A stretch of DNA of 64,000 nt from Pseudomonadota bacterium (lineage in GTDB: Bacteria > Chloroflexota > UBA5177 > JAJPKF01), in the NCBI GenBank assembly GCA_021323865.1, contig JAJPKF010000006.1, positions 1-64,000 on the forward strand, read 5' to 3'. Positions within the stretch are counted from its first letter, which is position 1. Every line of letters starts with the position of its first letter. Positions 1 through 64,000 of this stretch are shown here, piece by piece. The notes under the pieces are model-generated. The model saw nothing but the letters and a program-made list of their open reading frames with translations, made no database searches and had not been told where the DNA came from. Both the position numbers and the translations under genes were made by a program.

Positions 1-345
<345 letters not shown>

Positions 346-444
346 CACTTATGGCGTGGTCCGCCAGAAAGTTCGTACATCCTGCACTCACCAGAATCAA
401 CGCGTGACTCTCACTCTTCCATTGTGAACGTGCAGACACAAAAC

Positions 445-462
445 CGGCAGGCGAACCTGCCG
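445..462 (-). other. UUCG hairpin at the 5' end of the rRNA leader
   Basis: A perfect 7-bp stem CGGCAGG/CCTGCCG closed by a TTCG loop lies only about 5 nt downstream of the predicted rRNA start site. It is followed on the minus strand by GTTTTGTG. The shape resembles an intrinsic terminator, but its place at the very 5' end of the transcript suggests a stabilising or antitermination element. Function is not shown by the sequence. Confidence 0.45.
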
Positions 463-473
463 ATCACACTTCA

Positions 474-502
474 AATGTAACAGGTCCTTCGACCTCATGC
501 AA
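474..502 (-). promoter_or_regulatory. Candidate rRNA promoter
   Basis: On the minus strand a -35 TTGCAT (complement of 497-502) and a -10 TACATT (complement of 474-479) are separated by exactly 17 nt. This places the transcription start near 467 and gives a leader of about 120 nt before the 16S 5' end. It is the best sigma-70-type promoter in the intergenic region and is oriented towards the rRNA gene. Confidence 0.6.
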
Positions 503-631
503 GTGCAAGACTCCCACCTGTCTGAGTCCGCCAATCCCCTACCCAGTCCCGGACGAGCCGCTTCTCCTCCCCGAGACCCGGGCCTGCCACCACGTAGAAT
601 TCGCCGTAGCACGAACGCCAAAAGGGGTGGT

Positions 632-1888
632 GTGGCCCGGTTTCTCATCCAGGGTGGTCGCACCCTCCACGGCACCATTGAGGTCGCGGCCAACAAGAAC
701 GCCATCCTGCCCATGATGACGGCCGCCCTCCTGACCGAGGAAGACTGCATCATCGGCAACGTGCCCGCGATCGCCGATGTCTTCGTGATGGCTCAGCTCC
801 TCGAGAGCGTCGGCGCCACGGTCGAGTTCCTCGATGCCCGCACCCTCCGCATCAACGCCGCTCACCTCTCCGAGTCGGAGCCCGCCGAACACCTGGTGGA
901 AAGGATGCGCGCCTCCATCCTGCTCGGCGCCCCGCTGCTCGCTCGCCTGGGGCGCTGGTCCATGCGCCACCCGGGCGGCGACCGCATCGGAACCCGCTCG
1001 ATCGGCACCCACCTGAAGGCGTTCTCGATCCTCGGCGCCTCGGCTCGATCCGAGCCCCTCGCCTACCGGGTGGCTGCGCAGGAGCTGCGTCCGGGAGAGA
1101 TCTTCCTGGAGGAAACCTCGGTCACCGCAACCGAGAACATCATGATGCTGGCCGCTCGAATCGCGGGGCGCACAGTCATCAAGAATGCCGCCTGCGAGCC
1201 GCACGTCCAGAATCTGGCGGAGATGCTGCGGGCAATGGGTGCCTGCGTGAACGGAGCCGGCACCAATCGCCTGGTGATCGAAGGGCGGGATTCACTCAGC
1301 GGCGCGAAGTGCGACGTGTGGCCTGATCACACCGAAGCAGGCACCTTCGCCGCGCTGGCCGCGGCCGCTGAGGGCGACGTGACGATCGCGAACGTGGTTC
1401 CGGAGCACCTCGAGATCGTGCTGCTGACGCTGGAGCGCATGGGGCTCGATTTCAGTCAGGAGAACGGCAATCTGCACGTGCGGCCCTCGCGGCTGAAGTC
1501 CGTTCCTCAAATCGTGACGGGCCCGTGGCCCAACTTCCCCACCGACCTGGCCTCGATCTTCATTGTCCTCGCGACCCAGGCCGACGGCATGACCATGGTG
1601 CACGACTGGATGTACGAGAGCCGCATGTTCTTCATCGACCGCCTCAAGGAGATGGGCGCCCGCATCGTGCTCGCGGATCCCCACCGCTGCGTGGTGTCAG
1701 GTCCGTCGACCTTGCGCGGTCGCGAGTTTGTGAGCCCGGATATCCGCGCCGGCATCGCCCTTGTCATGGCGGCGATCATCGCCCAGGGAGACAGCGAGAT
1801 CGATCGAATCGAGCTGATCGACCGCGGCTACGAGCGGATCGACGAGCGCCTGCGGGCGTTGGGAGCGGCGATCCAGCGGATCGACTGA
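632..1888 (+). CDS. murA: UDP-N-acetylglucosamine 1-carboxyvinyltransferase, Cys-to-Asp type
   Basis: First committed step of peptidoglycan synthesis: transfers enolpyruvate from PEP to UDP-GlcNAc in the cytoplasm. The 418-residue product has the EPSP-synthase fold. Visible features are Lys22-Asn23 in the NKNAILP motif, PGGDRIGTRS at the active-site loop, FPTDLAS (catalytic Asp region), DIRAG (PEP-binding Arg) and RGYERIDERL near the C terminus. The loop residue that is Cys115 in E. coli is Asp117 here, the substitution known from Mycobacterium, which confers intrinsic fosfomycin insensitivity. The GTG at 632 is chosen because the family-typical start ARFLIQGG follows it and AAAGGGGTGG lies just upstream; the open frame back to 497 overlaps the rRNA promoter. 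The gene is divergent from the rRNA. A MurA-family paralogue is possible, but all core motifs are present. Confidence 0.93.
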   Translation: MARFLIQGGRTLHGTIEVAANKNAILPMMTAALLTEEDCIIGNVPAIADVFVMAQLLESVGATVEFLDARTLRINAAHLSESEPAEHLVERMRASILLGAPLLARLGRWSMRHPGGDRIGTRSIGTHLKAFSILGASARSEPLAYRVAAQELRPGEIFLEETSVTATENIMMLAARIAGRTVIKNAACEPHVQNLAEMLRAMGACVNGAGTNRLVIEGRDSLSGAKCDVWPDHTEAGTFAALAAAAEGDVTIANVVPEHLEIVLLTLERMGLDFSQENGNLHVRPSRLKSVPQIVTGPWPNFPTDLASIFIVLATQADGMTMVHDWMYESRMFFIDRLKEMGARIVLADPHRCVVSGPSTLRGREFVSPDIRAGIALVMAAIIAQGDSEIDRIELIDRGYERIDERLRALGAAIQRID

Positions 1889-1900
1889 GGACCGGACGCC

Positions 1901-3175
1901 CTAGGGGTAGATGCCTCGTCGGGAGGTGGCGTCGGCCACCCGTTGAATGGCCAGGGAATAGGCGGCAGTCCGGAGGTCGGAGCTGAGGCGGTCGCGCTCG
2001 GACCACACCTCCTCGAATGCCTTTTGGATGTTGCGCTCCAACCGGCCCTCCACCTCTTCGTCGCTCCAGAAAAAGGACTGGAGATCCTGGACCCACTCGA
2101 AGTAGGACACAATGACGCCCCCCGCGTTGGCCAGGATATCGGGAATCACCAGGATGTCTCGCTCTCCCAGGATGTCGTCGGCCTCGGGCGTGCTGGGGCC
2201 GTTGGAGGCTTCGGCAATGATGCGCGCCTGTATCTCCCGCGCATTGGCCGCGGTGATCTGACCCTCGATGGAGGCCGGAACGAGCAGCTCTGCCGGCAAC
2301 CGCAGCAGCTCGTCGGGAGAGACGGAGCGGCTGTCCGGGAAGCCGCCCACGGACCCAGTCGAGCGCTTGTGGAGGATGAGCCGGTGCACCTCAAGCCCGT
2401 CGGGGTTGTGGATGGCGGCCCGGGAGTCCGAGACACCCACGACACGGAAGCCGAGGTTGCCGAGGGCAAGTGCGGCGCTGCAGCCCGCGTTGCCGAATCC
2501 CTGGATGATGCATCGAGCGCCGGCCGGATCGATGCCGACGCGTTTGGCAGCCTCCTGCACCACCACGGCGATGCCGTGGCCACCCGCTTCCAGCCGTCCC
2601 TCCGATCCACCCACGGCGATCGGCTTGCCGGTCACCACCGCGGGGACGGAATGACCGACCTGCATGCTGTACGTGTCCATGATCCAGGCCATCTCCTTGG
2701 CGCCCGTGTGCAGATCGGGGCCGGGAATGTCCCGGTCGGGTCCCAGCAGGATCGAGATCTCGGTTGTGAAGCGACGGGTGAGGTGCTCCAGCTCCTGCTC
2801 GGAGAGGGAGGAAGGGTCGACGTTGACGCCGCCGGCCGCACCGCCGAACGGAATGCCCGCCACGGCCGCCTTCCAGGTCATCCACATGGCAACCGCGCGG
2901 ACCTCGTCGATGGTGACGTGACTGCTGAACCGGATGCCGCCCTTGGCGGGGCCGCGAGCGATGTTGTGCTGCACCCGGTAGCCGGTAAAGACCTGGATGC
3001 GCCTGTCGTCTCGCTGAACCGGAAAGCTGACCGTCAGCTCCCGCTTTGTCTCTCGGAGCAAGCGCCGCGTGTCGGGGTTGAGATCGATGCGCTCGGCCGC
3101 ACGGTCGAACTGCTGCTGCGCGACCCGGAAGGCATTGTACGTCGCGGACGGCTGCGAGGCAGTCGAAACGGTCAT
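1901..3175 (-). CDS. Glutamate dehydrogenase paralogue lacking the catalytic lysine
   Basis: 424-residue member of the Glu/Leu/Phe/Val dehydrogenase family (N-terminal dimerisation domain, C-terminal Rossmann domain with GFGNAG). The substrate lysines in GPAKGG and MTWK are kept, and so is the Asp in GPDLHT. The catalytic-lysine motif, normally PFGGAKGG, reads PFGGAAGG, with Ala at residue 114 (codon GCC). Normal glutamate oxidation is therefore unlikely. An intact paralogue is encoded at 61020-62303, so a regulatory subunit of a heteromeric GDH is a reasonable inference, as described for Thermus GdhA/GdhB. The ATG at 3175 follows the PBP stop by 7 nt, so the two are probably co-transcribed; an open extension upstream overlaps the PBP gene and has no family similarity. 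Confidence 0.9.
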   Translation of the reverse strand: MTVSTASQPSATYNAFRVAQQQFDRAAERIDLNPDTRRLLRETKRELTVSFPVQRDDRRIQVFTGYRVQHNIARGPAKGGIRFSSHVTIDEVRAVAMWMTWKAAVAGIPFGGAAGGVNVDPSSLSEQELEHLTRRFTTEISILLGPDRDIPGPDLHTGAKEMAWIMDTYSMQVGHSVPAVVTGKPIAVGGSEGRLEAGGHGIAVVVQEAAKRVGIDPAGARCIIQGFGNAGCSAALALGNLGFRVVGVSDSRAAIHNPDGLEVHRLILHKRSTGSVGGFPDSRSVSPDELLRLPAELLVPASIEGQITAANAREIQARIIAEASNGPSTPEADDILGERDILVIPDILANAGGVIVSYFEWVQDLQSFFWSDEEVEGRLERNIQKAFEEVWSERDRLSSDLRTAAYSLAIQRVADATSRRGIYP

Positions 3176-3182
3176 GGCTTCG

Positions 3183-5615
3183 TCATGGAAGCAGCGGTGG
3201 TGGTCCGTTGCCGCTTTGACCGTTGCCGCTCTGGCCGTTGCGGCTCTGGCCGTTGCCCGGGGAGGTGTTGTTGTTGGGAAGGAGCTGAGCAGGCGGCTGG
3301 GTCGGCTGCGTCTGGGGCTGGGGCGCGGGCTGAACCTGCTGCGTCTGAGGGGTGACGTAGCTGTAGTTGGACGATCCCTGATCGGCCGGTACCGTCGGCA
3401 CGGCGCAGAACGGAATGACCTTGGTGAAGTAAATGTCGTAGCTGAATGACCCATACGAAACGTAGGGTGTGTTGGGCACGCGGCACTGGCTTGTCGTGCC
3501 CACTTGGGCGGGCTGTGTGAAATTCTCGACGGGCAGATGGAGGATCCCGAAGGCACCTTCCATGAAGTCATGCCAGATGGGAGCGGCGCCCGTAATACCG
3601 TTGGTGCCTGGGGCCATAGCCTGGTTGTTGGCGTTGCCCACCCACACGCCGGTCACGAGCTGCGGCGTGTAACCTACCGTCCAGTTATCGGTGTAGGCGT
3701 TGGTTGTGCCCGTCTTGGCCGCTGCCGGGCGGTCAAGCAGAAGAGGAGAGTAGAGACCGAACTCGGGTGCACGGGCATTGTTGTCGGACAGAATGCTGGT
3801 GACCAGATAGGTCGCCGCGGCCGGGGCAACGCGGACTCGACGCCGGAGCAGCACCGGGTCGCTGCCGGCGGTCCAGAGTGTCTTTCCGTTGGTTCGATCC
3901 ACGATCTTCGTGAACGAGATCGGAGGAACCTTGATGCCGCCCGTGGAGAAGGCGCCGTAGGCGTCGGTCTCCTGCACGAGCTTCACGCCATGGAGCAGCC
4001 CGCCGAGCGTGAGGGCATAGCCGCAGCAGCCCGGGTTGTCGCGCCACAGATCGCTGATGCCGAAACGGTGGGCGGTATGGGCCACGGCGTGGACACCGTT
4101 CCATAGCTCCACCTTGACCGCCGGGACGTTGTAGGAGTTGGCAAGGGCGGTGCGCAGCGTCACCAGGCCGTGCCAGCGTAGGTCGTAATTGGTGGGACTG
4201 TAGTACCCGGTGGGCTGGGATGAGTCGGGAATGTTCACCGGCTCGTCAAGGACGGTGCTGGCAGGGGAGAGGCCCTTCTCGAAGGCAGAGACGTAATTGA
4301 AGACCTTGAACGATGAGCCCGGCTGACGCGGAGCGACCGCCATGTTGACGAAGCGATGCTTCAGATCAACGTTGGCAGTGCCGACCATCGCCATGACGCA
4401 ACCGTAGCAGCTTGGACGGGTGTCGATGGACACAAGGGCTCCATCGGAGACGTTCAGGCCGCCCAGCTGCGCGACCTGGTCATGGACGGTCGTCTGGGCG
4501 AGCGCCTGGAGCCGCGGATTGAGGGTGGTGATGATCCGAAGACCCGAGTGTAGGCCTCGGTTGCCCAGCTTGTGGGCGAGATAGGGATCGAAGTCAGGGC
4601 TCTCCGGGTTGGTGAGCTGGTCGAACTGGTCGATGGCGTAGGTCACGAAGTCCGGCTGACGCATCTGTCCGAAGTGCTGATGGAACCCGTGATGGTTGGC
4701 GTAGTTTTGGGCGCGAACCTCTGCCAGAGCCTCCTGTCCATGCGTGATGTATCCGCGCTCGTGCATGTAGTTCAGCACGTCGAGCATCCGCGAGTACCAC
4801 TGCCCACTTGGGGAGGGGTCGTTGAAGGGGTCGTAATCCGTAGGCGCCTGAGGCATGCCGGACAGCATCGCTTGCTGCCAGAGCGCGAGATGGGGAACGC
4901 CCACATGAAAGTAGGTCTGCGCTGCCGCCTGGACACCATAGGCCAGGTGACCGTAGTACACGTTGTTTAGGTAGTAGTACAGCAGGTAGTCCTTGGAATA
5001 GCGACGCGCCAGCTGCCAGGCGAGAACCACCTCCTTCAACTTGCGGGAGAAGGTGGGCGAGTTGTCATGCAGCACGTACTGTTTGACCAGCTGCTGAGTG
5101 ATGGTGCTCGCCCCGGACTGAATCTGGCCGCTGGTCGCGTCCTGATAGGCCGCGCGCACGATCGAAAGCGGATCGATTCCGGGGTTGGAGTAGAAGGTGG
5201 GATCCTCGGTGGCAATGGTGGCGTCGCGCAGCATCAGCGGGATGCCCGACCCGTTACAGGTGTACCAGAGCTTGAGGTGCCGGGTGTAGCGACCCTGAGG
5301 GCACTGCTTGTGGTTGGCGGGGTTCAGCTCCAACGGCCGGATGATCTTGTTGCCGCGCGTGGGATCGGGCATATCGTACAGAACTTGGTGATTGGCGGCC
5401 ATGATCTGCGAGTTTTCGAAGTTTCGCCCGAGCTTCGGATGTGGAAGCTTCACGCTTCCCAGATAGGCGAAAGCCATCACCGCAAGGCTGCCACAGAGCA
5501 GCAGAGCGACCACCATGCCGGCGACGATCACGCGAAGGAGCATATTCACGCGATGCTCTGGTGCTGCGATCAGCGCACGATGCGCGGCAAGGCGTCGACG
5601 TCTTCTTGATTGCAC
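3183..5615 (-). CDS. Class A penicillin-binding protein (transglycosylase/transpeptidase)
   Basis: 810-residue bifunctional peptidoglycan synthase, anchored by one N-terminal membrane segment (about residues 26-51) after a basic cytoplasmic stretch. The GT51 glycosyltransferase domain shows catalytic Glu137 in ATEDPTFYSNPG and the GASTITQQLVKQ motif near 168. The transpeptidase domain has S434-S-F-K437, SYN at 494-496 and KTGT at 634-637. The usual His of EDxxFxxHxG is Asn. The last 90 residues are Gln/Pro-rich and end in a short NGQSGNGQSG repeat, probably a flexible external tail. GTG start at 5615 with GGGGAGGT 5 nt upstream. It lies between a 2-hydroxyacid dehydrogenase (gap 36 nt) and the GDH paralogue (gap 7 nt), likely one transcript. 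Confidence 0.95.
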   Translation of the reverse strand: MQSRRRRRLAAHRALIAAPEHRVNMLLRVIVAGMVVALLLCGSLAVMAFAYLGSVKLPHPKLGRNFENSQIMAANHQVLYDMPDPTRGNKIIRPLELNPANHKQCPQGRYTRHLKLWYTCNGSGIPLMLRDATIATEDPTFYSNPGIDPLSIVRAAYQDATSGQIQSGASTITQQLVKQYVLHDNSPTFSRKLKEVVLAWQLARRYSKDYLLYYYLNNVYYGHLAYGVQAAAQTYFHVGVPHLALWQQAMLSGMPQAPTDYDPFNDPSPSGQWYSRMLDVLNYMHERGYITHGQEALAEVRAQNYANHHGFHQHFGQMRQPDFVTYAIDQFDQLTNPESPDFDPYLAHKLGNRGLHSGLRIITTLNPRLQALAQTTVHDQVAQLGGLNVSDGALVSIDTRPSCYGCVMAMVGTANVDLKHRFVNMAVAPRQPGSSFKVFNYVSAFEKGLSPASTVLDEPVNIPDSSQPTGYYSPTNYDLRWHGLVTLRTALANSYNVPAVKVELWNGVHAVAHTAHRFGISDLWRDNPGCCGYALTLGGLLHGVKLVQETDAYGAFSTGGIKVPPISFTKIVDRTNGKTLWTAGSDPVLLRRRVRVAPAAATYLVTSILSDNNARAPEFGLYSPLLLDRPAAAKTGTTNAYTDNWTVGYTPQLVTGVWVGNANNQAMAPGTNGITGAAPIWHDFMEGAFGILHLPVENFTQPAQVGTTSQCRVPNTPYVSYGSFSYDIYFTKVIPFCAVPTVPADQGSSNYSYVTPQTQQVQPAPQPQTQPTQPPAQLLPNNNTSPGNGQSRNGQSGNGQSGNGPPPLLP

Positions 5616-5651
5616 GGTAGACCTCCCCGGGCCGGCGGGTTCCCTTCGGAG

Positions 5652-6653
5652 CTATGCGCTCGCGCCGGTCAGCTCAAAACGTCGCCGGAACTGGGGCGAC
5701 TCCAGGACTTCGGGATTCAGGATGTTCGGCGGGCGCTCACCAGCCAGAAGCGCCAAACAGTTCTCAGCGGCCATGGTGGCCATTCGAGTGCGGGTCGCCA
5801 CCGAAGCCGAGGCGATGTGTGGCGTCAGGATGACGTTCTCGAGGTCGAGGAGGTCGGAGTAGATCGCCGGCTCGTTCTCGAAGACGTCGAGGGCCGCGCC
5901 CGCGATGCGCCCTTCCCGAAGCGCGCGCGCCAGCTCGGGCTCGTTGATGACCGGGCCGCGTGAGGTATTGATGATGCAGGCGGTGGGCTTCATGGTGTTC
6001 AGCCGCTCCCAGGAGACGAGGTGCCGGGTCTCGGGAGTTAGGGGCGTGTGCAAGCTGACAAAGTCGCTGACGGCGAATAGCTCGTCGAGATCGACATAAC
6101 GGGCATTGAGCTCTCGTTCACGCTCGGGCGGTTGGCGGACCTCATCCGAGTAAAGGATGGTCATGTCGAAGCCGGCGGCTCGCTTGGCCATGCCCTGGCC
6201 GATGCGTCCCATTCCCACAATGCCGAGGGTGGCGCCGGTGATGTCGGCCCCGAGGAGCAGCTGGATCCCCCAGCCGGTGTAGCGTCCCGCACGGGCATAC
6301 CGATCTCCCTCGACGACCCGTCGCGCGATGGCCATGAGCAGGGCGAAAGCAAAGTCGGCCGTGGTGTCCGTCAGGACGCCGGGCGTGTTGGTGACCGCGA
6401 TGCCGGCAGCCGTGGCCGCCGGGACGTCGATGTTGTCAAAACCGACCGCCACGTTGCAGATGCACTTCAGCCGGTCACCGCTCCGCAGCAGATCTGCATC
6501 AACTCCATCCGTCAGGAGGGTGAGCACGGCGTCGCTCCGCCGAGCCTCTTCCTGGAGGCGCTCAGCCGACAACGGCTCGTCCCCGTCGTTCACGACGACC
6601 TCGGCCTGCCGTCCAAGCAGGTCGATTCCCGCCTGGGGGATGACCCTCGTCAC
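5652..6653 (-). CDS. D-2-hydroxyacid dehydrogenase (glyoxylate reductase-like)
   Basis: 333-residue NAD(P)-dependent oxidoreductase of the D-isomer-specific 2-hydroxyacid dehydrogenase family, reducing 2-oxoacids such as glyoxylate or hydroxypyruvate. Seen are the dinucleotide-binding GMGRIG motif and the catalytic triad: Arg in NTSRG, Glu in DVFENEP, His in LTPHIAS. No ACT or serine-biosynthesis regulatory domain follows, so it is not a full-length SerA. The start is GTG at 6653; the frame continues a few codons upstream (coding RVYVTR) without another standard start, and no strong Shine-Dalgarno site is visible. It begins a minus-strand run with the PBP and GDH genes. The exact substrate cannot be told from sequence. 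Confidence 0.9.
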   Translation of the reverse strand: MTRVIPQAGIDLLGRQAEVVVNDGDEPLSAERLQEEARRSDAVLTLLTDGVDADLLRSGDRLKCICNVAVGFDNIDVPAATAAGIAVTNTPGVLTDTTADFAFALLMAIARRVVEGDRYARAGRYTGWGIQLLLGADITGATLGIVGMGRIGQGMAKRAAGFDMTILYSDEVRQPPERERELNARYVDLDELFAVSDFVSLHTPLTPETRHLVSWERLNTMKPTACIINTSRGPVINEPELARALREGRIAGAALDVFENEPAIYSDLLDLENVILTPHIASASVATRTRMATMAAENCLALLAGERPPNILNPEVLESPQFRRRFELTGASA

Positions 6654-6735
6654 ATAGACCCGGCCGCTACCCAGCTTCTGACTCCAGTTCTCCCGCAGCC
6701 AATACTATCAAGGAATGCGCCGATTTTGAGGTCAC

Positions 6736-7584
6736 GTGCTCCTTGCCCCCAGCGGCATCCTCGCCTGCCGGTCGCTCGTCGGGTCTCAGGTGGGGATCGA
6801 CGTTTTGGAAAACGGTGGTACCGCTCTCGATGGCGCGCTGGCCGCCTGGGCGGTGGAGCTGGCAGGGCAGGGCGATCCGGTTCTGGAGCAGCGAAGCCGG
6901 CTGACCCTGCTGATCTCGCCTGAGCTCGGAGACGGGGGGTACTTCACCGCTCACGGATGGAACGTCGATATCGCTGACTCCTTTCCTCAAGTCGCGGCTT
7001 GGCTTCTCCGCTTTGGGTCGCGCTCACTCTACGATCTCGCGCGACCGGCGGCCGGCTATGCCGGCCGGGGACTCCCGACCGCCGGGGGCCTTCGCACGAG
7101 CCCCCGCCTGCATGAGCTCCTGTCGAATCTGGAGCAGGTGTCGCAACGCCCAACGGAGTGGGCCGCTGCCGAGCCGGTACTCGTGCACGGCTGGAGAGCC
7201 GTGCACATCCAGGTGAAGGGCGGGTCGAACGCGACTCGGGCCGCGGATGGTGTGGGCCCGATCGCGTGTCTCGCCATTGACCATCGCGGTCTCGCGGTGG
7301 CTCTCGCCATGACCACCGAAGCAACCGATGGGGTTGGCCTGAGCATGGCGGGTCGAGACGGATCCGTGATGGCCGCGGCGGAGTTGGGTGGATCCCGTGG
7401 CCTTCCGGCGGTGACGGCGGCAGTGCTGAACAGGAACGACGGGAACGGCGCGATTCGTGAGACCGCAGAAGCCAAGGCACCAACCGAAACAGCCCATCTG
7501 ATGGCGGTGGCTGCGGACGCGATGAACGGGGTTCTAGTTGGGCTGGTCGACCCGGTCCAGGTGGGCCGGGTGGCCGCTTACTAG
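6736..7584 (+). CDS. Gamma-glutamyltranspeptidase-like protein without catalytic Thr
   Basis: 282-residue protein that aligns with both ends of the gamma-glutamyltranspeptidase (NTN hydrolase) fold but is about half its size. The N-terminal stretch ILACRSL...GIDVLENGGTALDGALAAWAVEL matches the GGT start (MVAS...A...MLRQGGNAVDAAVCAAA in the intact copy at 30293). The segment GPIACLAIDHRGLAVAL matches the beginning of the small subunit. The autoprocessing and nucleophilic threonine falls on Pro175, and the middle of the large subunit is missing. Self-cleavage and normal catalysis are not expected. GTG start at 6736. Its stop shares the tetranucleotide ctag with the convergent aminotransferase. 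It could be a decaying gene, but the frame is intact and uninterrupted. Confidence 0.65.
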   Translation: MLLAPSGILACRSLVGSQVGIDVLENGGTALDGALAAWAVELAGQGDPVLEQRSRLTLLISPELGDGGYFTAHGWNVDIADSFPQVAAWLLRFGSRSLYDLARPAAGYAGRGLPTAGGLRTSPRLHELLSNLEQVSQRPTEWAAAEPVLVHGWRAVHIQVKGGSNATRAADGVGPIACLAIDHRGLAVALAMTTEATDGVGLSMAGRDGSVMAAAELGGSRGLPAVTAAVLNRNDGNGAIRETAEAKAPTETAHLMAVAADAMNGVLVGLVDPVQVGRVAAY

Positions 7585-8762
7585 GTCAGGGCCATCCGCG
7601 ACGACCTGAGCGCCGACCCGATCAAATCGAGGGCCCGCTCCAGGTTCTCGTAGGAATTCGCGTAGGAAAGGCGCAGGAAGCCCTCGCCGTTGGCCCCGAA
7701 TGAAGTCCCTGCCAGCACCGCGACTCCGGCCTCCTGCAGCAGCAGATCGGCCGCTTGTCGAGAAGTCAGGCCAGTGCCCCGGATGTCCGGAAACACGTAG
7801 AACGCGCCTTTCGGAGTCGCGCAGCTGATACCGGGTATCGCGTTGAGACCCGAGACCATCAGGTCGCGACGACGGCGAAACTCCTCGACCATCGCCTCGG
7901 CCGGCGATTGGTCGCCCTGGAGCGCCTCTACGCCGGCCAGCTGGGTGAATGTTGCCGTGCAGGAGTCGCTGTTGACCATGAGCCGTGTGACATGGACGGC
8001 GAGCTCCTCGGGCATGATGCCGTAGCCCAGCCGCCATCCCGTCATTGCATAGGTCTTCGAGAAGCCATCCAGAAGGACAGTGCGCGACAGCATGTCCGGT
8101 CGTGTGGCGATGCTCTCGTGCACACCCTCGTACAGGATGCGGCAGTAGATCTCGTCGGAAAGAACCACGGCGTCCACATCTGCGGCCCGACGCGCGATTC
8201 GGTCGATGTCCTCGGCAGAGAGCGTGGCACCGGTGGGGTTGCTGGGGGAGTTGAGGATGATGAGCCGCGTTGTCTCATCGACGCCTTCGACCAAGCTGTC
8301 CACGTCGAAGACGAACCAATCCCTTTGGACCTCGTAGCCGATGGGAATGCGCCTAGCCCCGAGAAAGTCGACCATCGACTCGTAGATGGGAAAGCCGGGG
8401 TTCGGATACGCAACCGAATCTCCCGGCTCGAGAAGGGCAAGCATCACGAAGAACATGATGGGCTTCCCGCCCGGAGTCACGACCACGGATTCGGGACTGA
8501 AGGTCAGACCGCGACGGCGGCCCGCGTCCTCGGCGATGGCATCCCGTAGCTCCGGTATACCGGCAGCCGGGGAGTAGTGCGTGGCGCCCGATGAGAGGGC
8601 TCGACACCCAGCCTCGACCACGTTGGCCGGCGTGTCAAAGTCCGGCTCTCCGATCTCGAGATGGATGACGGTTCGGCCCTGCCGCTCCAGCGCGCGTGCC
8701 CGGGCCAGCACCTCGAATGCGGTCTCGGTCCCGAGGCGGTTCATCCGGTCCGCCAGTCGCAT
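7581..8762 (-). CDS. PLP-dependent class I aminotransferase (aspartate aminotransferase-like)
   Basis: 393-residue fold-type I aminotransferase that moves the amino group of aspartate or a similar amino acid to 2-oxoglutarate. Visible are the IGEPDFDTP substrate-loop motif, NSPSNPTGA, DEIY and the PLP lysine at about residue 236 in DGFSKTYAMTGWRLGY; the C-terminal FLRLSYA carries the carboxylate-binding Arg. The ATG at 8762 is preferred to the TTG at 8798 because MRLADRM is the typical family start and GAGGTTGAG precedes it. It is convergent with, and overlaps by 4 nt, the GGT-like gene. Substrate range (Asp, Ala or aromatic) is not determinable from the motifs. Confidence 0.9.
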   Translation of the reverse strand: MRLADRMNRLGTETAFEVLARARALERQGRTVIHLEIGEPDFDTPANVVEAGCRALSSGATHYSPAAGIPELRDAIAEDAGRRRGLTFSPESVVVTPGGKPIMFFVMLALLEPGDSVAYPNPGFPIYESMVDFLGARRIPIGYEVQRDWFVFDVDSLVEGVDETTRLIILNSPSNPTGATLSAEDIDRIARRAADVDAVVLSDEIYCRILYEGVHESIATRPDMLSRTVLLDGFSKTYAMTGWRLGYGIMPEELAVHVTRLMVNSDSCTATFTQLAGVEALQGDQSPAEAMVEEFRRRRDLMVSGLNAIPGISCATPKGAFYVFPDIRGTGLTSRQAADLLLQEAGVAVLAGTSFGANGEGFLRLSYANSYENLERALDLIGSALRSSRMALT

Positions 8763-8941
8763 CTCAACCTCGGACGTGTTGGCTGACTCTCTGACCAACT
8801 ATAGGAGACGGGCTGCCTCGACCTGGACGATGTGCCCAGCGGCCGACCCGGTCCCGTGCCTACTTGGACCAATGAATGGAGCGGTTCCGAACAGGCCTCT
8901 CGCTAGACTGAAGCGTCTCAGAGATCACGACCGGAGGGGCT

Positions 8942-10048
8942 ATGTCGACGGCGTCCGTCGCCCTTTCCGCCGCCGAAGCGGCATCTCTGCCGGCGACCAT
9001 GACGGCGCTCGTAAAGGACAAAGCCGGGCCGGGCGCGGTTCTGCAGACCATTCCGGTTCCGACCGTGGGCGCACACGACATCCTGGTTCGCGTCGACGCC
9101 GCCTCCATCTGCGGTACAGATCTTCACATCTACAACTGGGACGCATGGGCGCAGCAGCACATCCAACCGCCAATCGTGTTCGGCCACGAGTTCTGCGGTA
9201 CCGTCGTTCGGGCCGGGAGCGAGGTCACCGATGTTCATGTCGGTGACTTTCTGGCAGCCGAGAGCCACATCACGTGCGGCGAGTGTCACGAGTGCCGGGC
9301 CGGACGAAGGCATGCCTGTCGCCAGGCGCAGATCATCGGTGTCCACGTTCCTGGGGCATTTGCCCAATATGTAGCCATACCGGCCGAGAATGCCTGGCCG
9401 GCAAGCCCCTCCCTGTCTCGCGATATCGCGACCATTGAGGAGCCCATGGGAAACGCCGTCCACACGGTGGCCTCGACGCCCATCGTGGGAGCTAACGTGG
9501 GCATCTTTGGGCTCGGCCCCTTGGGACTGTTTGCCATCCGTATCGCTCAGGTTTACGGGGCTGCACGGATTTGGGGCGTGGAGCTGAGTGAGTTCCGTGC
9601 GCAGCTCGGCCGGCGAATGGGCGCCGAGCGGGTGCTCAATCCCCTGGTAGAAGATGTGCCCGCCGTCCTGCTCGAGGAGACTGGCGGCGAGGGTCTGGAT
9701 GTGGCGCTCGAGATGTCGGGCGCCGGACCGGCGCTCGCTCAGGCGCTGGCCGGCGTACGACATGGCGGCACGGTGGCCCTGCTCGGGCTGCCCTCCAAAC
9801 CCATGGAGCTCAATCTTGCCGATGACGTGATCTTCAAAGGGCTCACGCTACTGGGCATCGTGGGCCGGCGCATCCCCGAGACGTGGCATCAGACGCGGGG
9901 ACTGCTCGAGGCCGGCGTCGACATGAGCCCGGTCATCACCGACCGCATGCCCTTAACGGAGTTTCGTCGCGCCTTCGAGCTCCTGGCCGGTGGGCGATCC
10001 GGCAAGATCGTGCTCTATCCGAATCAGGAAGGAGGAACGGGACTGTGA
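8942..10048 (+). CDS. tdh: Zinc-dependent L-threonine 3-dehydrogenase
   Basis: 368-residue medium-chain zinc dehydrogenase that oxidises L-threonine to 2-amino-3-ketobutyrate with NAD+. Catalytic zinc ligands are seen in ASICGTDLHIYNWD and GHEFCG, and the structural zinc site in CGECHECRAGRRHAC. The Rossmann motif is FGLGPLGL. The assignment as threonine dehydrogenase, rather than another sugar/alcohol dehydrogenase, rests on the translational coupling to kbl: the stop TGA overlaps the next start by 4 nt (GTGA). The ATG at 8942 follows GGAGGGG closely; an internal ATG at 8999 (MTALVKD) is closer to the usual N terminus, so the first 19 residues may be an extension. Confidence 0.9.
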   Translation: MSTASVALSAAEAASLPATMTALVKDKAGPGAVLQTIPVPTVGAHDILVRVDAASICGTDLHIYNWDAWAQQHIQPPIVFGHEFCGTVVRAGSEVTDVHVGDFLAAESHITCGECHECRAGRRHACRQAQIIGVHVPGAFAQYVAIPAENAWPASPSLSRDIATIEEPMGNAVHTVASTPIVGANVGIFGLGPLGLFAIRIAQVYGAARIWGVELSEFRAQLGRRMGAERVLNPLVEDVPAVLLEETGGEGLDVALEMSGAGPALAQALAGVRHGGTVALLGLPSKPMELNLADDVIFKGLTLLGIVGRRIPETWHQTRGLLEAGVDMSPVITDRMPLTEFRRAFELLAGGRSGKIVLYPNQEGGTGL

Positions 10049-11244
10049 CCATGCGAAACCTGGAATGGGCCGACGAGGAGGTGGAGCAGCTGCGGCAGGC
10101 CGGCACCTATATGGAGCTGCGGGTTCTGGAGAGCCCGCAAGAGCCTCGGGCCGTCGTCAACGGCAAGCGGGTCATCAACCTCTGTTCCAACAACTATCTG
10201 GGCCTGACCACCCACCCTCGAATGAAGCAGGCCGCGCGCCAGGCGAACGAGCGCTATGGCGTGGGAACCGGCTCGGTCCGCTCCATCGCCGGAACATTCA
10301 CGCTCCATCGTGATCTCGAGGAGCATCTGGCGCGGTTCAAGCATACCGAGGCAGCTCTGGTCTTCCAATCGGGCTTCACCTGCAACAGCGGCATCATACC
10401 GGTGCTTGCCGGTGATGGAGATGTCATCATCACCGACGAGCTGAACCACGCCAGCATCATCGACGGCATCCGACTTTCCAAGGCCGTCCGCGTGATCTTT
10501 CCCCATCGGGACATGGACGCGCTGGAGTCGGCCCTCAAGGAGGCCCACTCGGCTCGCCGCCGCTTGGTGGTTACCGACGGCGTGTTCAGCATGGACGGAG
10601 ACGTGGCACCGCTGCCCGAGATCGTGGACCTGGCCGAGCGCTATGGAGCCATGGTGTATGTCGACGACGCACACGCGAGCGGTGTCTTTGGTCGGAACGG
10701 GCGGGGAACGATCAATCATTTTGGGCTCGACGGCCGGGTGCACGTGCAGGTGGGAACGCTGTCCAAGGCAATCGGGGTACTCGGCGGCTACGTGGCTTCG
10801 ACGGAGGGATTGCGCGATCTCCTGATCAACAGGGGCCGCCCGTTCATCTTCTCGACCTCTCACCCGCCGGCTGTAACGGCCGCCTGCATCGCCGCCATTG
10901 AGGTGTTGGAGTCGGAGCCGGAGCTTGTCGAACGCCTGTGGGACAACACCCGGTTTTTCAAGCGGGAGATCCAGAACCTGGGGTTCGACACCGGAACCAG
11001 CGAGAGCCCTATTACGCCCATCATCGTAGGAGAGCCACACACGGCGATGGAGCTGAGCCGGATACTGTTTCGGGAGGGCGTGTTTGCCCTCGGCATCGTT
11101 TACCCGACCGTGCCCCGGGACAAATCACGGGTGCGCACCATTGTGACGGCGACCCACACGCGGGAAGATCTCGAGGAGGCAATCGCCGCCTTCCGAACCG
11201 CCGGCCGTGAGCTGGGACTCATCGCCGATTCCGTAGCCGTCTGA
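10045..11244 (+). CDS. kbl: 2-amino-3-ketobutyrate CoA ligase (glycine C-acetyltransferase)
   Basis: 399-residue PLP enzyme of the alpha-oxoamine synthase family. With Tdh it converts threonine to glycine and acetyl-CoA. Motifs: LCSNNYLGL near the N terminus, GTGSVRSIAGT, DELNHASIIDG, DDAHASGVFG, and the PLP lysine in GTLSKAIGVLGGYV. GTG at 10045 is chosen because GGAGGA lies 8 nt upstream and it overlaps the tdh stop; the ATG at 10051 would give a poorly spaced site. The family also includes BioF, but the tdh context and the N-terminal region favour kbl. Confidence 0.93.
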   Translation: MTMRNLEWADEEVEQLRQAGTYMELRVLESPQEPRAVVNGKRVINLCSNNYLGLTTHPRMKQAARQANERYGVGTGSVRSIAGTFTLHRDLEEHLARFKHTEAALVFQSGFTCNSGIIPVLAGDGDVIITDELNHASIIDGIRLSKAVRVIFPHRDMDALESALKEAHSARRRLVVTDGVFSMDGDVAPLPEIVDLAERYGAMVYVDDAHASGVFGRNGRGTINHFGLDGRVHVQVGTLSKAIGVLGGYVASTEGLRDLLINRGRPFIFSTSHPPAVTAACIAAIEVLESEPELVERLWDNTRFFKREIQNLGFDTGTSESPITPIIVGEPHTAMELSRILFREGVFALGIVYPTVPRDKSRVRTIVTATHTREDLEEAIAAFRTAGRELGLIADSVAV

Positions 11245-11287
11245 CTCACAGAGTTGCCGAAACCGACCCTCCGAGGGGGTAATCGTC

Positions 11288-12775
11288 ATGCGCGTTGACC
11301 GAGTAAGCGACCCATCAGCCTTGCCTGCCGAATCGGTTGTGGTGGCTACCTACTTGTCGGGCGAAGACCTTCCGGACTCCCTGAGGCAGCTGGCCAACGC
11401 CGTCGGGATCCACGATCTTGAGGATGCGCGCTCGCGGGGAGAGTTGACGGGGAGCCTCTACACGGTGACGCTGTTCCGAGGGCGACCGTCGCTGCTGTTG
11501 GTCGGCCTGAGCCGGCGACGCGACTTCTCAGACGTTCGCTGGCGTCGGGCCGTTGAAGCGGGAGTCCGGTACGTGAGCCGGCGAGGATTCTCTCACGTGT
11601 CGGTTGCCATCCCGCCTGATCTCCAGTCAAGGCGGTTCTCGGAGGCCGCGGTCGGGGCTGTCGTGGCGGGCTGCTATCAGGAGCAGCTGTGCAAGACAGA
11701 GGACCTCGAGGTGTCCTCCGTGCAAGGGATGAGCCTTCTTACGCAAGATGATTCTGCTGACCTGAACGGGGCGCTGATGCTGGCAGAGAGCACGTCGGTC
11801 GCCCGAGACCTGGTCAATCTGCCGCCATCCGACCTGACTCCGACGGCTCTCGGTGAGCGAGCACGCTCCATGGCCGCGGAGGCGGGTCTCCGGGTGGAGG
11901 TTCTGGGTCGCGATGGCATCCAGGCGCTGGGGATGGGCGCCATGCTGGGCGTTGCCAAGGGCAGCGGTGAGCCGCCGGCCCTCATCCGCCTGGAGTGCGG
12001 GGACGTGGCCTCGGACACGCGACTGACCTTCGTCGGCAAGGGCCTGACCTTTGACTCCGGAGGTCTATCGCTCAAGACGGCGGAAGGCATGGAGTGGATG
12101 AAGGGTGACATGGGCGGCGCCGCCGCCGTTCTGGGGGCGATGCGCGCTTTGGGTCTGCTAAAGCCGGAGGGCATTCTCGTCCGGGGCCTGATTGGAGCCG
12201 TCGAGAATCTGCCGGGACCGCACGCGATGAAGCCCGGAGACGTCCTGCGCACAAAGAACGGCAAGACGATCGAAGTGTTAAACACCGACGCCGAAGGCCG
12301 GTTGGTGCTCTCGGACGTGCTGAGCCATGCCCTCGAGCTGGGAGCGACGCACCTGGTGGACCTCGCCACGCTCACCGGGGCGGCGGTGGTGGCATTGGGC
12401 ACCGAAGCCGCCGCTCTCGTCGGAAGGCCACAATCCTGGGTCGACGAAGTGGGGGATGCGGCCGCTGCGGCCATGGAACGGGCCTGGCAGCTTCCCCTCT
12501 ATCCCGAGTTCCGCCGTCGAATCCGGAGTGATATCGCCGATATGAAGAACACCGGAGGACGCGCCGGGGGTGGGGGCGTCTTGACCGCGGCGGCCCTGTT
12601 ATCCGAGTTCGTGGACGGCGTTCCCTGGGCACACCTGGACATCGCGGGCACCGCGTTCGTCGAATCCAGCAACGGATATTCGGCGATCGGCGGAACAGGG
12701 TATGGGGTGGCGACGCTGGTGGAGCTTGCCCGCCGCCTAGCAGCGAACGCGGCCGAGCGGATCAATCCGCTCTAG
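11288..12775 (+). CDS. pepA: Leucyl aminopeptidase (M17)
   Basis: 495-residue cytosolic aminopeptidase with two divalent metal ions, removing N-terminal amino acids from peptides. The N-terminal third is the variable macro-like domain. The C-terminal catalytic domain shows GKGLTFDSGGLSLK, the metal-binding region MKGDMGG, and the family signature NTDAEGRLVLSD. ATG at 11288 follows CCGAGGGGGTAATC. Length is normal for the family. The last 14 nt overlap the convergent QueG-like HEAT gene. Confidence 0.95.
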   Translation: MRVDRVSDPSALPAESVVVATYLSGEDLPDSLRQLANAVGIHDLEDARSRGELTGSLYTVTLFRGRPSLLLVGLSRRRDFSDVRWRRAVEAGVRYVSRRGFSHVSVAIPPDLQSRRFSEAAVGAVVAGCYQEQLCKTEDLEVSSVQGMSLLTQDDSADLNGALMLAESTSVARDLVNLPPSDLTPTALGERARSMAAEAGLRVEVLGRDGIQALGMGAMLGVAKGSGEPPALIRLECGDVASDTRLTFVGKGLTFDSGGLSLKTAEGMEWMKGDMGGAAAVLGAMRALGLLKPEGILVRGLIGAVENLPGPHAMKPGDVLRTKNGKTIEVLNTDAEGRLVLSDVLSHALELGATHLVDLATLTGAAVVALGTEAAALVGRPQSWVDEVGDAAAAAMERAWQLPLYPEFRRRIRSDIADMKNTGGRAGGGGVLTAAALLSEFVDGVPWAHLDIAGTAFVESSNGYSAIGGTGYGVATLVELARRLAANAAERINPL

Positions 12776-13151
12776 CGTCTCCAGGCCCGCCGTGGAGATC
12801 CGCGAGGGCAAGCTCGATTTCCTCTCGCACGGAGGGATCGGTCTCGTGTTCGTTAAGGTCGCGTAGAATCCTCTCCGCCTCGGGAAGGTGGAGGCGGGTG
12901 CCTACTCGGCCAATGGCCCACGCCGCATGATTGCGAACGATGGGATGGGGATTGTCTGCCGCGGCGCGCCGAAGGTGAGGCAGACATGACGCGTCTCCGG
13001 TATTTCCCAAGGCGACGGCGGCATTCCGCTGCAACATCCAATGCTTGGCTCGTCGCACGGCCGTACCGCGGAAGCGCTCGAGGTACTCCGCGTGTGACAT
13101 CTGCAGAAGCCAGATCAGATCGACGAAGCCCTGCTCGCGGGAATCAGGCAT
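12762..13151 (-). CDS. Stand-alone QueG C-terminal HEAT domain
   Basis: 129-residue protein matching the C-terminal HEAT-repeat region of epoxyqueuosine reductase: LIWLLQMSHAEYLERFRGTAVRRAKHW, then RNAAVALGNTGD and VRNHAAWAIGRVG, two helical repeats. In full-length QueG this region follows the two [4Fe-4S] clusters and contributes to tRNA recognition. The matching catalytic part is the separate gene at 15178-16014, on the same strand, with a metallophosphatase and an oppositely oriented C45 hydrolase between. ATG at 13151 has no obvious Shine-Dalgarno site. A generic HEAT protein is the alternative, but the FRGTAVRRAK...RNAAVALGN succession is specific to QueG. Confidence 0.8.
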   Translation of the reverse strand: MPDSREQGFVDLIWLLQMSHAEYLERFRGTAVRRAKHWMLQRNAAVALGNTGDASCLPHLRRAAADNPHPIVRNHAAWAIGRVGTRLHLPEAERILRDLNEHETDPSVREEIELALADLHGGPGDARAD

Positions 13152-13178
13152 CTGATTTCATCGGGAAATCGTCTTCTG

Positions 13179-14357
13179 GTGGCAGAATCGAGTGCGATTC
13201 GAGTTCACCCTGTGAGAGGCTTGGTGCAGACGGCGCATCCCCAAACCGGCAGGTACCCGCTGGTCGTGACGAAGGGGTCGGCACAGGCCCGCGGCGTTGC
13301 CTACGGCCGCCAGGCGAAAACCAGGATTGCCTACTCCCTTCGCAACTACGAGCGATTGTTCCGGCATTATGCCGATGTCGACTGGGTCACCGCTTGCCGG
13401 TTCGCGGCCGGGTATGGACCGGTGATTGAGGACTACGATGCCTCCTTGGTTGAGGAGATGCAGGGCATCGCGGAAGGCGCCGGCTGCTCCTACGACGATA
13501 TCCTGACCATGAACGTCCGGACCGAGGTGATGTACGGATTGGGCGAGCTGCGAGCCGCGGCCGACTGCACCGCGTTTGCGGCTCTTCCCGACGCCACCGT
13601 GGATGGCCACACCATCATCGGACAGAACTGGGACTGGCATCCCTCCGCATTCGATTCCTGTGTGATTCTGGCCTCGCAACCCGACGATCGCCCCGCCTTC
13701 GTGACCGTGGTGGAGGCAGGGCTGCTGGCGAAGATGGGTATGAACGATGCGGGGATCGGCGTTGCCACGAACGCCATGGTGTCGGATATCGATACCGGTG
13801 AGCCGGGCATTCCATACCATGTGCTGCTGCGGGCGCTGCTGACCAGCACCAGCTTTGCGGACGCAGTGTCCCAGGTGGAGTCGGTGCACCGGGCCTCCAG
13901 CGCCAATTACCTGATCGCCTCAAAGGACGGCTCGGCGGTTGATCTCGAGGTGGCGCCCGGCGATCGTGACCACGTCTTTCCCATCCATCCGGATTTGGGC
14001 GTGATCGGACACGCGAACTGCTATGTGGCGCCCAGCGTCACGGTGGGCGACCAAACCGCCGAGCTGCGTCCTCTCGGTCGGATTCGCCAGTCGGCCATTG
14101 ACCGCCATCTACAGGCGCTTGCTCCCGACATCAGCCTGCAGTCCATACAGTCCGCACTGTGCGATCACACGGACCATCCCAACTCGCTCTGCCGTCATCC
14201 CCTCTCGCAGCTGGACTTCATGGACCGGAGCGCGACCGTCGCTTCTGTGATCATGGACCTCGACCTGCAGACCATGTGGGTGGCCGAGGGCCAGCCCTGC
14301 TGCCACCCATATCGACAGGTCGCGATGGCCGAGGTGTCAGCCGCCTTCGCGGCTTAG
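13179..14357 (+). CDS. C45-family autoproteolytic acyltransferase/hydrolase
   Basis: 392-residue N-terminal-nucleophile hydrolase related to acyl-CoA:6-aminopenicillanic acid acyltransferase and choloylglycine hydrolase-like proteins. Family features seen: an N-terminal pro-region with RGVAYGRQAK, EEMQGIAEGAGCSYDDILTMNVRTE, the probable autocleavage site and nucleophile Cys130 in AADCTAFAA, then GQNWDW, typical of the C45 fold. It would cleave itself before Cys130 and act on an amide or thioester substrate that is not predictable. GTG start at 13179. It sits alone on the plus strand between the two halves of the QueG system, and its stop overlaps that of the convergent phosphatase by 3 nt. 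Confidence 0.85.
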   Translation: MAESSAIRVHPVRGLVQTAHPQTGRYPLVVTKGSAQARGVAYGRQAKTRIAYSLRNYERLFRHYADVDWVTACRFAAGYGPVIEDYDASLVEEMQGIAEGAGCSYDDILTMNVRTEVMYGLGELRAAADCTAFAALPDATVDGHTIIGQNWDWHPSAFDSCVILASQPDDRPAFVTVVEAGLLAKMGMNDAGIGVATNAMVSDIDTGEPGIPYHVLLRALLTSTSFADAVSQVESVHRASSANYLIASKDGSAVDLEVAPGDRDHVFPIHPDLGVIGHANCYVAPSVTVGDQTAELRPLGRIRQSAIDRHLQALAPDISLQSIQSALCDHTDHPNSLCRHPLSQLDFMDRSATVASVIMDLDLQTMWVAEGQPCCHPYRQVAMAEVSAAFAA

Positions 14358-15181
14358 CTGCCCTGCGGCACACCGCTCCCGTCAAGACGCAGCAGGAACC
14401 CGGGACCGCCCTGGAAAAGAGCGCCGTCAACATTGATGCACAGGCCGTCGGCATACCGGTAGGGCTCAGTCAAATCCTCTACGGAACTGTCGCGCATGCT
14501 CAGGATTGGAGTGTGTCCATGCACCAGCCTTTGCGCGCCGAAGGCATGGAGAAAGCCGCGCGCGCGTTCGGCTCCGCCGGGTCGCCGACCATCGAAGTCG
14601 TGGCGCTCGGAGAGGTCGATGAGAAGGTGCTGCCAGCGCTTCACGTCGTGGGAGTGGAGGACGTCGGAAACTCCCCGGTTGATGGAACCAACGTCCGTGC
14701 CGTAACGCCGGTAGCTCGTCGTATCGGAATGGACCAGTAGCGCCTCTCCAACCAGTGCGATGGCGCGTAGGGAACGCAGCCACGCGATGCGCTCGGAGGT
14801 CAGGGCACGGATGTCGGTCTCGCGACCGCCGTTCATGATCCAGTTTTGGACGAAGGCGATTCCGGCGCTGCCCGAGCCCGCGAAGGTCCGTGCCGCGAGT
14901 AGAAAACCTTCGTGGTTTCCAAGGAGACAGCGGGCCACTCCTCCAACGGCGGGGGCCTCCTGCTCGAGCCGTATGAACAGCTCGACCACGGCAGCGCCGT
15001 CCGGTCCTCGGTCGATCAGGTCTCCAAGACAGTACAGCTGCGCATCGGCGCCGTGCCAGCTGCCGGCCTGGTCGATGAGGCCGGCCCCGGTCAATAGGTC
15101 CCGGGTTCGATCGAAGACCCCATGGGGGTCTCCGAGGACGAAGACCGGCCCTTGGGGATGAAGTTCTGGAGTGTTCGTCAC
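14354..15181 (-). CDS. Calcineurin-like metallophosphoesterase
   Basis: 275-residue binuclear metal phosphatase of the PPP/Ap4A-hydrolase type. The metal-binding motifs are in order: GDPHG (about 18-22), GDLIDRG (about 53-59), GNHEG (about 90), a single His in LLVHSD, and VHGHTP near the C terminus. Substrates in this family range from phosphoproteins to dinucleoside polyphosphates; the sequence does not decide. GTG start at 15181 overlaps the QueG stop by 4 nt (GTGA), so it is translationally coupled to the epoxyqueuosine reductase gene, which hints at a related process. Confidence 0.85.
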   Translation of the reverse strand: MTNTPELHPQGPVFVLGDPHGVFDRTRDLLTGAGLIDQAGSWHGADAQLYCLGDLIDRGPDGAAVVELFIRLEQEAPAVGGVARCLLGNHEGFLLAARTFAGSGSAGIAFVQNWIMNGGRETDIRALTSERIAWLRSLRAIALVGEALLVHSDTTSYRRYGTDVGSINRGVSDVLHSHDVKRWQHLLIDLSERHDFDGRRPGGAERARGFLHAFGAQRLVHGHTPILSMRDSSVEDLTEPYRYADGLCINVDGALFQGGPGFLLRLDGSGVPQGS

Positions 15182-16014
15182 CGGTCATCCGCCGCATGCA
15201 TCAGTTGTCGGACCCGCAGGATGCGCTTCTCCCGCGCGTCCGGGTATGCCGAGTCCTGATGTTGAGTCACGACCGGACACACGTCTTGGCAGATGTCGCA
15301 GCCGAACACCCAGTCGCCGATGAGCGGTCTCAGAGATCTGGGGATTGGCCCTCGATGCTCGATGGTGAGATAGGAGATGCAGAGGCCCGCATCGATGGTG
15401 TAGTCACCATGCAACGCTCCGGTCGGACAGGCGGCCACACAGGCGCGGCAGCTGCCACAGCCGTCCACGGGAACTGCGGTCGGCTCCAGGGCCAGGTCGG
15501 TGACCAGCCCGCCCAGGAAGAGGAAGGAGCCCAAGGACCGGTTCAATAGGTTTGTGTTCTTCCCCTGCCAGCCCAGGCCGGCACGAGTGGCCAGGGCCTT
15601 GTCCATTGTTGCCGCCGTGTCGACAAAGGACCGGGAATGGCCGCCGAGCGCCGCCACGTCCGTGGCCACCGTCTGTAGCTTGGCTCCCATGACTTGGTGA
15701 TAGTCCGGGCCGTTGGCGTATCGGGCGATCCTCCCGCCGCCGGAGCGGTTCTCACCTGCCGGCGGCCCCGCGTAGGAGAGAGCAACGCAAACGACGGACC
15801 GAGCGCCCGGCATCAGGGTCTTGGGATCGGTCGCCCGGATCGCCCACTCGTGGGTGATCCAGCGCATGTCCGCATGGCGTCCGCGTTCGATCCAGGCGAG
15901 ATAGCGGTCGCGCTCAGGCTGCAGTACCTCGGCCGTGCATATCCCTACGGCGTCGAACCCCGCATGGAGCGCGCTGGTGACGATTTGGCCCGTAATTCCG
16001 CCGCTCTCCGGCAA
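15178..16014 (-). CDS. queG: Epoxyqueuosine reductase, catalytic and ferredoxin part only
   Basis: About 278 residues covering the cobalamin-binding and two-[4Fe-4S] regions of QueG, which reduces epoxyqueuosine to queuosine in tRNA. Seen are VDTAATMDKALATRAGLGW (catalytic Asp region), the first cluster motif CGSCRACVAACPTGAL, the sequence CISYLTIEHRGPIP, and the second cluster motif CDICQDVCP. The protein stops about 30 residues later; the HEAT domain that often follows is encoded separately at 12762-13151. TTG at 16014 is chosen because the frame upstream (to 16140) overlaps a divergent small gene and has no family similarity; TTG at 16041 is an alternative. The start remains uncertain. Confidence 0.88.
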   Translation of the reverse strand: MPESGGITGQIVTSALHAGFDAVGICTAEVLQPERDRYLAWIERGRHADMRWITHEWAIRATDPKTLMPGARSVVCVALSYAGPPAGENRSGGGRIARYANGPDYHQVMGAKLQTVATDVAALGGHSRSFVDTAATMDKALATRAGLGWQGKNTNLLNRSLGSFLFLGGLVTDLALEPTAVPVDGCGSCRACVAACPTGALHGDYTIDAGLCISYLTIEHRGPIPRSLRPLIGDWVFGCDICQDVCPVVTQHQDSAYPDAREKRILRVRQLMHAADDR

Positions 16015-16059
16015 ATGGGGCCTGGTAGTATGGCGTGTCAAATCGGGCTGGAGGGACTC

Positions 16060-16230
16060 ATGGCCGACCGGTGGCTCGGTTTCAAAATGATGGCTGCCGC
16101 CCTGGTCGCCATCCTGATCCTGGGTCGCCTGTTCTTTCACCTCACGGGCATCGTCCTGGTTCTGTTCATACTACTGGCCTTCCTCTGCTTGCTTTTCTAC
16201 GCCGGCACCCGGGCTCTGCTGCAGAAGTAG
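16060..16230 (+). CDS. Small two-helix membrane protein
   Basis: 56-residue hydrophobic protein with two predicted membrane helices (about residues 10-24 and 29-49) and basic ends ([15 protein letters not shown]). GGAGGGACTC precedes the ATG at 16060 at ideal spacing, which is the main evidence that it is translated. It lies divergent from queG, about 60 nt ahead of the F420-dependent oxidoreductase. No family recognised. Confidence 0.65.
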
Positions 16231-16291
16231 GCGGACTTCCGGCCGCGCAACACCTATGCCCGGGCGTACCACGTTCGGAGGAGTGAATCGG

Positions 16292-17290
16292 ATGCCTCAG
16301 CGGATTGCCCTCTATCTGCAGGACAAGCACCCCATTCGTGAGGGGATGGAGTACGTGCGCTACGCGGAGAGCCGAGGTTTCGAGGCTGTATGGCAGGCGG
16401 AGTCTCGACTGGTTCGGGACGCCATCGTGCCCATGGCTGCCTTCGCCGCTGTGACCGACCGCATCAAGGTGGGGAGCGGCGTCATCAACAATTGGACCCG
16501 GAACCCGGCCATCATCGCGGCGACCTTCTCCACCTTGGATGACCTGGCGCCCGGCCGGATCCTTTGTGGGATCGGTGCCTGGTGGGACCCGTTGGCGCGC
16601 CAGGTGGGCATCAACAGGCGACACCCACTGCAGGCCATGCGTGAGGTGGTTGAGGTGGTCCGGCGCCTGCTTGCCATGGAGCAGGTGACCTACGAAGGGG
16701 AGTTCGTCTCGGTGCACGACATCGAGATCGACATTGTCCACGGTGAGCGGAAGCCCAAGCAGGTGCCCATCTATATCGGTGCCACCGGCGACCGAATGAT
16801 GGAGCTGACCGGAGAGATTGCCGACGGTGTGGTCCTCAATTATCTGGTCTCGCCGGCCTACAACACCAAGGCGCTGGAGCTGCTCAGGGCAGGCGCAAAG
16901 CGGTCCGGTCGCAGTCTGGACGACATCGACCGTCCTCAGCTGGTGGTGTGCTCTTTAGATAAGGACCGCGATCGGGCGCTCGACAACGCCCGGGAATTGG
17001 TCACACAGTACCTGGGCCAGCAGCCCCACATCATGAAGGCCAGCGGCGTCTCGGAGGACCTCCTGGAGCGCATCAACTCCGTGCTGACCTGGCCGGCGAC
17101 AGAAGAGCAGATTCGCGCGGCCATGAAGCTGGTGCCCGACGAGGTGGTCCAGCTCATCACCGCTTCGGGGACACCGGAGGAGTGCCGGTCAAAGGTGCAG
17201 GAATACGTCGACAACGGCTGCACCTGTCCGATCCTGTATCCGCTCGGCGACGACGTTCGTGCCATGATCGACGCTTTCAGCTCGGCCTGA
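16292..17290 (+). CDS. F420-dependent LLM-class oxidoreductase (MER-like)
   Basis: 332-residue TIM-barrel protein of the bacterial luciferase-like superfamily, closest in motif to F420-dependent methylene-H4MPT reductase-like enzymes. It has [11 protein letters not shown] at the start, [55 protein letters not shown] and the C-terminal SGTPEEC. The ATG at 16292 has GGAGGAG at 16277-16283 upstream. The stop overlaps the start of an F420:NADP reductase (TGATG), which strongly suggests the cofactor is F420 rather than FMN. The substrate is unknown; family members act on pterins, alcohols, sugar phosphates or antibiotics. Confidence 0.88.
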
Positions 17291-17949
17291 TGATCGGCAT
17301 CGTCGGAGGAACGGGACCTGAGGGACGAGGCCTGGCAACGAGATGGGCGATGGCCGGCGAAGCGGTGGCGATCGGATCTCGAGACCTGGGGCGGGCTGAG
17401 CAGGCGGCGAGGGACCTCCAGAGTAAGGTGCCCGGCGCTTCAGTCCACGGTGGCATCAATGCTGAGATCGTAGCCGCCTCCGACGTGGTCGTGGTGGCCG
17501 TGCCCTACTCGGCCGTGCAGCCCACGCTGCAACCCCTGGGTGAGGCGATGGCCGGGAAGATCGCGGTTTCGGTGGTCGCCGCAGTGGAGTTTGTCGACGG
17601 GCGCCCTCGGCTGGTATCAGTCGCCGCCGGTTCGGTCGGCCAGGAGGTGGCGGCCATTCTGCCGGGAAGCAGGGTCGTGAGCGCATTTCATACCCTGAGC
17701 GCGGAGAAGCTCGCTGACTGCGATGCCTCGCTCCATGAGGACACCATCGTGTGCAGTGACGACCGAGAGGCCCGCGGCCGCGTGATCGATCTGGCTGAAC
17801 AGATACAGGGGCTCCGAGCACTCAGCGGCGGGCGACTGGCGAACTCCTACTACCTCGAGCAGTTCGTGGGCATGCTGGCGCTCATGAACCGTATTCACAA
17901 GGCACACACGGGCCTGCGCATCGCGGACGTGGAGCCGCGGCCCGCCTAG
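17290..17949 (+). CDS. npdG: NADPH-dependent F420 reductase
   Basis: 219-residue Rossmann protein that moves hydride between NADPH and coenzyme F420, supplying reduced F420 to the preceding LLM enzyme. It starts with GIVGGTGPEGRGLATRWA (NADP-binding loop), has GSRD, the central VVVVAVPYSAVQ and VVSAFHTLSAEKL, all typical of FNO/NpdG. Translation is coupled to the preceding gene by the TGATG overlap. Its stop overlaps a possible convergent 31-residue ORF through the tetranucleotide ctag. Confidence 0.92.
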   Translation: MIGIVGGTGPEGRGLATRWAMAGEAVAIGSRDLGRAEQAARDLQSKVPGASVHGGINAEIVAASDVVVVAVPYSAVQPTLQPLGEAMAGKIAVSVVAAVEFVDGRPRLVSVAAGSVGQEVAAILPGSRVVSAFHTLSAEKLADCDASLHEDTIVCSDDREARGRVIDLAEQIQGLRALSGGRLANSYYLEQFVGMLALMNRIHKAHTGLRIADVEPRPA

Positions 17950-18041
17950 GATCTTCCGACTATCAGCAGCCAGATGGCGCCGGCGGCCAGAATGCCGGCG
18001 ACCAGCGCGGCCACAGGAAGGACATGGAGCAGACTGAACAT
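17946..18041 (-). CDS. Possible 31-residue single-pass membrane peptide
   Basis: A short minus-strand frame that starts MFSLLHVLPVAAL, continues with an Ala/Gly/Ile/Leu-rich helix and ends IWLLIVGRS. It gives one complete transmembrane segment of about 24 residues. It fills the gap between npdG and the amine oxidase gene, sharing its stop with npdG and overlapping the first 18 nt of the oxidase. No strong Shine-Dalgarno site is present, so the evidence is only the striking hydrophobicity pattern. Confidence 0.35.
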   Translation of the reverse strand: MFSLLHVLPVAALVAGILAAGAIWLLIVGRS

Positions 18042-19319
18042 TACACCACTCGCCCTGAGGGTACACGGCCGGTCTGGGTCGATCCCGAGGAGCGGACCCA
18101 CCCAACGCTATCCGAGGACCTGGAGGTCGAGGTCGCAGTGGTCGGGGCAGGGATCACCGGCATCGGCACCGCTTATCGACTGAAGCGAGCCGGCGTTGAC
18201 GACCTCGCCGTTCTCGAGCGCCGCAGCGTTTGTTCGGGCGCGTCAGGGCGCAATGCAGGGTTTGTCATGGCGGTTGCTCCAGAGAACTTTCCGCCCACCG
18301 ACGACGCACTGGAGAGGGTGGCGGCGACACGCATCTGGAAGTTCACGGCTGAAAACCAGAGACTTCTGGAAGAGACCATCGCCGATCTCCGGCTCGACGT
18401 CGGGTACCGGAAACTGGGCTCACTCGGTCTGGCCGCCCGGGCCGAGGAGTGGACCTGGATACTCGCTTCGACGGAAGTGGCACGGGAAGCGGGCCTTGGG
18501 GTTGAGATCGTCGATCGCCAGGATCTGCCGGGCGAGTACCTCCGACAGACCTACCACGGCGGCGCCTGGTATCCCAAGAACGCCGAGATACATCCAGGGC
18601 TCCTCGTGCGAGGCGTCGCCGATCAGTTGAGCCGTGACGGCGTCCCGATCTTTGAACGCTCGCCGGTCACATCTATGGAAACAGACGGAGGCCGATTTCT
18701 GCTGCGATGTAACGGCAGGGTCGTGCGTGCGCAGTCGGTCATCCTGGCCACGAACGCGTATACGGCCGAGCTTGCCCCTGGGATTGGCCGCAGTATCACG
18801 CCAACACGTGGCCAGGTGTTATGCACGGCCGCGCTCGCACGGCAGGTTGCGCCATGTCCGGTCTATGCGAACGACGGATTTCAATATTGGCGTCAGCTCT
18901 CGGATGGGCGCCTGCTGGTGGGCGGCTGGCGTGATCTCGATTTCGAGGGGGAGCGGGGCGTTGATGAGCGGCTGCATGCCGACATTCAAGCTAGGCTCAC
19001 GAGCGTCGCCGAAGCTCTCGCCGGAGACCCGGTGGAGATCGAATACCGCTGGAGCGGGATCATGGGGTTCACTCCGGACCGGCGGCCCCTAGTGGGGCTC
19101 GTGAGCCGGGATCCTGACCTCCTGATCTGCGCTGGATTCAGCGGTCATGGGCTGGCAATGGGCTGGATGGCGGCGTCTCAGGCAGTCGAGATCCTCTTGG
19201 GCAATGGCTCGCCTTATCAGGACCTCTTTGACCCGCTCCGCTTCGCCACGCACGGATCGCGGCCCGCGGATCCAGCTGGTGTACCGTCAGGCGCTCGTGT
19301 GGCCGGCCCACCTTCCTAA
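18024..19319 (+). CDS. FAD-dependent amine/amino acid oxidoreductase (DAO family)
   Basis: 431-residue D-amino acid oxidase-family flavoprotein, similar in layout to gamma-glutamylputrescine oxidase and sarcosine/glycine oxidase-like enzymes. The N-terminal extension TRPVWVDP is typical of the PuuB subgroup. The FAD-binding Rossmann motif is VVGAGITGIGTAYRL, followed by GASGRNAGFV; the C terminus has SGHGLAMGWMAAS. It probably oxidises a secondary or primary amine with O2; the substrate is open. The ATG at 18024 follows CAGGAAGGAC. It precedes the lipoate ligase-like gene by 3 nt, so the two are likely co-transcribed. Confidence 0.87.
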   Translation: MEQTEHYTTRPEGTRPVWVDPEERTHPTLSEDLEVEVAVVGAGITGIGTAYRLKRAGVDDLAVLERRSVCSGASGRNAGFVMAVAPENFPPTDDALERVAATRIWKFTAENQRLLEETIADLRLDVGYRKLGSLGLAARAEEWTWILASTEVAREAGLGVEIVDRQDLPGEYLRQTYHGGAWYPKNAEIHPGLLVRGVADQLSRDGVPIFERSPVTSMETDGGRFLLRCNGRVVRAQSVILATNAYTAELAPGIGRSITPTRGQVLCTAALARQVAPCPVYANDGFQYWRQLSDGRLLVGGWRDLDFEGERGVDERLHADIQARLTSVAEALAGDPVEIEYRWSGIMGFTPDRRPLVGLVSRDPDLLICAGFSGHGLAMGWMAASQAVEILLGNGSPYQDLFDPLRFATHGSRPADPAGVPSGARVAGPPS

Positions 19320-19322
19320 GCG

Positions 19323-20141
19323 GTGGAACTCTGGCGCGAACTCCCGTTTGGCGTTGGCCGAGCCGAACATCATCTTCGGCTGACCGAGTCACTCTTCGCG
19401 GACGTCGCGAGAGCCGGAGCCGACCTATGGTGGCACCGATGCTCGGATCGGGTGATCCTCGTCGGTCCCGGAGTAGCCAAGCAGCTGGAGCGCCATGGTG
19501 CGCAGCCGGCTCTGCCGGTTCTGACCAGACACAGCGGTGGAGGGGCGGTGTTGACCGGACCGGGGCTGCTCTGTCTCGACGTTGCCTTGCCGCCCTCATC
19601 GCGGCTGGTCAGCCGGGACGTTGTGGAAGATTACCGGTGGCTGGGAGAAGTTTGGGCCGGGACGCTTCAGGCATTGGGCGTTGACGCGCAGGTCCTCTGC
19701 CCTTCCGATGCTCGGGCATTGACCAGAACGAGCGAGCTGCCCGAGCGACTGGCGGCACTGGCCTGCTTCGGCGCCTTCTCCCCCTACGAGGTAGCGGTGC
19801 AGGGTCGAAAGATCGTGGGATTGTCCCAGGTACGCCGCTCGCACGGCGTACTTCTGGCTTCTGCGGTGCATCTCGATGAGGAGCCGCACGCGCTGGTGGC
19901 GGCACTTGGGCTGCCAAAAAGTGATGAGATGCGGCTCGCCAATCACCTGGAGGCCACCGCCATCTCACTTCAGGAGGCGGCTCCAGCTGCTGGGACGGTG
20001 GACGCCGTCCAGGCCGCCCTCCGGCGAACCCTGCGGTCCTCTCTCGGCGTTGATCTCAGGCCGAGGCCGTGGCCGGAGGAAACTCCGGCTCAGCCGGAAG
20101 CGTTGCGGGCCGCCGTCTCCACCCGGCGAGAGGCCATATAG
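19323..20141 (+). CDS. Lipoate-protein ligase A/octanoyltransferase-like protein
   Basis: 272-residue member of the biotin/lipoate ligase fold (BPL_LplA_LipB). Family motifs seen: RHSGGGAVLTGPGLLCLDVAL (lipoyl-binding loop) and the lysine region FSPYEVAVQGRKIVGLSQVRR. It should attach octanoate or lipoate to 2-oxoacid dehydrogenase or GcvH domains. There is no accessory C-terminal domain of the E. coli LplA type. GTG start at 19323 is 3 nt after the oxidase stop. The last 52 nt overlap the convergent sufU gene, an unusually long tail-to-tail overlap. Confidence 0.82.
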   Translation: MELWRELPFGVGRAEHHLRLTESLFADVARAGADLWWHRCSDRVILVGPGVAKQLERHGAQPALPVLTRHSGGGAVLTGPGLLCLDVALPPSSRLVSRDVVEDYRWLGEVWAGTLQALGVDAQVLCPSDARALTRTSELPERLAALACFGAFSPYEVAVQGRKIVGLSQVRRSHGVLLASAVHLDEEPHALVAALGLPKSDEMRLANHLEATAISLQEAAPAAGTVDAVQAALRRTLRSSLGVDLRPRPWPEETPAQPEALRAAVSTRREAI

Positions 20142-20512
20142 TCGTCGACTGCCGCTTTAGTGGTAGATAACGCCAGCGTGGCACAGCGAGTCCGGCTCGC
20201 CACGACATCGCGGCCCATCTCCTCGACGACGTTCTCGTAGGACATGGCCTTCACATCCTCGAGTGACTTGCCGGCCAGGGTCTCGGTGAGCATGGAGGCC
20301 CCCGCCTGGCTGATGGTGCAGCCCTCGCCCTGGAAGGCAGCGTCGAGGATCACACCTTCCGGGTCGAGCTTGAGGTACATGACGATCAGATCGCCACATC
20401 CAGGGTTTCCACCGCTGGCCTCGACGTCCGCATCCTCGATCTTGCGCCGATTTCGCGGGTTATCGTGATGATCGAGGATGATCTCGATATAGTCCTGTCG
20501 CGAGAGCTCCAC
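20090..20512 (-). CDS. sufU: Iron-sulfur cluster scaffold (SufU/NifU N-terminal type)
   Basis: 140-residue SufU-type protein that accepts persulfide sulfur and takes part in Fe-S assembly. It has LSRQDYIEIILDHHDNPRNRRKI at the start and the three conserved cysteines in GNPGCGD, GEGCTISQA and RTRCATLAL. The SufU-type insertion between the second and third Cys is present (SLEDVKAMSYENVVEEMG). GTG start at 20512 is one nucleotide after the sulfurtransferase stop, so both are on one transcript, controlled by the structured leader at 21451-21692. Confidence 0.92.
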   Translation of the reverse strand: MELSRQDYIEIILDHHDNPRNRRKIEDADVEASGGNPGCGDLIVMYLKLDPEGVILDAAFQGEGCTISQAGASMLTETLAGKSLEDVKAMSYENVVEEMGRDVVASRTRCATLALSTTKAAVDDYMASRRVETAARNASG

Positions 20513-20513
20513 G

Positions 20514-21395
20514 CTACTTCTCGATCGGTGCTCCCACGAGATTGCCCCACTCGGTCCATGAACCGTCGTAGTTCTTGACGTTGGGGTAGCCGAGCAGGTA
20601 CTTGAGCACGAACCAGGTGTGGGAGGACCGCTCGCCGATCCGACAGTAGGAGATGACCGGCTGCTCGGGCTCGATCTGGTTCCGCTCTCGGTAAATCTGC
20701 TCCAGCTCCGAGCGGTTCTTGAACGTGCCGTCCTCGGCGTTCGCGGCCGTTCCCCACGGAATGCTCTTGGCAGTCGGTATATGACCGCCCCGCTGGGCCC
20801 CCTCTTGTGGATAGTCGACCATGTGGAGAAGCTCGCCCGAGTACTCCCCAGGGGAACGGACGTCGATCAGTGGCTGATGCTCTTCCAACTGCCGCTCCAC
20901 GTCACGTCGGAAAGCCCGGATCGCGAGGTCGGGCCCTGAAGCCGTATAGGTCGTGGGCGCATGCTGCGGCACCTCCCGCGACCATTGGCGCCCCTCCTTC
21001 TCCCACTTGGTGCGTCCGCCGTCCATCACCCGAACGTCGCGGTGGCCGAACATCTTGAAGAGCCAGAACGTGTAGGTGGCATACCAGTTGTTCTTGTCAC
21101 CGTAGAGCACAACGGTGGTCTCGTTGGCGATCCCGTGCTGGGACATCAGGCGCTCAAACCCTTCCTTGTCCAGGAAGTCCCGCCGGATGGGGTCCTGCAG
21201 ATCGGTGTGCCAGTCGAGCTTGATTGCGCCTGGGATATGACCCACGTCATAGAGCAGCACATCTTCGTCTGCCTCGACCAGCCGCACGTTGGCATTGTCG
21301 AGGTTCTCACTGACCCACTCGGTCGAGACGAGAACCTCAGGGTGCTCATACTCGCCGAACTTGGGGTCGGCGGCGGGGGCCGTGGCTTCGACCAT
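20514..21395 (-). CDS. Tandem-rhodanese sulfurtransferase (thiosulfate/mercaptopyruvate type)
   Basis: 293-residue protein of two rhodanese domains. The N-terminal domain (about 20-145) is inactive-like; the C-terminal domain carries the active-site Cys in [15 protein letters not shown] (about residue 248). The loop CRIGERS is typical of actinobacterial CysA-type thiosulfate sulfurtransferases. It forms an enzyme persulfide and probably feeds the adjacent SufU. The start ATG at 21395 has AGGAGG 8 nt upstream. The gene is preceded by an intrinsic terminator only about 55 nt away, which implies conditional readthrough. Confidence 0.92.
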
Positions 21396-21450
21396 GGAAG
21401 ATCCTCCTGACCGTTTGAGCGTCTCTGGAGCGGGCCTCAGAGCCTATTGA

Positions 21451-21484
21451 TGGTAAAGGAAAGGGGCCGCAATTACGCGGCCCC
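21451..21484 (-). terminator. Intrinsic terminator upstream of the sulfurtransferase gene
   Basis: On the minus strand an 8-bp perfect GC-rich stem, GGGGCCGC/GCGGCCCC with loop GTAATT (complement of 21463-21484), is followed directly by TTTCCTTT (complement of 21455-21462). It stands between the leader promoter and the sulfurtransferase start, so it would end transcription prematurely unless overcome. Confidence 0.75.
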
Positions 21485-21686
21485 GCGCATTGTTACTTGC
21501 GCTAGATGTTTGGGCTGGATACCCAGCTCCTCGTGAATGTTTGGAGCTATTTTTTGTGGCGGCAAGCAAACCTGCCGTCACGGGCCTGCCCCGGCATCGC
21601 CGGGGCCTTATCTTCCAGCCCGGTATTCTCCTAAGACGACGAAAGCTTCCATCTCAAAGCCTCCTTTCAAAGGGTGGCTTCACCTG
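21485..21686 (-). promoter_or_regulatory. Structured leader with competing hairpins (attenuator candidate)
   Basis: The leader between promoter and terminator has several pairings. There is an 8-bp hairpin GCCCCGGC/GCCGGGGC at 21588-21606, starting right after the leader ORF stop. A hairpin GCTGG/CCAGC lies at about 21514-21527. Two alternatives exclude the latter: AGCTCC with GGAGCT (12-nt loop), and GGGCTGG inside the leader ORF (complement of 21615-21621) with CCAGCCC (complement of 21512-21518). A CGGCA/TGCCG hairpin lies at about 21559-21576. Such mutually exclusive structures before a terminator are typical of riboswitches or translational attenuators. No known riboswitch class was recognised. 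Confidence 0.55.
21608..21652 (-). CDS. 14-residue leader peptide
   Basis: Short ORF encoding MEAFVVLGEYRAGR and ending in TAA. An ideal Shine-Dalgarno site, GAAAGGAGG (complement of 21660-21668), stands 7 nt before the ATG, stronger than those of most genes here. The stop lies 1 nt before an 8-bp hairpin, and the 3' part of the ORF can pair with downstream leader sequence. There is no run of a single amino acid codon (no Cys or Met beyond the start), so the sensed signal is not obvious. Confidence 0.6.
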   Translation of the reverse strand: MEAFVVLGEYRAGR

Positions 21687-21692
21687 ATTATA
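21687..21692 (-). promoter_or_regulatory. Consensus -10 box of the sulfurtransferase leader
   Basis: On the minus strand a perfect TATAAT (complement of 21687-21692) stands about 20 nt upstream of the leader Shine-Dalgarno site. The hexamer at the -35 position (GCAATT, 17-nt spacer) is weak. The predicted start near 21680 gives a roughly 225-nt leader RNA ending at the terminator. Confidence 0.55.
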
Positions 21693-21851
21693 CCCACGCA
21701 CGGCGCGTGAATTGCCACGTGGCGGATGGTGGGCCAGGTCACGCAATCGTGGGCGGCCAAAGCCAACTCCAGGCTGCTCGAGCGCCGGCTCCAGATGGTT
21801 CAAACCGCGGCCCAAACGGCCGTCAAACCTTCCAAGTGAGACAATCTTCGT

Positions 21852-23633
21852 ATGTGCACGTCAGCTGAAGACCAGGTCGTCGATGTTGCGACCCGCATTG
21901 ATTGGGAGCGACCGCTGGCGCGCAAGGAGCTGCTCAAGTACGCGGGCATGCTCGGTGTGGGTTCCGTGGGGGCCTCGATGCTGTCGGCCTGCGCGCCGCT
22001 CGCGCAACTGGCCGGCGCTCCACAGGGCGCGCCGCCGCCGCCGCCACTTGCCAAATACATCGTCATCTTTGTCGTCGATGCCTGCCGCGCCGACTACCTG
22101 ACCTATACCCACCTGCCCAACATCTCGGCTCTCATGGCGCGAGGCACCACCTACGAGCATGCCTGGGTGGGCATGCTCGAGAGCATCACTCCGGCTTGTC
22201 ACGCAACCATCGGCACGGGCATGTTCCCGCGCAACGATGGGGGCATCGTGGGGTTCTGGTGGGAGAATCCATCCACTCACCAAGAACTGTACGGGGCAGG
22301 CAACATCTTCGTCGATCCTCCTGGCGCCGCAGCCGCCGCCGGCGAGATCGCCAAGGTCATTCGCCGATCAGGGGCTCCAACCCTGGCCGGCCTACTGAAG
22401 GATGTCGATCCAACCGCGAAGGTCTACGCCGGGAGCGGGCAGAAGTTCTATGCGGCGGCCGCCGCCGGCGGCCCCGACGCCGACTACCTGACCTATTTCT
22501 GGAACCATGGCTCTGTTGCCGGCAAGAACGATCCCTCCTACGGACCCGTGTGCATTCCCGGGTACGAAATCCCTGCCGATATCCTTCGCGACCCACGCTT
22601 CCAGCAGCCCGACTGGAAGTTTCAGGTCTTCAGCAAGCCGGGGGTTCAGGACGGCATGGTCGTGGAGCTGGCCTCGGCGGTCATCAAGCGAGAACGGCCT
22701 CGAGTGGTCATTCTCAACCTGCCCGAGATGGATTATCCCGTCGCTCATCTCGACGGCGGGCCAGCCTCGCCGGCCAAGGTCAAGGTCATCATGGAGAATG
22801 CCGACCGGCGGCTTGGCGAGCTGGTGGCGCTCTATCGAGAGCTGGGCATCCTCGACCAGACCGTGTTCGCGTTTCTCGGGGATCACGGCGTGGTTCCCAT
22901 GCAGCAGATGGTTGACCGGGAGCCAATTGCCGTGGCGGTTGCCAATGCCGGGACCAGCATCGTGTCATGGGAGTACGACACCGGTGAATTCGTCTGGCTC
23001 GAGGACTCGACCAAGGCGCTCAAGACGGCGACCTTCATCGACGACTCCAAGATGCCGGGCGTCGCCGCGGTGTACTTCCTGGGTTCAACCGGCAGTGGGC
23101 CGACCTACCTCCCCAGCCCGGCGACTGCATCGAGCCTCCATCCAACCATGGATCTCGTCTATCGCTATCTCCTAAGCACCATGGCCGGTCCGGCAGGGCC
23201 GCATGTCGTGGTTCTCTATCCGGAGCGCACGGGGACCCAGGGGGCGGGGGGTGCCCAGAATTGGATCGGGGATCACGGGGGCGCGTCCTGGGGTGTGCAG
23301 GCGGTGCCGATGATCCTGGCAGGGCCAGGGATCCGGAATGGCTACCGGTCCTCGTTCCCGGCGAGGCTCGTCGACCTGACGCCGACACTCGTGCGGTTGC
23401 TGGGTCTCGGATATCCCAATCTTGACGGGGTGGTGCTGGCGGACGCTTTCAGGTCGAGCCAGCCTGCCGAGCGCACCGCTCAGAACCTGCTGGGGCGTCA
23501 GCTCGTACCGCTCACCACCGCGCTGCGGCGACAGTCGGCTTTGGAAGCGCGAGAGCTGGAACGACGGAAGCCATTCAAACAGTCGCAGAGCCACTCGAAG
23601 AACAAGCACATCTCAGGCATTCCGAACTACTGA
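21852..23633 (+). CDS. Exported type I phosphodiesterase/alkaline phosphatase-superfamily lipoprotein
   Basis: 593-residue protein with an N-terminal signal. After RKELLKYAGMLGVGSVGASM comes the lipobox LSAC, so it is probably a membrane-anchored extracytoplasmic lipoprotein. The mature part has the alkaline phosphatase superfamily metal motifs: VVDACRADY (first Asp), a Ser/Thr nucleophile region SITPACHATIGTGMFP, FLGDHGVVPM and NWIGDHGGASWG. This matches nucleotide pyrophosphatase/phosphodiesterase-like enzymes; the substrate is unknown. The C terminus is basic and Ser/Gln-rich. No Shine-Dalgarno site; a GACAAT hexamer ends 6 nt before the ATG, suggesting a leaderless mRNA. Confidence 0.85.
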   Translation: MCTSAEDQVVDVATRIDWERPLARKELLKYAGMLGVGSVGASMLSACAPLAQLAGAPQGAPPPPPLAKYIVIFVVDACRADYLTYTHLPNISALMARGTTYEHAWVGMLESITPACHATIGTGMFPRNDGGIVGFWWENPSTHQELYGAGNIFVDPPGAAAAAGEIAKVIRRSGAPTLAGLLKDVDPTAKVYAGSGQKFYAAAAAGGPDADYLTYFWNHGSVAGKNDPSYGPVCIPGYEIPADILRDPRFQQPDWKFQVFSKPGVQDGMVVELASAVIKRERPRVVILNLPEMDYPVAHLDGGPASPAKVKVIMENADRRLGELVALYRELGILDQTVFAFLGDHGVVPMQQMVDREPIAVAVANAGTSIVSWEYDTGEFVWLEDSTKALKTATFIDDSKMPGVAAVYFLGSTGSGPTYLPSPATASSLHPTMDLVYRYLLSTMAGPAGPHVVVLYPERTGTQGAGGAQNWIGDHGGASWGVQAVPMILAGPGIRNGYRSSFPARLVDLTPTLVRLLGLGYPNLDGVVLADAFRSSQPAERTAQNLLGRQLVPLTTALRRQSALEARELERRKPFKQSQSHSKNKHISGIPNY

Positions 23634-23691
23634 GCAGACAGCAGATGGTGTTGGTGGGTGGGCGGCCGGCCGGTCATTCTTCCCGTACCGC

Positions 23692-24270
23692 TCAGGCTGC
23701 TTCGAGCAGATCTTCGAACTCGACCTCAGGAACAGGGGAGTTCTCCATCATCGGCTGGACCCCAGAAACTCCGGCTGCCTTTCTGAGCGCCCGGTGTTGA
23801 AGCACCTTGGCGTTGGACACGGTGATGTCGAGCGCTTGGGCGGTCTCTTGAAGAGAGGCTCCCTGCAGAAACCGCAGCTCCAGCACCTGGCGGTAACGCC
23901 CCGGGAGGCTCGACAGAATGTGATGGCTTCGCTCCTCGGCCGATTGGTTCTCGGGCGGCCGGCCCTCAACGGCCGGGATCGTCGCCACCAGGACTTCGGA
24001 TAGCGAAACCGCGGGCGAGGCGCGGTAGGTCCGCCGCCAGTGGTCCCCCATCACGTTCCGAGCGATCTGAAAGAGCCAGCTCCGGGCCTCGGCTTCCGAC
24101 CGTTCCGGGTCGTACCAGCGCAGGGCCTGCAAGAAGGTCTGTGAGGTCATATCCTCGGCATCCGCCGGCTGAGCGACACGCGCGTGAATGAAGCGATAGA
24201 TGGGCCCATGCATGCGTTCGTAGAGGTCTTCGATCCGCAACCGGGCGCTCTGGCAATTGGCAGTCATCAA
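23692..24270 (-). CDS. RNA polymerase ECF sigma factor
   Basis: 192-residue sigma factor with region 2 (LYERMHGPIYRFIHARV...AEDMTSQTFLQALRWY) and region 4 (LSSLPGRYRQVLELRFLQGASLQETAQALDITVSNAKVLQHRALRKAA), joined by a linker; regions 1 and 3 are absent. A roughly 25-residue acidic tail (PVPEVEFEDLLEAA) extends beyond region 4. No anti-sigma gene is adjacent. It lies about 290 nt downstream of a response regulator gene on the same strand. That spacer holds no gene; it may contain its promoter. Confidence 0.92.
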   Translation of the reverse strand: MMTANCQSARLRIEDLYERMHGPIYRFIHARVAQPADAEDMTSQTFLQALRWYDPERSEAEARSWLFQIARNVMGDHWRRTYRASPAVSLSEVLVATIPAVEGRPPENQSAEERSHHILSSLPGRYRQVLELRFLQGASLQETAQALDITVSNAKVLQHRALRKAAGVSGVQPMMENSPVPEVEFEDLLEAA

Positions 24271-24559
24271 TCTCTCCCTGGATGGTCTGGCCGCAAAGGA
24301 CGACCTACAGGGAGAGCGTACCCGGCTAGGCCTGAAATCCGCCTAGGAGAGCGGCCGCTTGACCTGAGAAAGGCCTGAGAATCCTGGAGTATGGGGGTCA
24401 ACCAGACGTCGGGGAGAACGATGCCGCCACTGGGACGAGCCGAGTCCCGGCGTGCCCAGATTCGCACATGACAAGCGGGGTGCGTCACCTCCTCGTGTCC
24501 CACCTCTGTTTGAGACGGACTGCCTAAGTGATCTGACCGGCAGCGCCGAAGGGAACCGG

Positions 24560-25279
24560 CTAGGCGCCTTGTCCTGCAGCGTCGGAGGCTAGGTAATATC
24601 CAACTCCGGGCTCGCTGAGGATGTATCGCGGCGCCGAGGGATCCGGCTCGATCTTGTTGCGCAGGTAGCGCACGTAGGTCCACAGGTAATCGGTCTCATC
24701 GCGGTACTCGGGGCCCCACACCTTGGTGAGCAGCTCCTGGTGCAGGAGGACTCTGTCGCGATTTGTGGCCAGCTCAAGGAGCAGCCGGTACTCGGTGGGG
24801 GTGAGATGGATCGGGCTCCCGTTCACCTCGACCCGTCGGCGGCCGGGAAATACCGTCAAACCGCCCACACTGATGGTGGCGCTTTGCGGCACGTGACCCA
24901 GTTCGTTGCGGCGAAGCACCGCGCGTACCCGCGCCAGCAGCTCCCGAGGACCGAACGGCTTCGTTACATAGTCGTCCGCCCCAAGCTCCAAACCCTTGAC
25001 CTTATCCGGCTCCTCCCCCTTGGCAGTGAGCATGATAACGGGCACACTCGAAAACTCTCGCAGGCGAGAAAGCGCCTCGAACCCGTCCATCCCCGGCATC
25101 ATGACGTCCAGAATCACGATGTCCGGGCTCTGCATCTCCGCCCATTCCAGAGCGTCCTGCGGCCGCTGTTCCGTTTGAACCCGGCAACCGATGCGCTCGA
25201 GGTTGAGCCGGATAAGGCGCAGCATGCGCGGGTCGTCGTCGATCACGAGCACGGTCGGCTTGGGACCGGTAGCGGTCAT
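24560..25279 (-). CDS. OmpR/PhoB-family response regulator
   Basis: 239-residue two-domain DNA-binding regulator. The receiver domain (about 8-122) shows acidic residues IDDD at 14-16, phosphoacceptor Asp58 in VILDVMMPGMDG, Thr in MLTAK and Lys107 in VTKPFG. The winged-helix domain (about 132-230) has LTPTEYRLLLELA and the recognition region TDYLWTYVRYLRNKIE, followed by PGVGYYL. The ATG at 25279 overlaps the histidine kinase stop by 4 nt, so kinase and regulator are one operon and cognate. Target genes are unknown. Confidence 0.95.
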   Translation of the reverse strand: MTATGPKPTVLVIDDDPRMLRLIRLNLERIGCRVQTEQRPQDALEWAEMQSPDIVILDVMMPGMDGFEALSRLREFSSVPVIMLTAKGEEPDKVKGLELGADDYVTKPFGPRELLARVRAVLRRNELGHVPQSATISVGGLTVFPGRRRVEVNGSPIHLTPTEYRLLLELATNRDRVLLHQELLTKVWGPEYRDETDYLWTYVRYLRNKIEPDPSAPRYILSEPGVGYYLASDAAGQGA

Positions 25280-27246
25280 ACCGGCTGTCCGGCCATTGTC
25301 TCGTGGTGAGTGAGGATGGATGCTCCCTGGGGCAGACGGAAGGTCACGGTGAGGCCGCTCCCATTGCTCTCGGCCCAAATCCTACCGCCATGGGCTTCTA
25401 CGACGCCGCGACAGATGGCCAGGCCCAACCCCGTGCCCTGGGTCTCCCGAGCGAGCGAGTTGTCCACGCGGAAGAACCGTTCGAAGATGCGATCGAGATC
25501 GTCTGGGGTGACACCCGTCCCATCATCGGAGACCGATATCTCCACCTCACGAGTTTCTGGCATGGCCCGACCGGAGACGAGGATGACGGTACCGGGCGGA
25601 GAGTACTTGGCGGCATTCTCGAGCAGGTTGATGAGCACCTGAGCGAGGCGATTCTGATCGGCCTCGATGGTCGGGAAGCCGGGAGGAAACTCGAGCCGGT
25701 AGATGTGTGGCGCCAGGTCGGCATGGCTGGACAGCCGCTCGATAACATCCGCCGCGACTTTGGGGATGAGGACAGGTTCCTTGTTCAGCGTGAGCATGCC
25801 GCTGCCCAGACGGGAAAGATCGAGCAGGTTCTCGATGAGCGAGGACAACCGGTCGCTCTCCTCGTCGATCACTTGGATGAAGTCTCGTCGCGTGCCATGA
25901 TCCCAGTCGTCATCCAGGAGCAGCGTGGCGGCATACCCTTTGATGGACGAGAGCGGCCGCCGTAGCTCATGTGAGACGACGCTAATGAATTCGTCTTTCA
26001 GACGGTCTACCTCGCGAAGAGCGGCTACCTCGGCCGCCTGATCGAGCAGCTCGGCATTATCGACGGCGGCCGCCAGCTGCATGCTCAGCTCGGACAGTGC
26101 CGCCGTCTCGTCCGCACCGAGCTCACTCGACCTAGCGTCACGGATACCGATGAGTCCGATGGGCTGGTCGCGAAGATGGATGGGCCAAGCCAGCCATGGA
26201 TGCATCTGGCGGCAGGCGCATTCCTCGGTGGGCAGCGACACGAGGCATCCCTCCACCTTGGTCATATGTACGGGTTGTCCGGCGAGACTGGATGCATCCC
26301 GAACTCGTTGGATGAGGCACGATGCCGCGGCACCGGCTCCGCCGACGCCGATGCCGGCCGCGGTCAAATCTCCGCGATGGGGCTGGATCGCGATGATGAT
26401 GGGCCGGCGGTCCGTGAGCTTGGCGAGACCGTTCAGGGCGGCGTCACAGATGGTATCGAGGGCTTCGTTTGAGGAGACGAGGCGGGTCAGCTCGTTGATG
26501 GTGGCCAGCCGGGCGGCCTTGGATTCGTTTTCCCGAGCTTGGAGTGTCAGCCGGCGAGACGCGCCCCGAACCAGCCCAAAGAGAGATAGATAGAGCACCA
26601 GGAAGCCTCCGCCGACGCCGAGAATCACGAACCGACGAATGGAATCGATCCGCGGCTGAAGGCCCTTCATATCGTGATAGATCTCATATGCCCCTATGAC
26701 ACTGCCCGGCTTGACTCCCCGAATGGGCACATAGGTCTGAAGGAGTGGGCTCCCGAAGCGGCGGTCGTCGACGTTCTCGCGATCACTGAGATCGGAGAGG
26801 GTGGATGACGTTCGCCCATGAAGCGCATCGCGCAGGCCCGCGTCGATGCCGAAGTTGCGGCCCACGATTCGAGGGTCATCGGAAAAGAAAACGGTGCCCC
26901 GCCGATTCCAGATCTTGATGCGAACAATGTGCCCCTGGCCGGCGCCCTGAGAGCGTTTGATGTCGAGCACGAGTCGCCGCAACTCGCGATATTCGCTGGC
27001 CCGTACCGGATGCTCCATCTGTCCGGCGGTCAAATGGCTCCACAGCAGGGCGTCTACGAGAGCGCCTCCCTCCTGACCCTGCTGGGTAAGGGCGTCACCG
27101 ATCAGACGCTGCTGCAGCATCCAACCGAAGAGAAGGGCAATCGCCGCCATGACCACGAAGCTCAGCACGGAAAAGCGCAGCAGCAGGTTTTGGCGGAGGG
27201 CGCGCCTGGTTGGGGATGGATGCGGAGGACCGGAGCCGGGTCTCAT
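25276..27246 (-). CDS. Membrane sensor histidine kinase with GAF domain
   Basis: 656-residue kinase: TM1 (about 21-43), an extracytoplasmic sensor of about 160 residues containing a Cache-like stretch (VRIKIWNRRGTVFFSDDPRIVG), TM2 (about 207-227), a GAF domain (about 259-398), HisKA with His426 in VSHELRRPLSSIKG, and HATPase with NLLENAAKYSPPG, DDGTGV and GTGLGLAIC. The GAF domain has the Cys cluster EECACRQMH, which could bind metal or sense redox. ATG at 27246 has no Shine-Dalgarno site, but TACTAT ends 7 nt upstream, suggesting a leaderless transcript. The stop overlaps the response regulator start. Confidence 0.93.
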   Translation of the reverse strand: MRPGSGPPHPSPTRRALRQNLLLRFSVLSFVVMAAIALLFGWMLQQRLIGDALTQQGQEGGALVDALLWSHLTAGQMEHPVRASEYRELRRLVLDIKRSQGAGQGHIVRIKIWNRRGTVFFSDDPRIVGRNFGIDAGLRDALHGRTSSTLSDLSDRENVDDRRFGSPLLQTYVPIRGVKPGSVIGAYEIYHDMKGLQPRIDSIRRFVILGVGGGFLVLYLSLFGLVRGASRRLTLQARENESKAARLATINELTRLVSSNEALDTICDAALNGLAKLTDRRPIIIAIQPHRGDLTAAGIGVGGAGAAASCLIQRVRDASSLAGQPVHMTKVEGCLVSLPTEECACRQMHPWLAWPIHLRDQPIGLIGIRDARSSELGADETAALSELSMQLAAAVDNAELLDQAAEVAALREVDRLKDEFISVVSHELRRPLSSIKGYAATLLLDDDWDHGTRRDFIQVIDEESDRLSSLIENLLDLSRLGSGMLTLNKEPVLIPKVAADVIERLSSHADLAPHIYRLEFPPGFPTIEADQNRLAQVLINLLENAAKYSPPGTVILVSGRAMPETREVEISVSDDGTGVTPDDLDRIFERFFRVDNSLARETQGTGLGLAICRGVVEAHGGRIWAESNGSGLTVTFRLPQGASILTHHETMAGQPV

Positions 27247-27383
27247 ACACGCAATAGTACGCGCGTGAGTTGCGCCGTGGGTGGCCGTCTCACTGATAAA
27301 CTCGGTTGTCTGGCCGCCCGGCATGCCGTTTGTGTCCCGCTCGGTCCCGAGAGCGGTCTGCACCTGCCGAGGTCTGGCACCCT

Positions 27384-28196
27384 GTGCTTCACACCATCTT
27401 TTCCACGTTCTCTCGCTTCGGCGTGTCCAGCGCCGTCGATATCATCATCGTCGGGCTGATCTTCTACGGGCTGCTGATGGTCGTTCGAGGCACCCGGGCA
27501 GACCAGATCCTGCGGGGACTGATCGTCGTCTTTATCGTTCTGGCCGTGGCCACCTCGATCTTCCATCTCACCATGGTCGAGTGGCTGCTCCGGAACAGCC
27601 CTTTCGTGCTGCTGGTCGGCGTGCCCATCATCTTCGCCCCCGAGCTGCGTCGCGCTTTGGAACAGGTGGGCCGTTCGAGCGCCCGGCTGAATCATCCCTG
27701 GTCGGCCTTCGCCACGCAACCACTCCGGACCACGGCCATCGACGAAGTTGTCTCCGCGGCTTCGCGCCTGTCGGATCAGCGATACGGGGCCCTCATTACC
27801 TTGGAGGGTGTTACCGGACTGCAGGAGTACGTTCGCAGCGGGGTGCGCATCGATGGGGAAGTGACGGCAGATCTCATGGTCAGCATCTTTCTTCCCAGCA
27901 CGCCGCTCCACGACGGGGCCGTGATCATTCGCGGGGATCGGGTGATCGCGGCCGGGTGCGTCCTTCCGCTGAGCGACAACGTGCGAGACTCGGCTCTGGG
28001 AACGCGGCATAGAGCCGCCATCGGAATCACTGAGCTAACCGATGCGACCTGTATCGCGGTCTCGGAGGAAACGGGCGCAATCTCCATAGCTCGCGGAGGC
28101 CAGCTCTCACATGTCTCCCCGGAGCGGCTGCACACCTACCTGACGGCCTTCTATCGCCGGCATGCGCCGGAGCCGGCCGTTGCCGTGGGCACATAG
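27384..28196 (+). CDS. cdaA: Diadenylate cyclase (c-di-AMP synthase), CdaA type
   Basis: 270-residue membrane-bound enzyme that joins two ATP into c-di-AMP. Three N-terminal membrane helices (about 12-85) precede the DAC domain with the catalytic DGAVIIRG and GTRHRAAIG motifs, as in CdaA/DacA. GTG at 27384 is chosen because the family start (LHTIFSTF...) follows it and GAGGT lies about 10 nt upstream; an open frame back to 27306 lacks similarity. Its stop overlaps the next gene's GTG (TAGTG), the usual cdaA-cdaR pairing. c-di-AMP controls potassium and osmolyte balance and cell-wall homeostasis in monoderms. Confidence 0.95.
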   Translation: MLHTIFSTFSRFGVSSAVDIIIVGLIFYGLLMVVRGTRADQILRGLIVVFIVLAVATSIFHLTMVEWLLRNSPFVLLVGVPIIFAPELRRALEQVGRSSARLNHPWSAFATQPLRTTAIDEVVSAASRLSDQRYGALITLEGVTGLQEYVRSGVRIDGEVTADLMVSIFLPSTPLHDGAVIIRGDRVIAAGCVLPLSDNVRDSALGTRHRAAIGITELTDATCIAVSEETGAISIARGGQLSHVSPERLHTYLTAFYRRHAPEPAVAVGT

Positions 28197-29512
28197 TGCG
28201 GAGAGCAACATTCCCGGATATCTGGCGTGGCCCACATGGCCGTGCGGTGTTACCCCGGTCGCGCGTGTTTGGGGAGAGCGGTCCCAGCACGCGTCAGCGG
28301 TTGGCAAAGCTGCTCACTCCCGAGTCCCTGTTTCGACTTGTTCTCGCCTTTGCGCTGGCCACTGCCCTTTGGCTGTACGTGAACGCCCGCAACACTCCCG
28401 CGGCCTCCATGCCATATGGCCAACCAATTTCCATCTCTGCGGAAAATGTTCCGCCGGGGCTCACGGTGAGCAACGTCCTGCCCTCCGTCCATCTGATGAT
28501 CCGCCCGTTGGCGGCAGGTCTCACAGTACCGCCGTCCAGCTTCCCCGCCATCGTGGATCTCACCGGCCTGGGAGCCGGCATACACCGCCATGTCCCGGTA
28601 CAGGTTGGATCGGACCAAGCGGTCCCGGTGGTCAATTACCGCCCCCGCTACGTCGTGGTGGATCTACAGCACGTGGTCAGCCGGCCGGTTCCCGTCACCA
28701 TCCATGTCCTCGAGGCGCCACCGTATGGGTATGCGCTCAAGTCAGGCAGTCCCAGCGCAAGCCCATCGACTGTGAAGGTGACCGGACCAACCTCATTCGT
28801 GAAGCAGGTGACCCGTGCGGTCGTCTTCGTCTCCCTGAGCGCCGCGCGCTCGAGCCTCAACTCGAACTTTCCCGTGACGCTGCAGAATGCTCAGGGAAAC
28901 GCTCTGCCCACGAGTGCCACCGTCTCGCCGGCCAGAGTCCGCGTTCATGCAGGGATCAAGCAGCTCGCCTCTTACAAGACGCTGCCCATCCTGGCGCCCA
29001 TTCGGGGTCAGCCGGCCGCCGGGTTCGGAGTGACCTCGATCCAGGTGAGCCCCTCCGGCATCACGGCATACGGCAGCCCTCACGTGCTCAATCGCCTGCG
29101 CTACTTGCGCACGGCGGCTGTGAATGTGTCCGGCATGCGTACGGGTATGCGCCGATTTCGGGTGCACCTGCGCGTGCCAAAACGCGTCTTCTCGCCAACT
29201 CGCCACGTTGGGGTGACCATCGTCGTGGGTCCGGTTAGCGGAGCCGCCTCTACCCGTGCGGCAGTGGTTCCAATCGGATTGGCCAAGGGAGACGCGGTCA
29301 CGCTCTCACCAGGCGCCGTGTTGGTGACGATCGTCGGGCCATCCCCCTCTCTTGGGGCACTGGGCTCGCGTGTTCGCGCCCAAGTGAACGTCGCGGGTTT
29401 GGGGACAGGGAGTTACCGTTTGGCCATACGGCTGATCCACCCGTCGAGCGTGCGCATCGATTCCGTTCGTCCTGCAGTGGTGACCGTCACCATACGTCCC
29501 ACTAAGCACTAG
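28196..29512 (+). CDS. cdaR: YbbR-domain regulator of CdaA
   Basis: 438-residue protein with a single N-terminal membrane helix (LFRLVLAFALATALWLYVNA, about 45-64), then extracytoplasmic repeats of the YbbR type. Each repeat includes a central VKVTGP- or VSPSGI-like motif; three or four copies are visible. In Firmicutes CdaR binds CdaA and tunes c-di-AMP synthesis. The start GTG overlaps the cdaA stop. The first 30 residues are basic and may be cytoplasmic. Length and position match the family. Confidence 0.9.
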   Translation: MRRATFPDIWRGPHGRAVLPRSRVFGESGPSTRQRLAKLLTPESLFRLVLAFALATALWLYVNARNTPAASMPYGQPISISAENVPPGLTVSNVLPSVHLMIRPLAAGLTVPPSSFPAIVDLTGLGAGIHRHVPVQVGSDQAVPVVNYRPRYVVVDLQHVVSRPVPVTIHVLEAPPYGYALKSGSPSASPSTVKVTGPTSFVKQVTRAVVFVSLSAARSSLNSNFPVTLQNAQGNALPTSATVSPARVRVHAGIKQLASYKTLPILAPIRGQPAAGFGVTSIQVSPSGITAYGSPHVLNRLRYLRTAAVNVSGMRTGMRRFRVHLRVPKRVFSPTRHVGVTIVVGPVSGAASTRAAVVPIGLAKGDAVTLSPGAVLVTIVGPSPSLGALGSRVRAQVNVAGLGTGSYRLAIRLIHPSSVRIDSVRPAVVTVTIRPTKH

Positions 29513-29517
29513 AGCCG

Positions 29518-30261
29518 ATGGCGCGTGTGGGCGCTAGCCGTCGCAAGACGCCATTCTGGCGGCCGGCGGGTGGCTCCGAACGGCACGTTCATCCCTCGGA
29601 TCTGCTGGGGTCCATCATCCTTGGTCTCAACGACGGCATCGTGACAACGTTGGTCTTCGTCCTGTCGGTCGATCAAGCCAGCGGAAATGCCCATCATACC
29701 GTGGTCGTAGCGGGCCTTGCCGAGATGCTGGCCGGCGGTGTGTCTATGTTCCTGGGGGGCTATACGGCGGCGCGCGCCATGCACGAGGCCTATCACTATC
29801 AGGTGGAGGTTGAGCGTCAGGAGATCCGGCAGGAGCCCGAGGAAGAACGCGCCGAGGTGACTGAAATGTACCGAGCCAAGGGGTTTGGAGGTCCGCTGCT
29901 CGACGCGATCGTCCATCACGTGACGAGCGATCCGGATCGATGGCTGCGTGTTATGGCGCGAGATGAGCTGGGTGCTCCGCCGGAGGAAGGGAGCAAATCG
30001 TGGCAGGCAGGGCTGGCCGTCGGCCTCTCATTTATGGCCGGCGCCCTCGTCCCCCTCCTGCCCTTCCTGGCCCACATTTCGCCCGTGGGTCTGGTCTCGA
30101 TTGTCTGCTCGGTCGTGGCGCTGACCATCACCGGGGCAGCCCGCTCTCGTTACAGCCGCAAGGAGTGGTGGACGAGCGCCGGGGAGATGGTGGGCATCGG
30201 TCTGGCCGGCGCAGGGGCAGGTCTGCTGATTGGTTATCTCCTGTCCCTAGCGGGCCAGTGA
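29518..30261 (+). CDS. VIT1/CCC1-family iron or manganese transporter
   Basis: 247-residue membrane protein with five hydrophobic segments. The first pair carries GSIILGLNDGIVTTLVF and LAEMLAGGVSMFLGGY, signature of the CCC1/VIT1 family. The cytoplasmic middle is acidic with many Glu/His residues (YHYQVEVERQEIRQEPEEE), the metal-binding domain typical of VIT proteins. It should export or sequester Fe2+/Mn2+. It starts 5 nt after cdaR and may be co-transcribed. Confidence 0.9.
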   Translation: MARVGASRRKTPFWRPAGGSERHVHPSDLLGSIILGLNDGIVTTLVFVLSVDQASGNAHHTVVVAGLAEMLAGGVSMFLGGYTAARAMHEAYHYQVEVERQEIRQEPEEERAEVTEMYRAKGFGGPLLDAIVHHVTSDPDRWLRVMARDELGAPPEEGSKSWQAGLAVGLSFMAGALVPLLPFLAHISPVGLVSIVCSVVALTITGAARSRYSRKEWWTSAGEMVGIGLAGAGAGLLIGYLLSLAGQ

Positions 30262-30292
30262 TCGTGGGCAAGGGCCGCCAGCTCACACTGCC

Positions 30293-31867
30293 GTGAGCCG
30301 GATTCCTCAGGCATGCGCCGCCAACGGCATGGTCGCTTCGGCTCACTATCTGGCCTCGCAAGCCGGGGTATGGATGCTGCGCCAGGGCGGCAATGCCGTC
30401 GACGCCGCTGTCTGCGCCGCGGCCACCATCGCGGTCGTCGCGCCGCACTTGAACGGTGTTGGGGGCGATCTGTTCGCACTCGTGTGGTCCGATGGGGCCC
30501 AGGCGCCTGTCGGCCTGAACGCCAGCGGCAGGTCCGGCAGTCTGGCCGGAATCTCCCGACTGCGCAGCCAGGGCCACGAGGTCATGCCCGCCCGCGGACC
30601 TCTGGCGGTTTCTGTCCCCGGAGCAGTGTCGGGCTGGGCGGCCCTTTTGGAACGCTTCGGCCGGACGCGCCTGTTCGACGCCTTGCAGCCCGCCATCGAA
30701 TACGCCGAGAACGGTGTTCCGGTCACTCAGAGGCTGGCCGGGGCGATTGCTGGCAACCGTGAGCTGATCTGCACGGATGCGGGCATGACTGCGGTCTTCA
30801 CCCGAAACGGCCGGCCGCTCGCGGAGCGGGACAGCTTCCGCAATCCGGACCTTGCCGCGTCCCTCGCCGAAATCGCGAAAAGTGACGGCGAGGCGATGTA
30901 CCGAGGGGGATTGGCACAACGGCTGGTGGACGGCCTTCGGTCAGCCGGAGGGCTGCTCAAGCCCGAGGATCTTGCCGGTCACTCGGTGGAATGGGTCGAG
31001 CCAATCTCGACGACGTTTCAACGTCGCACCGTTTATGAGCTGCCCCCGAATACTCAGGGCGTTTGCGCTCTGGAGTTGCTGAACCTCGTAGAGACGAGCG
31101 ATCCTTCGTCCATCGGGCACAACACCGCTGGCTACATCGACGGACTGGCGAAGGCAATGCGGCTGGCGTACGAGGACCGCGATCGTTACGTCACAGATCC
31201 GACCTTTGCCGACATTCCGACGGCCATGCTCGGCTCGAAGGACTATGCGCAGCGGCGGTGGCGGGAAGAGCCGGCCCCGGTTTCAACCCGTGACGGTGAC
31301 ACGGTTTATCTCTGCGTCGTGGACGACCGGCATGGGGCCGTGTCCTTGATTCAGAGCAACTACATGGGATTCGGTAGCTTTGTCATGCCCGCAGGCACGG
31401 GAATACACCTGCATAACCGAGGCAGCTACTTCTCCCTCGATCCTGATCACGTCAACCGCCTGGAACCCGGCAAGCGGCCCATGCACACGCTCATTCCGGC
31501 CATGACGGCGCTGGAGGGGCAACCCGAGATCGTGTTCGGGTCCATGGGCGGAGACGCGCAACCCCAGTTTCAGCTGCAGGTGCTGCAGAACCATCTGCGC
31601 TTCGGGATGTCACTGCAGGAGGCGGTTGAGGCAGCTCGGTTCGTTTTCGTGGGCGAGAAGAACGGGCCGCCGAGGATTGTCTTGGAGGCCGAGCGGTTCC
31701 CGCGTGAGACCGCGGAGCAACTCACTCTCCGCGGATACGACGTTGACTCCGTCGAGGCCTGGAGCGGCCTGATGGGCCACGCCCAGGCTATTCGCATTGT
31801 GCCGGAGTCGTCTCTGTTGGAGGGAGCAGCAGATCCTCGCGGTGACAGTGCCGCGCTCGGGTTCTGA
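30293..31867 (+). CDS. ggt: Gamma-glutamyltranspeptidase
   Basis: 524-residue NTN hydrolase that cleaves gamma-glutamyl bonds (glutathione and related compounds). The large subunit has GMVASAHYLAS, MLRQGGNAVDAAVCAAA and GGDLFALV. Autocleavage is predicted before Thr337 in DGDTVYLCVVDD, the nucleophile of the small subunit. Further motifs are FGSFVMP, PGKRPMHTLIPAM and GSMGGDAQPQ. No signal peptide is visible, so it may act in the cytoplasm. GTG start. The convergent GGT-like gene at 6736 lacks this Thr. Confidence 0.93.
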   Translation: MSRIPQACAANGMVASAHYLASQAGVWMLRQGGNAVDAAVCAAATIAVVAPHLNGVGGDLFALVWSDGAQAPVGLNASGRSGSLAGISRLRSQGHEVMPARGPLAVSVPGAVSGWAALLERFGRTRLFDALQPAIEYAENGVPVTQRLAGAIAGNRELICTDAGMTAVFTRNGRPLAERDSFRNPDLAASLAEIAKSDGEAMYRGGLAQRLVDGLRSAGGLLKPEDLAGHSVEWVEPISTTFQRRTVYELPPNTQGVCALELLNLVETSDPSSIGHNTAGYIDGLAKAMRLAYEDRDRYVTDPTFADIPTAMLGSKDYAQRRWREEPAPVSTRDGDTVYLCVVDDRHGAVSLIQSNYMGFGSFVMPAGTGIHLHNRGSYFSLDPDHVNRLEPGKRPMHTLIPAMTALEGQPEIVFGSMGGDAQPQFQLQVLQNHLRFGMSLQEAVEAARFVFVGEKNGPPRIVLEAERFPRETAEQLTLRGYDVDSVEAWSGLMGHAQAIRIVPESSLLEGAADPRGDSAALGF

Positions 31868-31902
31868 GTCGCAGCACCCTGCTGACGTCGACCTGACCTG
31901 CT

Positions 31903-34812
<2,910 letters not shown>

Positions 34813-34903
34813 AGCTCGTAAAACTGGTAGCGGGAACTCGCGGTCGCCGCGCGAAGTGAGACCGCTCCCGTCATCCTCCCATCCTTCCGCTGACTTGCGA
34901 ATT

Positions 34904-34917
34904 GTAACATCTGTTCG
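34904..34917 (-). promoter_or_regulatory. Candidate LexA (SOS) box upstream of uvrA
   Basis: On the minus strand CGAAC-AGAT-GTTAC matches the Gram-positive/actinobacterial SOS consensus CGAAC-N4-GTTCG, with the left half-site perfect and GTT of the right half kept. It partly overlaps a TACAAT hexamer that could serve as -10. uvrA is a classical SOS gene. No lexA gene is in the window. Confidence 0.45.
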
Positions 34918-35282
34918 AATTTAATTTGGCCTATTCGGCCGCGTTGTAAGCCGTGATCTGACTCACATTCCTCTGGTTTTGGTACGCCTCTGGAGGCGTA
35001 CATCGTGGCGCATCTTGATCCGAATCCGGCTCCCGGCACCCGGTACCGCAACGCCGTGTGGGCCTCCGCAGAAGGTGCGTCTGGCGGGTCCAGTGAGATG
35101 CTGCCGGGGCGGTGCAGTCCGATTCCTGGGCGCAATCGCTGACCCGGCGGCATGCCCGCACGGTCCTGTTCCACAGATCCGTTGTGCGCGGGCGCACCCT
35201 GGTTTTCCGGGCCCCGTCCGTATACTAGTTGAGTCGATGGCCTCTCCGGAGGGTGGCCGTCGGGCTGTCCAAGGCGGTGGTG
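34918..35282. other. Intergenic region with a 20-bp inverted repeat
   Basis: No convincing gene lies here. It contains a perfect inverted repeat at 34982-35001, GTACGCCTC-TG-GAGGCGTAC, about 170 nt upstream of uvrA and 280 nt upstream of the zinc-ribbon gene. It could be an operator or a transcript hairpin; no T-tract follows on either strand. Several long frames cross the region but lack starts with ribosome sites and recognisable motifs. Confidence 0.4.
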
Positions 35283-35765
35283 ATGATCGTCAGGGAAGTC
35301 ATATGCCCTCGGTGCCGCGAGCAGGTCGCGCCGGGAGCGCCCTGGTGTGCCCATTGTGGCTGGGACATGGTGCTCCACAACCAGCTCGAGATCCAGAAGC
35401 GCCTGGAGGGCGAATCTGAGCCGCTGCTCAGCGTTTCGTTGGATGCGCTCCTGGTCGGAGGCATACTGGCCTCCGTTTTCGCGGTTGGCGAGGTGGTGCT
35501 CTTCGCCGCCTCGTGGAAGGTTGGACTGGGCGTGTGGATCGCGGTGCTGGTGATCGCCTTCTTCGCCCTCTCCGAGCAGATCGCTCCCGGCCCGGCAGCC
35601 ACGCGGGCTCGGGGATATGAGCCGCTTCCCTCTCGCTATGCGACCGTGCTCTACCGGCAGCACAATTGGGCGCCGTCGTCGCCGGTCCGGGGCCTCCTGA
35701 TCTTGGTCCCCCTCTTCATTGCCATTGCCGGGATTGCCATCTTGGAGCGCCAGATTCCGGTCTAG
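35283..35765 (+). CDS. Zinc-ribbon membrane protein
   Basis: 160-residue protein with an N-terminal zinc ribbon CPRCREQVAPGAPWCAHCG (CxxC-x12-CxxC, residues about 8-26). Two membrane helices follow near 50-68 and 72-90, and a C-terminal helix near 138-155. The RYATVLYRQHNW segment between is probably exposed. Function unknown; such proteins are common single-copy membrane proteins. ATG at 35283 is chosen over the open extension to 35229, which has no matching features. Confidence 0.7.
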   Translation: MIVREVICPRCREQVAPGAPWCAHCGWDMVLHNQLEIQKRLEGESEPLLSVSLDALLVGGILASVFAVGEVVLFAASWKVGLGVWIAVLVIAFFALSEQIAPGPAATRARGYEPLPSRYATVLYRQHNWAPSSPVRGLLILVPLFIAIAGIAILERQIPV

Positions 35766-35940
35766 ACCCCTGTTGAGTGAGTGACCGGCCCGATGCGGCC
35801 TGCTCTTCCCTGTGTCTTCGGCCAGATGGCCCCACATCATGTCTGTGCGATCCGACGAGAGAAGTCGAGCGACGAGGGCGCGGGAAGCTGCGCCGCCGGA
35901 GGGGCAGTGAGAATCCCAGCCGTCGACCTATGCCGGCCGC

Positions 35941-36711
35941 CTAGTAGTACGCCTCGGGAGGGTGACGGAGAGATCGCCACTGCTCCATATCGTGGCCAAA
36001 GATGAGGAGACCCCCGGTCTCGCGCGCGAGCGCGAGCAGCCTGTCGCCAGACCTCTTGGCCTGATCGGGGTCCTGGGCCACGCTGTAAACCCCGGCCGTG
36101 ACGTTCGCCCGAGAGTAGATGGCATCGATGCTCAGGATCACGGTGCCGGTTCCCGGCAGCGTCACCACCACTGAAAGGTGTCCCGGACAGTGGCCCGGTG
36201 TGACCAGCAGCGTGACTTCGGGCGTCAGCTGAAAGTCGGAATCGATGATGCGGTACCTGGGTGTCCCCGCGCTGGAATCTGTTCTCGGCAGTTGCCGGCC
36301 GATCGACTCGGTGTAAACGTCCCGGTGGACCACCGGCTCGGCGTTCGGAAAGAGAGCCACGTTGCCGGCATGGTCGAAGTGGGTGTGTGTGACGACGACT
36401 ACGTCAATGTCCTGGGGCGACAAGCCGCAGGCATCCAGCTGAACCTCGGGATCGTCTTCAGGAACCAGCTCGAGCTGCATCTCCTGCCGGACGGGCGCGT
36501 CGGGAGGCTGGTCGAACCACGGCTCGGCGATGTGACGGCGATCTGGGCCTGAGTCGATCAGGACTCGACGCCCCTCGCTCCCGGTGATCAGGAAACCCGG
36601 AAAGGGGATCGAGCCCCACGTGCCGTCCAGGTGCCCGGGGACCATGTTGCCCAGGTCCCATCGCATCCGTCCAAAGTTGAGCAGGTGTAGAGATGGCCGA
36701 GTCGTGGTCAT
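35941..36711 (-). CDS. MBL-fold hydrolase, lactonase-like
   Basis: 256-residue metallo-beta-lactamase-fold protein. Metal ligands: THTHFDHAG (about residue 110), a His in TPGHCPGHLS, an Asp in LSIDAIYS and a His in FGHDMEQW. The order and the GHCPGH motif resemble N-acyl homoserine lactonases (AiiA/AttM group), but quorum quenching cannot be claimed from sequence alone. Its ATG overlaps the stop of an upstream three-helix membrane protein by 4 nt, so the two are coupled. Confidence 0.85.
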   Translation of the reverse strand: MTTTRPSLHLLNFGRMRWDLGNMVPGHLDGTWGSIPFPGFLITGSEGRRVLIDSGPDRRHIAEPWFDQPPDAPVRQEMQLELVPEDDPEVQLDACGLSPQDIDVVVVTHTHFDHAGNVALFPNAEPVVHRDVYTESIGRQLPRTDSSAGTPRYRIIDSDFQLTPEVTLLVTPGHCPGHLSVVVTLPGTGTVILSIDAIYSRANVTAGVYSVAQDPDQAKRSGDRLLALARETGGLLIFGHDMEQWRSLRHPPEAYY

Positions 36712-36956
36712 AGGTTAAGGAGCCGGAGCACAGCCAGCCCGGCGGCGACTCCCACGAGGTCCGGTACCACCTGGAGCTCGCCAAGCTGCGGAGTCTGAAT
36801 GTTGAGGCCGTCGACGATTGCCTCAGCCACCGAGAATCCCGCCAAAATCACCACCCAATACAGTGGCACGCGTCGGAGGGAGTGGGCTCTCAGAATCTGG
36901 TAACCGAGCGCTGCCAGGAGGGAGACCAAAAAGGCGATGAAGAGCCATGGAGGCAC
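36708..36956 (-). CDS. Small three-helix membrane protein
   Basis: 82-residue hydrophobic protein with three membrane helices (about 3-20, 31-50, 62-80). The stretch between helices 2 and 3 (DGLNIQTPQLGELQVVPD) is polar. GTG start at 36956 without clear ribosome site. It is coupled to the MBL hydrolase by a stop-start overlap. No family recognised. Confidence 0.6.
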   Translation of the reverse strand: MPPWLFIAFLVSLLAALGYQILRAHSLRRVPLYWVVILAGFSVAEAIVDGLNIQTPQLGELQVVPDLVGVAAGLAVLRLLNL

Positions 36957-37111
36957 TCGTGCGCTAACGCCTGGGTCCAGACTTGCCGCGTCGCTTCCAG
37001 GTCGCGGAGCGGGCTCGCGGAGGAAGGCTCCGCAGGCGCGGCCGCCTGTCTAGATCCCCCTGGCCCTGGGCCGTTTGCACTCACCATCATACAGGGAGCG
37101 CGCCGCGAGTC

Positions 37112-37813
37112 TTACGCCGCCTGGCTGCGCAGAAAGGCCGGATACTCGCTCTGCGGGAGGTCGGACACGAGCTTCCCACGGTCGAGCACCAGAACCCGAC
37201 GACCCAATGCATCGACAATGTGCGAGTCGTGGGTGGCGATGACGACCGTGATGCCACAGCTGTTGATGACGGACAGCAACCGAATGATGCGTTCAGTCGC
37301 CGAGGGGCTCAGATTACCGGTGGGCTCGTCGGCCAGGATCACGCGGGGTCGGTTCACCAGGGCCCGCGCGATGGCCACCTGCTGGCGCTGCCCTCCCGAG
37401 AGATCGGTTGGGAAGCGATCGGCCAGATCCTCCAGGCCCGTGAGGAACAGTACGGAATCAGTGCGCTCCCGTGTCTCAGCCTGGTTCAGCCCGGAGGTTT
37501 GGAGCGGGAGGGTGACGTTCTCACGCACCGTTCGCGTCGCCAGAAGCCGGACGTCCTGAAACACCGCGCCCACCAAACGACGGTGGCGGGCGAGCGCTCC
37601 CGCGCGCAGTGAGGAGATGTCACGACCTTGGAACAGGATTCGGCCCGAGCTGATCGACTCCTCTCGAATCAGGAGCTTGAAGAAGGTCGTCTTGCCTGCC
37701 CCGTTCGGACCGACGAGGAACACGAAGTCGCCCTGAGGAATGGCGAGGCTCAGGTCGGACAGGGCTTGTACTCCGCCCGGGTAAACCTTGCCGAGCTTGC
37801 GAGTGACGATCAT
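37112..37813 (-). CDS. ftsE: Cell-division ABC transporter ATPase FtsE
   Basis: 233-residue ATPase with Walker A GPNGAGKTTFFKLL, Q-loop FQDVRLL, signature LSGGQRQQVAIARAL, Walker B VILADEPTGNL and the H-loop THDSH. It powers the FtsEX complex that activates septal peptidoglycan hydrolases. It starts 6 nt after ftsX. In most bacteria ftsE precedes ftsX; here the order is reversed. Confidence 0.9.
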   Translation of the reverse strand: MIVTRKLGKVYPGGVQALSDLSLAIPQGDFVFLVGPNGAGKTTFFKLLIREESISSGRILFQGRDISSLRAGALARHRRLVGAVFQDVRLLATRTVRENVTLPLQTSGLNQAETRERTDSVLFLTGLEDLADRFPTDLSGGQRQQVAIARALVNRPRVILADEPTGNLSPSATERIIRLLSVINSCGITVVIATHDSHIVDALGRRVLVLDRGKLVSDLPQSEYPAFLRSQAA

Positions 37814-37819
37814 CCGGCG

Positions 37820-38710
37820 CTAAATGCCTGCAAACCGGCGGATCGAGATGTATGAGCCGGCGGCGCCCACAAAAGCGCCTGTTCCCACCACGGTGGCGGC
37901 GACGCGAGTGACGAAGCTCGGTGTGGTGTTTATGGGAAGCAGGGCAAGGGCGGCATTGCCGCTTCCGACCAAGATGTGGTTCATCAAGGGGAAGTACAGC
38001 CCCACGGCTGCGACGCACGCAAGACCTGCCCCCACGAGGCCGAGAAGGATCCCTTCGAGGATCAACGGATTGCGCACGAATCGGTGGCTCGCGCCGATGA
38101 GACGCATCACCTCGATCTCGTCGCGGCGTGCCTCCACCGTGAGGTGCGTGGTGTTTACCACGATCACCAGCGCCAGAAATGCCAAGCCGACAACGAGAGC
38201 CAGGCCGGCAATGCGTACGAAGTCCGTAATCTGGATGAGCTTGGAGGTCAGATTGGGATTGAAGATGACGTGACTCACGCGAGGATCGGCCGCCAGCCAG
38301 TGCGCGATTCGGCTATACACGTGGGCGTCCCTGGTCTTCACCTGGATGCTGGCGGGTAGCGGGTTGCCCTGAAGAGCAGCCAGCATCGTGGAGTCGCCCG
38401 CGAATGTCTTCCGGAATTGGGCGAGTGCATCCCCTTTGGTTACGTAAGACACGTGAGTATGCGGCCATTTGGTCTGCAGGGTTTGTTCGAGGCCCTGTGC
38501 CCCGGGCGTCCCCACCCAACCCTTTAGATCGGCGATTACATTGGCCTTTGCCTCGAGGCCCGATGCGGCGGTATCGAGGCCGCTTGCCAGGACCAAAAAG
38601 ATGGTGAGCGCGCTCAGCATGAAGGTGAGGGTTGCCACCGCGACGATCGTCGCACCGCGGTGCCGGGTCAGCCCCAGAGATGCGCTTCGCAGGGTACCAA
38701 GAAAGGGCAC
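37820..38710 (-). CDS. ftsX: Cell-division protein FtsX
   Basis: 296-residue permease-like partner of FtsE. One N-terminal membrane helix (about 22-45), an extracytoplasmic domain of about 120 residues, then three C-terminal helices, the FtsX layout. The segment ARRDEIEVMRLIGASHRFVRNPLILEG is the FtsX cytoplasmic coupling motif. GTG at 38710 is chosen because GGAGGAG lies 4-5 nt further upstream and VPFLGTLRSASLGL is a typical FtsX start; the frame extends to 38929 without similarity. First gene of the pair, so ftsX-ftsE order. Confidence 0.88.
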   Translation of the reverse strand: MPFLGTLRSASLGLTRHRGATIVAVATLTFMLSALTIFLVLASGLDTAASGLEAKANVIADLKGWVGTPGAQGLEQTLQTKWPHTHVSYVTKGDALAQFRKTFAGDSTMLAALQGNPLPASIQVKTRDAHVYSRIAHWLAADPRVSHVIFNPNLTSKLIQITDFVRIAGLALVVGLAFLALVIVVNTTHLTVEARRDEIEVMRLIGASHRFVRNPLILEGILLGLVGAGLACVAAVGLYFPLMNHILVGSGNAALALLPINTTPSFVTRVAATVVGTGAFVGAAGSYISIRRFAGI

Positions 38711-38796
38711 AGTTCTCCTCCTGTCGAATCGCAACCATGGTGACGGTTGAACGGCCGGTGAGCCATGGCCAGTTAAGGCCATGTGCCCCTTTCCCC

Positions 38797-38826
38797 TTGA
38801 CATAGCTCCCATTCCCGGGATATGGT
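38797..38826 (+). promoter_or_regulatory. Sigma-70-type promoter
   Basis: TTGACA at 38797-38802 and TATGGT at 38821-38826, with an 18-nt spacer, face the small plus-strand gene at 38875. The -35 is a perfect consensus match. Confidence 0.6.
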
Positions 38827-38874
38827 GTATGCTGAGGTAGAACAGGTGACCTAAAGACCCGCGAGGAGGCCGGT

Positions 38875-39075
38875 GTGAACAGACAAATCTCGTCGTACGA
38901 GCGCAGGCTGAGCGAGACTGGGACCACACTCCGGGACATGGAAGACGCAGGCGAGACCGGGCGGCCGTATCAACGGCTTCTGCGTCAGTGGCTTGAGCTA
39001 CTCGCCGCGTACGAGTACGAGGTGGACGTCCAGAAGGAGGGAGCGTCTCTGGCGGCGTTAGCCGCCGGCGTCTGA
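38875..39075 (+). CDS. Small charged helical protein of unknown function
   Basis: 66-residue protein, no membrane segment, rich in Arg/Glu/Leu and probably all-helical (SYERRLSETGTTLRDMEDAG...PYQRLLRQWLELLAAYEYEV). It has a good promoter, and GGAGG stands 7 nt before the GTG start, so it is most likely expressed. It lies divergent from ftsX; its 3' end overlaps the convergent NfeD gene by 18 nt. No family recognised. Confidence 0.65.
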   Translation: MNRQISSYERRLSETGTTLRDMEDAGETGRPYQRLLRQWLELLAAYEYEVDVQKEGASLAALAAGV

Positions 39076-39405
39076 TTCGGCAGGCGCCACGATCGCGCGC
39101 AGGCCTTCCACGCGAAGGATCCTCACCGTGTCCCCATTTCCCACGGCAGCTCCGATGGTCCGAGCCCTCCAGATCTCGCTTCCATAGCGGATCTCACCGT
39201 CACGGTCGATGCGGCTGATTGCCGGCACCAGCGCGCCGATCATACCCTCCCGCCCAGTACACACGGGAACTCGCCGCAGCCGCCGCTGCAGCAGGTACAG
39301 GCCGCTCATGCCCAAGATGACGGAAACTGCCGCGAGTGGGGCGGCGACGTCCAAGGGCAGGAGACCGAACGCGGCCAGTAGCAGGAGAACGACGGCGAGG
39401 ATCAC
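39058..39405 (-). CDS. NfeD-like short membrane protein with OB-fold domain
   Basis: 115-residue protein with two N-terminal membrane helices (about 2-20 and 22-40) and a C-terminal OB-fold of the NfeD type (GMIGALVPAISRIDRDGEIRYGSEIWRARTIG...GDTVRILRVEGLRAIV). Short NfeD proteins partner with slipin/flotillin-like proteins in membrane organisation; no slipin gene is in the window. GTG start at 39405 with GGGAGGCGC upstream. Confidence 0.8.
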   Translation of the reverse strand: MILAVVLLLLAAFGLLPLDVAAPLAAVSVILGMSGLYLLQRRLRRVPVCTGREGMIGALVPAISRIDRDGEIRYGSEIWRARTIGAAVGNGDTVRILRVEGLRAIVAPAESDAGG

Positions 39406-39577
39406 ATGCGCCTCCCTCGGCCTGTACCGGATTATCCGTTACGGACTTGCCGGAATACATACCGCCCGATGCTGCAGCCCGACATTCTGAAGGTTTTCAA
39501 TCATCAGTGGACTGAAGCGGTAAGTGCTCCCGGCTGAATGGCCTGAGTCGGCGGCGGGCAGGTTGATAGGCTGGACT

Positions 39578-39937
39578 ATGGCCTTCTGCCCGATCTGCGA
39601 GCGTGAGTTTCCGCCCGGCTCTCGGTGCGTCGAGCATGGAGGCTTGGTGGAAACGATTCCGGGAGTCCATCGTGAGCCGGCCGACGATCCGTGGGTGCGA
39701 GTGGCAACCGTTGGTGGAGATGTCATGGCTCGAAGCTGGGCGGAGCTTCTCGAGAACAACGGCATCCAGACGGTAGTGAAGCCGGGCGGACCCGGTTTCA
39801 GCTTTGGGGCGCCGCCGCCGTTCGGCTTCCCCTGTTACCTGTATGTCCGGACGACTGCCCTGGAACGGGCGACGGCCATTCTGGAAGGATATGCGGCCCC
39901 CGGCTCGCTCGACCTCGATCAGGCGGGGACCGGCTGA
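39578..39937 (+). CDS. DUF2007-type protein with zinc-knuckle-like N terminus
   Basis: 119 residues: an N-terminal CPICEREFPPGSRCVEH, possibly metal-binding, followed by a domain like DUF2007 (VRVATVGGDVMARSWAELLENNGIQTVVK...YLYVRTTALERATAILEGY). DUF2007 proteins resemble PII-fold signal transducers in shape; function unknown. No Shine-Dalgarno site, but a TAGGCT hexamer ends 5 nt before the ATG, which could mark a leaderless transcript. The next gene (RidA) starts 1 nt after its stop. Confidence 0.7.
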   Translation: MAFCPICEREFPPGSRCVEHGGLVETIPGVHREPADDPWVRVATVGGDVMARSWAELLENNGIQTVVKPGGPGFSFGAPPPFGFPCYLYVRTTALERATAILEGYAAPGSLDLDQAGTG

Positions 39938-39938
39938 C

Positions 39939-40415
39939 GTGACCGACCCGCAAGAGCGCCTGTCGGCCATGGGCATGCCGCTTCCGCCGGTGCCGCTGCC
40001 GGTCGCGTCCTACGTGCCCTTCGTGCGGACCGGGCCCCTCGTGTTTACGGCCGGCCAGGTTCCTCGGCGCGACGGGGCCATCATCACCGGCGTCGTGGGA
40101 TCGTCGATCGACCCGTCCGCGGCCCGAGATGCCGCTGCCATCGCTGCCGTCCAGGCGATAGCCGCGGTCAAGGAGGCAGCGGGCGACCTACGCTTGGTGC
40201 GCCGGATCGTCAAGGCGACGGTCTTTGTCAGCTCGGCGCCAGACTTTCACGGCCAATCATCCGTGGCGGATGGCGCTTCAGAGCTTTTGGAGGCGGCATT
40301 CGGCAGCCACGGGAAGCATGCGCGCAGCGCCGTCGGTGTCGCGGCATTGCCAGGCGGCGCATGCGTCGAGGTGGAGCTGATTGCGGAAATCGGGGAGCCG
40401 CAGTCGGCATCCTGA
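39939..40415 (+). CDS. RidA/YjgF-family protein
   Basis: 158-residue RidA-like protein. It shows VPFVRTGPLVFTAGQVPRRDG, GASELLEAAFGSHGKHARSAVGVAALPGGACVEVELIAEI, matching the YjgF subgroup with longer N terminus. Classic RidA deaminates reactive enamines and imines from PLP enzymes through an Arg; the Arg in HARSAVGVAALP is present at the expected place. GTG start, 1 nt after the preceding stop, so co-translated. Confidence 0.87.
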   Translation: MTDPQERLSAMGMPLPPVPLPVASYVPFVRTGPLVFTAGQVPRRDGAIITGVVGSSIDPSAARDAAAIAAVQAIAAVKEAAGDLRLVRRIVKATVFVSSAPDFHGQSSVADGASELLEAAFGSHGKHARSAVGVAALPGGACVEVELIAEIGEPQSAS

Positions 40416-40468
40416 CTGCGTGATCCGGGAGCCGGAATCGCCCACCGTTCTCCATAGAATGAGCCACT

Positions 40469-41299
40469 GTGCAATCAAAGCCGCCGACCGGGGGCGAACC
40501 ACAGCCCCCGAATCCGTACAATCTTGACATCGCCGCGGACCTGTTTGATGACCTTCACCAGGGGTCTGCGGATGTCCAGCTGGTTCTGGAGCTGGCGCGG
40601 GAAGCCGGTGGTCCCATCCTCGAGCTGGCATGTGGCACCGGGCGGTGTCTGATCCCCCTGATCCGAGCAGGGTTCGACGTCGTGGGGCTGGATCTGGCTC
40701 CTCCGATGCTCGAACGGCTCCAAACCAAGGTGAGTCAGGAACCGGAAGAGGTTCGCCACCGAGCCACCACGCTGGTAGCGGACGGCAGCTCCTTCTCCTT
40801 ACCCCTGCGTTTCGGCTTGGCCTTCATGGTGGCTGACGCCTTCGGGCAGATTCCCGCGAAACAGCAGCAGGAGTCTCTGGCAGTGAACGTCTTCGACCAC
40901 CTCCGAGCCGGAGGTGTCTTCGTCATCGATACGTTCCATCCCGACATCCACCGGCTGCTGGAGCGAGGACGATCCGAACGGACCGCGCGGGGCTATCAGG
41001 TGGTCAGTGAAGACATTGATCACGACCGGGCGAATCAGGTGTTCATCGTCAGAACGTCATATTCGCTCGACGGTCACACTGTGAGCCAGATCGAATGGCC
41101 GTTGCGCTACAGCTTCCGCTTCGAGCTCGAGCATCTTCTCGAGAAGGTTGGCTTCACCATCGAAGCGGTGTGGGGTAATCACCGGCGGGAGCCGGTGAGG
41201 GACGATACGCGGCGCTTGTTCGTCGTCGCCCGCAAGCCGAGCCAAGACGAGCCGTTACCGGCGGAGGCCATGGAGGCCGTGGCCCTTGTGCAGACCTAG
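40469..41299 (+). CDS. Class I SAM-dependent methyltransferase
   Basis: 276 residues with the SAM-binding motif ILELACGTGRCLIPL (about 49-63), the acidic loop VVGLDLAPPML and the post-motif AFMVADAFGQIP. The C-terminal half has the β-strands typical of small-molecule methyltransferases. Substrate unknown. GTG start at 40469; a TAGAAT hexamer lies 8 nt upstream, suggesting a leaderless or near-leaderless transcript. The following membrane protein starts 11 nt downstream. Confidence 0.87.
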   Translation: MQSKPPTGGEPQPPNPYNLDIAADLFDDLHQGSADVQLVLELAREAGGPILELACGTGRCLIPLIRAGFDVVGLDLAPPMLERLQTKVSQEPEEVRHRATTLVADGSSFSLPLRFGLAFMVADAFGQIPAKQQQESLAVNVFDHLRAGGVFVIDTFHPDIHRLLERGRSERTARGYQVVSEDIDHDRANQVFIVRTSYSLDGHTVSQIEWPLRYSFRFELEHLLEKVGFTIEAVWGNHRREPVRDDTRRLFVVARKPSQDEPLPAEAMEAVALVQT

Positions 41300-41310
41300 G
41301 AAGGCGATAG

Positions 41311-41853
41311 ATGACAGATTCACGTGAGACCCCACTCCCGGTCGCGCAGACGGGCCCGTCATCCGACGTTCGGCCCCCAATTTGGGGATTTCGGCTCGTC
41401 GGGTTGCTGCCGTTGGCGGCAATGATCGTGGCGCTCTTCCTTCCCTGGGGCCATGGCGGCGGCGTCAACGAGGGCATCGCAGACTACGCAGCGCCGGGAC
41501 CGGCGATTGTCGCCTGGGCGCTGGTGGCGCTGGGGCTCGCCCTGGCCCTTGCCGCCGCTGCGGGGATGTGGCTCGCCCGCCGCAGGCTGTCCCTCAGCAG
41601 CCCGCTTGGGGCGGGGACGTACCTGCTGGGTCTACTCACCTGGTATGCCTCCGCCATCCTGCCCAGCGAGATTGCCAGCGGCTGCAGTGGGAACGGGGGG
41701 CCGCTGTGCAACACGCCCCCGGCGAGTCCGACCGTGCCGGGCTCATCGCCGGCGTTCGGGTTCTATCTCGGCGCCGTGGGCGCCGTGATCCTCATCGGCC
41801 TCTGGATCGCGTTCTCGCAAGGCCTGTGGCAGACCGAGGCCGATAATCCCTAA
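41311..41853 (+). CDS. Four-helix membrane protein of unknown function
   Basis: 180-residue integral membrane protein with four helices (about 27-45, 66-90, 100-118, 148-168). A loop between helices 3 and 4 contains two Cys (SGCSGNGGPLCNTPP), possibly an extracytoplasmic disulfide. The N-terminal 25 residues are polar. It may be co-transcribed with the methyltransferase. No family recognised. Confidence 0.7.
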   Translation: MTDSRETPLPVAQTGPSSDVRPPIWGFRLVGLLPLAAMIVALFLPWGHGGGVNEGIADYAAPGPAIVAWALVALGLALALAAAAGMWLARRRLSLSSPLGAGTYLLGLLTWYASAILPSEIASGCSGNGGPLCNTPPASPTVPGSSPAFGFYLGAVGAVILIGLWIAFSQGLWQTEADNP

Positions 41854-41859
41854 GCAAAT

Positions 41860-42729
41860 CTATTCGGAGCGTGCCCCAAGGGCCCCCACGCAGCGTGCCG
41901 CCATCCGTGTGGCGAGTGCCGCCCGGTCGCGCAGGCCGGCTCCGGCCAGCTCCGCGGCGAGCCAGCCGCCGTTGAATGCGTCGCCCGCGCCGGTTGTGTC
42001 GACCACCTCGGCCTTGATGGATGGCTGATTGAAGCGCCGTTCGCCGTCACTGATGTGGGCCCCTCTGCTTCCGTCCTTGATGACGACCAACGGCGCCAAT
42101 GTGTGGAGCTCTCGAAAGCAATTCTCAAGTCCTATGACTCCCGCCAGTGCAATCGCCTCCGCGCGGTTGGCCAGTACGAGATTCGGTTTGAGGATCTGGA
42201 GCAGGTCTCGGATTCGCATCACGCCGGCGCTCTTCAACACACTCACCGCCGAGGGATCGACGGAGAGAAATGCCTCCGAAGCCAGCGACCTGGCCCTGAG
42301 GATGGCCTCGGTCAAAGACTCGGATGCGAAGGAGTAACCCGTGAGATGCAGAGCCCCTGCCGATTTAAGGACCGGTTCCGGTAGATGTTCTGGGCGCAGG
42401 AGGGCCGAAGCCATGCGCGCGCTGCGCATGGTCCTGCCTCCCCGGGTGCCCAGGCGTGACAGTACGACACCCGACTCCCCATCGTGGATGCGCGTGGCGT
42501 GAGCCGGCACGCCGTCCGAGGTCAGCCCCTCAAGGAGTAGCGTCCCCAACAGGTCGTCGCCGACCGCTCCGATCCAGCAGCTCTGTGCCCCGGCCCGCCT
42601 GGCCCAAACGGCCACATTGGCGGCCGATCCGCCGGGTCGAAAATGGATTCCCGACGGCATTCCATCTGCCGTCTGCCGCCCCTCGATGATGACGTCGGCC
42701 AGCAGGTCGCCGATGCAAGCGAGCACCAA
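41860..42729 (-). CDS. PfkB-family carbohydrate kinase (pseudouridine kinase candidate)
   Basis: 289-residue ribokinase-fold kinase. GGSAANVAVWARR is the substrate-side PfkB motif, and DTTGAGDAFNGGWLA the ATP/anion-hole motif with the catalytic Asp. The gene follows psuG directly (TTG start overlapping no bases, GTG 3 nt further in), so phosphorylation of pseudouridine to pseudouridine 5'-phosphate is the likely role, inferred from context. Ribokinase or another nucleoside kinase remains possible. Confidence 0.88.
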   Translation of the reverse strand: MVLACIGDLLADVIIEGRQTADGMPSGIHFRPGGSAANVAVWARRAGAQSCWIGAVGDDLLGTLLLEGLTSDGVPAHATRIHDGESGVVLSRLGTRGGRTMRSARMASALLRPEHLPEPVLKSAGALHLTGYSFASESLTEAILRARSLASEAFLSVDPSAVSVLKSAGVMRIRDLLQILKPNLVLANRAEAIALAGVIGLENCFRELHTLAPLVVIKDGSRGAHISDGERRFNQPSIKAEVVDTTGAGDAFNGGWLAAELAGAGLRDRAALATRMAARCVGALGARSE

Positions 42730-43626
42730 TCAGAGGGCGCTGATGGCCAGGGCGATCTCCGACGCCACTCTGGCGTTCGACACCAGAAGATCCGTGTTCA
42801 CTCGCACGCTTCGTCCACTGGTCTGATCGGCAATGTGCCGAAGCATGAATGGAGTGACGGCCTTGCCCCGCACGCCCTCACGTTGCGCTTCCTGCACTCC
42901 TGCTTCCACCAGAGCGTCCAGCTCGGTCCGGTCCAAAGCCGAATCGACCGGGGGTGGATTGGCGACGATGATTCCGGTATCCAACCCGATCGCCGCTTGG
43001 GCGCGGACCATGTGGGCCACCGTCTCGGCGCCGTCGACGGCCGGCACCGAATGTGCTGACTCCCGACAATAGAAATCTGGCAGGACGTTGGTCCCGTAGC
43101 CCACCAGCGGGACGCCTACCGTCTCCAGGTACTCGAGCGTTCGCGGCACGTCGAGGATGGATTTGATGCCCGAGCACACCGTCACCACCGGCGTCCTGGC
43201 CAGTGTCCATAGGTCGTTGGAAACATCGCCCGTGTCCTCCGCGCCCCGATGGACGCCGCCGATGCCACCGGTAGCCAGCACCTGAATGCCGGCGGAGTGG
43301 GCGATCGTAAGGGATGAGCCGACTGTTGTGGCAAGCGTGGAGCGGGTCGCCAGCCCCCATCCAATGTCACGGGTTCCTGCCTTCCCGATGGTTGGGTCCC
43401 GTGCGAGTCGTTCCAGAATCCCCTCATCCACGCCCACGTGGATCACGCCGTCTATCAACGCCAATGTTGCCGGTGTCGCGCCCGTCGCAATCACCGCGGC
43501 CTCCACGGCGCGAGCGGCCTCGAGGTTGTCTGGCCATGGCAACCCTTGCGCGATGACCGAGGACTCCAACGCAACCACTGGACGGGAGTGGTGCAGCGCC
43601 GCGGCCACCCGACCGTCGAATCTCAC
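42730..43626 (-). CDS. psuG: Pseudouridine-5'-phosphate glycosidase
   Basis: 298-residue enzyme that cleaves pseudouridine 5'-phosphate to uracil and ribose 5-phosphate. Family signatures: VALESSVIAQGLPWPDNLEAA, GVIHVGVD, KAGTRDIGWGLA (catalytic Lys region), GGIGGVHRGAE, SNDLWTLARTPVVTVCSGIKSILD, VGYGTNVLPDFYCRES. Upstream of and adjacent to a PfkB kinase, as in the known psuK-psuG catabolic pair. GTG start without clear ribosome site. Confidence 0.95.
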   Translation of the reverse strand: MRFDGRVAAALHHSRPVVALESSVIAQGLPWPDNLEAARAVEAAVIATGATPATLALIDGVIHVGVDEGILERLARDPTIGKAGTRDIGWGLATRSTLATTVGSSLTIAHSAGIQVLATGGIGGVHRGAEDTGDVSNDLWTLARTPVVTVCSGIKSILDVPRTLEYLETVGVPLVGYGTNVLPDFYCRESAHSVPAVDGAETVAHMVRAQAAIGLDTGIIVANPPPVDSALDRTELDALVEAGVQEAQREGVRGKAVTPFMLRHIADQTSGRSVRVNTDLLVSNARVASEIALAISAL

Positions 43627-43704
43627 TGTTGGAGATCAGGACGTTGGCGGACTATGATCCGGCCCCGAGGGTCCGGCAGGCGCAGGAGGATGGAGCCGTT
43701 ACCG

Positions 43705-44703
43705 TCACGCGTCCGGGTTTGCCCGGGCGAAATCCCTGAGAGCACGCTCGACATATACCCGAGCCATACGCTTTCGGTGTGGAATGGAGCCCTCGGTATT
43801 GTCCATCGGGTGCGTGCTGCGAAAGACCTGGTCGCCGGCGGCCCGGATTAGCTCATCCGTGAGCGGTCGCCCGATCAGCAGCTCCTCCGCTGCCCGCACC
43901 CGCATGGGCAGCGACGCCACCGCGGTGAGAAAGATGCGAGACTGCCGAACCATGCCGTCGACGTCGAGCGCCAGGCCGGTGGCGGCGCCCACCAGCGGGA
44001 AGTCAAACGACATGCGGATGCGCAGCTTCGAATAGACAACCCGGAGGCCGTTGGGCGGCGGCAGTCTGACGGCGGCGACCACCTCGTCGGGCTGTAGGGC
44101 CATCGGAACGAGACCATCGTCGCGATAGAGCTCTTCGAGGGGCAGGAGGCGTTCTCCAGCCGGACCGAACACGGCTACCTGGGCGCCATGGGCCAGCAGC
44201 ACGGGAACGGTATCCGCAGAGGAGACGGCCCAGCACCGATCGCTGCCGGGGGCGACCCGGCAAATCTCGCTGTCCTTCTTCATGCAGAAGCCAACTGCGC
44301 GCCGCCAGTGCTCCGACTGGTTGTAGTAGTTGCAGCGCACATCCAGGCAGATGTTGCCACCGAGGGTCCCCACGCGCCGAACCTGAGGCGAGGAAATGAC
44401 CGCGGCGGCATCGGCGAGCGCCGGATACTCGTTGCGAACGAGCGGCGAGTGTTCGAGCTGGGATAACCTCACGGACCCTCCCAGCCGGAGCCCGCCACTT
44501 TCCTCGCGAACGATGCTTTGCATCTCCCGAAGAGACCGGAGGCCGATGACAAATTTCGGCTCAGCAAGCCGGTGCTTGATGTTGGGGAGGAGGTCCGTGC
44601 CTCCACCCATGTACGCCGCCTCGTCTCCGTATTGCTTCCGGAGCTGGACGGCCTCCGCAACGGAGGCCGGCGTCACGTACGTGAAGGGAGTCAGCCGGAG
44701 CAC
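43705..44703 (-). CDS. Molybdenum hydroxylase FAD subunit with [4Fe-4S] motif (HcrB-like)
   Basis: 332-residue FAD-binding subunit of the xanthine dehydrogenase family. FAD motifs are YMGGGTDLLPNIK and RRVGTLGGNI. An inserted loop holds CLDVRCNYYNQSEHW and further cysteines at 140, 148 and 157 (with Cys124), which matches the extra [4Fe-4S] site of the 4-hydroxybenzoyl-CoA reductase beta subunit. Ordinary xanthine or CO dehydrogenase M subunits lack it. Third gene of a C-A-B order operon with the two subunits below. The likely substrate is an aromatic acyl-CoA, inferred from this motif. Confidence 0.88.
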   Translation of the reverse strand: MLRLTPFTYVTPASVAEAVQLRKQYGDEAAYMGGGTDLLPNIKHRLAEPKFVIGLRSLREMQSIVREESGGLRLGGSVRLSQLEHSPLVRNEYPALADAAAVISSPQVRRVGTLGGNICLDVRCNYYNQSEHWRRAVGFCMKKDSEICRVAPGSDRCWAVSSADTVPVLLAHGAQVAVFGPAGERLLPLEELYRDDGLVPMALQPDEVVAAVRLPPPNGLRVVYSKLRIRMSFDFPLVGAATGLALDVDGMVRQSRIFLTAVASLPMRVRAAEELLIGRPLTDELIRAAGDQVFRSTHPMDNTEGSIPHRKRMARVYVERALRDFARANPDA

Positions 44704-44770
44704 GCTGCAGTCCTTGGTGTGACCACCTGCCGAATCGGGTGAATCGAGTTGACGTCCGTGGTGCAGCTCC

Positions 44771-47176
44771 TCAGCCGGCCAGAGCTGCCGGCTCGGCGAT
44801 GCGCCCCTCCCGCTTCGCCCGGTCGAGGGCCCTCATGATGCGGTCGGAGGTAATGGGAGTGGCGTCGAACCGTACTCCGACCGCATCGTACACGGCGTTG
44901 GCAATCGCGGGAATTACGGGGCTGAGCGGGCCCTCGCCCGCTTCCTTCGCTCCAAATGGCCCTTCCGCGTCTGGTCCCTCGACAATGATCGACTCGAGCG
45001 CGGGCGTTTCCAGAATGGTCGGTATCTTGTACTCGAGTAGCGACGGCTTCTTGTGCAGGCCCTTCCGGAACACCTGCTCTTCCATGACGGCTTCTCCGTA
45101 GCCCATGTACGCGCTGCCCTCGATCTGCCCCTCGACAATCATGGGGTTGATGGCACGACCGCAGTCGTGGGCAATCGTCACCTTGTCCACGTGCAGCTCG
45201 AAGGTCTCCAGGTCGACCGACACTTCGGCGACCGCGGTGGTAAAGCTATACGCCGGCGACGGGCCGACGCCGGAGCCCTTATACTTGCCGCCGAGCTTGG
45301 GTGGCGTATAGGAGCCCGCCGCGGCCAGCGTTCCGAACCGAGCCTCGGCCGCTTGAACGGCCTCAATAAAGTCGATGGCTCGGTCAGTGTCGTCGCGGTT
45401 ATAGATCCGCCGGCCTCCGAGCCTGAGCCGTTCTCGCGGGGTTTCAAGCCTCTCGGATGCCACATCCAGGAGCAGATCCCGCAGCTTCTCGGCAGCCTGC
45501 CGGGCGGCGTTTCCGGCCATGAAGGTCACGCGGCTCGAGTAGCTGCCCAGATCTACGGGTGTGAGGTCGGTGTCTCCGGAGCAAACGCGTACGTCGATGG
45601 GGTCGACGCCCAACACCTCGGATACGATGTACGCCAGCATGGAATCCGAGTCCTGCCCAATGTCGGTGGTCCCACAGTAGATGGCGACACCACCGCCCCG
45701 GTCGATCTTCACCATCGCGCCCGAGTGGGGCATCGGGTTCCAGTAGATCGGAAGGCCCGCACCCGACATGTACACCGACGATGCGAGGCCGATGCCGGTG
45801 CCGAAGGGCAGCTTCCGGAATCTGGCCTGGAAGTCGGTTCGCTGCGATGCCGCGCGGAGCGTATCCCGCACGGCGCAGCTCGTGATCCGGAGACCGTTGA
45901 CGGTACCGCTCATCGGATCAACCGCGTTCCGCATTCGCATCCCAACCGGATCGAGACCCAAGTCTTCGGCAATCTTGTCGAGCTGGCATTCGATGGCGAA
46001 CCGAGGCTGCACGGTTCCATGTCCGCGCTTGGGGCCACAGGGCGGCTTGTTGGTGAAGACCCGAACACCGTCGAAGGCATATCGCGGCACCTTGTAGGGC
46101 ATGGTGTTGAGGGCGCCCGTGTAATAGGTCGTGGCGACTCCGTAGGATCCATATGCGCCGCCGTCGAGCCATGACTGGAAGTGCATGGCCGTAATGGAAC
46201 CGTCCTTCCGGACACCCGTCTTGATCCGCATCCGAACCGGATGGCGCCCTCGATGGCAGTAGAAAACCTCTTCGCGGCTGAGCTCGATGAGGACGGGACG
46301 GCCTGCCTTTCTCGCCAGCGCCGCGGCCGCTACCTCGTGAGAAAACATCTCGCTCTTGCCGCCGAAGGCCCCGCCTGACGGAGGCGCGATGATGCGGATC
46401 TGAGCCGTGGGCATGGACAGCGCCTTCGACAGCTCACGGTGGACATAATGTGGCGTCTGCGTGCTCGACCAGACGGTCAGCTTGCCGTGGAGCTCATATT
46501 GGGCAATCACGGCATGGTTTTCCATGGGAGCATGCGTGTTGCCCTCGAAGAAGAATTCGTCCTCGCGGACATGGTCCGCTTCCGCGAATCCAACTTCGGG
46601 CGACTCGAACTCGAGGTGAACCTCCTTATGGATGTTCCCCTCGCCCCCCTGGTCTTCATGGATTCTCGGTTTCTCCGGATCGAGGGCCTCGTCGATGCTC
46701 ATGATTGCCGGCAGGGGCTCGTACAGCACCTCGATCGCATTACAGGCCTGCTCCGCCGTCAGCTCGTCGACGGCGGCCACGGCGGCGACGGCCTCGCCGA
46801 CATACCTGACCTTGTCGATGGCGAAGGCCGTCTCGTCTTGAGACGAAGGCATGATCCCGTAGCGCTCGGGCAGGTCGGCCCCGCTTATGACCGCGAAGAC
46901 ACCCGGCATTGCCTCGGCCTTACGAGTGTCAACGTGGAGAACCCGGGCATGGGGATAGGGGCTCCGCAGCAGCCGACCGAAGCACAGCCTGGGAAGCTTG
47001 AGATCGGCCGTGTACTTGGTGCCGCCAGTCGCTTTCGCGAGATGCTCGTACTTGAGGTTGCGGCGACCGATGATGTGCAGCTCATCCGCCTGTGCTGGGC
47101 CGTCGGCGCGATCGCGACGCGGTGAACTTACGGGCTCGGCATCAGGTGGGGCGGTAGCGCTAGCCGGCTTGGGCAT
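44771..47176 (-). CDS. Molybdenum hydroxylase large (molybdopterin) subunit (HcrA-like)
   Basis: 801-residue Mo-cofactor subunit. It has GGTKYTADLKLP, the SGGAFGGKSEMF and RGHGTVQPRFAIE cofactor-binding motifs, and the catalytic Glu in FGAKEAGEGP near the C terminus. With HcrC- and HcrB-like subunits it forms a heterotrimer that hydroxylates or reduces an aromatic ring-bearing substrate. The overall similarity to 4-hydroxybenzoyl-CoA reductase alpha subunit is judged from these motifs and the partner subunit. It overlaps the small subunit gene by 17 nt. Confidence 0.9.
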   Translation of the reverse strand: MPKPASATAPPDAEPVSSPRRDRADGPAQADELHIIGRRNLKYEHLAKATGGTKYTADLKLPRLCFGRLLRSPYPHARVLHVDTRKAEAMPGVFAVISGADLPERYGIMPSSQDETAFAIDKVRYVGEAVAAVAAVDELTAEQACNAIEVLYEPLPAIMSIDEALDPEKPRIHEDQGGEGNIHKEVHLEFESPEVGFAEADHVREDEFFFEGNTHAPMENHAVIAQYELHGKLTVWSSTQTPHYVHRELSKALSMPTAQIRIIAPPSGGAFGGKSEMFSHEVAAAALARKAGRPVLIELSREEVFYCHRGRHPVRMRIKTGVRKDGSITAMHFQSWLDGGAYGSYGVATTYYTGALNTMPYKVPRYAFDGVRVFTNKPPCGPKRGHGTVQPRFAIECQLDKIAEDLGLDPVGMRMRNAVDPMSGTVNGLRITSCAVRDTLRAASQRTDFQARFRKLPFGTGIGLASSVYMSGAGLPIYWNPMPHSGAMVKIDRGGGVAIYCGTTDIGQDSDSMLAYIVSEVLGVDPIDVRVCSGDTDLTPVDLGSYSSRVTFMAGNAARQAAEKLRDLLLDVASERLETPRERLRLGGRRIYNRDDTDRAIDFIEAVQAAEARFGTLAAAGSYTPPKLGGKYKGSGVGPSPAYSFTTAVAEVSVDLETFELHVDKVTIAHDCGRAINPMIVEGQIEGSAYMGYGEAVMEEQVFRKGLHKKPSLLEYKIPTILETPALESIIVEGPDAEGPFGAKEAGEGPLSPVIPAIANAVYDAVGVRFDATPITSDRIMRALDRAKREGRIAEPAALAG

Positions 47177-47657
47177 GAAGCCGCCTTCCGTCCGTCATGG
47201 AACCGGCAGCCGCCTCGACCGCCTCGATGATCTTCGTGTATCCGGTGCACCGGCAGAGATTGCCGGCAAGCGCCTCTTTGATGTCGTCCCGGCTCGGATG
47301 CGGGTTCTGCTCCAAGAGAGCAACCGCCGAGAGAATCATGCCCGGCGTGCAGTAGCCGCACTGAGATCCGCCCCATTCGGCGAAGGCCACCTGCACAGGA
47401 TGGAGGACGGAGCCATGCTGCAGTCCCTCGATTGTGGTGACGTCATGGCCGACGGCCTCGACGGCCAGGAACAGACAGGAAACGACCGGCTCGCCGTCGA
47501 CCAGAACGGTGCACGCTCCGCATTCACCAAGCTCGCAGCCGTGCTTGGTTCCCGTGAGGTCGAGGTCCTCTCTGAGCACCTCGAGCAGCGTCTTGCTGTG
47601 CTCGAAGGCCAGCGTCCGGTCCTCGCCGTTGATTCGAAGCGTAAAGAGCGATTTCAT
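47160..47657 (-). CDS. Molybdenum hydroxylase small [2Fe-2S] subunit (HcrC-like)
   Basis: 165 residues, two [2Fe-2S] clusters. The plant-ferredoxin-like cluster has CELGECGACTVLVDGEPVVSC; the second has CGYCTPGMILS and CRCTGYTKI. It passes electrons between the Mo site and the FAD/[4Fe-4S] subunit. First gene of the operon; ATG at 47657, with a weak ribosome site. Confidence 0.95.
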   Translation of the reverse strand: MKSLFTLRINGEDRTLAFEHSKTLLEVLREDLDLTGTKHGCELGECGACTVLVDGEPVVSCLFLAVEAVGHDVTTIEGLQHGSVLHPVQVAFAEWGGSQCGYCTPGMILSAVALLEQNPHPSRDDIKEALAGNLCRCTGYTKIIEAVEAAAGSMTDGRRLHAQAG

Positions 47658-47739
47658 GAGGCTTTACAGGCTCATTCTCGCACCGGCGACCCGATTCGGC
47701 CGGCGCCACGGGCGACCGGCTCAGCTGTGCCGGCCCTCG

Positions 47740-49398
47740 TTACGTCCCGGGCTGCAGACGCCGGTGAAGCTCGAGCAGCTTCACGTCGTCGAACCAAGCG
47801 GTACCCTTGCCGGTGAGCACGCACTGAATGTTCAGCAGCTTGACACCCTGCGGGATGAAGAACGTCCGCGAGAATCTGTGCCAGGATGTGGTGCCCTTGA
47901 CACGCGGGAACTTGGGCAGGGTGGGCCCCTCCCAGGGGCTGGCCCGAATCAGTGTTGCCGCGAAGTAAGCGCTGTCACCTCGGTCGGTGCCCAAACCAAA
48001 GTCGCAGCCCTTGCACAGCCGGACATCCTTGGTCATCATCCAACCGGACAGCCGGTACCACCGATAGGGAATCACCCGCACCACCTGTCCCCAGAACAAG
48101 GCCGCGTGGGGCGTCTTGCGCTCCCATTCGATCCTTCCGCTGCTGAAGCCGCTGTGCGCCACGGTGGAGTCGAAGGCCAGGTTCGCGCGGACGGTGGGAG
48201 GAAGCGTTTCGGTCAGAAGATCGTCCATCTGCCAGCCAAGAACGCCGCCCGTCTCAAAGCCGCCGTTCACGAGATGCTTCGGGGGCGGCGGGAAGGGCGG
48301 CACGATAGGCTTGCCGGGAACGTTGGCGATCGGCTCGGCCTGAGGCACCCCAGGTCCCCAGATGGTGACGCCGTGAGTATTGGCGTTGCCGCTGGCCACC
48401 CCGCCGTTGGGCATGGGCCAGCAGCTGTAGGGCTCGGGGAGATCGTAGTAGCGCCGTCGAATGACTCCCTTGCGGCTCACCTCGAGGCAGCGGTTGTGAA
48501 GTGAGTCGTCGACCAGAATGTCTCCGTTGGTCATCTGCATCGCGTCGCGGGGCCACAGGATCTTCTCGCCGCCTGTGGCGTTCCGTGTGTTGTTGATGGC
48601 CGGATACTGCCACAGTTCCCGAGTGCAGTTACGGTTGACGATGACGACTCGCGCATTATCTGAGTCGGAGATGATCGTGTCCCCGTTGGCCAGCCGCTGA
48701 GCGTTGTGCTCCCCGAGCAGGTGGTCGGGCTTGCCGTCGAGGTTGATGAACCGGCTGCACTTCCAGTAGACGTGGCCGTGCCGGTCGATCTCGAAGACCG
48801 TGTTGTTCATACGGGATGTGATCAGATAGTGACCGTTGGGGATCTCGAGCGCATTGTTAGGGTATTCGAGCCGTGACCCGTCACTCAGGCGCCCGCGACC
48901 CAGAAAGCCATGACCGGGGCCGAGATCGTCCGTATTGAAGACGATCTTGCACTGACGGTTGACCTCGATGACCCGGTTGTTGTTGGTGTCCGTGATCAGG
49001 ATGTTGCCGCGGGTCGTCGGATAGGCGGAGTGGACAAAGTCCAGTTGCGGGTTGAAGTATGCCCAGATTGGTTTCCCTTGCGGACTAAACTCCACCACTT
49101 TGCTGCCGTACCGATTGAAGGCGCCGGCGTCCGCCACCAGGAATGACCCGCCCGCCTCTGGCGTCACCTGGGCCGGCGTGTATATGAAGCCAAGCGCCGG
49201 CGGGACCGGATGCGGGCAGAAGCCCGCATGGGGAAGCGCCGGCACCTTGGGACCGACCGCGGGGGCGAATGGTGCCTGCACCGACTGGCCGATACAGCCG
49301 GAGAGCGCGAGGCACGCCAGGAATGGGGTGAGGACTGAGAGCAGTTTCCCTTTGAGGGCGCGGATCAGGGATAGCAGTCCAGTGGTCGGGAGCATCAT
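47740..49398 (-). CDS. Beta-propeller lipoprotein with C-terminal carbohydrate-binding-like domain
   Basis: 552 residues. A signal peptide ends in the lipobox LSGC (FLACLALSGC), so it is probably an extracytoplasmic lipoprotein. Residues about 70-380 form repeated blades of the arylsulfotransferase/NHL type (FLVADAGAFNRYGSKVVEFS, ITDTNNNRVIEVNR, EHNAQRLANGDTIISDSDNARVV). The last 150 residues begin LVNGGFETG and look like a CBM4/9-type jelly roll. Enzyme activity is not clear. The double ATG at 49398/49395 has no Shine-Dalgarno site but GATAAT ends 6 nt upstream (leaderless candidate). Confidence 0.75.
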   Translation of the reverse strand: MMLPTTGLLSLIRALKGKLLSVLTPFLACLALSGCIGQSVQAPFAPAVGPKVPALPHAGFCPHPVPPALGFIYTPAQVTPEAGGSFLVADAGAFNRYGSKVVEFSPQGKPIWAYFNPQLDFVHSAYPTTRGNILITDTNNNRVIEVNRQCKIVFNTDDLGPGHGFLGRGRLSDGSRLEYPNNALEIPNGHYLITSRMNNTVFEIDRHGHVYWKCSRFINLDGKPDHLLGEHNAQRLANGDTIISDSDNARVVIVNRNCTRELWQYPAINNTRNATGGEKILWPRDAMQMTNGDILVDDSLHNRCLEVSRKGVIRRRYYDLPEPYSCWPMPNGGVASGNANTHGVTIWGPGVPQAEPIANVPGKPIVPPFPPPPKHLVNGGFETGGVLGWQMDDLLTETLPPTVRANLAFDSTVAHSGFSSGRIEWERKTPHAALFWGQVVRVIPYRWYRLSGWMMTKDVRLCKGCDFGLGTDRGDSAYFAATLIRASPWEGPTLPKFPRVKGTTSWHRFSRTFFIPQGVKLLNIQCVLTGKGTAWFDDVKLLELHRRLQPGT

Positions 49399-49454
49399 CG
49401 AAGCATTATCCCAAGCAACGCGCCCTCCATGCATCCCGCCTGAGATGGCCGTGG

Positions 49455-49748
49455 CTACTCCGGCTCTCCCTCAAACTGGCGTCGAAGGGCGGCGTCCTGG
49501 ATCTCATCTAGATCTACGTTCAACGTTCTGATGTTTTGGCCCATCGTCTCCACGGGCGCTTCCGGCTGAAGCCGCTGCACCGAGGGATGGTCCGGATGCA
49601 TCAGCGTGACCCGGCCGCAGCCGCGGCAGAAGAGCATGGCCACAGGGATGTGCTCGTCGAGCCAGTCGCGAACCGTCGCATCGGCGGCTCGAAGGCCCAC
49701 GACCCGGTAGCCCTCGTACCGTTGCGAACAGTGGGGACAGGCGCTCAT
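49455..49748 (-). CDS. Small zinc-binding protein
   Basis: 97 residues with CPHCSQRYEGY at the start and CRGCGRV about 35 residues later, forming one CxxC-CxxC zinc site; the C-terminal half is polar and unstructured-looking. The ATG at 49748 overlaps the stop of an upstream 42-residue membrane ORF (ATGA). Function unknown. Confidence 0.65.
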   Translation of the reverse strand: MSACPHCSQRYEGYRVVGLRAADATVRDWLDEHIPVAMLFCRGCGRVTLMHPDHPSVQRLQPEAPVETMGQNIRTLNVDLDEIQDAALRRQFEGEPE

Positions 49749-49873
49749 TCCTGTCGCGGTCGCCGCCTCACGCGGGCGTGTCCGCTCTGATCATCCCAGG
49801 CCTTCAACAAGAGCAGCCCTGCCGTCGCCACGGCGACGACTCCCACGACAAGCTCCACGGCCGTCACCAGCAT
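49745..49873 (-). CDS. Small single-pass membrane protein (42 residues)
   Basis: A short frame starting MLVTAVELVVGVVAVATAG, then a Leu run and a basic tail (VRRRPRQE). One transmembrane helix with positive-inside tail. Its stop overlaps the start of the following zinc protein in the ATGA manner used by many genes here, which supports it being real. The ribosome site is weak. Confidence 0.5.
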   Translation of the reverse strand: MLVTAVELVVGVVAVATAGLLLLKAWDDQSGHARVRRRPRQE

Positions 49874-49966
49874 CGGGTATTCCAGGCGAGTTGGTGCCCC
49901 AATATAGCCAACAGAGCCCCACGTCGCGAAGAGAGCCCTGCCGGCCGAAAGCCGCCCTGCGACGTC

Positions 49967-50329
49967 TTAGTGGGCCAGGACCGCCCGGGCCTTCTTATCT
50001 GCCACGCTCTGGCAGCCGACACACAGCGTCGCGAACGGGAGTGCCTGCAGTCGCCGCGGTGGAATGTCGGCCCCGCAGTCGGCGCACACGCCGTACGAGC
50101 CGTTGTCGAGGCGCTCGAGGGCGGACTCGATGGTCGTGAGCCGCCCGTCCAGTGAATCCGATAGGGCCTGATCCTGTCCCCAGCTCGACGCGGGAACTCC
50201 ATCTCCGTCAAATTCGATGTCCAAGGCATCACGCGCGATGGCAGTCATCCGGTTGAGAACCGCTTCTCGCTCTCGGGTGAGCATCTCGCGCACAGATTCG
50301 GCATAGCTATCGACAGTTGCGTCTGTCAT
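49967..50329 (-). CDS. DksA/TraR-family zinc-finger protein
   Basis: 120 residues: an N-terminal coiled-coil region (ESVREMLTREREAVLNRM) and a C-terminal DksA-type zinc finger CADCGADIPPRRLQALPFATLCVGCQ. Such proteins bind in the secondary channel of RNA polymerase or act as general regulators. ATG at 50329 follows AGAGGGGAACAAG; the longer frame to 50401 has no features. It ends 540 nt before tRNA-Val in the opposite reading sense of DUF1385. Confidence 0.88.
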   Translation of the reverse strand: MTDATVDSYAESVREMLTREREAVLNRMTAIARDALDIEFDGDGVPASSWGQDQALSDSLDGRLTTIESALERLDNGSYGVCADCGADIPPRRLQALPFATLCVGCQSVADKKARAVLAH

Positions 50330-50510
50330 CTTGTTCCCCTCTGAGATGATTTCGCGTGCTGAGCACGAAATGTGCCAGCGCCGAGTCGATCCTCGACTCA
50401 AGCGGGGGTACCGTCCAACAGCAAGTGTATCACCCGGCTGGAAGCCGCCGTCCTTCGTCCGGCACCCGGGACAGACAGCGAGCGAGACTTCGTGAGGGAA
50501 AGGTGAATGG

Positions 50511-50583
50511 TGGGCGCGGCAGGACTCGAACCCGCGACCCTGCGGATGTAAGCCGCATGCTCTACCAGCTGAGCTACGCGCCC
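50511..50583 (-). tRNA. tRNA-Val (anticodon UAC)
   Basis: 73-nt tRNA on the minus strand. Acceptor arms GGGCGCG/CGCGCCC, D stem GCTC/GAGC, anticodon stem TGCGG/CCGCA with loop CTTACAT (anticodon TAC), T arm GCGGG-TTCGAGT-CCTGC, discriminator A. CCA is not encoded. All stems pair apart from one G-T. Confidence 0.97.
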
Positions 50584-50659
50584 CTCCCGATTCTGCGGTA
50601 TGGGCAGGGTCGGGCGGAGGGGATACCTATAATTTGGGGCTCATTGACTGGAGGCGCCC

Positions 50660-51517
50660 GTGGCTACCCACTCTCCCGAACCGCCGGTGTACGGTGGCCG
50701 GGCATTGGCTCGAGGTGTGCTGATGGTGGGTCCGGGCGCCATGGCGGTTTCGGTTCGCGCGGCGGACGGCTCCATTTCCACTGCCGTGGAGCCCTTTCAG
50801 CCACCATTTTCGGCCGCCAAGGGCGTGCCGTTTCTGCGTGGCCTCGCCGCGATGGCCGGCGCCGTCGTGCTGGCCCTGAAATCGGCCCGGATGGAACGGC
50901 GGCTCATCACCGACGAGAGCCGGCTCCAGCGTCTGCTCCTGACTCTCGGTCCGATTGTTTCCGTGAGTCTTCTGGAATCGGTTCTCCGTCAACTTGTGGC
51001 GGCCAGGCGGGGCCAGCGCGCGGGGCCTGGAATGGGTGTGACCACCGCAATTGCGCCGTTACTCGCCTTCCGGCTCTCGACGGTGGTATCTGCCAACCGG
51101 CAGCTGCTGCAGTACCACGCGGCGGAACATATGGCCGTGCATGCCGTCGAGGCAGGTCGCGAGCTGACTCCAGAGGGGTCTGCGCCGATGAGCCGCATCC
51201 ATCCGCGGTGCGGCACCAGCTTCGCCGTCTGGGTGATCGTGCTCAACATGGCCCTCCAGCGGGCGCTTCGCGGTCACCGGCTGGGTGCCGTTGTCGGTGG
51301 GCCACTCAGTCTTTCGCTCGGCTACGAGATTGCTCAGCTCGGCAACCGCAAGCGTGATGAACCTTGGGCGCGGTACGTCTTCGGGCCCGCTTGGGGCGCC
51401 CAGCTCCTAACCACCTCACCCCCGACCGATGAGCAGCTGGAGGTGGCCTGCTCAGCCCTCAAGGCGGTCATCGACTTCAAGGCCAGCGAGGCCGTTGGCT
51501 CCCCGGGGCTCGTCTAA
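50660..51517 (+). CDS. DUF1385-family membrane protein (YqhQ-like)
   Basis: 285-residue protein of the DUF1385 family, a conserved membrane-associated metal-binding-like protein of unknown role. Family motifs YHAAEHMAVHAVE, HPRCGTSFAV and ARYVFGPAWGAQLLTT are clear. Several membrane helices (about 50-72, 95-115, 150-165, 195-215). GTG start at 50660 with GGAGGCG upstream. It is followed by an MBL gene that overlaps its 3' end by 23 nt. Confidence 0.88.
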   Translation: MATHSPEPPVYGGRALARGVLMVGPGAMAVSVRAADGSISTAVEPFQPPFSAAKGVPFLRGLAAMAGAVVLALKSARMERRLITDESRLQRLLLTLGPIVSVSLLESVLRQLVAARRGQRAGPGMGVTTAIAPLLAFRLSTVVSANRQLLQYHAAEHMAVHAVEAGRELTPEGSAPMSRIHPRCGTSFAVWVIVLNMALQRALRGHRLGAVVGGPLSLSLGYEIAQLGNRKRDEPWARYVFGPAWGAQLLTTSPPTDEQLEVACSALKAVIDFKASEAVGSPGLV

Positions 51518-52367
51518 GCCACGGCAGCCCGACCCATTTCGGGGGCTCACAGCCGGTGTTCAGGTATCCACCGCCCCCAACCCGGGTCCCAAGACGCTAT
51601 CGGGCACCAACGTCTATCTGGTGGGCTCGCGCGTTCTGATCGACGCCGGGCCGGACGACGCGCGCTACATTGACGTTCTGGCAGAGTCCATCCTGCGGGG
51701 TGGCGGCGCGACTGCTCTTCTGCTGACCCATGGGCACCCAGACCATGCGGGCGGGGCGGCCGCTCTTGCCGAGCGTCTCGGCGTCCCCGTGTATCTAGCT
51801 CCCAATGCGGATCCCTCGGTTCTGGGGTCGCTTCCGGATGTCCGGGAGCTTGGGGATCGAGACACGTTCGACACGCCATCCGGAGCCGTTCGGGCCGTCG
51901 CGACACCGGGTCACGCGCGAGATCACTTCTGTTTCTGGCTGGAGGCCGAAGGAGTGCTGTTCTGCGGCGATACCGTTCTGGGGGTCGGCACGAGTCTGGT
52001 GGCCAGACCGGAAGGCGACATGGCGGCGTACCTGCAATCGCTCCGGCGAATCCGAGCCCTTCATCCTCGACTCATTGCCCCGGGCCACGGTCCGCCGGTC
52101 GGAGACCCATTGGCGAAGATCGACGAATACCTGGAGCACCGGCGCACGCGTGAACAGGCCCTGATGCAGGCTCTCGAAGGTGGTCCCGTCTCCCTTGACG
52201 AGCTGGTGGACAGCGTCTACGGGCCCCAGCCTTCCGAAATCCGGCGGCTGGCGCTGCTATCCGCCGAGGCGCAGCTGCACAAGTTGATGGACGAGGGCAT
52301 GGTGACGATGCACAGAGGCGCATATGCACTCAGCGAAGAGGCGCCACCGGCCGCGGGAGACGCCTAA
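51495..52367 (+). CDS. MBL-fold metallohydrolase (beta-lactamase-like 2 type)
   Basis: About 290 residues. The metallo-hydrolase core has NPGPKTLSGTNVYLVG, LLTHGHPDHAGG, ATPGHARDHFCFW, FCGDTVLG and LIAPGHGPPVGDP; a C-terminal winged-helix-like segment follows (EIRRLALLSAEAQLHKLMDEGMV), as in LACTB2-like hydrolases. Most likely a thioester or RNA-ended hydrolase; substrate unknown. The start is uncertain: TTG at 51495 is the nearest usable codon, ATG at 51429 the longest; both overlap the DUF1385 gene. Confidence 0.82.
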   Translation: MAPRGSSKPRQPDPFRGLTAGVQVSTAPNPGPKTLSGTNVYLVGSRVLIDAGPDDARYIDVLAESILRGGGATALLLTHGHPDHAGGAAALAERLGVPVYLAPNADPSVLGSLPDVRELGDRDTFDTPSGAVRAVATPGHARDHFCFWLEAEGVLFCGDTVLGVGTSLVARPEGDMAAYLQSLRRIRALHPRLIAPGHGPPVGDPLAKIDEYLEHRRTREQALMQALEGGPVSLDELVDSVYGPQPSEIRRLALLSAEAQLHKLMDEGMVTMHRGAYALSEEAPPAAGDA

Positions 52368-52491
52368 GAGCGCGTGAAGCGGTTGGGGAGGCCCAGCAAT
52401 GCGCACGTTTCCGCGGCATCCAGGGGTCCGTCGCCTTTGCTCCCGACCTAGCGACTTCTGAGCGGTCGGCTCCGGAGCCGCGCGACTGCCA

Positions 52492-53313
52492 TCATCCGGG
52501 TACGGGGTCGACGATGATGCCGGACCCTTCGACATACCCCGGATCTCCGGGAATGAGGAAGGTTCGCGCACCGTCCTGCTCCCGCCACCGGGGCATCACC
52601 GTCCTGACCGGCATCGCTCGGGTGGACGTCCAGAGCTCGTCGACCGAGGGGAATGCGGCCAGACGCTGGAGATGCCGTTCCGTGGCGAAGACCAGAGGAA
52701 AGCTTCCGGCTCGATAACGCTCCAGCGCCTCCTCGGGCCGTGTCCACAGACTGTCCGTCAGCTCATGGAGATCGGCGTGCACCGGTTCCTCACCCGGACG
52801 AAGCCGGACCAGAAAGAAGAAGGTGTCGAAGCGCTTGTTCAGGATCGGCGGCGTGACCCAGTTCGAGAAGAGCAGCAGACGATCGGCTTCGTAGATCAGA
52901 TCGTGCTGTTCGGCCAGATCTCGCATGCTGATCTCGCCACGGCGCACCCGATCCCGAGCCGCGGAGAGCTTACCGGCCTCGATCCCATGACCGGCAGGTG
53001 ACCCATCAGATCCGGCCGCTCGCGCCAGAAGCAAGCCCGCCTCTTCGAACAGCTCCCGAATGGCGGCCAGCCAGATGAGCGGCCATCCGATGCCTGGCGA
53101 TAGTTCACCGGCATTTGGCTGATCCGGTCGGTCGAGCCGCTCCTCCGCCACGATGTCTCGCGGGTCTGCCTTGCCGCCTGGAAACACGAAGACGTCGGGC
53201 GCGAAGTCGCTCCTAATGTGGCGGCGCGCCATGAAGACCTCCAGAACGGCCTCCGCTTGGCGAACGAGGACGACTGAAGCGGCCGGAACCGGCTCCGGCG
53301 CCGAGGCCGTCAA
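52492..53313 (-). CDS. Nudix hydrolase (NUDT19-like)
   Basis: 273-residue Nudix protein. An extended Nudix region runs from [11 protein letters not shown] to [16 protein letters not shown] with the REXXEE core; the FFFLVRL and [14 protein letters not shown] segments match the NUDT7/NUDT19-type acyl-CoA diphosphatases. With the neighbouring thiolase, CoA ester turnover is a reasonable inference. TTG at 53313 is proposed because it overlaps the thiolase stop by 3 nt (TTGA); the longer GTG-less frame overlaps further. Convergent gap of about 120 nt to the MBL gene contains an inverted repeat CGGCTCCGGAGCCG that may terminate transcription. Confidence 0.85.
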
Positions 53314-54518
53314 ACCGCCTCGAAGAGGGCGCTGATGCCCTGGCCGACACCGATACACATGGTGACCAATCCGCGCCTTGATCCACGCCCCTGCATCTCG
53401 TAGAGAAGTGTGGTGACCAGACGGGCCCCGCTGGCCCCAAGCGGATGGCCGAGGGCGATCGCTCCGCCATTGACGTTGACGGATTCCTGATCGAGTCCGA
53501 GGAGCCGGATGCAGGCCAGCGATTGGCTCGCGAAGGCCTCATTAAGCTCCACCAGATCAATCTCCTCGATTCCCACGGCGCATCGATCCAGGAGCTTCCG
53601 GGTTGCCGGGACGGGCCCCAGCCCCATGACGGACGGATCAACCCCGGCCGTTGCTGCATCGACGAATCGTCCCAAGGGCTGAAGGCCCAACTCCGAGGCG
53701 CGGTCTTCGCTGGTGATGAGAAGCGCCGAGGCGCCGTCGCTGATCTGCGAGGAGTTGCCGGCGGTCACGGTGCCATCGGCCTGAAAGGCGGGCTTCAGCT
53801 TGGCGAGTCGCTCCAGCGAGGTGTCGCGCCGCGGCCCGTCGTCGGTGTCGACGCGTTCATCACCCTCTCGCGTCCGGACCGGCACGGGGACGATCTCCCT
53901 CGAGAACCGGCAGGAATCCTGAGCGGCGACGGCTCGTTGGTGACTCTGCAGGGCGAACTTGTCTTGATCCTGCCGGCCGATGTCATGCTCACGAGCCACC
54001 CGCTCGGCGGTCTCGCCCAGACCGAGAGGCGGGTAACGCTCCGCAAGTCGTGGGTTGATCATTCTCCATCCGACCGTCGTGTCCTCGGCCACGGGCGGCC
54101 GGCGGTCGAAGGCCGTCTCGGGCTTGCGCGTGACATATGGCGCTCGGGTCATGCTCTCGGCGCCGCCCGCGATGAACACGTCGCCGGCGCCGACTTGAAT
54201 CTCCCGGCAGGCCGCCACGATCGCCTGAAGGCCCGATCCGCAGAGGCGGTTCAGGGTGGCACCGGGGACGGTCTCCGGAAGGCCGGCGAGGAGCGTGGCC
54301 ATGCGCGCCACGTTGCGGTTGTCCTCTCCCGCCTGATTGGCGGCCCCGAAGAACACGTCGTCAATGGTTCCCGCGTCAATCCCGGTCCGGTCCACGATGG
54401 AGCGAATCACGAGAGCCGCAAGGTCGTCCGGCCGAACGTCCCTCAGGGCGCCGGCGTACTTCCCAAACGGCGTGCGCACGGCGTCGACGACGACCGCCGG
54501 CCTCAGATTGGGGTTCAC
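53310..54518 (-). CDS. Acetyl-CoA acetyltransferase/3-oxoadipyl-CoA thiolase
   Basis: 402-residue thiolase. Catalytic Cys in [11 protein letters not shown] (about residue 91), His in [14 protein letters not shown] and the second Cys in CIGVGQGI. Located at the end of the Paa cluster, it probably acts as PaaJ (cleaving 3-oxoadipyl-CoA or 3-oxo-5,6-dehydrosuberyl-CoA), though generic acetyl-CoA acetyltransferase cannot be excluded. Start at 54518, 25 nt after the aldehyde dehydrogenase stop. Confidence 0.92.
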
Positions 54519-54543
54519 GCTGTTCAGCCTCGGCTGGAGGAGG

Positions 54544-56031
54544 TCACAGCCGCCAGGGGTTCACGGGGCGCGTGGAGGTGTTGATCTGGACGCCCTTGAG
54601 CTCGGTGTAGAGCTTGAGCGTCTCGAAGGCCAGCTCGCGGCCGATGCCGGATTGCTTGTATCCGCCGAACGGCAGGCCGGGGGTCCCCGTCGCCGGCGTA
54701 TTGACACCAAGCAGTCCTGTCTGCACGCCCTGAGCGACCCGGTGGGCGCGACCGAGGTTCTGGGTCCAGAGGGTCCCGGCCAGCCCATAGATCGAGTCGT
54801 TGGCCAAACGGATCGCCTCCTCCTCGTCGTCAAACGGGATCATGACCACAACCGGCCCAAAGATCTCCTCCTGAGCAACGCGCATACGGTTGTGGGCATT
54901 GGCGAGGGCCGTGGGCAGGAGGAAGTTGCCCGCCCGCAGGGCATCCTCGTCCGGAGAGCCGCCACCGGTGACGAGTTCGGCGCCCTCCTGCCGTCCAAGG
55001 TCGACATAACTCTTGATCGACTCGAGCTGGGCAGGGGAGATGATGGCGCCCATCTGGGTGGACGGATCGAGTGGATTTCCCACGCGAATCTTCTGGGCCT
55101 TCTCGGCGAAGCTGGCGACGAAGCGATCGTAGATCGAGCGCTCGATCAGGAGACGCGAACGGGCTTCACACGACTGTCCGGAGTTGTAATAGATGGCGAA
55201 GAGGGAGCCGTTGACGGCATCCTCGAAGTTGGCGTCGGCGAAGACGATGTTGGCCGATTTTCCTCCCAGCTCCAGGGTCACGCGCTTCATACCGTCGGCG
55301 GCGATCTTCATGATGGTTCGACCGGTGGCCGTTTCTCCGGTGAACGCGACCTTGCCGATGCCCGGATGACCGGCCAGATAGGAGCCGACGGAGGCGCCTG
55401 GGCCGGTAATCACATTGACCACCCCAGGCGGAATCCCGGAATCGAGGGCCAGCTGCGCCAGCAGGAGTGCGGTGACGGGAGTGGCGCTGGCGGGCTTAAG
55501 CACCACGGTGTTGCCGGCCGCGATGGCGGGCGCAATCTTCCACACCGCCATCATCAGCGGATAGTTCCAGGGGATGATCTGCCCGCAAACGCCGATGGGC
55601 TCTCGCAGCGTGTAGCTGAAGCTGTGGGATGAGACCGGGACGGTCTCGCCGGTCAATTTCGTGGCCGCTCCGGCGTAGTACACCAGGACCTCGATGCTGT
55701 GCAGAAGCTCCGGCTTGGCGGCGAAGGCGACGGGCTTGCCACTGTTGATCGCCTCTGCCTCGGCCAAGCTCTCGACCTGCTCTTGGAGCTTCTCGGCGAA
55801 GCGGAGCATCAGCGTGGTTCGCTTGGAGGCCGCCGTGCGCGCCCAGCCCGGAAAGGCCTTGCTTGCCGCCTCCACCGCCCGGTCCACGTCCTCAGGGCCG
55901 GATCTGGGGACCGTCGCGTACACCTCATTGGTCGCTGGGTTGGAGACATCCATCGTCTCGCCGTTGAGGGCGTCGACGCGCTCGCCCCCGATGACCATGG
56001 GATAGTGCGCTATGGCTGTTGCCGTGGTCAT
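54544..56031 (-). CDS. NAD(P)-dependent aldehyde dehydrogenase
   Basis: 495-residue aldehyde dehydrogenase with the catalytic Cys in [13 protein letters not shown], Glu in [13 protein letters not shown], Asn in [12 protein letters not shown] and the GETATGRTI cofactor loop. Within the Paa cluster it may replace the dehydrogenase half of PaaZ and oxidise the ring-opened semialdehyde; betaine or aminobutyraldehyde dehydrogenase is the sequence-based alternative. ATG start at 56031. Confidence 0.9.
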
Positions 56032-56116
56032 GATGCCGCCATCAACTCCCGTTCATGTCGACTGTCGGTTCTTCCCACCAGGGCGCTCTACGACGAGCCC
56101 GCGGCGCGCTTAGATC

Positions 56117-56929
56117 CTACTCGCCTCGGAAGGTGGGCTGCCGCTTATCGAGCCAGGCCTGCAGTCCCTCTTGCGCGTCGGCCGTCCGGAACAGCCGGTT
56201 CTGCAGCTCCCGCTCCATGAACAGACCGGATTCGATCCCCACCTCCACGCCTTCCTTCACCGAAAGCTTGATGAGCCCGCTCGCCCGTGCCGGTCCCGCC
56301 GCCAGCTTGCGCGCGTAGTCCATAGTCCGATCGAGAACCTCCTCGGCCGGATAGAGGTACTCGACGATGCCGTAGTCATAGGCCTCGGACGGGGTCAACA
56401 GGCGGCCGCTGATCATCAGGTCGAGGGCTCGCGAGGGCCCGATCAGGCGGCTGAGGCGCTGAGTGCCGCCGGTACCCGGCAGGACACCAAGGTTGACCTC
56501 CGGCAAGCCGATCTGAATGCCGGAGTCGGCCGCGAAGCGGAGGTCCATGGCCAGGGCGATCTCCAGCCCCCCTCCCACGGTGTGGCCGGTGAGGGCGGCG
56601 ACAAAGACCTTCGGTGTCCGCTCGATCTTCCGCAGGGTTTCCTGGGCCTCGAGGCAAAAGCAGGCCTTGTAGTCCGGCGTTGCCGCCTTGAGCATGCTGA
56701 TCTCGGCCCCGGCCGAGAAGAACTTGGGCACGTCGCTCTTGACCACCACCGCCTTGATGTCCGTGTCGAGACGGATCTCGTTGACGGCGTCGTTCAGCTG
56801 CCGGATGAAGTCATAGTCGTAGGTGTTGGCCTTGGGCTTGTTGAAGGTCAGGAGCCCGACCCCGCCTTCCTTGTCCAGGCTGATGTGCTGCTGTGCCGAC
56901 GTGCTGGGAGCAGGCGCTTCGACCGCCAT
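56117..56929 (-). CDS. Enoyl-CoA hydratase/isomerase family protein
   Basis: 270-residue crotonase-fold protein. Oxyanion-hole stretch SAGAEISMLK, GHTVGGGLEIALAMD with the first catalytic Glu and PEVNLGVLPGTGGTQRL with the second. Both Glu are present, so hydratase activity is plausible. It probably acts as PaaF or PaaG in the ring-cleavage/beta-oxidation part. ATG at 56929 (with GAGGTGATC before it) is preferred to GTG at 56938. Confidence 0.9.
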   Translation of the reverse strand: MAVEAPAPSTSAQQHISLDKEGGVGLLTFNKPKANTYDYDFIRQLNDAVNEIRLDTDIKAVVVKSDVPKFFSAGAEISMLKAATPDYKACFCLEAQETLRKIERTPKVFVAALTGHTVGGGLEIALAMDLRFAADSGIQIGLPEVNLGVLPGTGGTQRLSRLIGPSRALDLMISGRLLTPSEAYDYGIVEYLYPAEEVLDRTMDYARKLAAGPARASGLIKLSVKEGVEVGIESGLFMERELQNRLFRTADAQEGLQAWLDKRQPTFRGE

Positions 56930-57028
56930 GTGGATCACCTCAGAGGTCTGATCTGTGGGCAGGCTGATACCAGCTTGCGCCTCCTCAGTGTGGCATGACT
57001 CTTCAGAGGCCGGGGCGGCTCGCGACGC

Positions 57029-57220
57029 TCATCCTTGTCGGCCTGCATCCTCGGACTGCGCGGTGAGATGCCGCATGACCGTCTCGTCCTTCACCTTCTC
57101 AAAGGGGGTTCTGCAAGCCTCGCAGTAGAACTGGACCGTGAGCAGCTGCTGACCGAAGAGCGACATGACCTGTGTCGCCTCGGCCCCGCAGAAGGGACAG
57201 GCAATTCGTCCCTCGTCTAC
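57029..57220 (-). CDS. Detached PaaD C-terminal zinc-ribbon domain, no standard start codon
   Basis: A 63-codon open frame directly after paaC reads ...ACPFCGAEATQVMSLFGQ... then FYCEACRTPFEKVK, the CxxC-CxxC zinc ribbon that in typical PaaD follows the DUF59 domain. The frame opens at 57238 after a TGA and has no ATG, GTG or TTG before the first Cys pair; candidates are an ATT at 57205, or a -1 frameshift from the end of paaC (GAAAGGGTAG). The first ATG (in QVMSLF) would lose half the zinc site. Start given is nominal. It may also reflect a sequence error. Confidence 0.6.
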   Translation of the reverse strand, partial: VDEGRIACPFCGAEATQVMSLFGQQLLTVQFYCEACRTPFEKVKDETVMRHLTAQSEDAGRQG

Positions 57221-57948
57221 CCTTTCAGACGCCGTCGCTCACCGTCCCAACGATCCCAGGGCAGATCGGCCATTCCCATGGGAGTGGCAATGGCACTCGT
57301 GTCCATCACCGGGAGCACGCGCTCCAGGTAGGCGGAGCGCAGCTGCTCCGAGTCGCGGTCCAAAACGGTTCGCCGGCGCAGCTCCTCGATTTCTGCGTCG
57401 CTCTCGGGCCCGAACCACATGGCGGTCTCGGCCCAGATCCGGGAGAGGCTGTCTGACAGGCTCCGGTGCGATCCCGCGCCCGCGGTGGCCAGTCGCTGCA
57501 CCCAGGCCTTGCCGTGCAGCCAATGAATCCCCTCTTCGCCCACGATCCGGCGCGCGCGATTGCGCAGATCGTCGTACGACGAGTCGTAGGCCGCCTCGAA
57601 CATGACGGTCAGGGCGGTGTCGACGAGGAAGTTGGCGGCGACGAACTCGGACCACGACCGGAAGGGCTCGTCCAGCGCCCGAAGGCTGTGAAAGGCCGTG
57701 CGCCCCTCGGGCTCGACATCTTGACCGGTGAAGTCGCGGAACAGCGGATACTGGCTGCGGGCGTGACCGATCTCATCCTGGGCCATGGCGGCGGCGGCGA
57801 CCGCCGCCTCCAGCGCCGGGGCCGCCGTGCACCATTCGGCGTACCGGCGGCCCAGCCAGTACTTGTTGTCGGCGAGGGTTTGGATGAGGGCGAACAGGGC
57901 CGGATCGGCCTTCGCTGGAGTGGCGGCCGCGGCCGCGGTCTCCACCAT
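57217..57948 (-). CDS. paaC: Phenylacetyl-CoA epoxidase structural subunit PaaC
   Basis: 243-residue ferritin-like subunit. Helical motifs AQDEIGHARSQYPLF and EEGIHWLHGKAWVQRL match PaaC (PaaI), the structural partner of the catalytic PaaA. ATG at 57948 overlaps the paaB stop (TGATG). With PaaA and PaaB it forms the multicomponent epoxidase that converts phenylacetyl-CoA to the 1,2-epoxide. Confidence 0.94.
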   Translation of the reverse strand: MVETAAAAATPAKADPALFALIQTLADNKYWLGRRYAEWCTAAPALEAAVAAAAMAQDEIGHARSQYPLFRDFTGQDVEPEGRTAFHSLRALDEPFRSWSEFVAANFLVDTALTVMFEAAYDSSYDDLRNRARRIVGEEGIHWLHGKAWVQRLATAGAGSHRSLSDSLSRIWAETAMWFGPESDAEIEELRRRTVLDRDSEQLRSAYLERVLPVMDTSAIATPMGMADLPWDRWDGERRRLKG

Positions 57949-58196
57949 CAGGCTTCGATGACCGGGATGATGGTGTCGCGGGGGATCAGCACCATCTCAA
58001 TCCAGGGAAACTCGTTGAAGATCGTTCGCGCGTAGACCCGACCGAGGTCCGGGTCGTCGGCCGCCACCGTGCCCACCTGGTAGAGCGGCTCGTCATACTT
58101 GCGGCGGGCATAGACCTCCCACAGCTTCCGGTCTTCGATCCATCCGCCCGCTTCAGAGGACTGCTGCTTCGCCGTCGGCGCAGGAGAAGTGTTCAT
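57948..58196 (-). CDS. paaB: Phenylacetyl-CoA epoxidase subunit PaaB
   Basis: 82-residue small subunit. WEVYARRKYDEPLYQVGTVAADDPDLGRVYARTIFNE is typical PaaB sequence. It bridges the PaaAC heterodimers. ATG at 58196 overlaps the paaD stop by 4 nt; its own stop overlaps the paaC start. Confidence 0.94.
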   Translation of the reverse strand: MNTSPAPTAKQQSSEAGGWIEDRKLWEVYARRKYDEPLYQVGTVAADDPDLGRVYARTIFNEFPWIEMVLIPRDTIIPVIEA

Positions 58197-58543
58197 ACCG
58201 CGATGCCCATCTCCTGGAGGGCAAGCCGGCCGTCTGCGGATAGCCGCCGCGGCGACCAGATGGGGTCCCAGACGATCTCGATCGCCACCGAAGCGATGCC
58301 GGGCTCCCGCAGCAGTCGCGCTTCGATATCCTCCATGATCATGTCGACGGCCGGACAGCCCATCGACGTGAGGGTGAGCTTCACGTCCACCGTTCCGCGA
58401 TGCTCCCGGATATCCACAATGAGCCCCATGTCCACGATGCTGATGGGAAACTCGGGATCGAATACGTCCCGAAGCGCGTCCAGCAGTGCCGCTTCCCGCG
58501 GCGCTTGGCCGCCGGGGCCGCTCGGGTTGTTGCCGCCTGTCAC
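58193..58543 (-). CDS. paaD: PaaD-like DUF59/MIP18 iron-sulfur assembly protein (N-terminal domain only)
   Basis: 116-residue DUF59 protein required for epoxidase metal-centre maturation. Visible: VFDPEFPISIVDMGLIVDI, LTLTSMGCPAVDMIMEDIEARL with the single conserved Cys, and VWDPIWSPRRLS. It ends right after this domain; the zinc ribbon usually fused at its C terminus is found after paaC. GTG at 58543 with GCGAGGCAGCG upstream. Confidence 0.88.
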   Translation of the reverse strand: MTGGNNPSGPGGQAPREAALLDALRDVFDPEFPISIVDMGLIVDIREHRGTVDVKLTLTSMGCPAVDMIMEDIEARLLREPGIASVAIEIVWDPIWSPRRLSADGRLALQEMGIAV

Positions 58544-58593
58544 CGCTGCCTCGCGGGCAGCGGCGGCCGGCGATCCACTCGGGACCGGCAACG

Positions 58594-59544
58594 CTACGCC
58601 GCGGCCAGAAGCGATTTGAGCTCCTTGTGGCCGCGCTGAATGGTGTCTACGTACTGCTGGTTCATCGGGCCCCGGGCCTTCCAGCGCCCCAGGACCGCAT
58701 CCCAGGTGATTTCCCCTTCGTCGATCAGCCACCGTTTGTTCTCGGCGTCGAAGGCCAGTGGAAACGGTACGTCCAGGACATACCGCTCCGTGGCCTGATC
58801 GAAGTGCGCCGGGACGCTGTAGTTCAACGACTCGCACAGCGGGACCGCCGTGGACATCCAGATCTGGCGCAGCTCGTCGTTCGATTTGCCCTTGAAGCCG
58901 AAGCCCAGCTGCTCGGTGTGCCGCTTCTTGTCGTCGGGCAGGCCGAACCACTCGACGGTCAGCAGGAACATCCAGTCGATGGCCCGCTGGATCTCCCGCC
59001 GCCCTTCGGTTGTCTGGGAGAGCTTGCGCATCCAGTTCTCGCCATGCCGGAGGTGGAAGGTCTCCTCCTTGTCCACCTTCACGAGCGCGCGCTTCCACGG
59101 GCCGAACGTCGAGGAGCCGAAGACGTCACTGAGCAGGACGAAACCGGCCCGATCGTAAAACGCGTTGGCCATCACTAGCTCCACCCAGGTCGTGAGCGGT
59201 ACGTCAAAGGCATAGGGATACTTGAACTTGGCGGGGTCGCGGTCGTAGATCAGGGCGTCGATGTCGACACCGAGGTCGCGCATGAGGCGGTAGGCAATGT
59301 GGGCGTGACCCAGCTCGTCCTGAATGATGGCCAGTGCTGAGCCGAACGGGTTCAGCGATGGAGCGGCCCTGGCGGGGTTGTAATAGGCCGGTGCGCTGAT
59401 CAGCTCCGTATCCGCCGAAACGGTGAGGATGCGCTTGATCCCCTCCAAGTAGGCAGGGCTCATGTGCTCGATGGATTCGATGAGCTGGTGGTTCTTGATG
59501 CGTTCGAGCACCTGCTGATCGGTCAGCGGTGGGGCATCGGACAT
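58594..59544 (-). CDS. paaA: Phenylacetyl-CoA epoxidase catalytic subunit PaaA
   Basis: 316-residue diiron monooxygenase subunit. Metal-ligand helices: QDELGHAHIAYRLMRDLG and KEETFHLRHGENWMRKL (ExxH motifs); VMANAFYDRAGFVLLSDVF between. ATG at 59544 with GGAGCG upstream is chosen; the frame extends to 59661 but without family similarity. First gene of paaA-paaD-paaB-paaC. No paaE (reductase) and no paaK (CoA ligase) are in the window. Confidence 0.93.
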   Translation of the reverse strand: MSDAPPLTDQQVLERIKNHQLIESIEHMSPAYLEGIKRILTVSADTELISAPAYYNPARAAPSLNPFGSALAIIQDELGHAHIAYRLMRDLGVDIDALIYDRDPAKFKYPYAFDVPLTTWVELVMANAFYDRAGFVLLSDVFGSSTFGPWKRALVKVDKEETFHLRHGENWMRKLSQTTEGRREIQRAIDWMFLLTVEWFGLPDDKKRHTEQLGFGFKGKSNDELRQIWMSTAVPLCESLNYSVPAHFDQATERYVLDVPFPLAFDAENKRWLIDEGEITWDAVLGRWKARGPMNQQYVDTIQRGHKELKSLLAAA

Positions 59545-59681
59545 GGGCGCAGCGCTCCGTCTTGAGGTGGCCTCAGCCCCATCATAGCCCCGAAAACCGG
59601 CAGTCTCCGTGCTAAACTTGGCCCATTCCAGCCGGTGCACATGGCGCCTCGACGCCTTCACTCCGGAGCGGAAGGGGGGAG

Positions 59682-60161
59682 ATGGGCAGGAGCGATAACG
59701 GTCGAAGGTCCCGGCTTCCCCAGGCCATGTGGCCGACGGATGACCGGCCGTGGTCGCTGGCCGCCCTCACGATCCTCTCCCTCTTTTGCTGGCCAGGAGC
59801 AATTGTTCTCTCGGTGCGCAACCTGCAGTACCTCGGGGTCTACGACGAGAAGACGGCGCGGTTCTATGCCTGGGCCACCGCGGCATTCCTGGCCAGCCTG
59901 CTCCTCCTGACCTGGTCCTTCGATCCCAAGGCCTTTGAGAAGACCCCCGAGCAGCAGGCCCTTCCCATCACGCTCCTCTCGCCGCTGGTCTGTTATCTGA
60001 TCCAGGTCATCCCGTTCCGGCGCTGGCGTCTGGCTCATCCCGCCCAGCCGACCAGGCCCTGGTATTCCTCGATTCTGCCCGCGATCGTGACTGCGCTGGC
60101 GACCATTGTCGTCGCCCTTGCCGCCATCAGCATCGTTCAGGTGGCCATGCCGAAGTCGTAG
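59682..60161 (+). CDS. Four-helix membrane protein of unknown function
   Basis: 159-residue membrane protein with helices at about 28-46, 63-82, 97-112 and 134-155; the loop FDPKAFEKTPEQQ is polar. ATG at 59682 is so close to GGGGGGAG that the later ATG at 59727 (MWPTDDRPW) may be the true start. Divergent from paaA. No family recognised. Confidence 0.6.
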   Translation: MGRSDNGRRSRLPQAMWPTDDRPWSLAALTILSLFCWPGAIVLSVRNLQYLGVYDEKTARFYAWATAAFLASLLLLTWSFDPKAFEKTPEQQALPITLLSPLVCYLIQVIPFRRWRLAHPAQPTRPWYSSILPAIVTALATIVVALAAISIVQVAMPKS

Positions 60162-60214
60162 TCCGCGCCTCCCTCGTCGGCCTCTGCGGTTCTCATGCCA
60201 TAATCCTTTCGGTT

Positions 60215-60937
60215 GTGGAGACCACTCGTCGGAGTGCGGTGCGCCGCGTCGAACGTCCGCATCACCGGCTGCGCGACACCCTCTATCTAATCCTGGCGCT
60301 GCTGGTTCTGACCTTGACGATTGTCGGCGCCACCAGCACCGTGGCGTTCGTGCTGGGGTCTCAGATCTTCCACGCGGCGAAACCGCACGCCGCTCCACCC
60401 GGCACGCCGCGGGTCGTCGTTCGCGTTCCGGAACGCGCGGCGGCAGCGGTCCTGGCGCACGCGCGGCAAGAGCGACGCCGGCTTCTTCAGCGAGCGCGTG
60501 CCCAGGCGAGGGCCCTGCTCCGTGCGGCTCGACGCCGTGCTTCACATCGCCCGGTGCCCACGAAGGTGCCTCCTCATCCTCGGTCCACCGCACCTGCCAT
60601 ACAACCCACCCCGGCTCCCGCGGCCCGTGCTCCCATCGGGACTCCAGCTCCGGCCCGCGTCGGGAGCCGTCCCTCAGGCTCGCTGCCGGCCGGCTGGGCG
60701 GTCGCCGCCGTGGGCAGCAACCCGTGGAGCCGAACGGTCCAGATTCGCAACCGCTCGGCAGTGAGCTTCTCCGGTGTGGTCACGATGACCTTCGTGGCTC
60801 GGAACGGTGGGGTCCTCGCCACCGACCTCGGACATTTCGGCGGCGTCCCTCCGCACAGCACGGTAACGGTACACGTGTTTGGTGCCGACCCTCGGGTCTG
60901 GTATCGGTACCGGATCGCGGTTTCCGACATCCGTTAG
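60215..60937 (+). CDS. Membrane-anchored protein with Arg-rich stalk and FxLYD-like domain
   Basis: 240 residues: a basic N terminus, one membrane helix (about 22-48), an extremely Arg/Ala-rich stretch (about 75-112), a Pro/Ala linker (about 113-160) and a C-terminal beta-sandwich-like domain (NPWSRTVQIRNRSAVSFSGVVTMTF...VWYRYRIAVSDI), which resembles FxLYD/DUF3426 domains. Probably extracytoplasmic. Function unknown. GTG start. Confidence 0.6.
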   Translation: METTRRSAVRRVERPHHRLRDTLYLILALLVLTLTIVGATSTVAFVLGSQIFHAAKPHAAPPGTPRVVVRVPERAAAAVLAHARQERRRLLQRARAQARALLRAARRRASHRPVPTKVPPHPRSTAPAIQPTPAPAARAPIGTPAPARVGSRPSGSLPAGWAVAAVGSNPWSRTVQIRNRSAVSFSGVVTMTFVARNGGVLATDLGHFGGVPPHSTVTVHVFGADPRVWYRYRIAVSDIR

Positions 60938-61019
60938 CCCCGGTGCGGCGCCTCGCGGTTCGGTACGCCGCTTGCTCTAAGTTGAGGTGGCGGTATTGGC
61001 CAGAAAGGGGACGCATCCC

Positions 61020-62303
61020 GTGTCAACCATGACCAAGCCCGCGGCGCGCAGCGTCCGCGAGGGGCCGAACGAGTTCGAGACGGCACAACGGCAGTTCGAT
61101 CGCGCGGCCGAGATTCTCAATCTCGATCCCAATATTCGGTGCATTCTCCGAACGCCGCAGCGCATCCTGGAAGTGCACTTTCCCGTACACATGGACGACG
61201 GCAGCATCCGGGTCTTCACCGGCTTTCGAGTGCAGCACAATCTCCATCGTGGACCGACCAAGGGCGGCATCCGGTATCACCCGGACGTCACCTTGGATGA
61301 GGTGAAGGCGCTGGCGATGTGGATGACCTGGAAGTTCGCCATCATCGGTCTGCCCTTCGGAGGCGCCAAGGGCGGCGTGGTCGTCGAGCCGGAACGGCTC
61401 AGCCAGACCGAGCTGGAGCATCTCACCCGGCGCTTCACCACCGAGATCTCGATCATCATCGGTCCCGAGAGAGATATCCCTGCCCCCGATGTGAACACCA
61501 GCGGCCAGACCATGGCGTGGATGATGGACACCTACAGCATGCACACCGGCTTCTCGGTCCCGGCAGTCGTGACGGGGAAACCATTGAGCATCGGCGGCTC
61601 AGAGGGCCGGCTCGAGGCAACTGGGCGGGGCGTCATGATCGTTACCATCGACGCGCTCCAGCGTCTCGGCATTCCTCCCACGGAGACGACCGTCGCGGTT
61701 CAGGGGTTCGGAAACGTGGGCAGCCACACCGCCCGCCTGCTTCACCAGGAGGGCTGCCGCATTGTGGCGGTAAGTGATGTGCACGGTGGCATCTACAACC
61801 CGAAGGGCCTGCCGGTTCCTGAGCTGCTGCGATACGTCCAGGAGCACGGCACGGTGCTCGGGTTCCCGCAGACCGAGTCGGTGACCAACATGGAGCTTCT
61901 GGAGCTGCCGGTAACGGTCCTGGTGCCGGCGGCGCTGGGAAACCAGATCACGGCCGAGAACGCCGATCGGATTCGCGCCCGGGTCGTCTCTGAGGGAGCG
62001 AACGGCCCGACGACGCCCGAGGCCGATGCCATCATGCACGAGAACGGCGTCTTCCTGATTCCCGACATCCTTGCCAACGCCGGTGGCGTCACCGTCTCGT
62101 ACTTCGAATGGGTTCAGGATCTCCAGCAGTTCTTCTGGACGGAGAACGAGATCGATCAGAAGCTCGCCCACATCATGCGCAAGAGCTTCGCGAAGACCTA
62201 CGCCACCATGGAGAATCGCGGTGTCGACATGCGCATGGCGGCCTATATCGAAGCGGTGAGCAACGTCGCGGCCGCCACCGACGCCCGGTCCATATACCCG
62301 TAG
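61020..62303 (+). CDS. gdhA: Glutamate dehydrogenase (catalytically complete)
   Basis: 427-residue NAD(P)-dependent glutamate dehydrogenase. Substrate lysines in GPTKGG and MTWK, the catalytic Lys117 in [13 protein letters not shown], Asp in PAPDVNTSG and the Rossmann motif QGFGNVGSH are all present. GTG at 61020 has AAAGGGG upstream; ATG at 61029 is possible. The paralogue at 1901-3175 lacks Lys117. Confidence 0.95.
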
Positions 62304-62456
62304 CGGGCTCAGCAGCGGCCAGAAGCGGCCGGCCCGGACAGGGCGCGCGCTTCCGGTCCGAACAGGCGGTCCTGGTCCCTCTCGGCGCGGGCCCGAAATG
62401 TGGGGCTCACCGGCCGCAGGTCGATTTTGCCGCTCTTCTTCGGGCCGAGCCTTGCT

Positions 62457-62766
62457 TTAGAGCCCTCGGTTGGGCGGCACCCACTGTGAGCCGTTCCACC
62501 GCTCCCCAATCGGCCTTCTCGGGCCGGTCGATGGGAGGACGCTGCCCACGGCCATGCAATGGTTGGGTCTCGGGCAGTCGACACCGCTTAGCTGGCGAAC
62601 CCGTGCCGGGGGTTCCACGAGGCGGTCCGCAACCACTTCCGGCCGTTCCAGCGCAAGCGTCAGACTGTAATCCCGGAACGGCGCTCGCGGTTTGGTGATG
62701 GGCTCCATGGAGCCAACCGCCATGCAGCGGTCGCCTCCGCGGCAGGTCACCCCGAGGAGCCTGGCC
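62457..62766 (-). pseudogene. Fragment of a WNG-repeat (beta-propeller) secreted protein
   Basis: Minus-strand remains of two repeats of the actinobacterial-type pattern C-x6-CMAVG...RWNGxxW. One frame has TCRGGDRCMAVGSMEP and later SGVDCPRPNHCMAVGSVL...ERWNGSQW; between them the matching RWNGRKWLRTASWNPRHG lies in another frame and ends in TAA at 62588. Two compensating frameshifts and a missing start and end indicate a decayed gene, unless the assembly contains errors. Confidence 0.55.
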
Positions 62767-63104
62767 TAGAGTCGCTGTGATGTCGGGTTCGGGGGCCGCC
62801 ACCATCTCCCGGAGCGGTATCGCTCGAGCAGGGCGCTGGGACCGCGAGAGGCGGCCGAGTCCACTCGCGTGGGATGCGCCCAACAGCGTCGTCACCTGCT
62901 CCACCGGCTCACCATCACTGATGTAGTCGGTCGCGCCGAGGTCCAGCGAGCTGGACAGGGTGCGTGCAATCAAGGCTGGGATCGGCGAAGTGCTCCAGGT
63001 CAGGTGGTCAGAGCTTCAACTCAGGAGTGGGTTCGCGTCGGGAGCCACCGGGGCGATTCGGCGTTGGGTCCCCACGACCCACGCCGGCTAGAAGCTCTCG
63101 GCCA
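62767..63104. other. No recognisable gene
   Basis: About 340 nt between a pseudogene and a partial gene. The open frames present lack ribosome sites and recognisable motifs; no tRNA-like or terminator structure noted. Confidence 0.5.
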
Positions 63105-63641
63105 CTACGAATTGGATCCACACTCAAGTATCGCCTCCAAAAGCCCGAGTGCTTCAGCCTGTAGGGCGTGCACGGTTCCCTCAAGATCAATTGACTCGAG
63201 GCGGGACGCCGCGTAGCTGGCTCGGAAGATGAGCGACCATGTCCCGCTGAGAAGGGGTGTCAAAGCGTGTCCGCGGGGTCGCAGGAAGCGCCCAGCCGCT
63301 TCCTCTGCCGCACGCCCGCCCGCCCGGTCCACCGGGTCGCGATTCCACCGGCTGAACGAGCCGACGGGGCCGTGCTCCCAGATGCTCCGACGGGTCCGCC
63401 TCGTCACGTGAGTACACGCTTCGAGAGAGGCGTCGTCGGTGATCGGTGTCGTGGACTCTACCTCCGTGGCATCGGCGCCGAGACCTCCCAGGCGGAGCCA
63501 AGTGCCGGCGAACGGACGGGCGTACCAGTCCAGCGCCATCCATGCCCGCCGCTCTTCGATCTCGTCCGTGCGTCGCGAACCGGCCACGCGGCGCTGGTAG
63601 GCCCGGGCGAGGTGCTGCTCCTCGGGGTCTAAGTCGGCCAA
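63105..63641 (-). CDS. Hypothetical protein, probably 5'-truncated
   Basis: 178-residue frame with coding character (WYARPFAGTWLRLGGLG, THVTRRTRRSIWEHGPVGSFSRW). The open frame continues upstream to about 63712 with plausible protein sequence (LADANESPVVDWFVLTWLADLD) but no ATG/GTG/TTG before TAG, so the TTG at 63641 may not be the original start. It may be a remnant of a longer gene. No family recognised. Confidence 0.4.
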   Translation of the reverse strand: MADLDPEEQHLARAYQRRVAGSRRTDEIEERRAWMALDWYARPFAGTWLRLGGLGADATEVESTTPITDDASLEACTHVTRRTRRSIWEHGPVGSFSRWNRDPVDRAGGRAAEEAAGRFLRPRGHALTPLLSGTWSLIFRASYAASRLESIDLEGTVHALQAEALGLLEAILECGSNS

Positions 63642-63712
63642 CCAGGTGAGTACGAACCAGTCGACAACGGGGCTTTCGTTGGCATCCGCGAGTGTTCCGA
63701 TCGCGGTCCCCT

Positions 63713-64000
63713 ATTCGGCTACGGAGTGACGGCAAACCTCTAGCGGCATTGTTTCGGGAGGCGGATCTTGGGGAAGCGTCTGGGATGCCAGTTCAGGGCA
63801 ACCGTCGTTCGCGACGTCTGGATCGGGCCCTTTGAGTGTGCGGGGTGAGCAGGTGAGACTGCCCGGCTGCTTACGCGGAGGATGAGCCCGGTCCTCCGCC
63901 CAATCAGGAAGGTCTCCCGGAATGTCGAATTAGCGCCGTAGACGGCGGGTATCCGCGTACGCACGGTCACGGCCCATACGCGATGCTTGCCCAGACGCCT
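63713..64000. other. No recognisable gene at the window end
   Basis: Nearly 290 nt with stops in all frames at short intervals apart from short shadow frames. No repeat, tRNA or terminator seen. Confidence 0.4.

Follow-up and report, generated by a model that had tools for sequence, protein, structure and literature searches.

A conserved RNA with an apparently translated micro-ORF in uncultivated Chloroflexota, probably a stand-alone transcript rather than a dedicated sulfurtransferase-sufU attenuator

Some small RNAs of bacteria have a dual function, as is the case for SgrS/SgrT and SR1/SR1P. This class of RNAs has been reviewed (PMC7430163, PMC10339803). Among arrest peptides, SecM carries the motif 163-RAG-165, and SecM/RAPP-like peptides need a proline after the RAG (PMC10951299, PMC10987492). 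Among actinobacteria, Cys-rich leader peptides are found as a uORF before the sulfurtransferase gene cysA2 (PMC4633059) and at cys operons (PMC1262725). The element described here lies in a 64,000-nucleotide stretch of contig JAJPKF010000006.1 (the window), from a 2.96-Mb genome of Chloroflexota (G000). It would share with the dual-function small RNAs a discrete transcript, with its own promoter, a short ORF led by a Shine-Dalgarno site, a structured 3′ part, and an intrinsic terminator. The likeness is one of architecture; a target and a role for the peptide are presumed here, and the element differs in the gap between the stop codon and a stable hairpin, which is invariantly 1 nt.

In the window, the element starts with the −10 element TATAAT (21687–21692, on the minus strand like all features given here), with a 17-nt spacer to a weak −35 element, GCAATT. 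Because this −35 is poor, a scan for consensus sigma-70 promoters reported no complete promoter at the window element. The Shine-Dalgarno site AAAGGAGG (21660–21667, with AGGAGG at 21665–21660) precedes a micro-ORF of 14 codons, MEAFVVLGEYRAGR-stop (21608–21652), and a GC hairpin of 8 bp, H1 (21588–21606), begins directly behind its stop. Downstream are hairpin H2 (21560–21577), hairpin A (21525–21548) with its 12-nt loop, the local hairpin H4, CUGG-GUAU-CCAG (21515–21526), and hairpin H5, GCGC...GCGC (21485–21502). The latter stacks on an intrinsic terminator (21455–21484) with a 9-bp stem (21484–21463) and the tail TTTCCTTT, an interrupted U-tract. A previous sequence-only reading of this DNA had listed the TATAAT, the Shine-Dalgarno site, the 14-codon ORF, the hairpin after its stop, and a terminator before a sulfurtransferase gene, all of which are present. 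The terminator stands ~60 nt upstream of the ATG, at 21395, of a gene coding for a thiosulfate/3-mercaptopyruvate-type sulfurtransferase with two rhodanese domains (20514–21395), and SufU is encoded by the second gene of this operon (20090–20512; TIGR01994 above cut-off). The divergent upstream neighbor is a type I phosphodiesterase gene. These features are more than chance: the fold of the 251-nt leader is far more stable than those of dinucleotide shuffles (z-score −6.4), and a short ORF led by AGGAGG arises in 58 of 5,000 dinucleotide shuffles of the intergenic region. Most decisive is the recurrence of the ORF, the Shine-Dalgarno site, the hairpins, and the terminator in three other genera.

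The comparison included five other genomes of the order and one more of the class. A plain DNA similarity search of the class genomes with the leader gave many chance matches and no homolog, and a structure model alone succeeded. The covariance model R1, made from the window core alone (21509–21624), has its best matches in the class at a single site per genome in G005 (E = 0.0013), G001 (0.43), and G002 (0.66), which represent three further genera within the order. These E-values are by themselves weak evidence. Homology is proven by the features that recur outside the modelled piece, as at all three sites the opening half of the ORF returns behind its Shine-Dalgarno site, followed by the GCGC hairpins and the terminator with its U-tract, in the same order and with the same spacing. 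The homologous terminators follow the pattern GGGGYCGC...GCGGCCCC plus a U-tract. A second model, R2, built from the four copies and thus giving scores that are not independent at these sites, reaches 137–158 bits at the four sites only and finds nothing credible elsewhere in 400 genomes of the phylum. The sole other R2 match below E = 1e-5 in these genomes (33 bits, in G104) was rejected, as it lies within a histidine-kinase gene, and the weaker R1 and R2 matches in other genomes were taken as chance, their flanks being devoid of any conserved feature. The pattern formed by a Shine-Dalgarno site and V[M/L]G[Q/E]xRAGx-stop, derived from the four copies, occurs in exactly these four places in the 400 genomes, where the reversed pattern has one match; the hairpin A pattern is there unique to G001, G002, and G005. 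The viral contigs scanned contain no match. No copy was found in G003, G004, and G006, three incomplete MAGs whose incompleteness may partly account for the absence; in G003 the 3′ flank of metH was read, and the element is not there. At least four genera of this uncultivated order of Chloroflexota thus keep the element, each genome having a single copy.

The four copies encode peptides of 11–14 residues: besides that of the window, which diverges in its N-terminal half, these are MAVMGQLRAGW (G005), MAVMGQTRAGC (G001), and VAVMGQSRAGR (G002, with a GTG start). Over the last ten codons, the pairwise differences among the four copies are 18/6/35 at the first, second, and third codon positions, and 43 pairs of residues are identical where 25.0 are expected from shuffles of the alignment columns (p = 5e-5). 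The conserved arginine is encoded by CGT, AGG, CGA, or CGG. The distribution of differences over codon positions and the synonymous arginine codons are evolutionary evidence that the micro-ORF is translated, as one would expect of a dual-function small RNA. Around it, (A)GGAGGCTT is kept in the Shine-Dalgarno site of all four homologs, and in every copy a gap of exactly 1 nt separates the stop codon from H1, in which GCCCC/GGGGC is invariant. H2 is variable and absent from G001. The stem of hairpin A, GCUCC...GGAGC, is invariant, its loop has a conserved CAUU, and the terminator stem is almost invariant. The sequence-only reading had proposed a covariance search of relatives for conservation of ORF and helices, and both were recovered in this way. 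The helix equivalent to H4 has an A-U/G-C double change among the relatives. Hairpin A and the terminator stem vary too little among the four copies to offer much covariation.

Putative promoters precede the Shine-Dalgarno site in G002 (TTGACA-17-GAGAAT) and G001 (TTGACT-17-AACAAT), and another, TTGATT-17-TTCAAT, can be read by eye in G005. Terminators are predicted in all four copies, with clean tails in G001, G002, and G005 (T7, AT6, and ATTCT5, respectively); only the −10 element of the window promoter is good. The genomic contexts differ. The G002 element has on one side a divergent phosphodiesterase gene, whose product is 32% identical to that of the window, and on the other a convergent metH, and in G001 the element stands between an MFS gene and a convergent metH; neither genome has an adjacent sense gene downstream of it. 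In G002, H5 is followed on the opposite strand by a T-run (L163:1622–1637) and looks in addition like a terminator of the convergent metH. In G005, 555 nt separate the terminator from the start of metE downstream. We did not find metH in G000 and G005, and the metE of G000 is located elsewhere, away from the element. The 3′ neighbors belong to sulfur or methionine metabolism in all four genomes (metH, metH, metE, and sulfurtransferase-sufU). This agreement is suggestive, but it was noticed after the fact, and the neighbors vary in orientation and distance. Such neighbors could point to a role in cis, and this counts against reading the element as stand-alone.

The sequence-only reading had proposed that the element controls the sulfurtransferase-sufU operon, the position of the ribosome on the 14-codon ORF, or a ligand, deciding between termination and readthrough. 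A leader ORF followed by a terminator at ~60 nt from the gene, with no obvious other promoter between terminator and ATG when the window is read by eye, is what one would expect of such an attenuator, and other Chloroflexota do have true Cys-leader attenuators in front of their homolog of the gene. However, when ribosomes are modelled as simple-block footprints, at equilibrium and without co-transcriptional kinetics, the probability of the terminator hairpin is at least 0.95 in every ribosome state in all four copies and 1.0 in the window. No antiterminator competes with it in any modelled state of any copy, and the pairing between the H1 arm and the terminator arm has probability 0.0. The ORF also has no amino-acid run. 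In the relatives, moreover, the homologous elements and this operon lie apart: the sulfurtransferase-sufU pair is present in G002 and G005 but has no copy of the element in front of it, and the leader is absent from the sulfurtransferase upstream regions examined in relatives of the order. A ribosome-dependent decision on readthrough is therefore not borne out by the models, nor does the element always precede rhodanese/sufU, this context being found in the window genome only. Dedicated attenuation in cis is, in our judgment, quite unlikely.

Regulation of the sulfur and methionine neighbors at large, through readthrough antisense to metH in G001 and G002 and sense into metE in G005 or the sulfurtransferase gene in G000, would give meaning to the shared 3′ neighbors, but it has to accommodate their varying orientation and distance, terminators that look complete in G001, G002, and G005, and, for metE, a separate promoter that is plausible by eye. 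We hold it to be very unlikely. The transcript might instead be simply a short mRNA, its peptide of 11–14 residues being the functional molecule and its hairpins a protective 3′ end. Conservation of the peptide with synonymous third positions, the excellent Shine-Dalgarno site, and the stability of the 3′ hairpins agree with this, yet hairpin A and the terminator stem show a nucleotide conservation beyond what an ordinary 3′ end would require, and the N-terminal half of the peptide is not maintained in the window copy; this leaves the proposal rather doubtful. It is distinctly unlikely that the element is a free-standing sensor of the nascent chain, in which a pause at RAG-x-stop upon a sulfur-related or translational signal would hold H1 open and switch hairpin A of an untethered RNA. 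The best explanation, to which we give moderate confidence, is a stand-alone transcript acting as a dual-function or translation-gated small RNA, and not as an attenuator dedicated to sulfurtransferase-sufU. That the RNA is stand-alone, translated, and conserved is very probable from the comparison of the four copies; that translation gates its activity is a tentative proposal drawn from modelled folds.

As a stand-alone, translation-gated RNA, the element would be a transcription unit of ~225–235 nt, with a promoter, a strong Shine-Dalgarno site, an ORF of 11–14 codons ending in RAG-x-stop, a structured 3′ part, and a terminator. Because a single nucleotide lies between the stop codon and H1 in all copies, a ribosome at the last codons would keep this hairpin open. 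The same ribosome may also undo the pairing of the ORF end with the A/H4 region that is predicted in three of the four copies and missing in G005. In the window, ORF GGGCTGG is complementary to CCAGCCC (21518–21512), and in the predicted fold the segment UCCAGCCC (21512–21519) pairs with ORF bases 21621–21614 in preference to the alternative hairpin H4. The sequence-only reading had identified this pairing, which stands for the window fold but is not conserved in G005. With the RAG of the modelled ribosome in the P site, the window fold loses about eight pairs that link the ORF end to the A/H4 region, and the probability of hairpin A rises from 0.16–0.18 to 0.93–0.96 in G001 and G002; G005 displays neither the rise nor the loss. 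Hairpin A would thus be best presented while the micro-ORF is translated. In the regions examined, the starts of metH, metE, and the sulfurtransferase gene, no notable duplex with the RNA was predicted. In the window genome, the element may have come to sit ~60 nt before the sulfurtransferase gene and its U-tract may have weakened. As this tract is degraded, partial readthrough is possible there, and leaky termination would probably feed sulfurtransferase-sufU as a local consequence.

The element does not fit the other described systems. It resembles SecM/RAPP-like arrest peptides in that a short regulatory ORF closes with a conserved C-terminus of the type G-x-x-RAG, but the proline after RAG is absent in all copies (RAGR, RAGW, RAGR, and RAGC), there is no FxxxxWI segment, the peptide is far shorter, and no sec or yidC genes lie downstream; stalling would be hypothetical. 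With the actinobacterial Cys leaders it shares the position of a short ORF upstream of a sulfurtransferase gene, but the window peptide has no cysteine, and its homologs are encoded away from sulfurtransferase genes. A single cysteine occurs among the peptides, in the G001 copy, and none has an amino-acid run. A run of Cys codons, an antiterminator, and a consistent position before a biosynthetic gene, all typical of classical Cys attenuators, are missing, in agreement with the sequence-only reading, which had set that class aside and had recognized no known riboswitch. Like structured RNAs of Rfam, the element is a compact multi-hairpin RNA, but scans of the window, G002, and G005 copies with release 15 give no family at threshold, the near-misses being well below gathering scores. 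Nor is the 5′ UTR position of a riboswitch found in most genomes, as it is in the window genome alone that a gene follows the element closely. 6S RNA was rejected, RF00013 having no match in the genome of the window, and so was tmRNA, as ARAGORN finds none at the four sites. In appearance, the element is a leader peptide module whose conservation is not tied to a downstream gene.

The upstream regions of sulfurtransferase genes in other Chloroflexota contain leaders of their own. In several genomes, a Cys-rich short ORF and then an intrinsic terminator directly precede the gene (L003, L121, L024, L049, and also L043 and L087). By strict criteria this is found in 4 of 148 regions (L003, L024, L049, and L121), where 0.025 are expected from shuffles. 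Both sulfurtransferase paralogs of G001 have Cys-rich leader peptides, MSGPAACCCTAGRCGPLQCP and MNCPAIGQTCACCCCRPAGPGWCRSMT (L003, with its ORF about 150–60 nt before the gene, and L121 are of this genome). These Cys-rich leaders are an element separate from the window RNA. Within one family (L138, L139, L145, L146, L147, and L153), a conserved leader-like peptide, WPAQRLxHxPxCFCS-stop, is found about 160–90 nt before the gene, with no NCBIfam match for the two copies tested. A second type of leader peptide is seen in Anaerolineae (L024 and L042), as similar short ORFs ending in CLCL[RW]RGS-stop ~210 nt upstream. Near the sulfurtransferase promoter of L007, L009, L010, L012, L015, L018, L127, and L136, palindromes or half-sites resembling TTGAC...GTCAA recur, and they may be a transcription-factor site for sulfur genes.

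The Cys-rich leaders before sulfurtransferase genes of Chloroflexota extend a regulation that has been proposed in mycobacteria. For the window element, a leader ORF and a terminator in one genome were insufficient for inferring attenuation in cis, as the comparative context indicates the opposite. If the small transcript is confirmed, these uncultivated Chloroflexota would provide a compact system, of 11 codons and ~150 nt, for asking whether a trans-acting RNA can be controlled by the translation of a micro-ORF.
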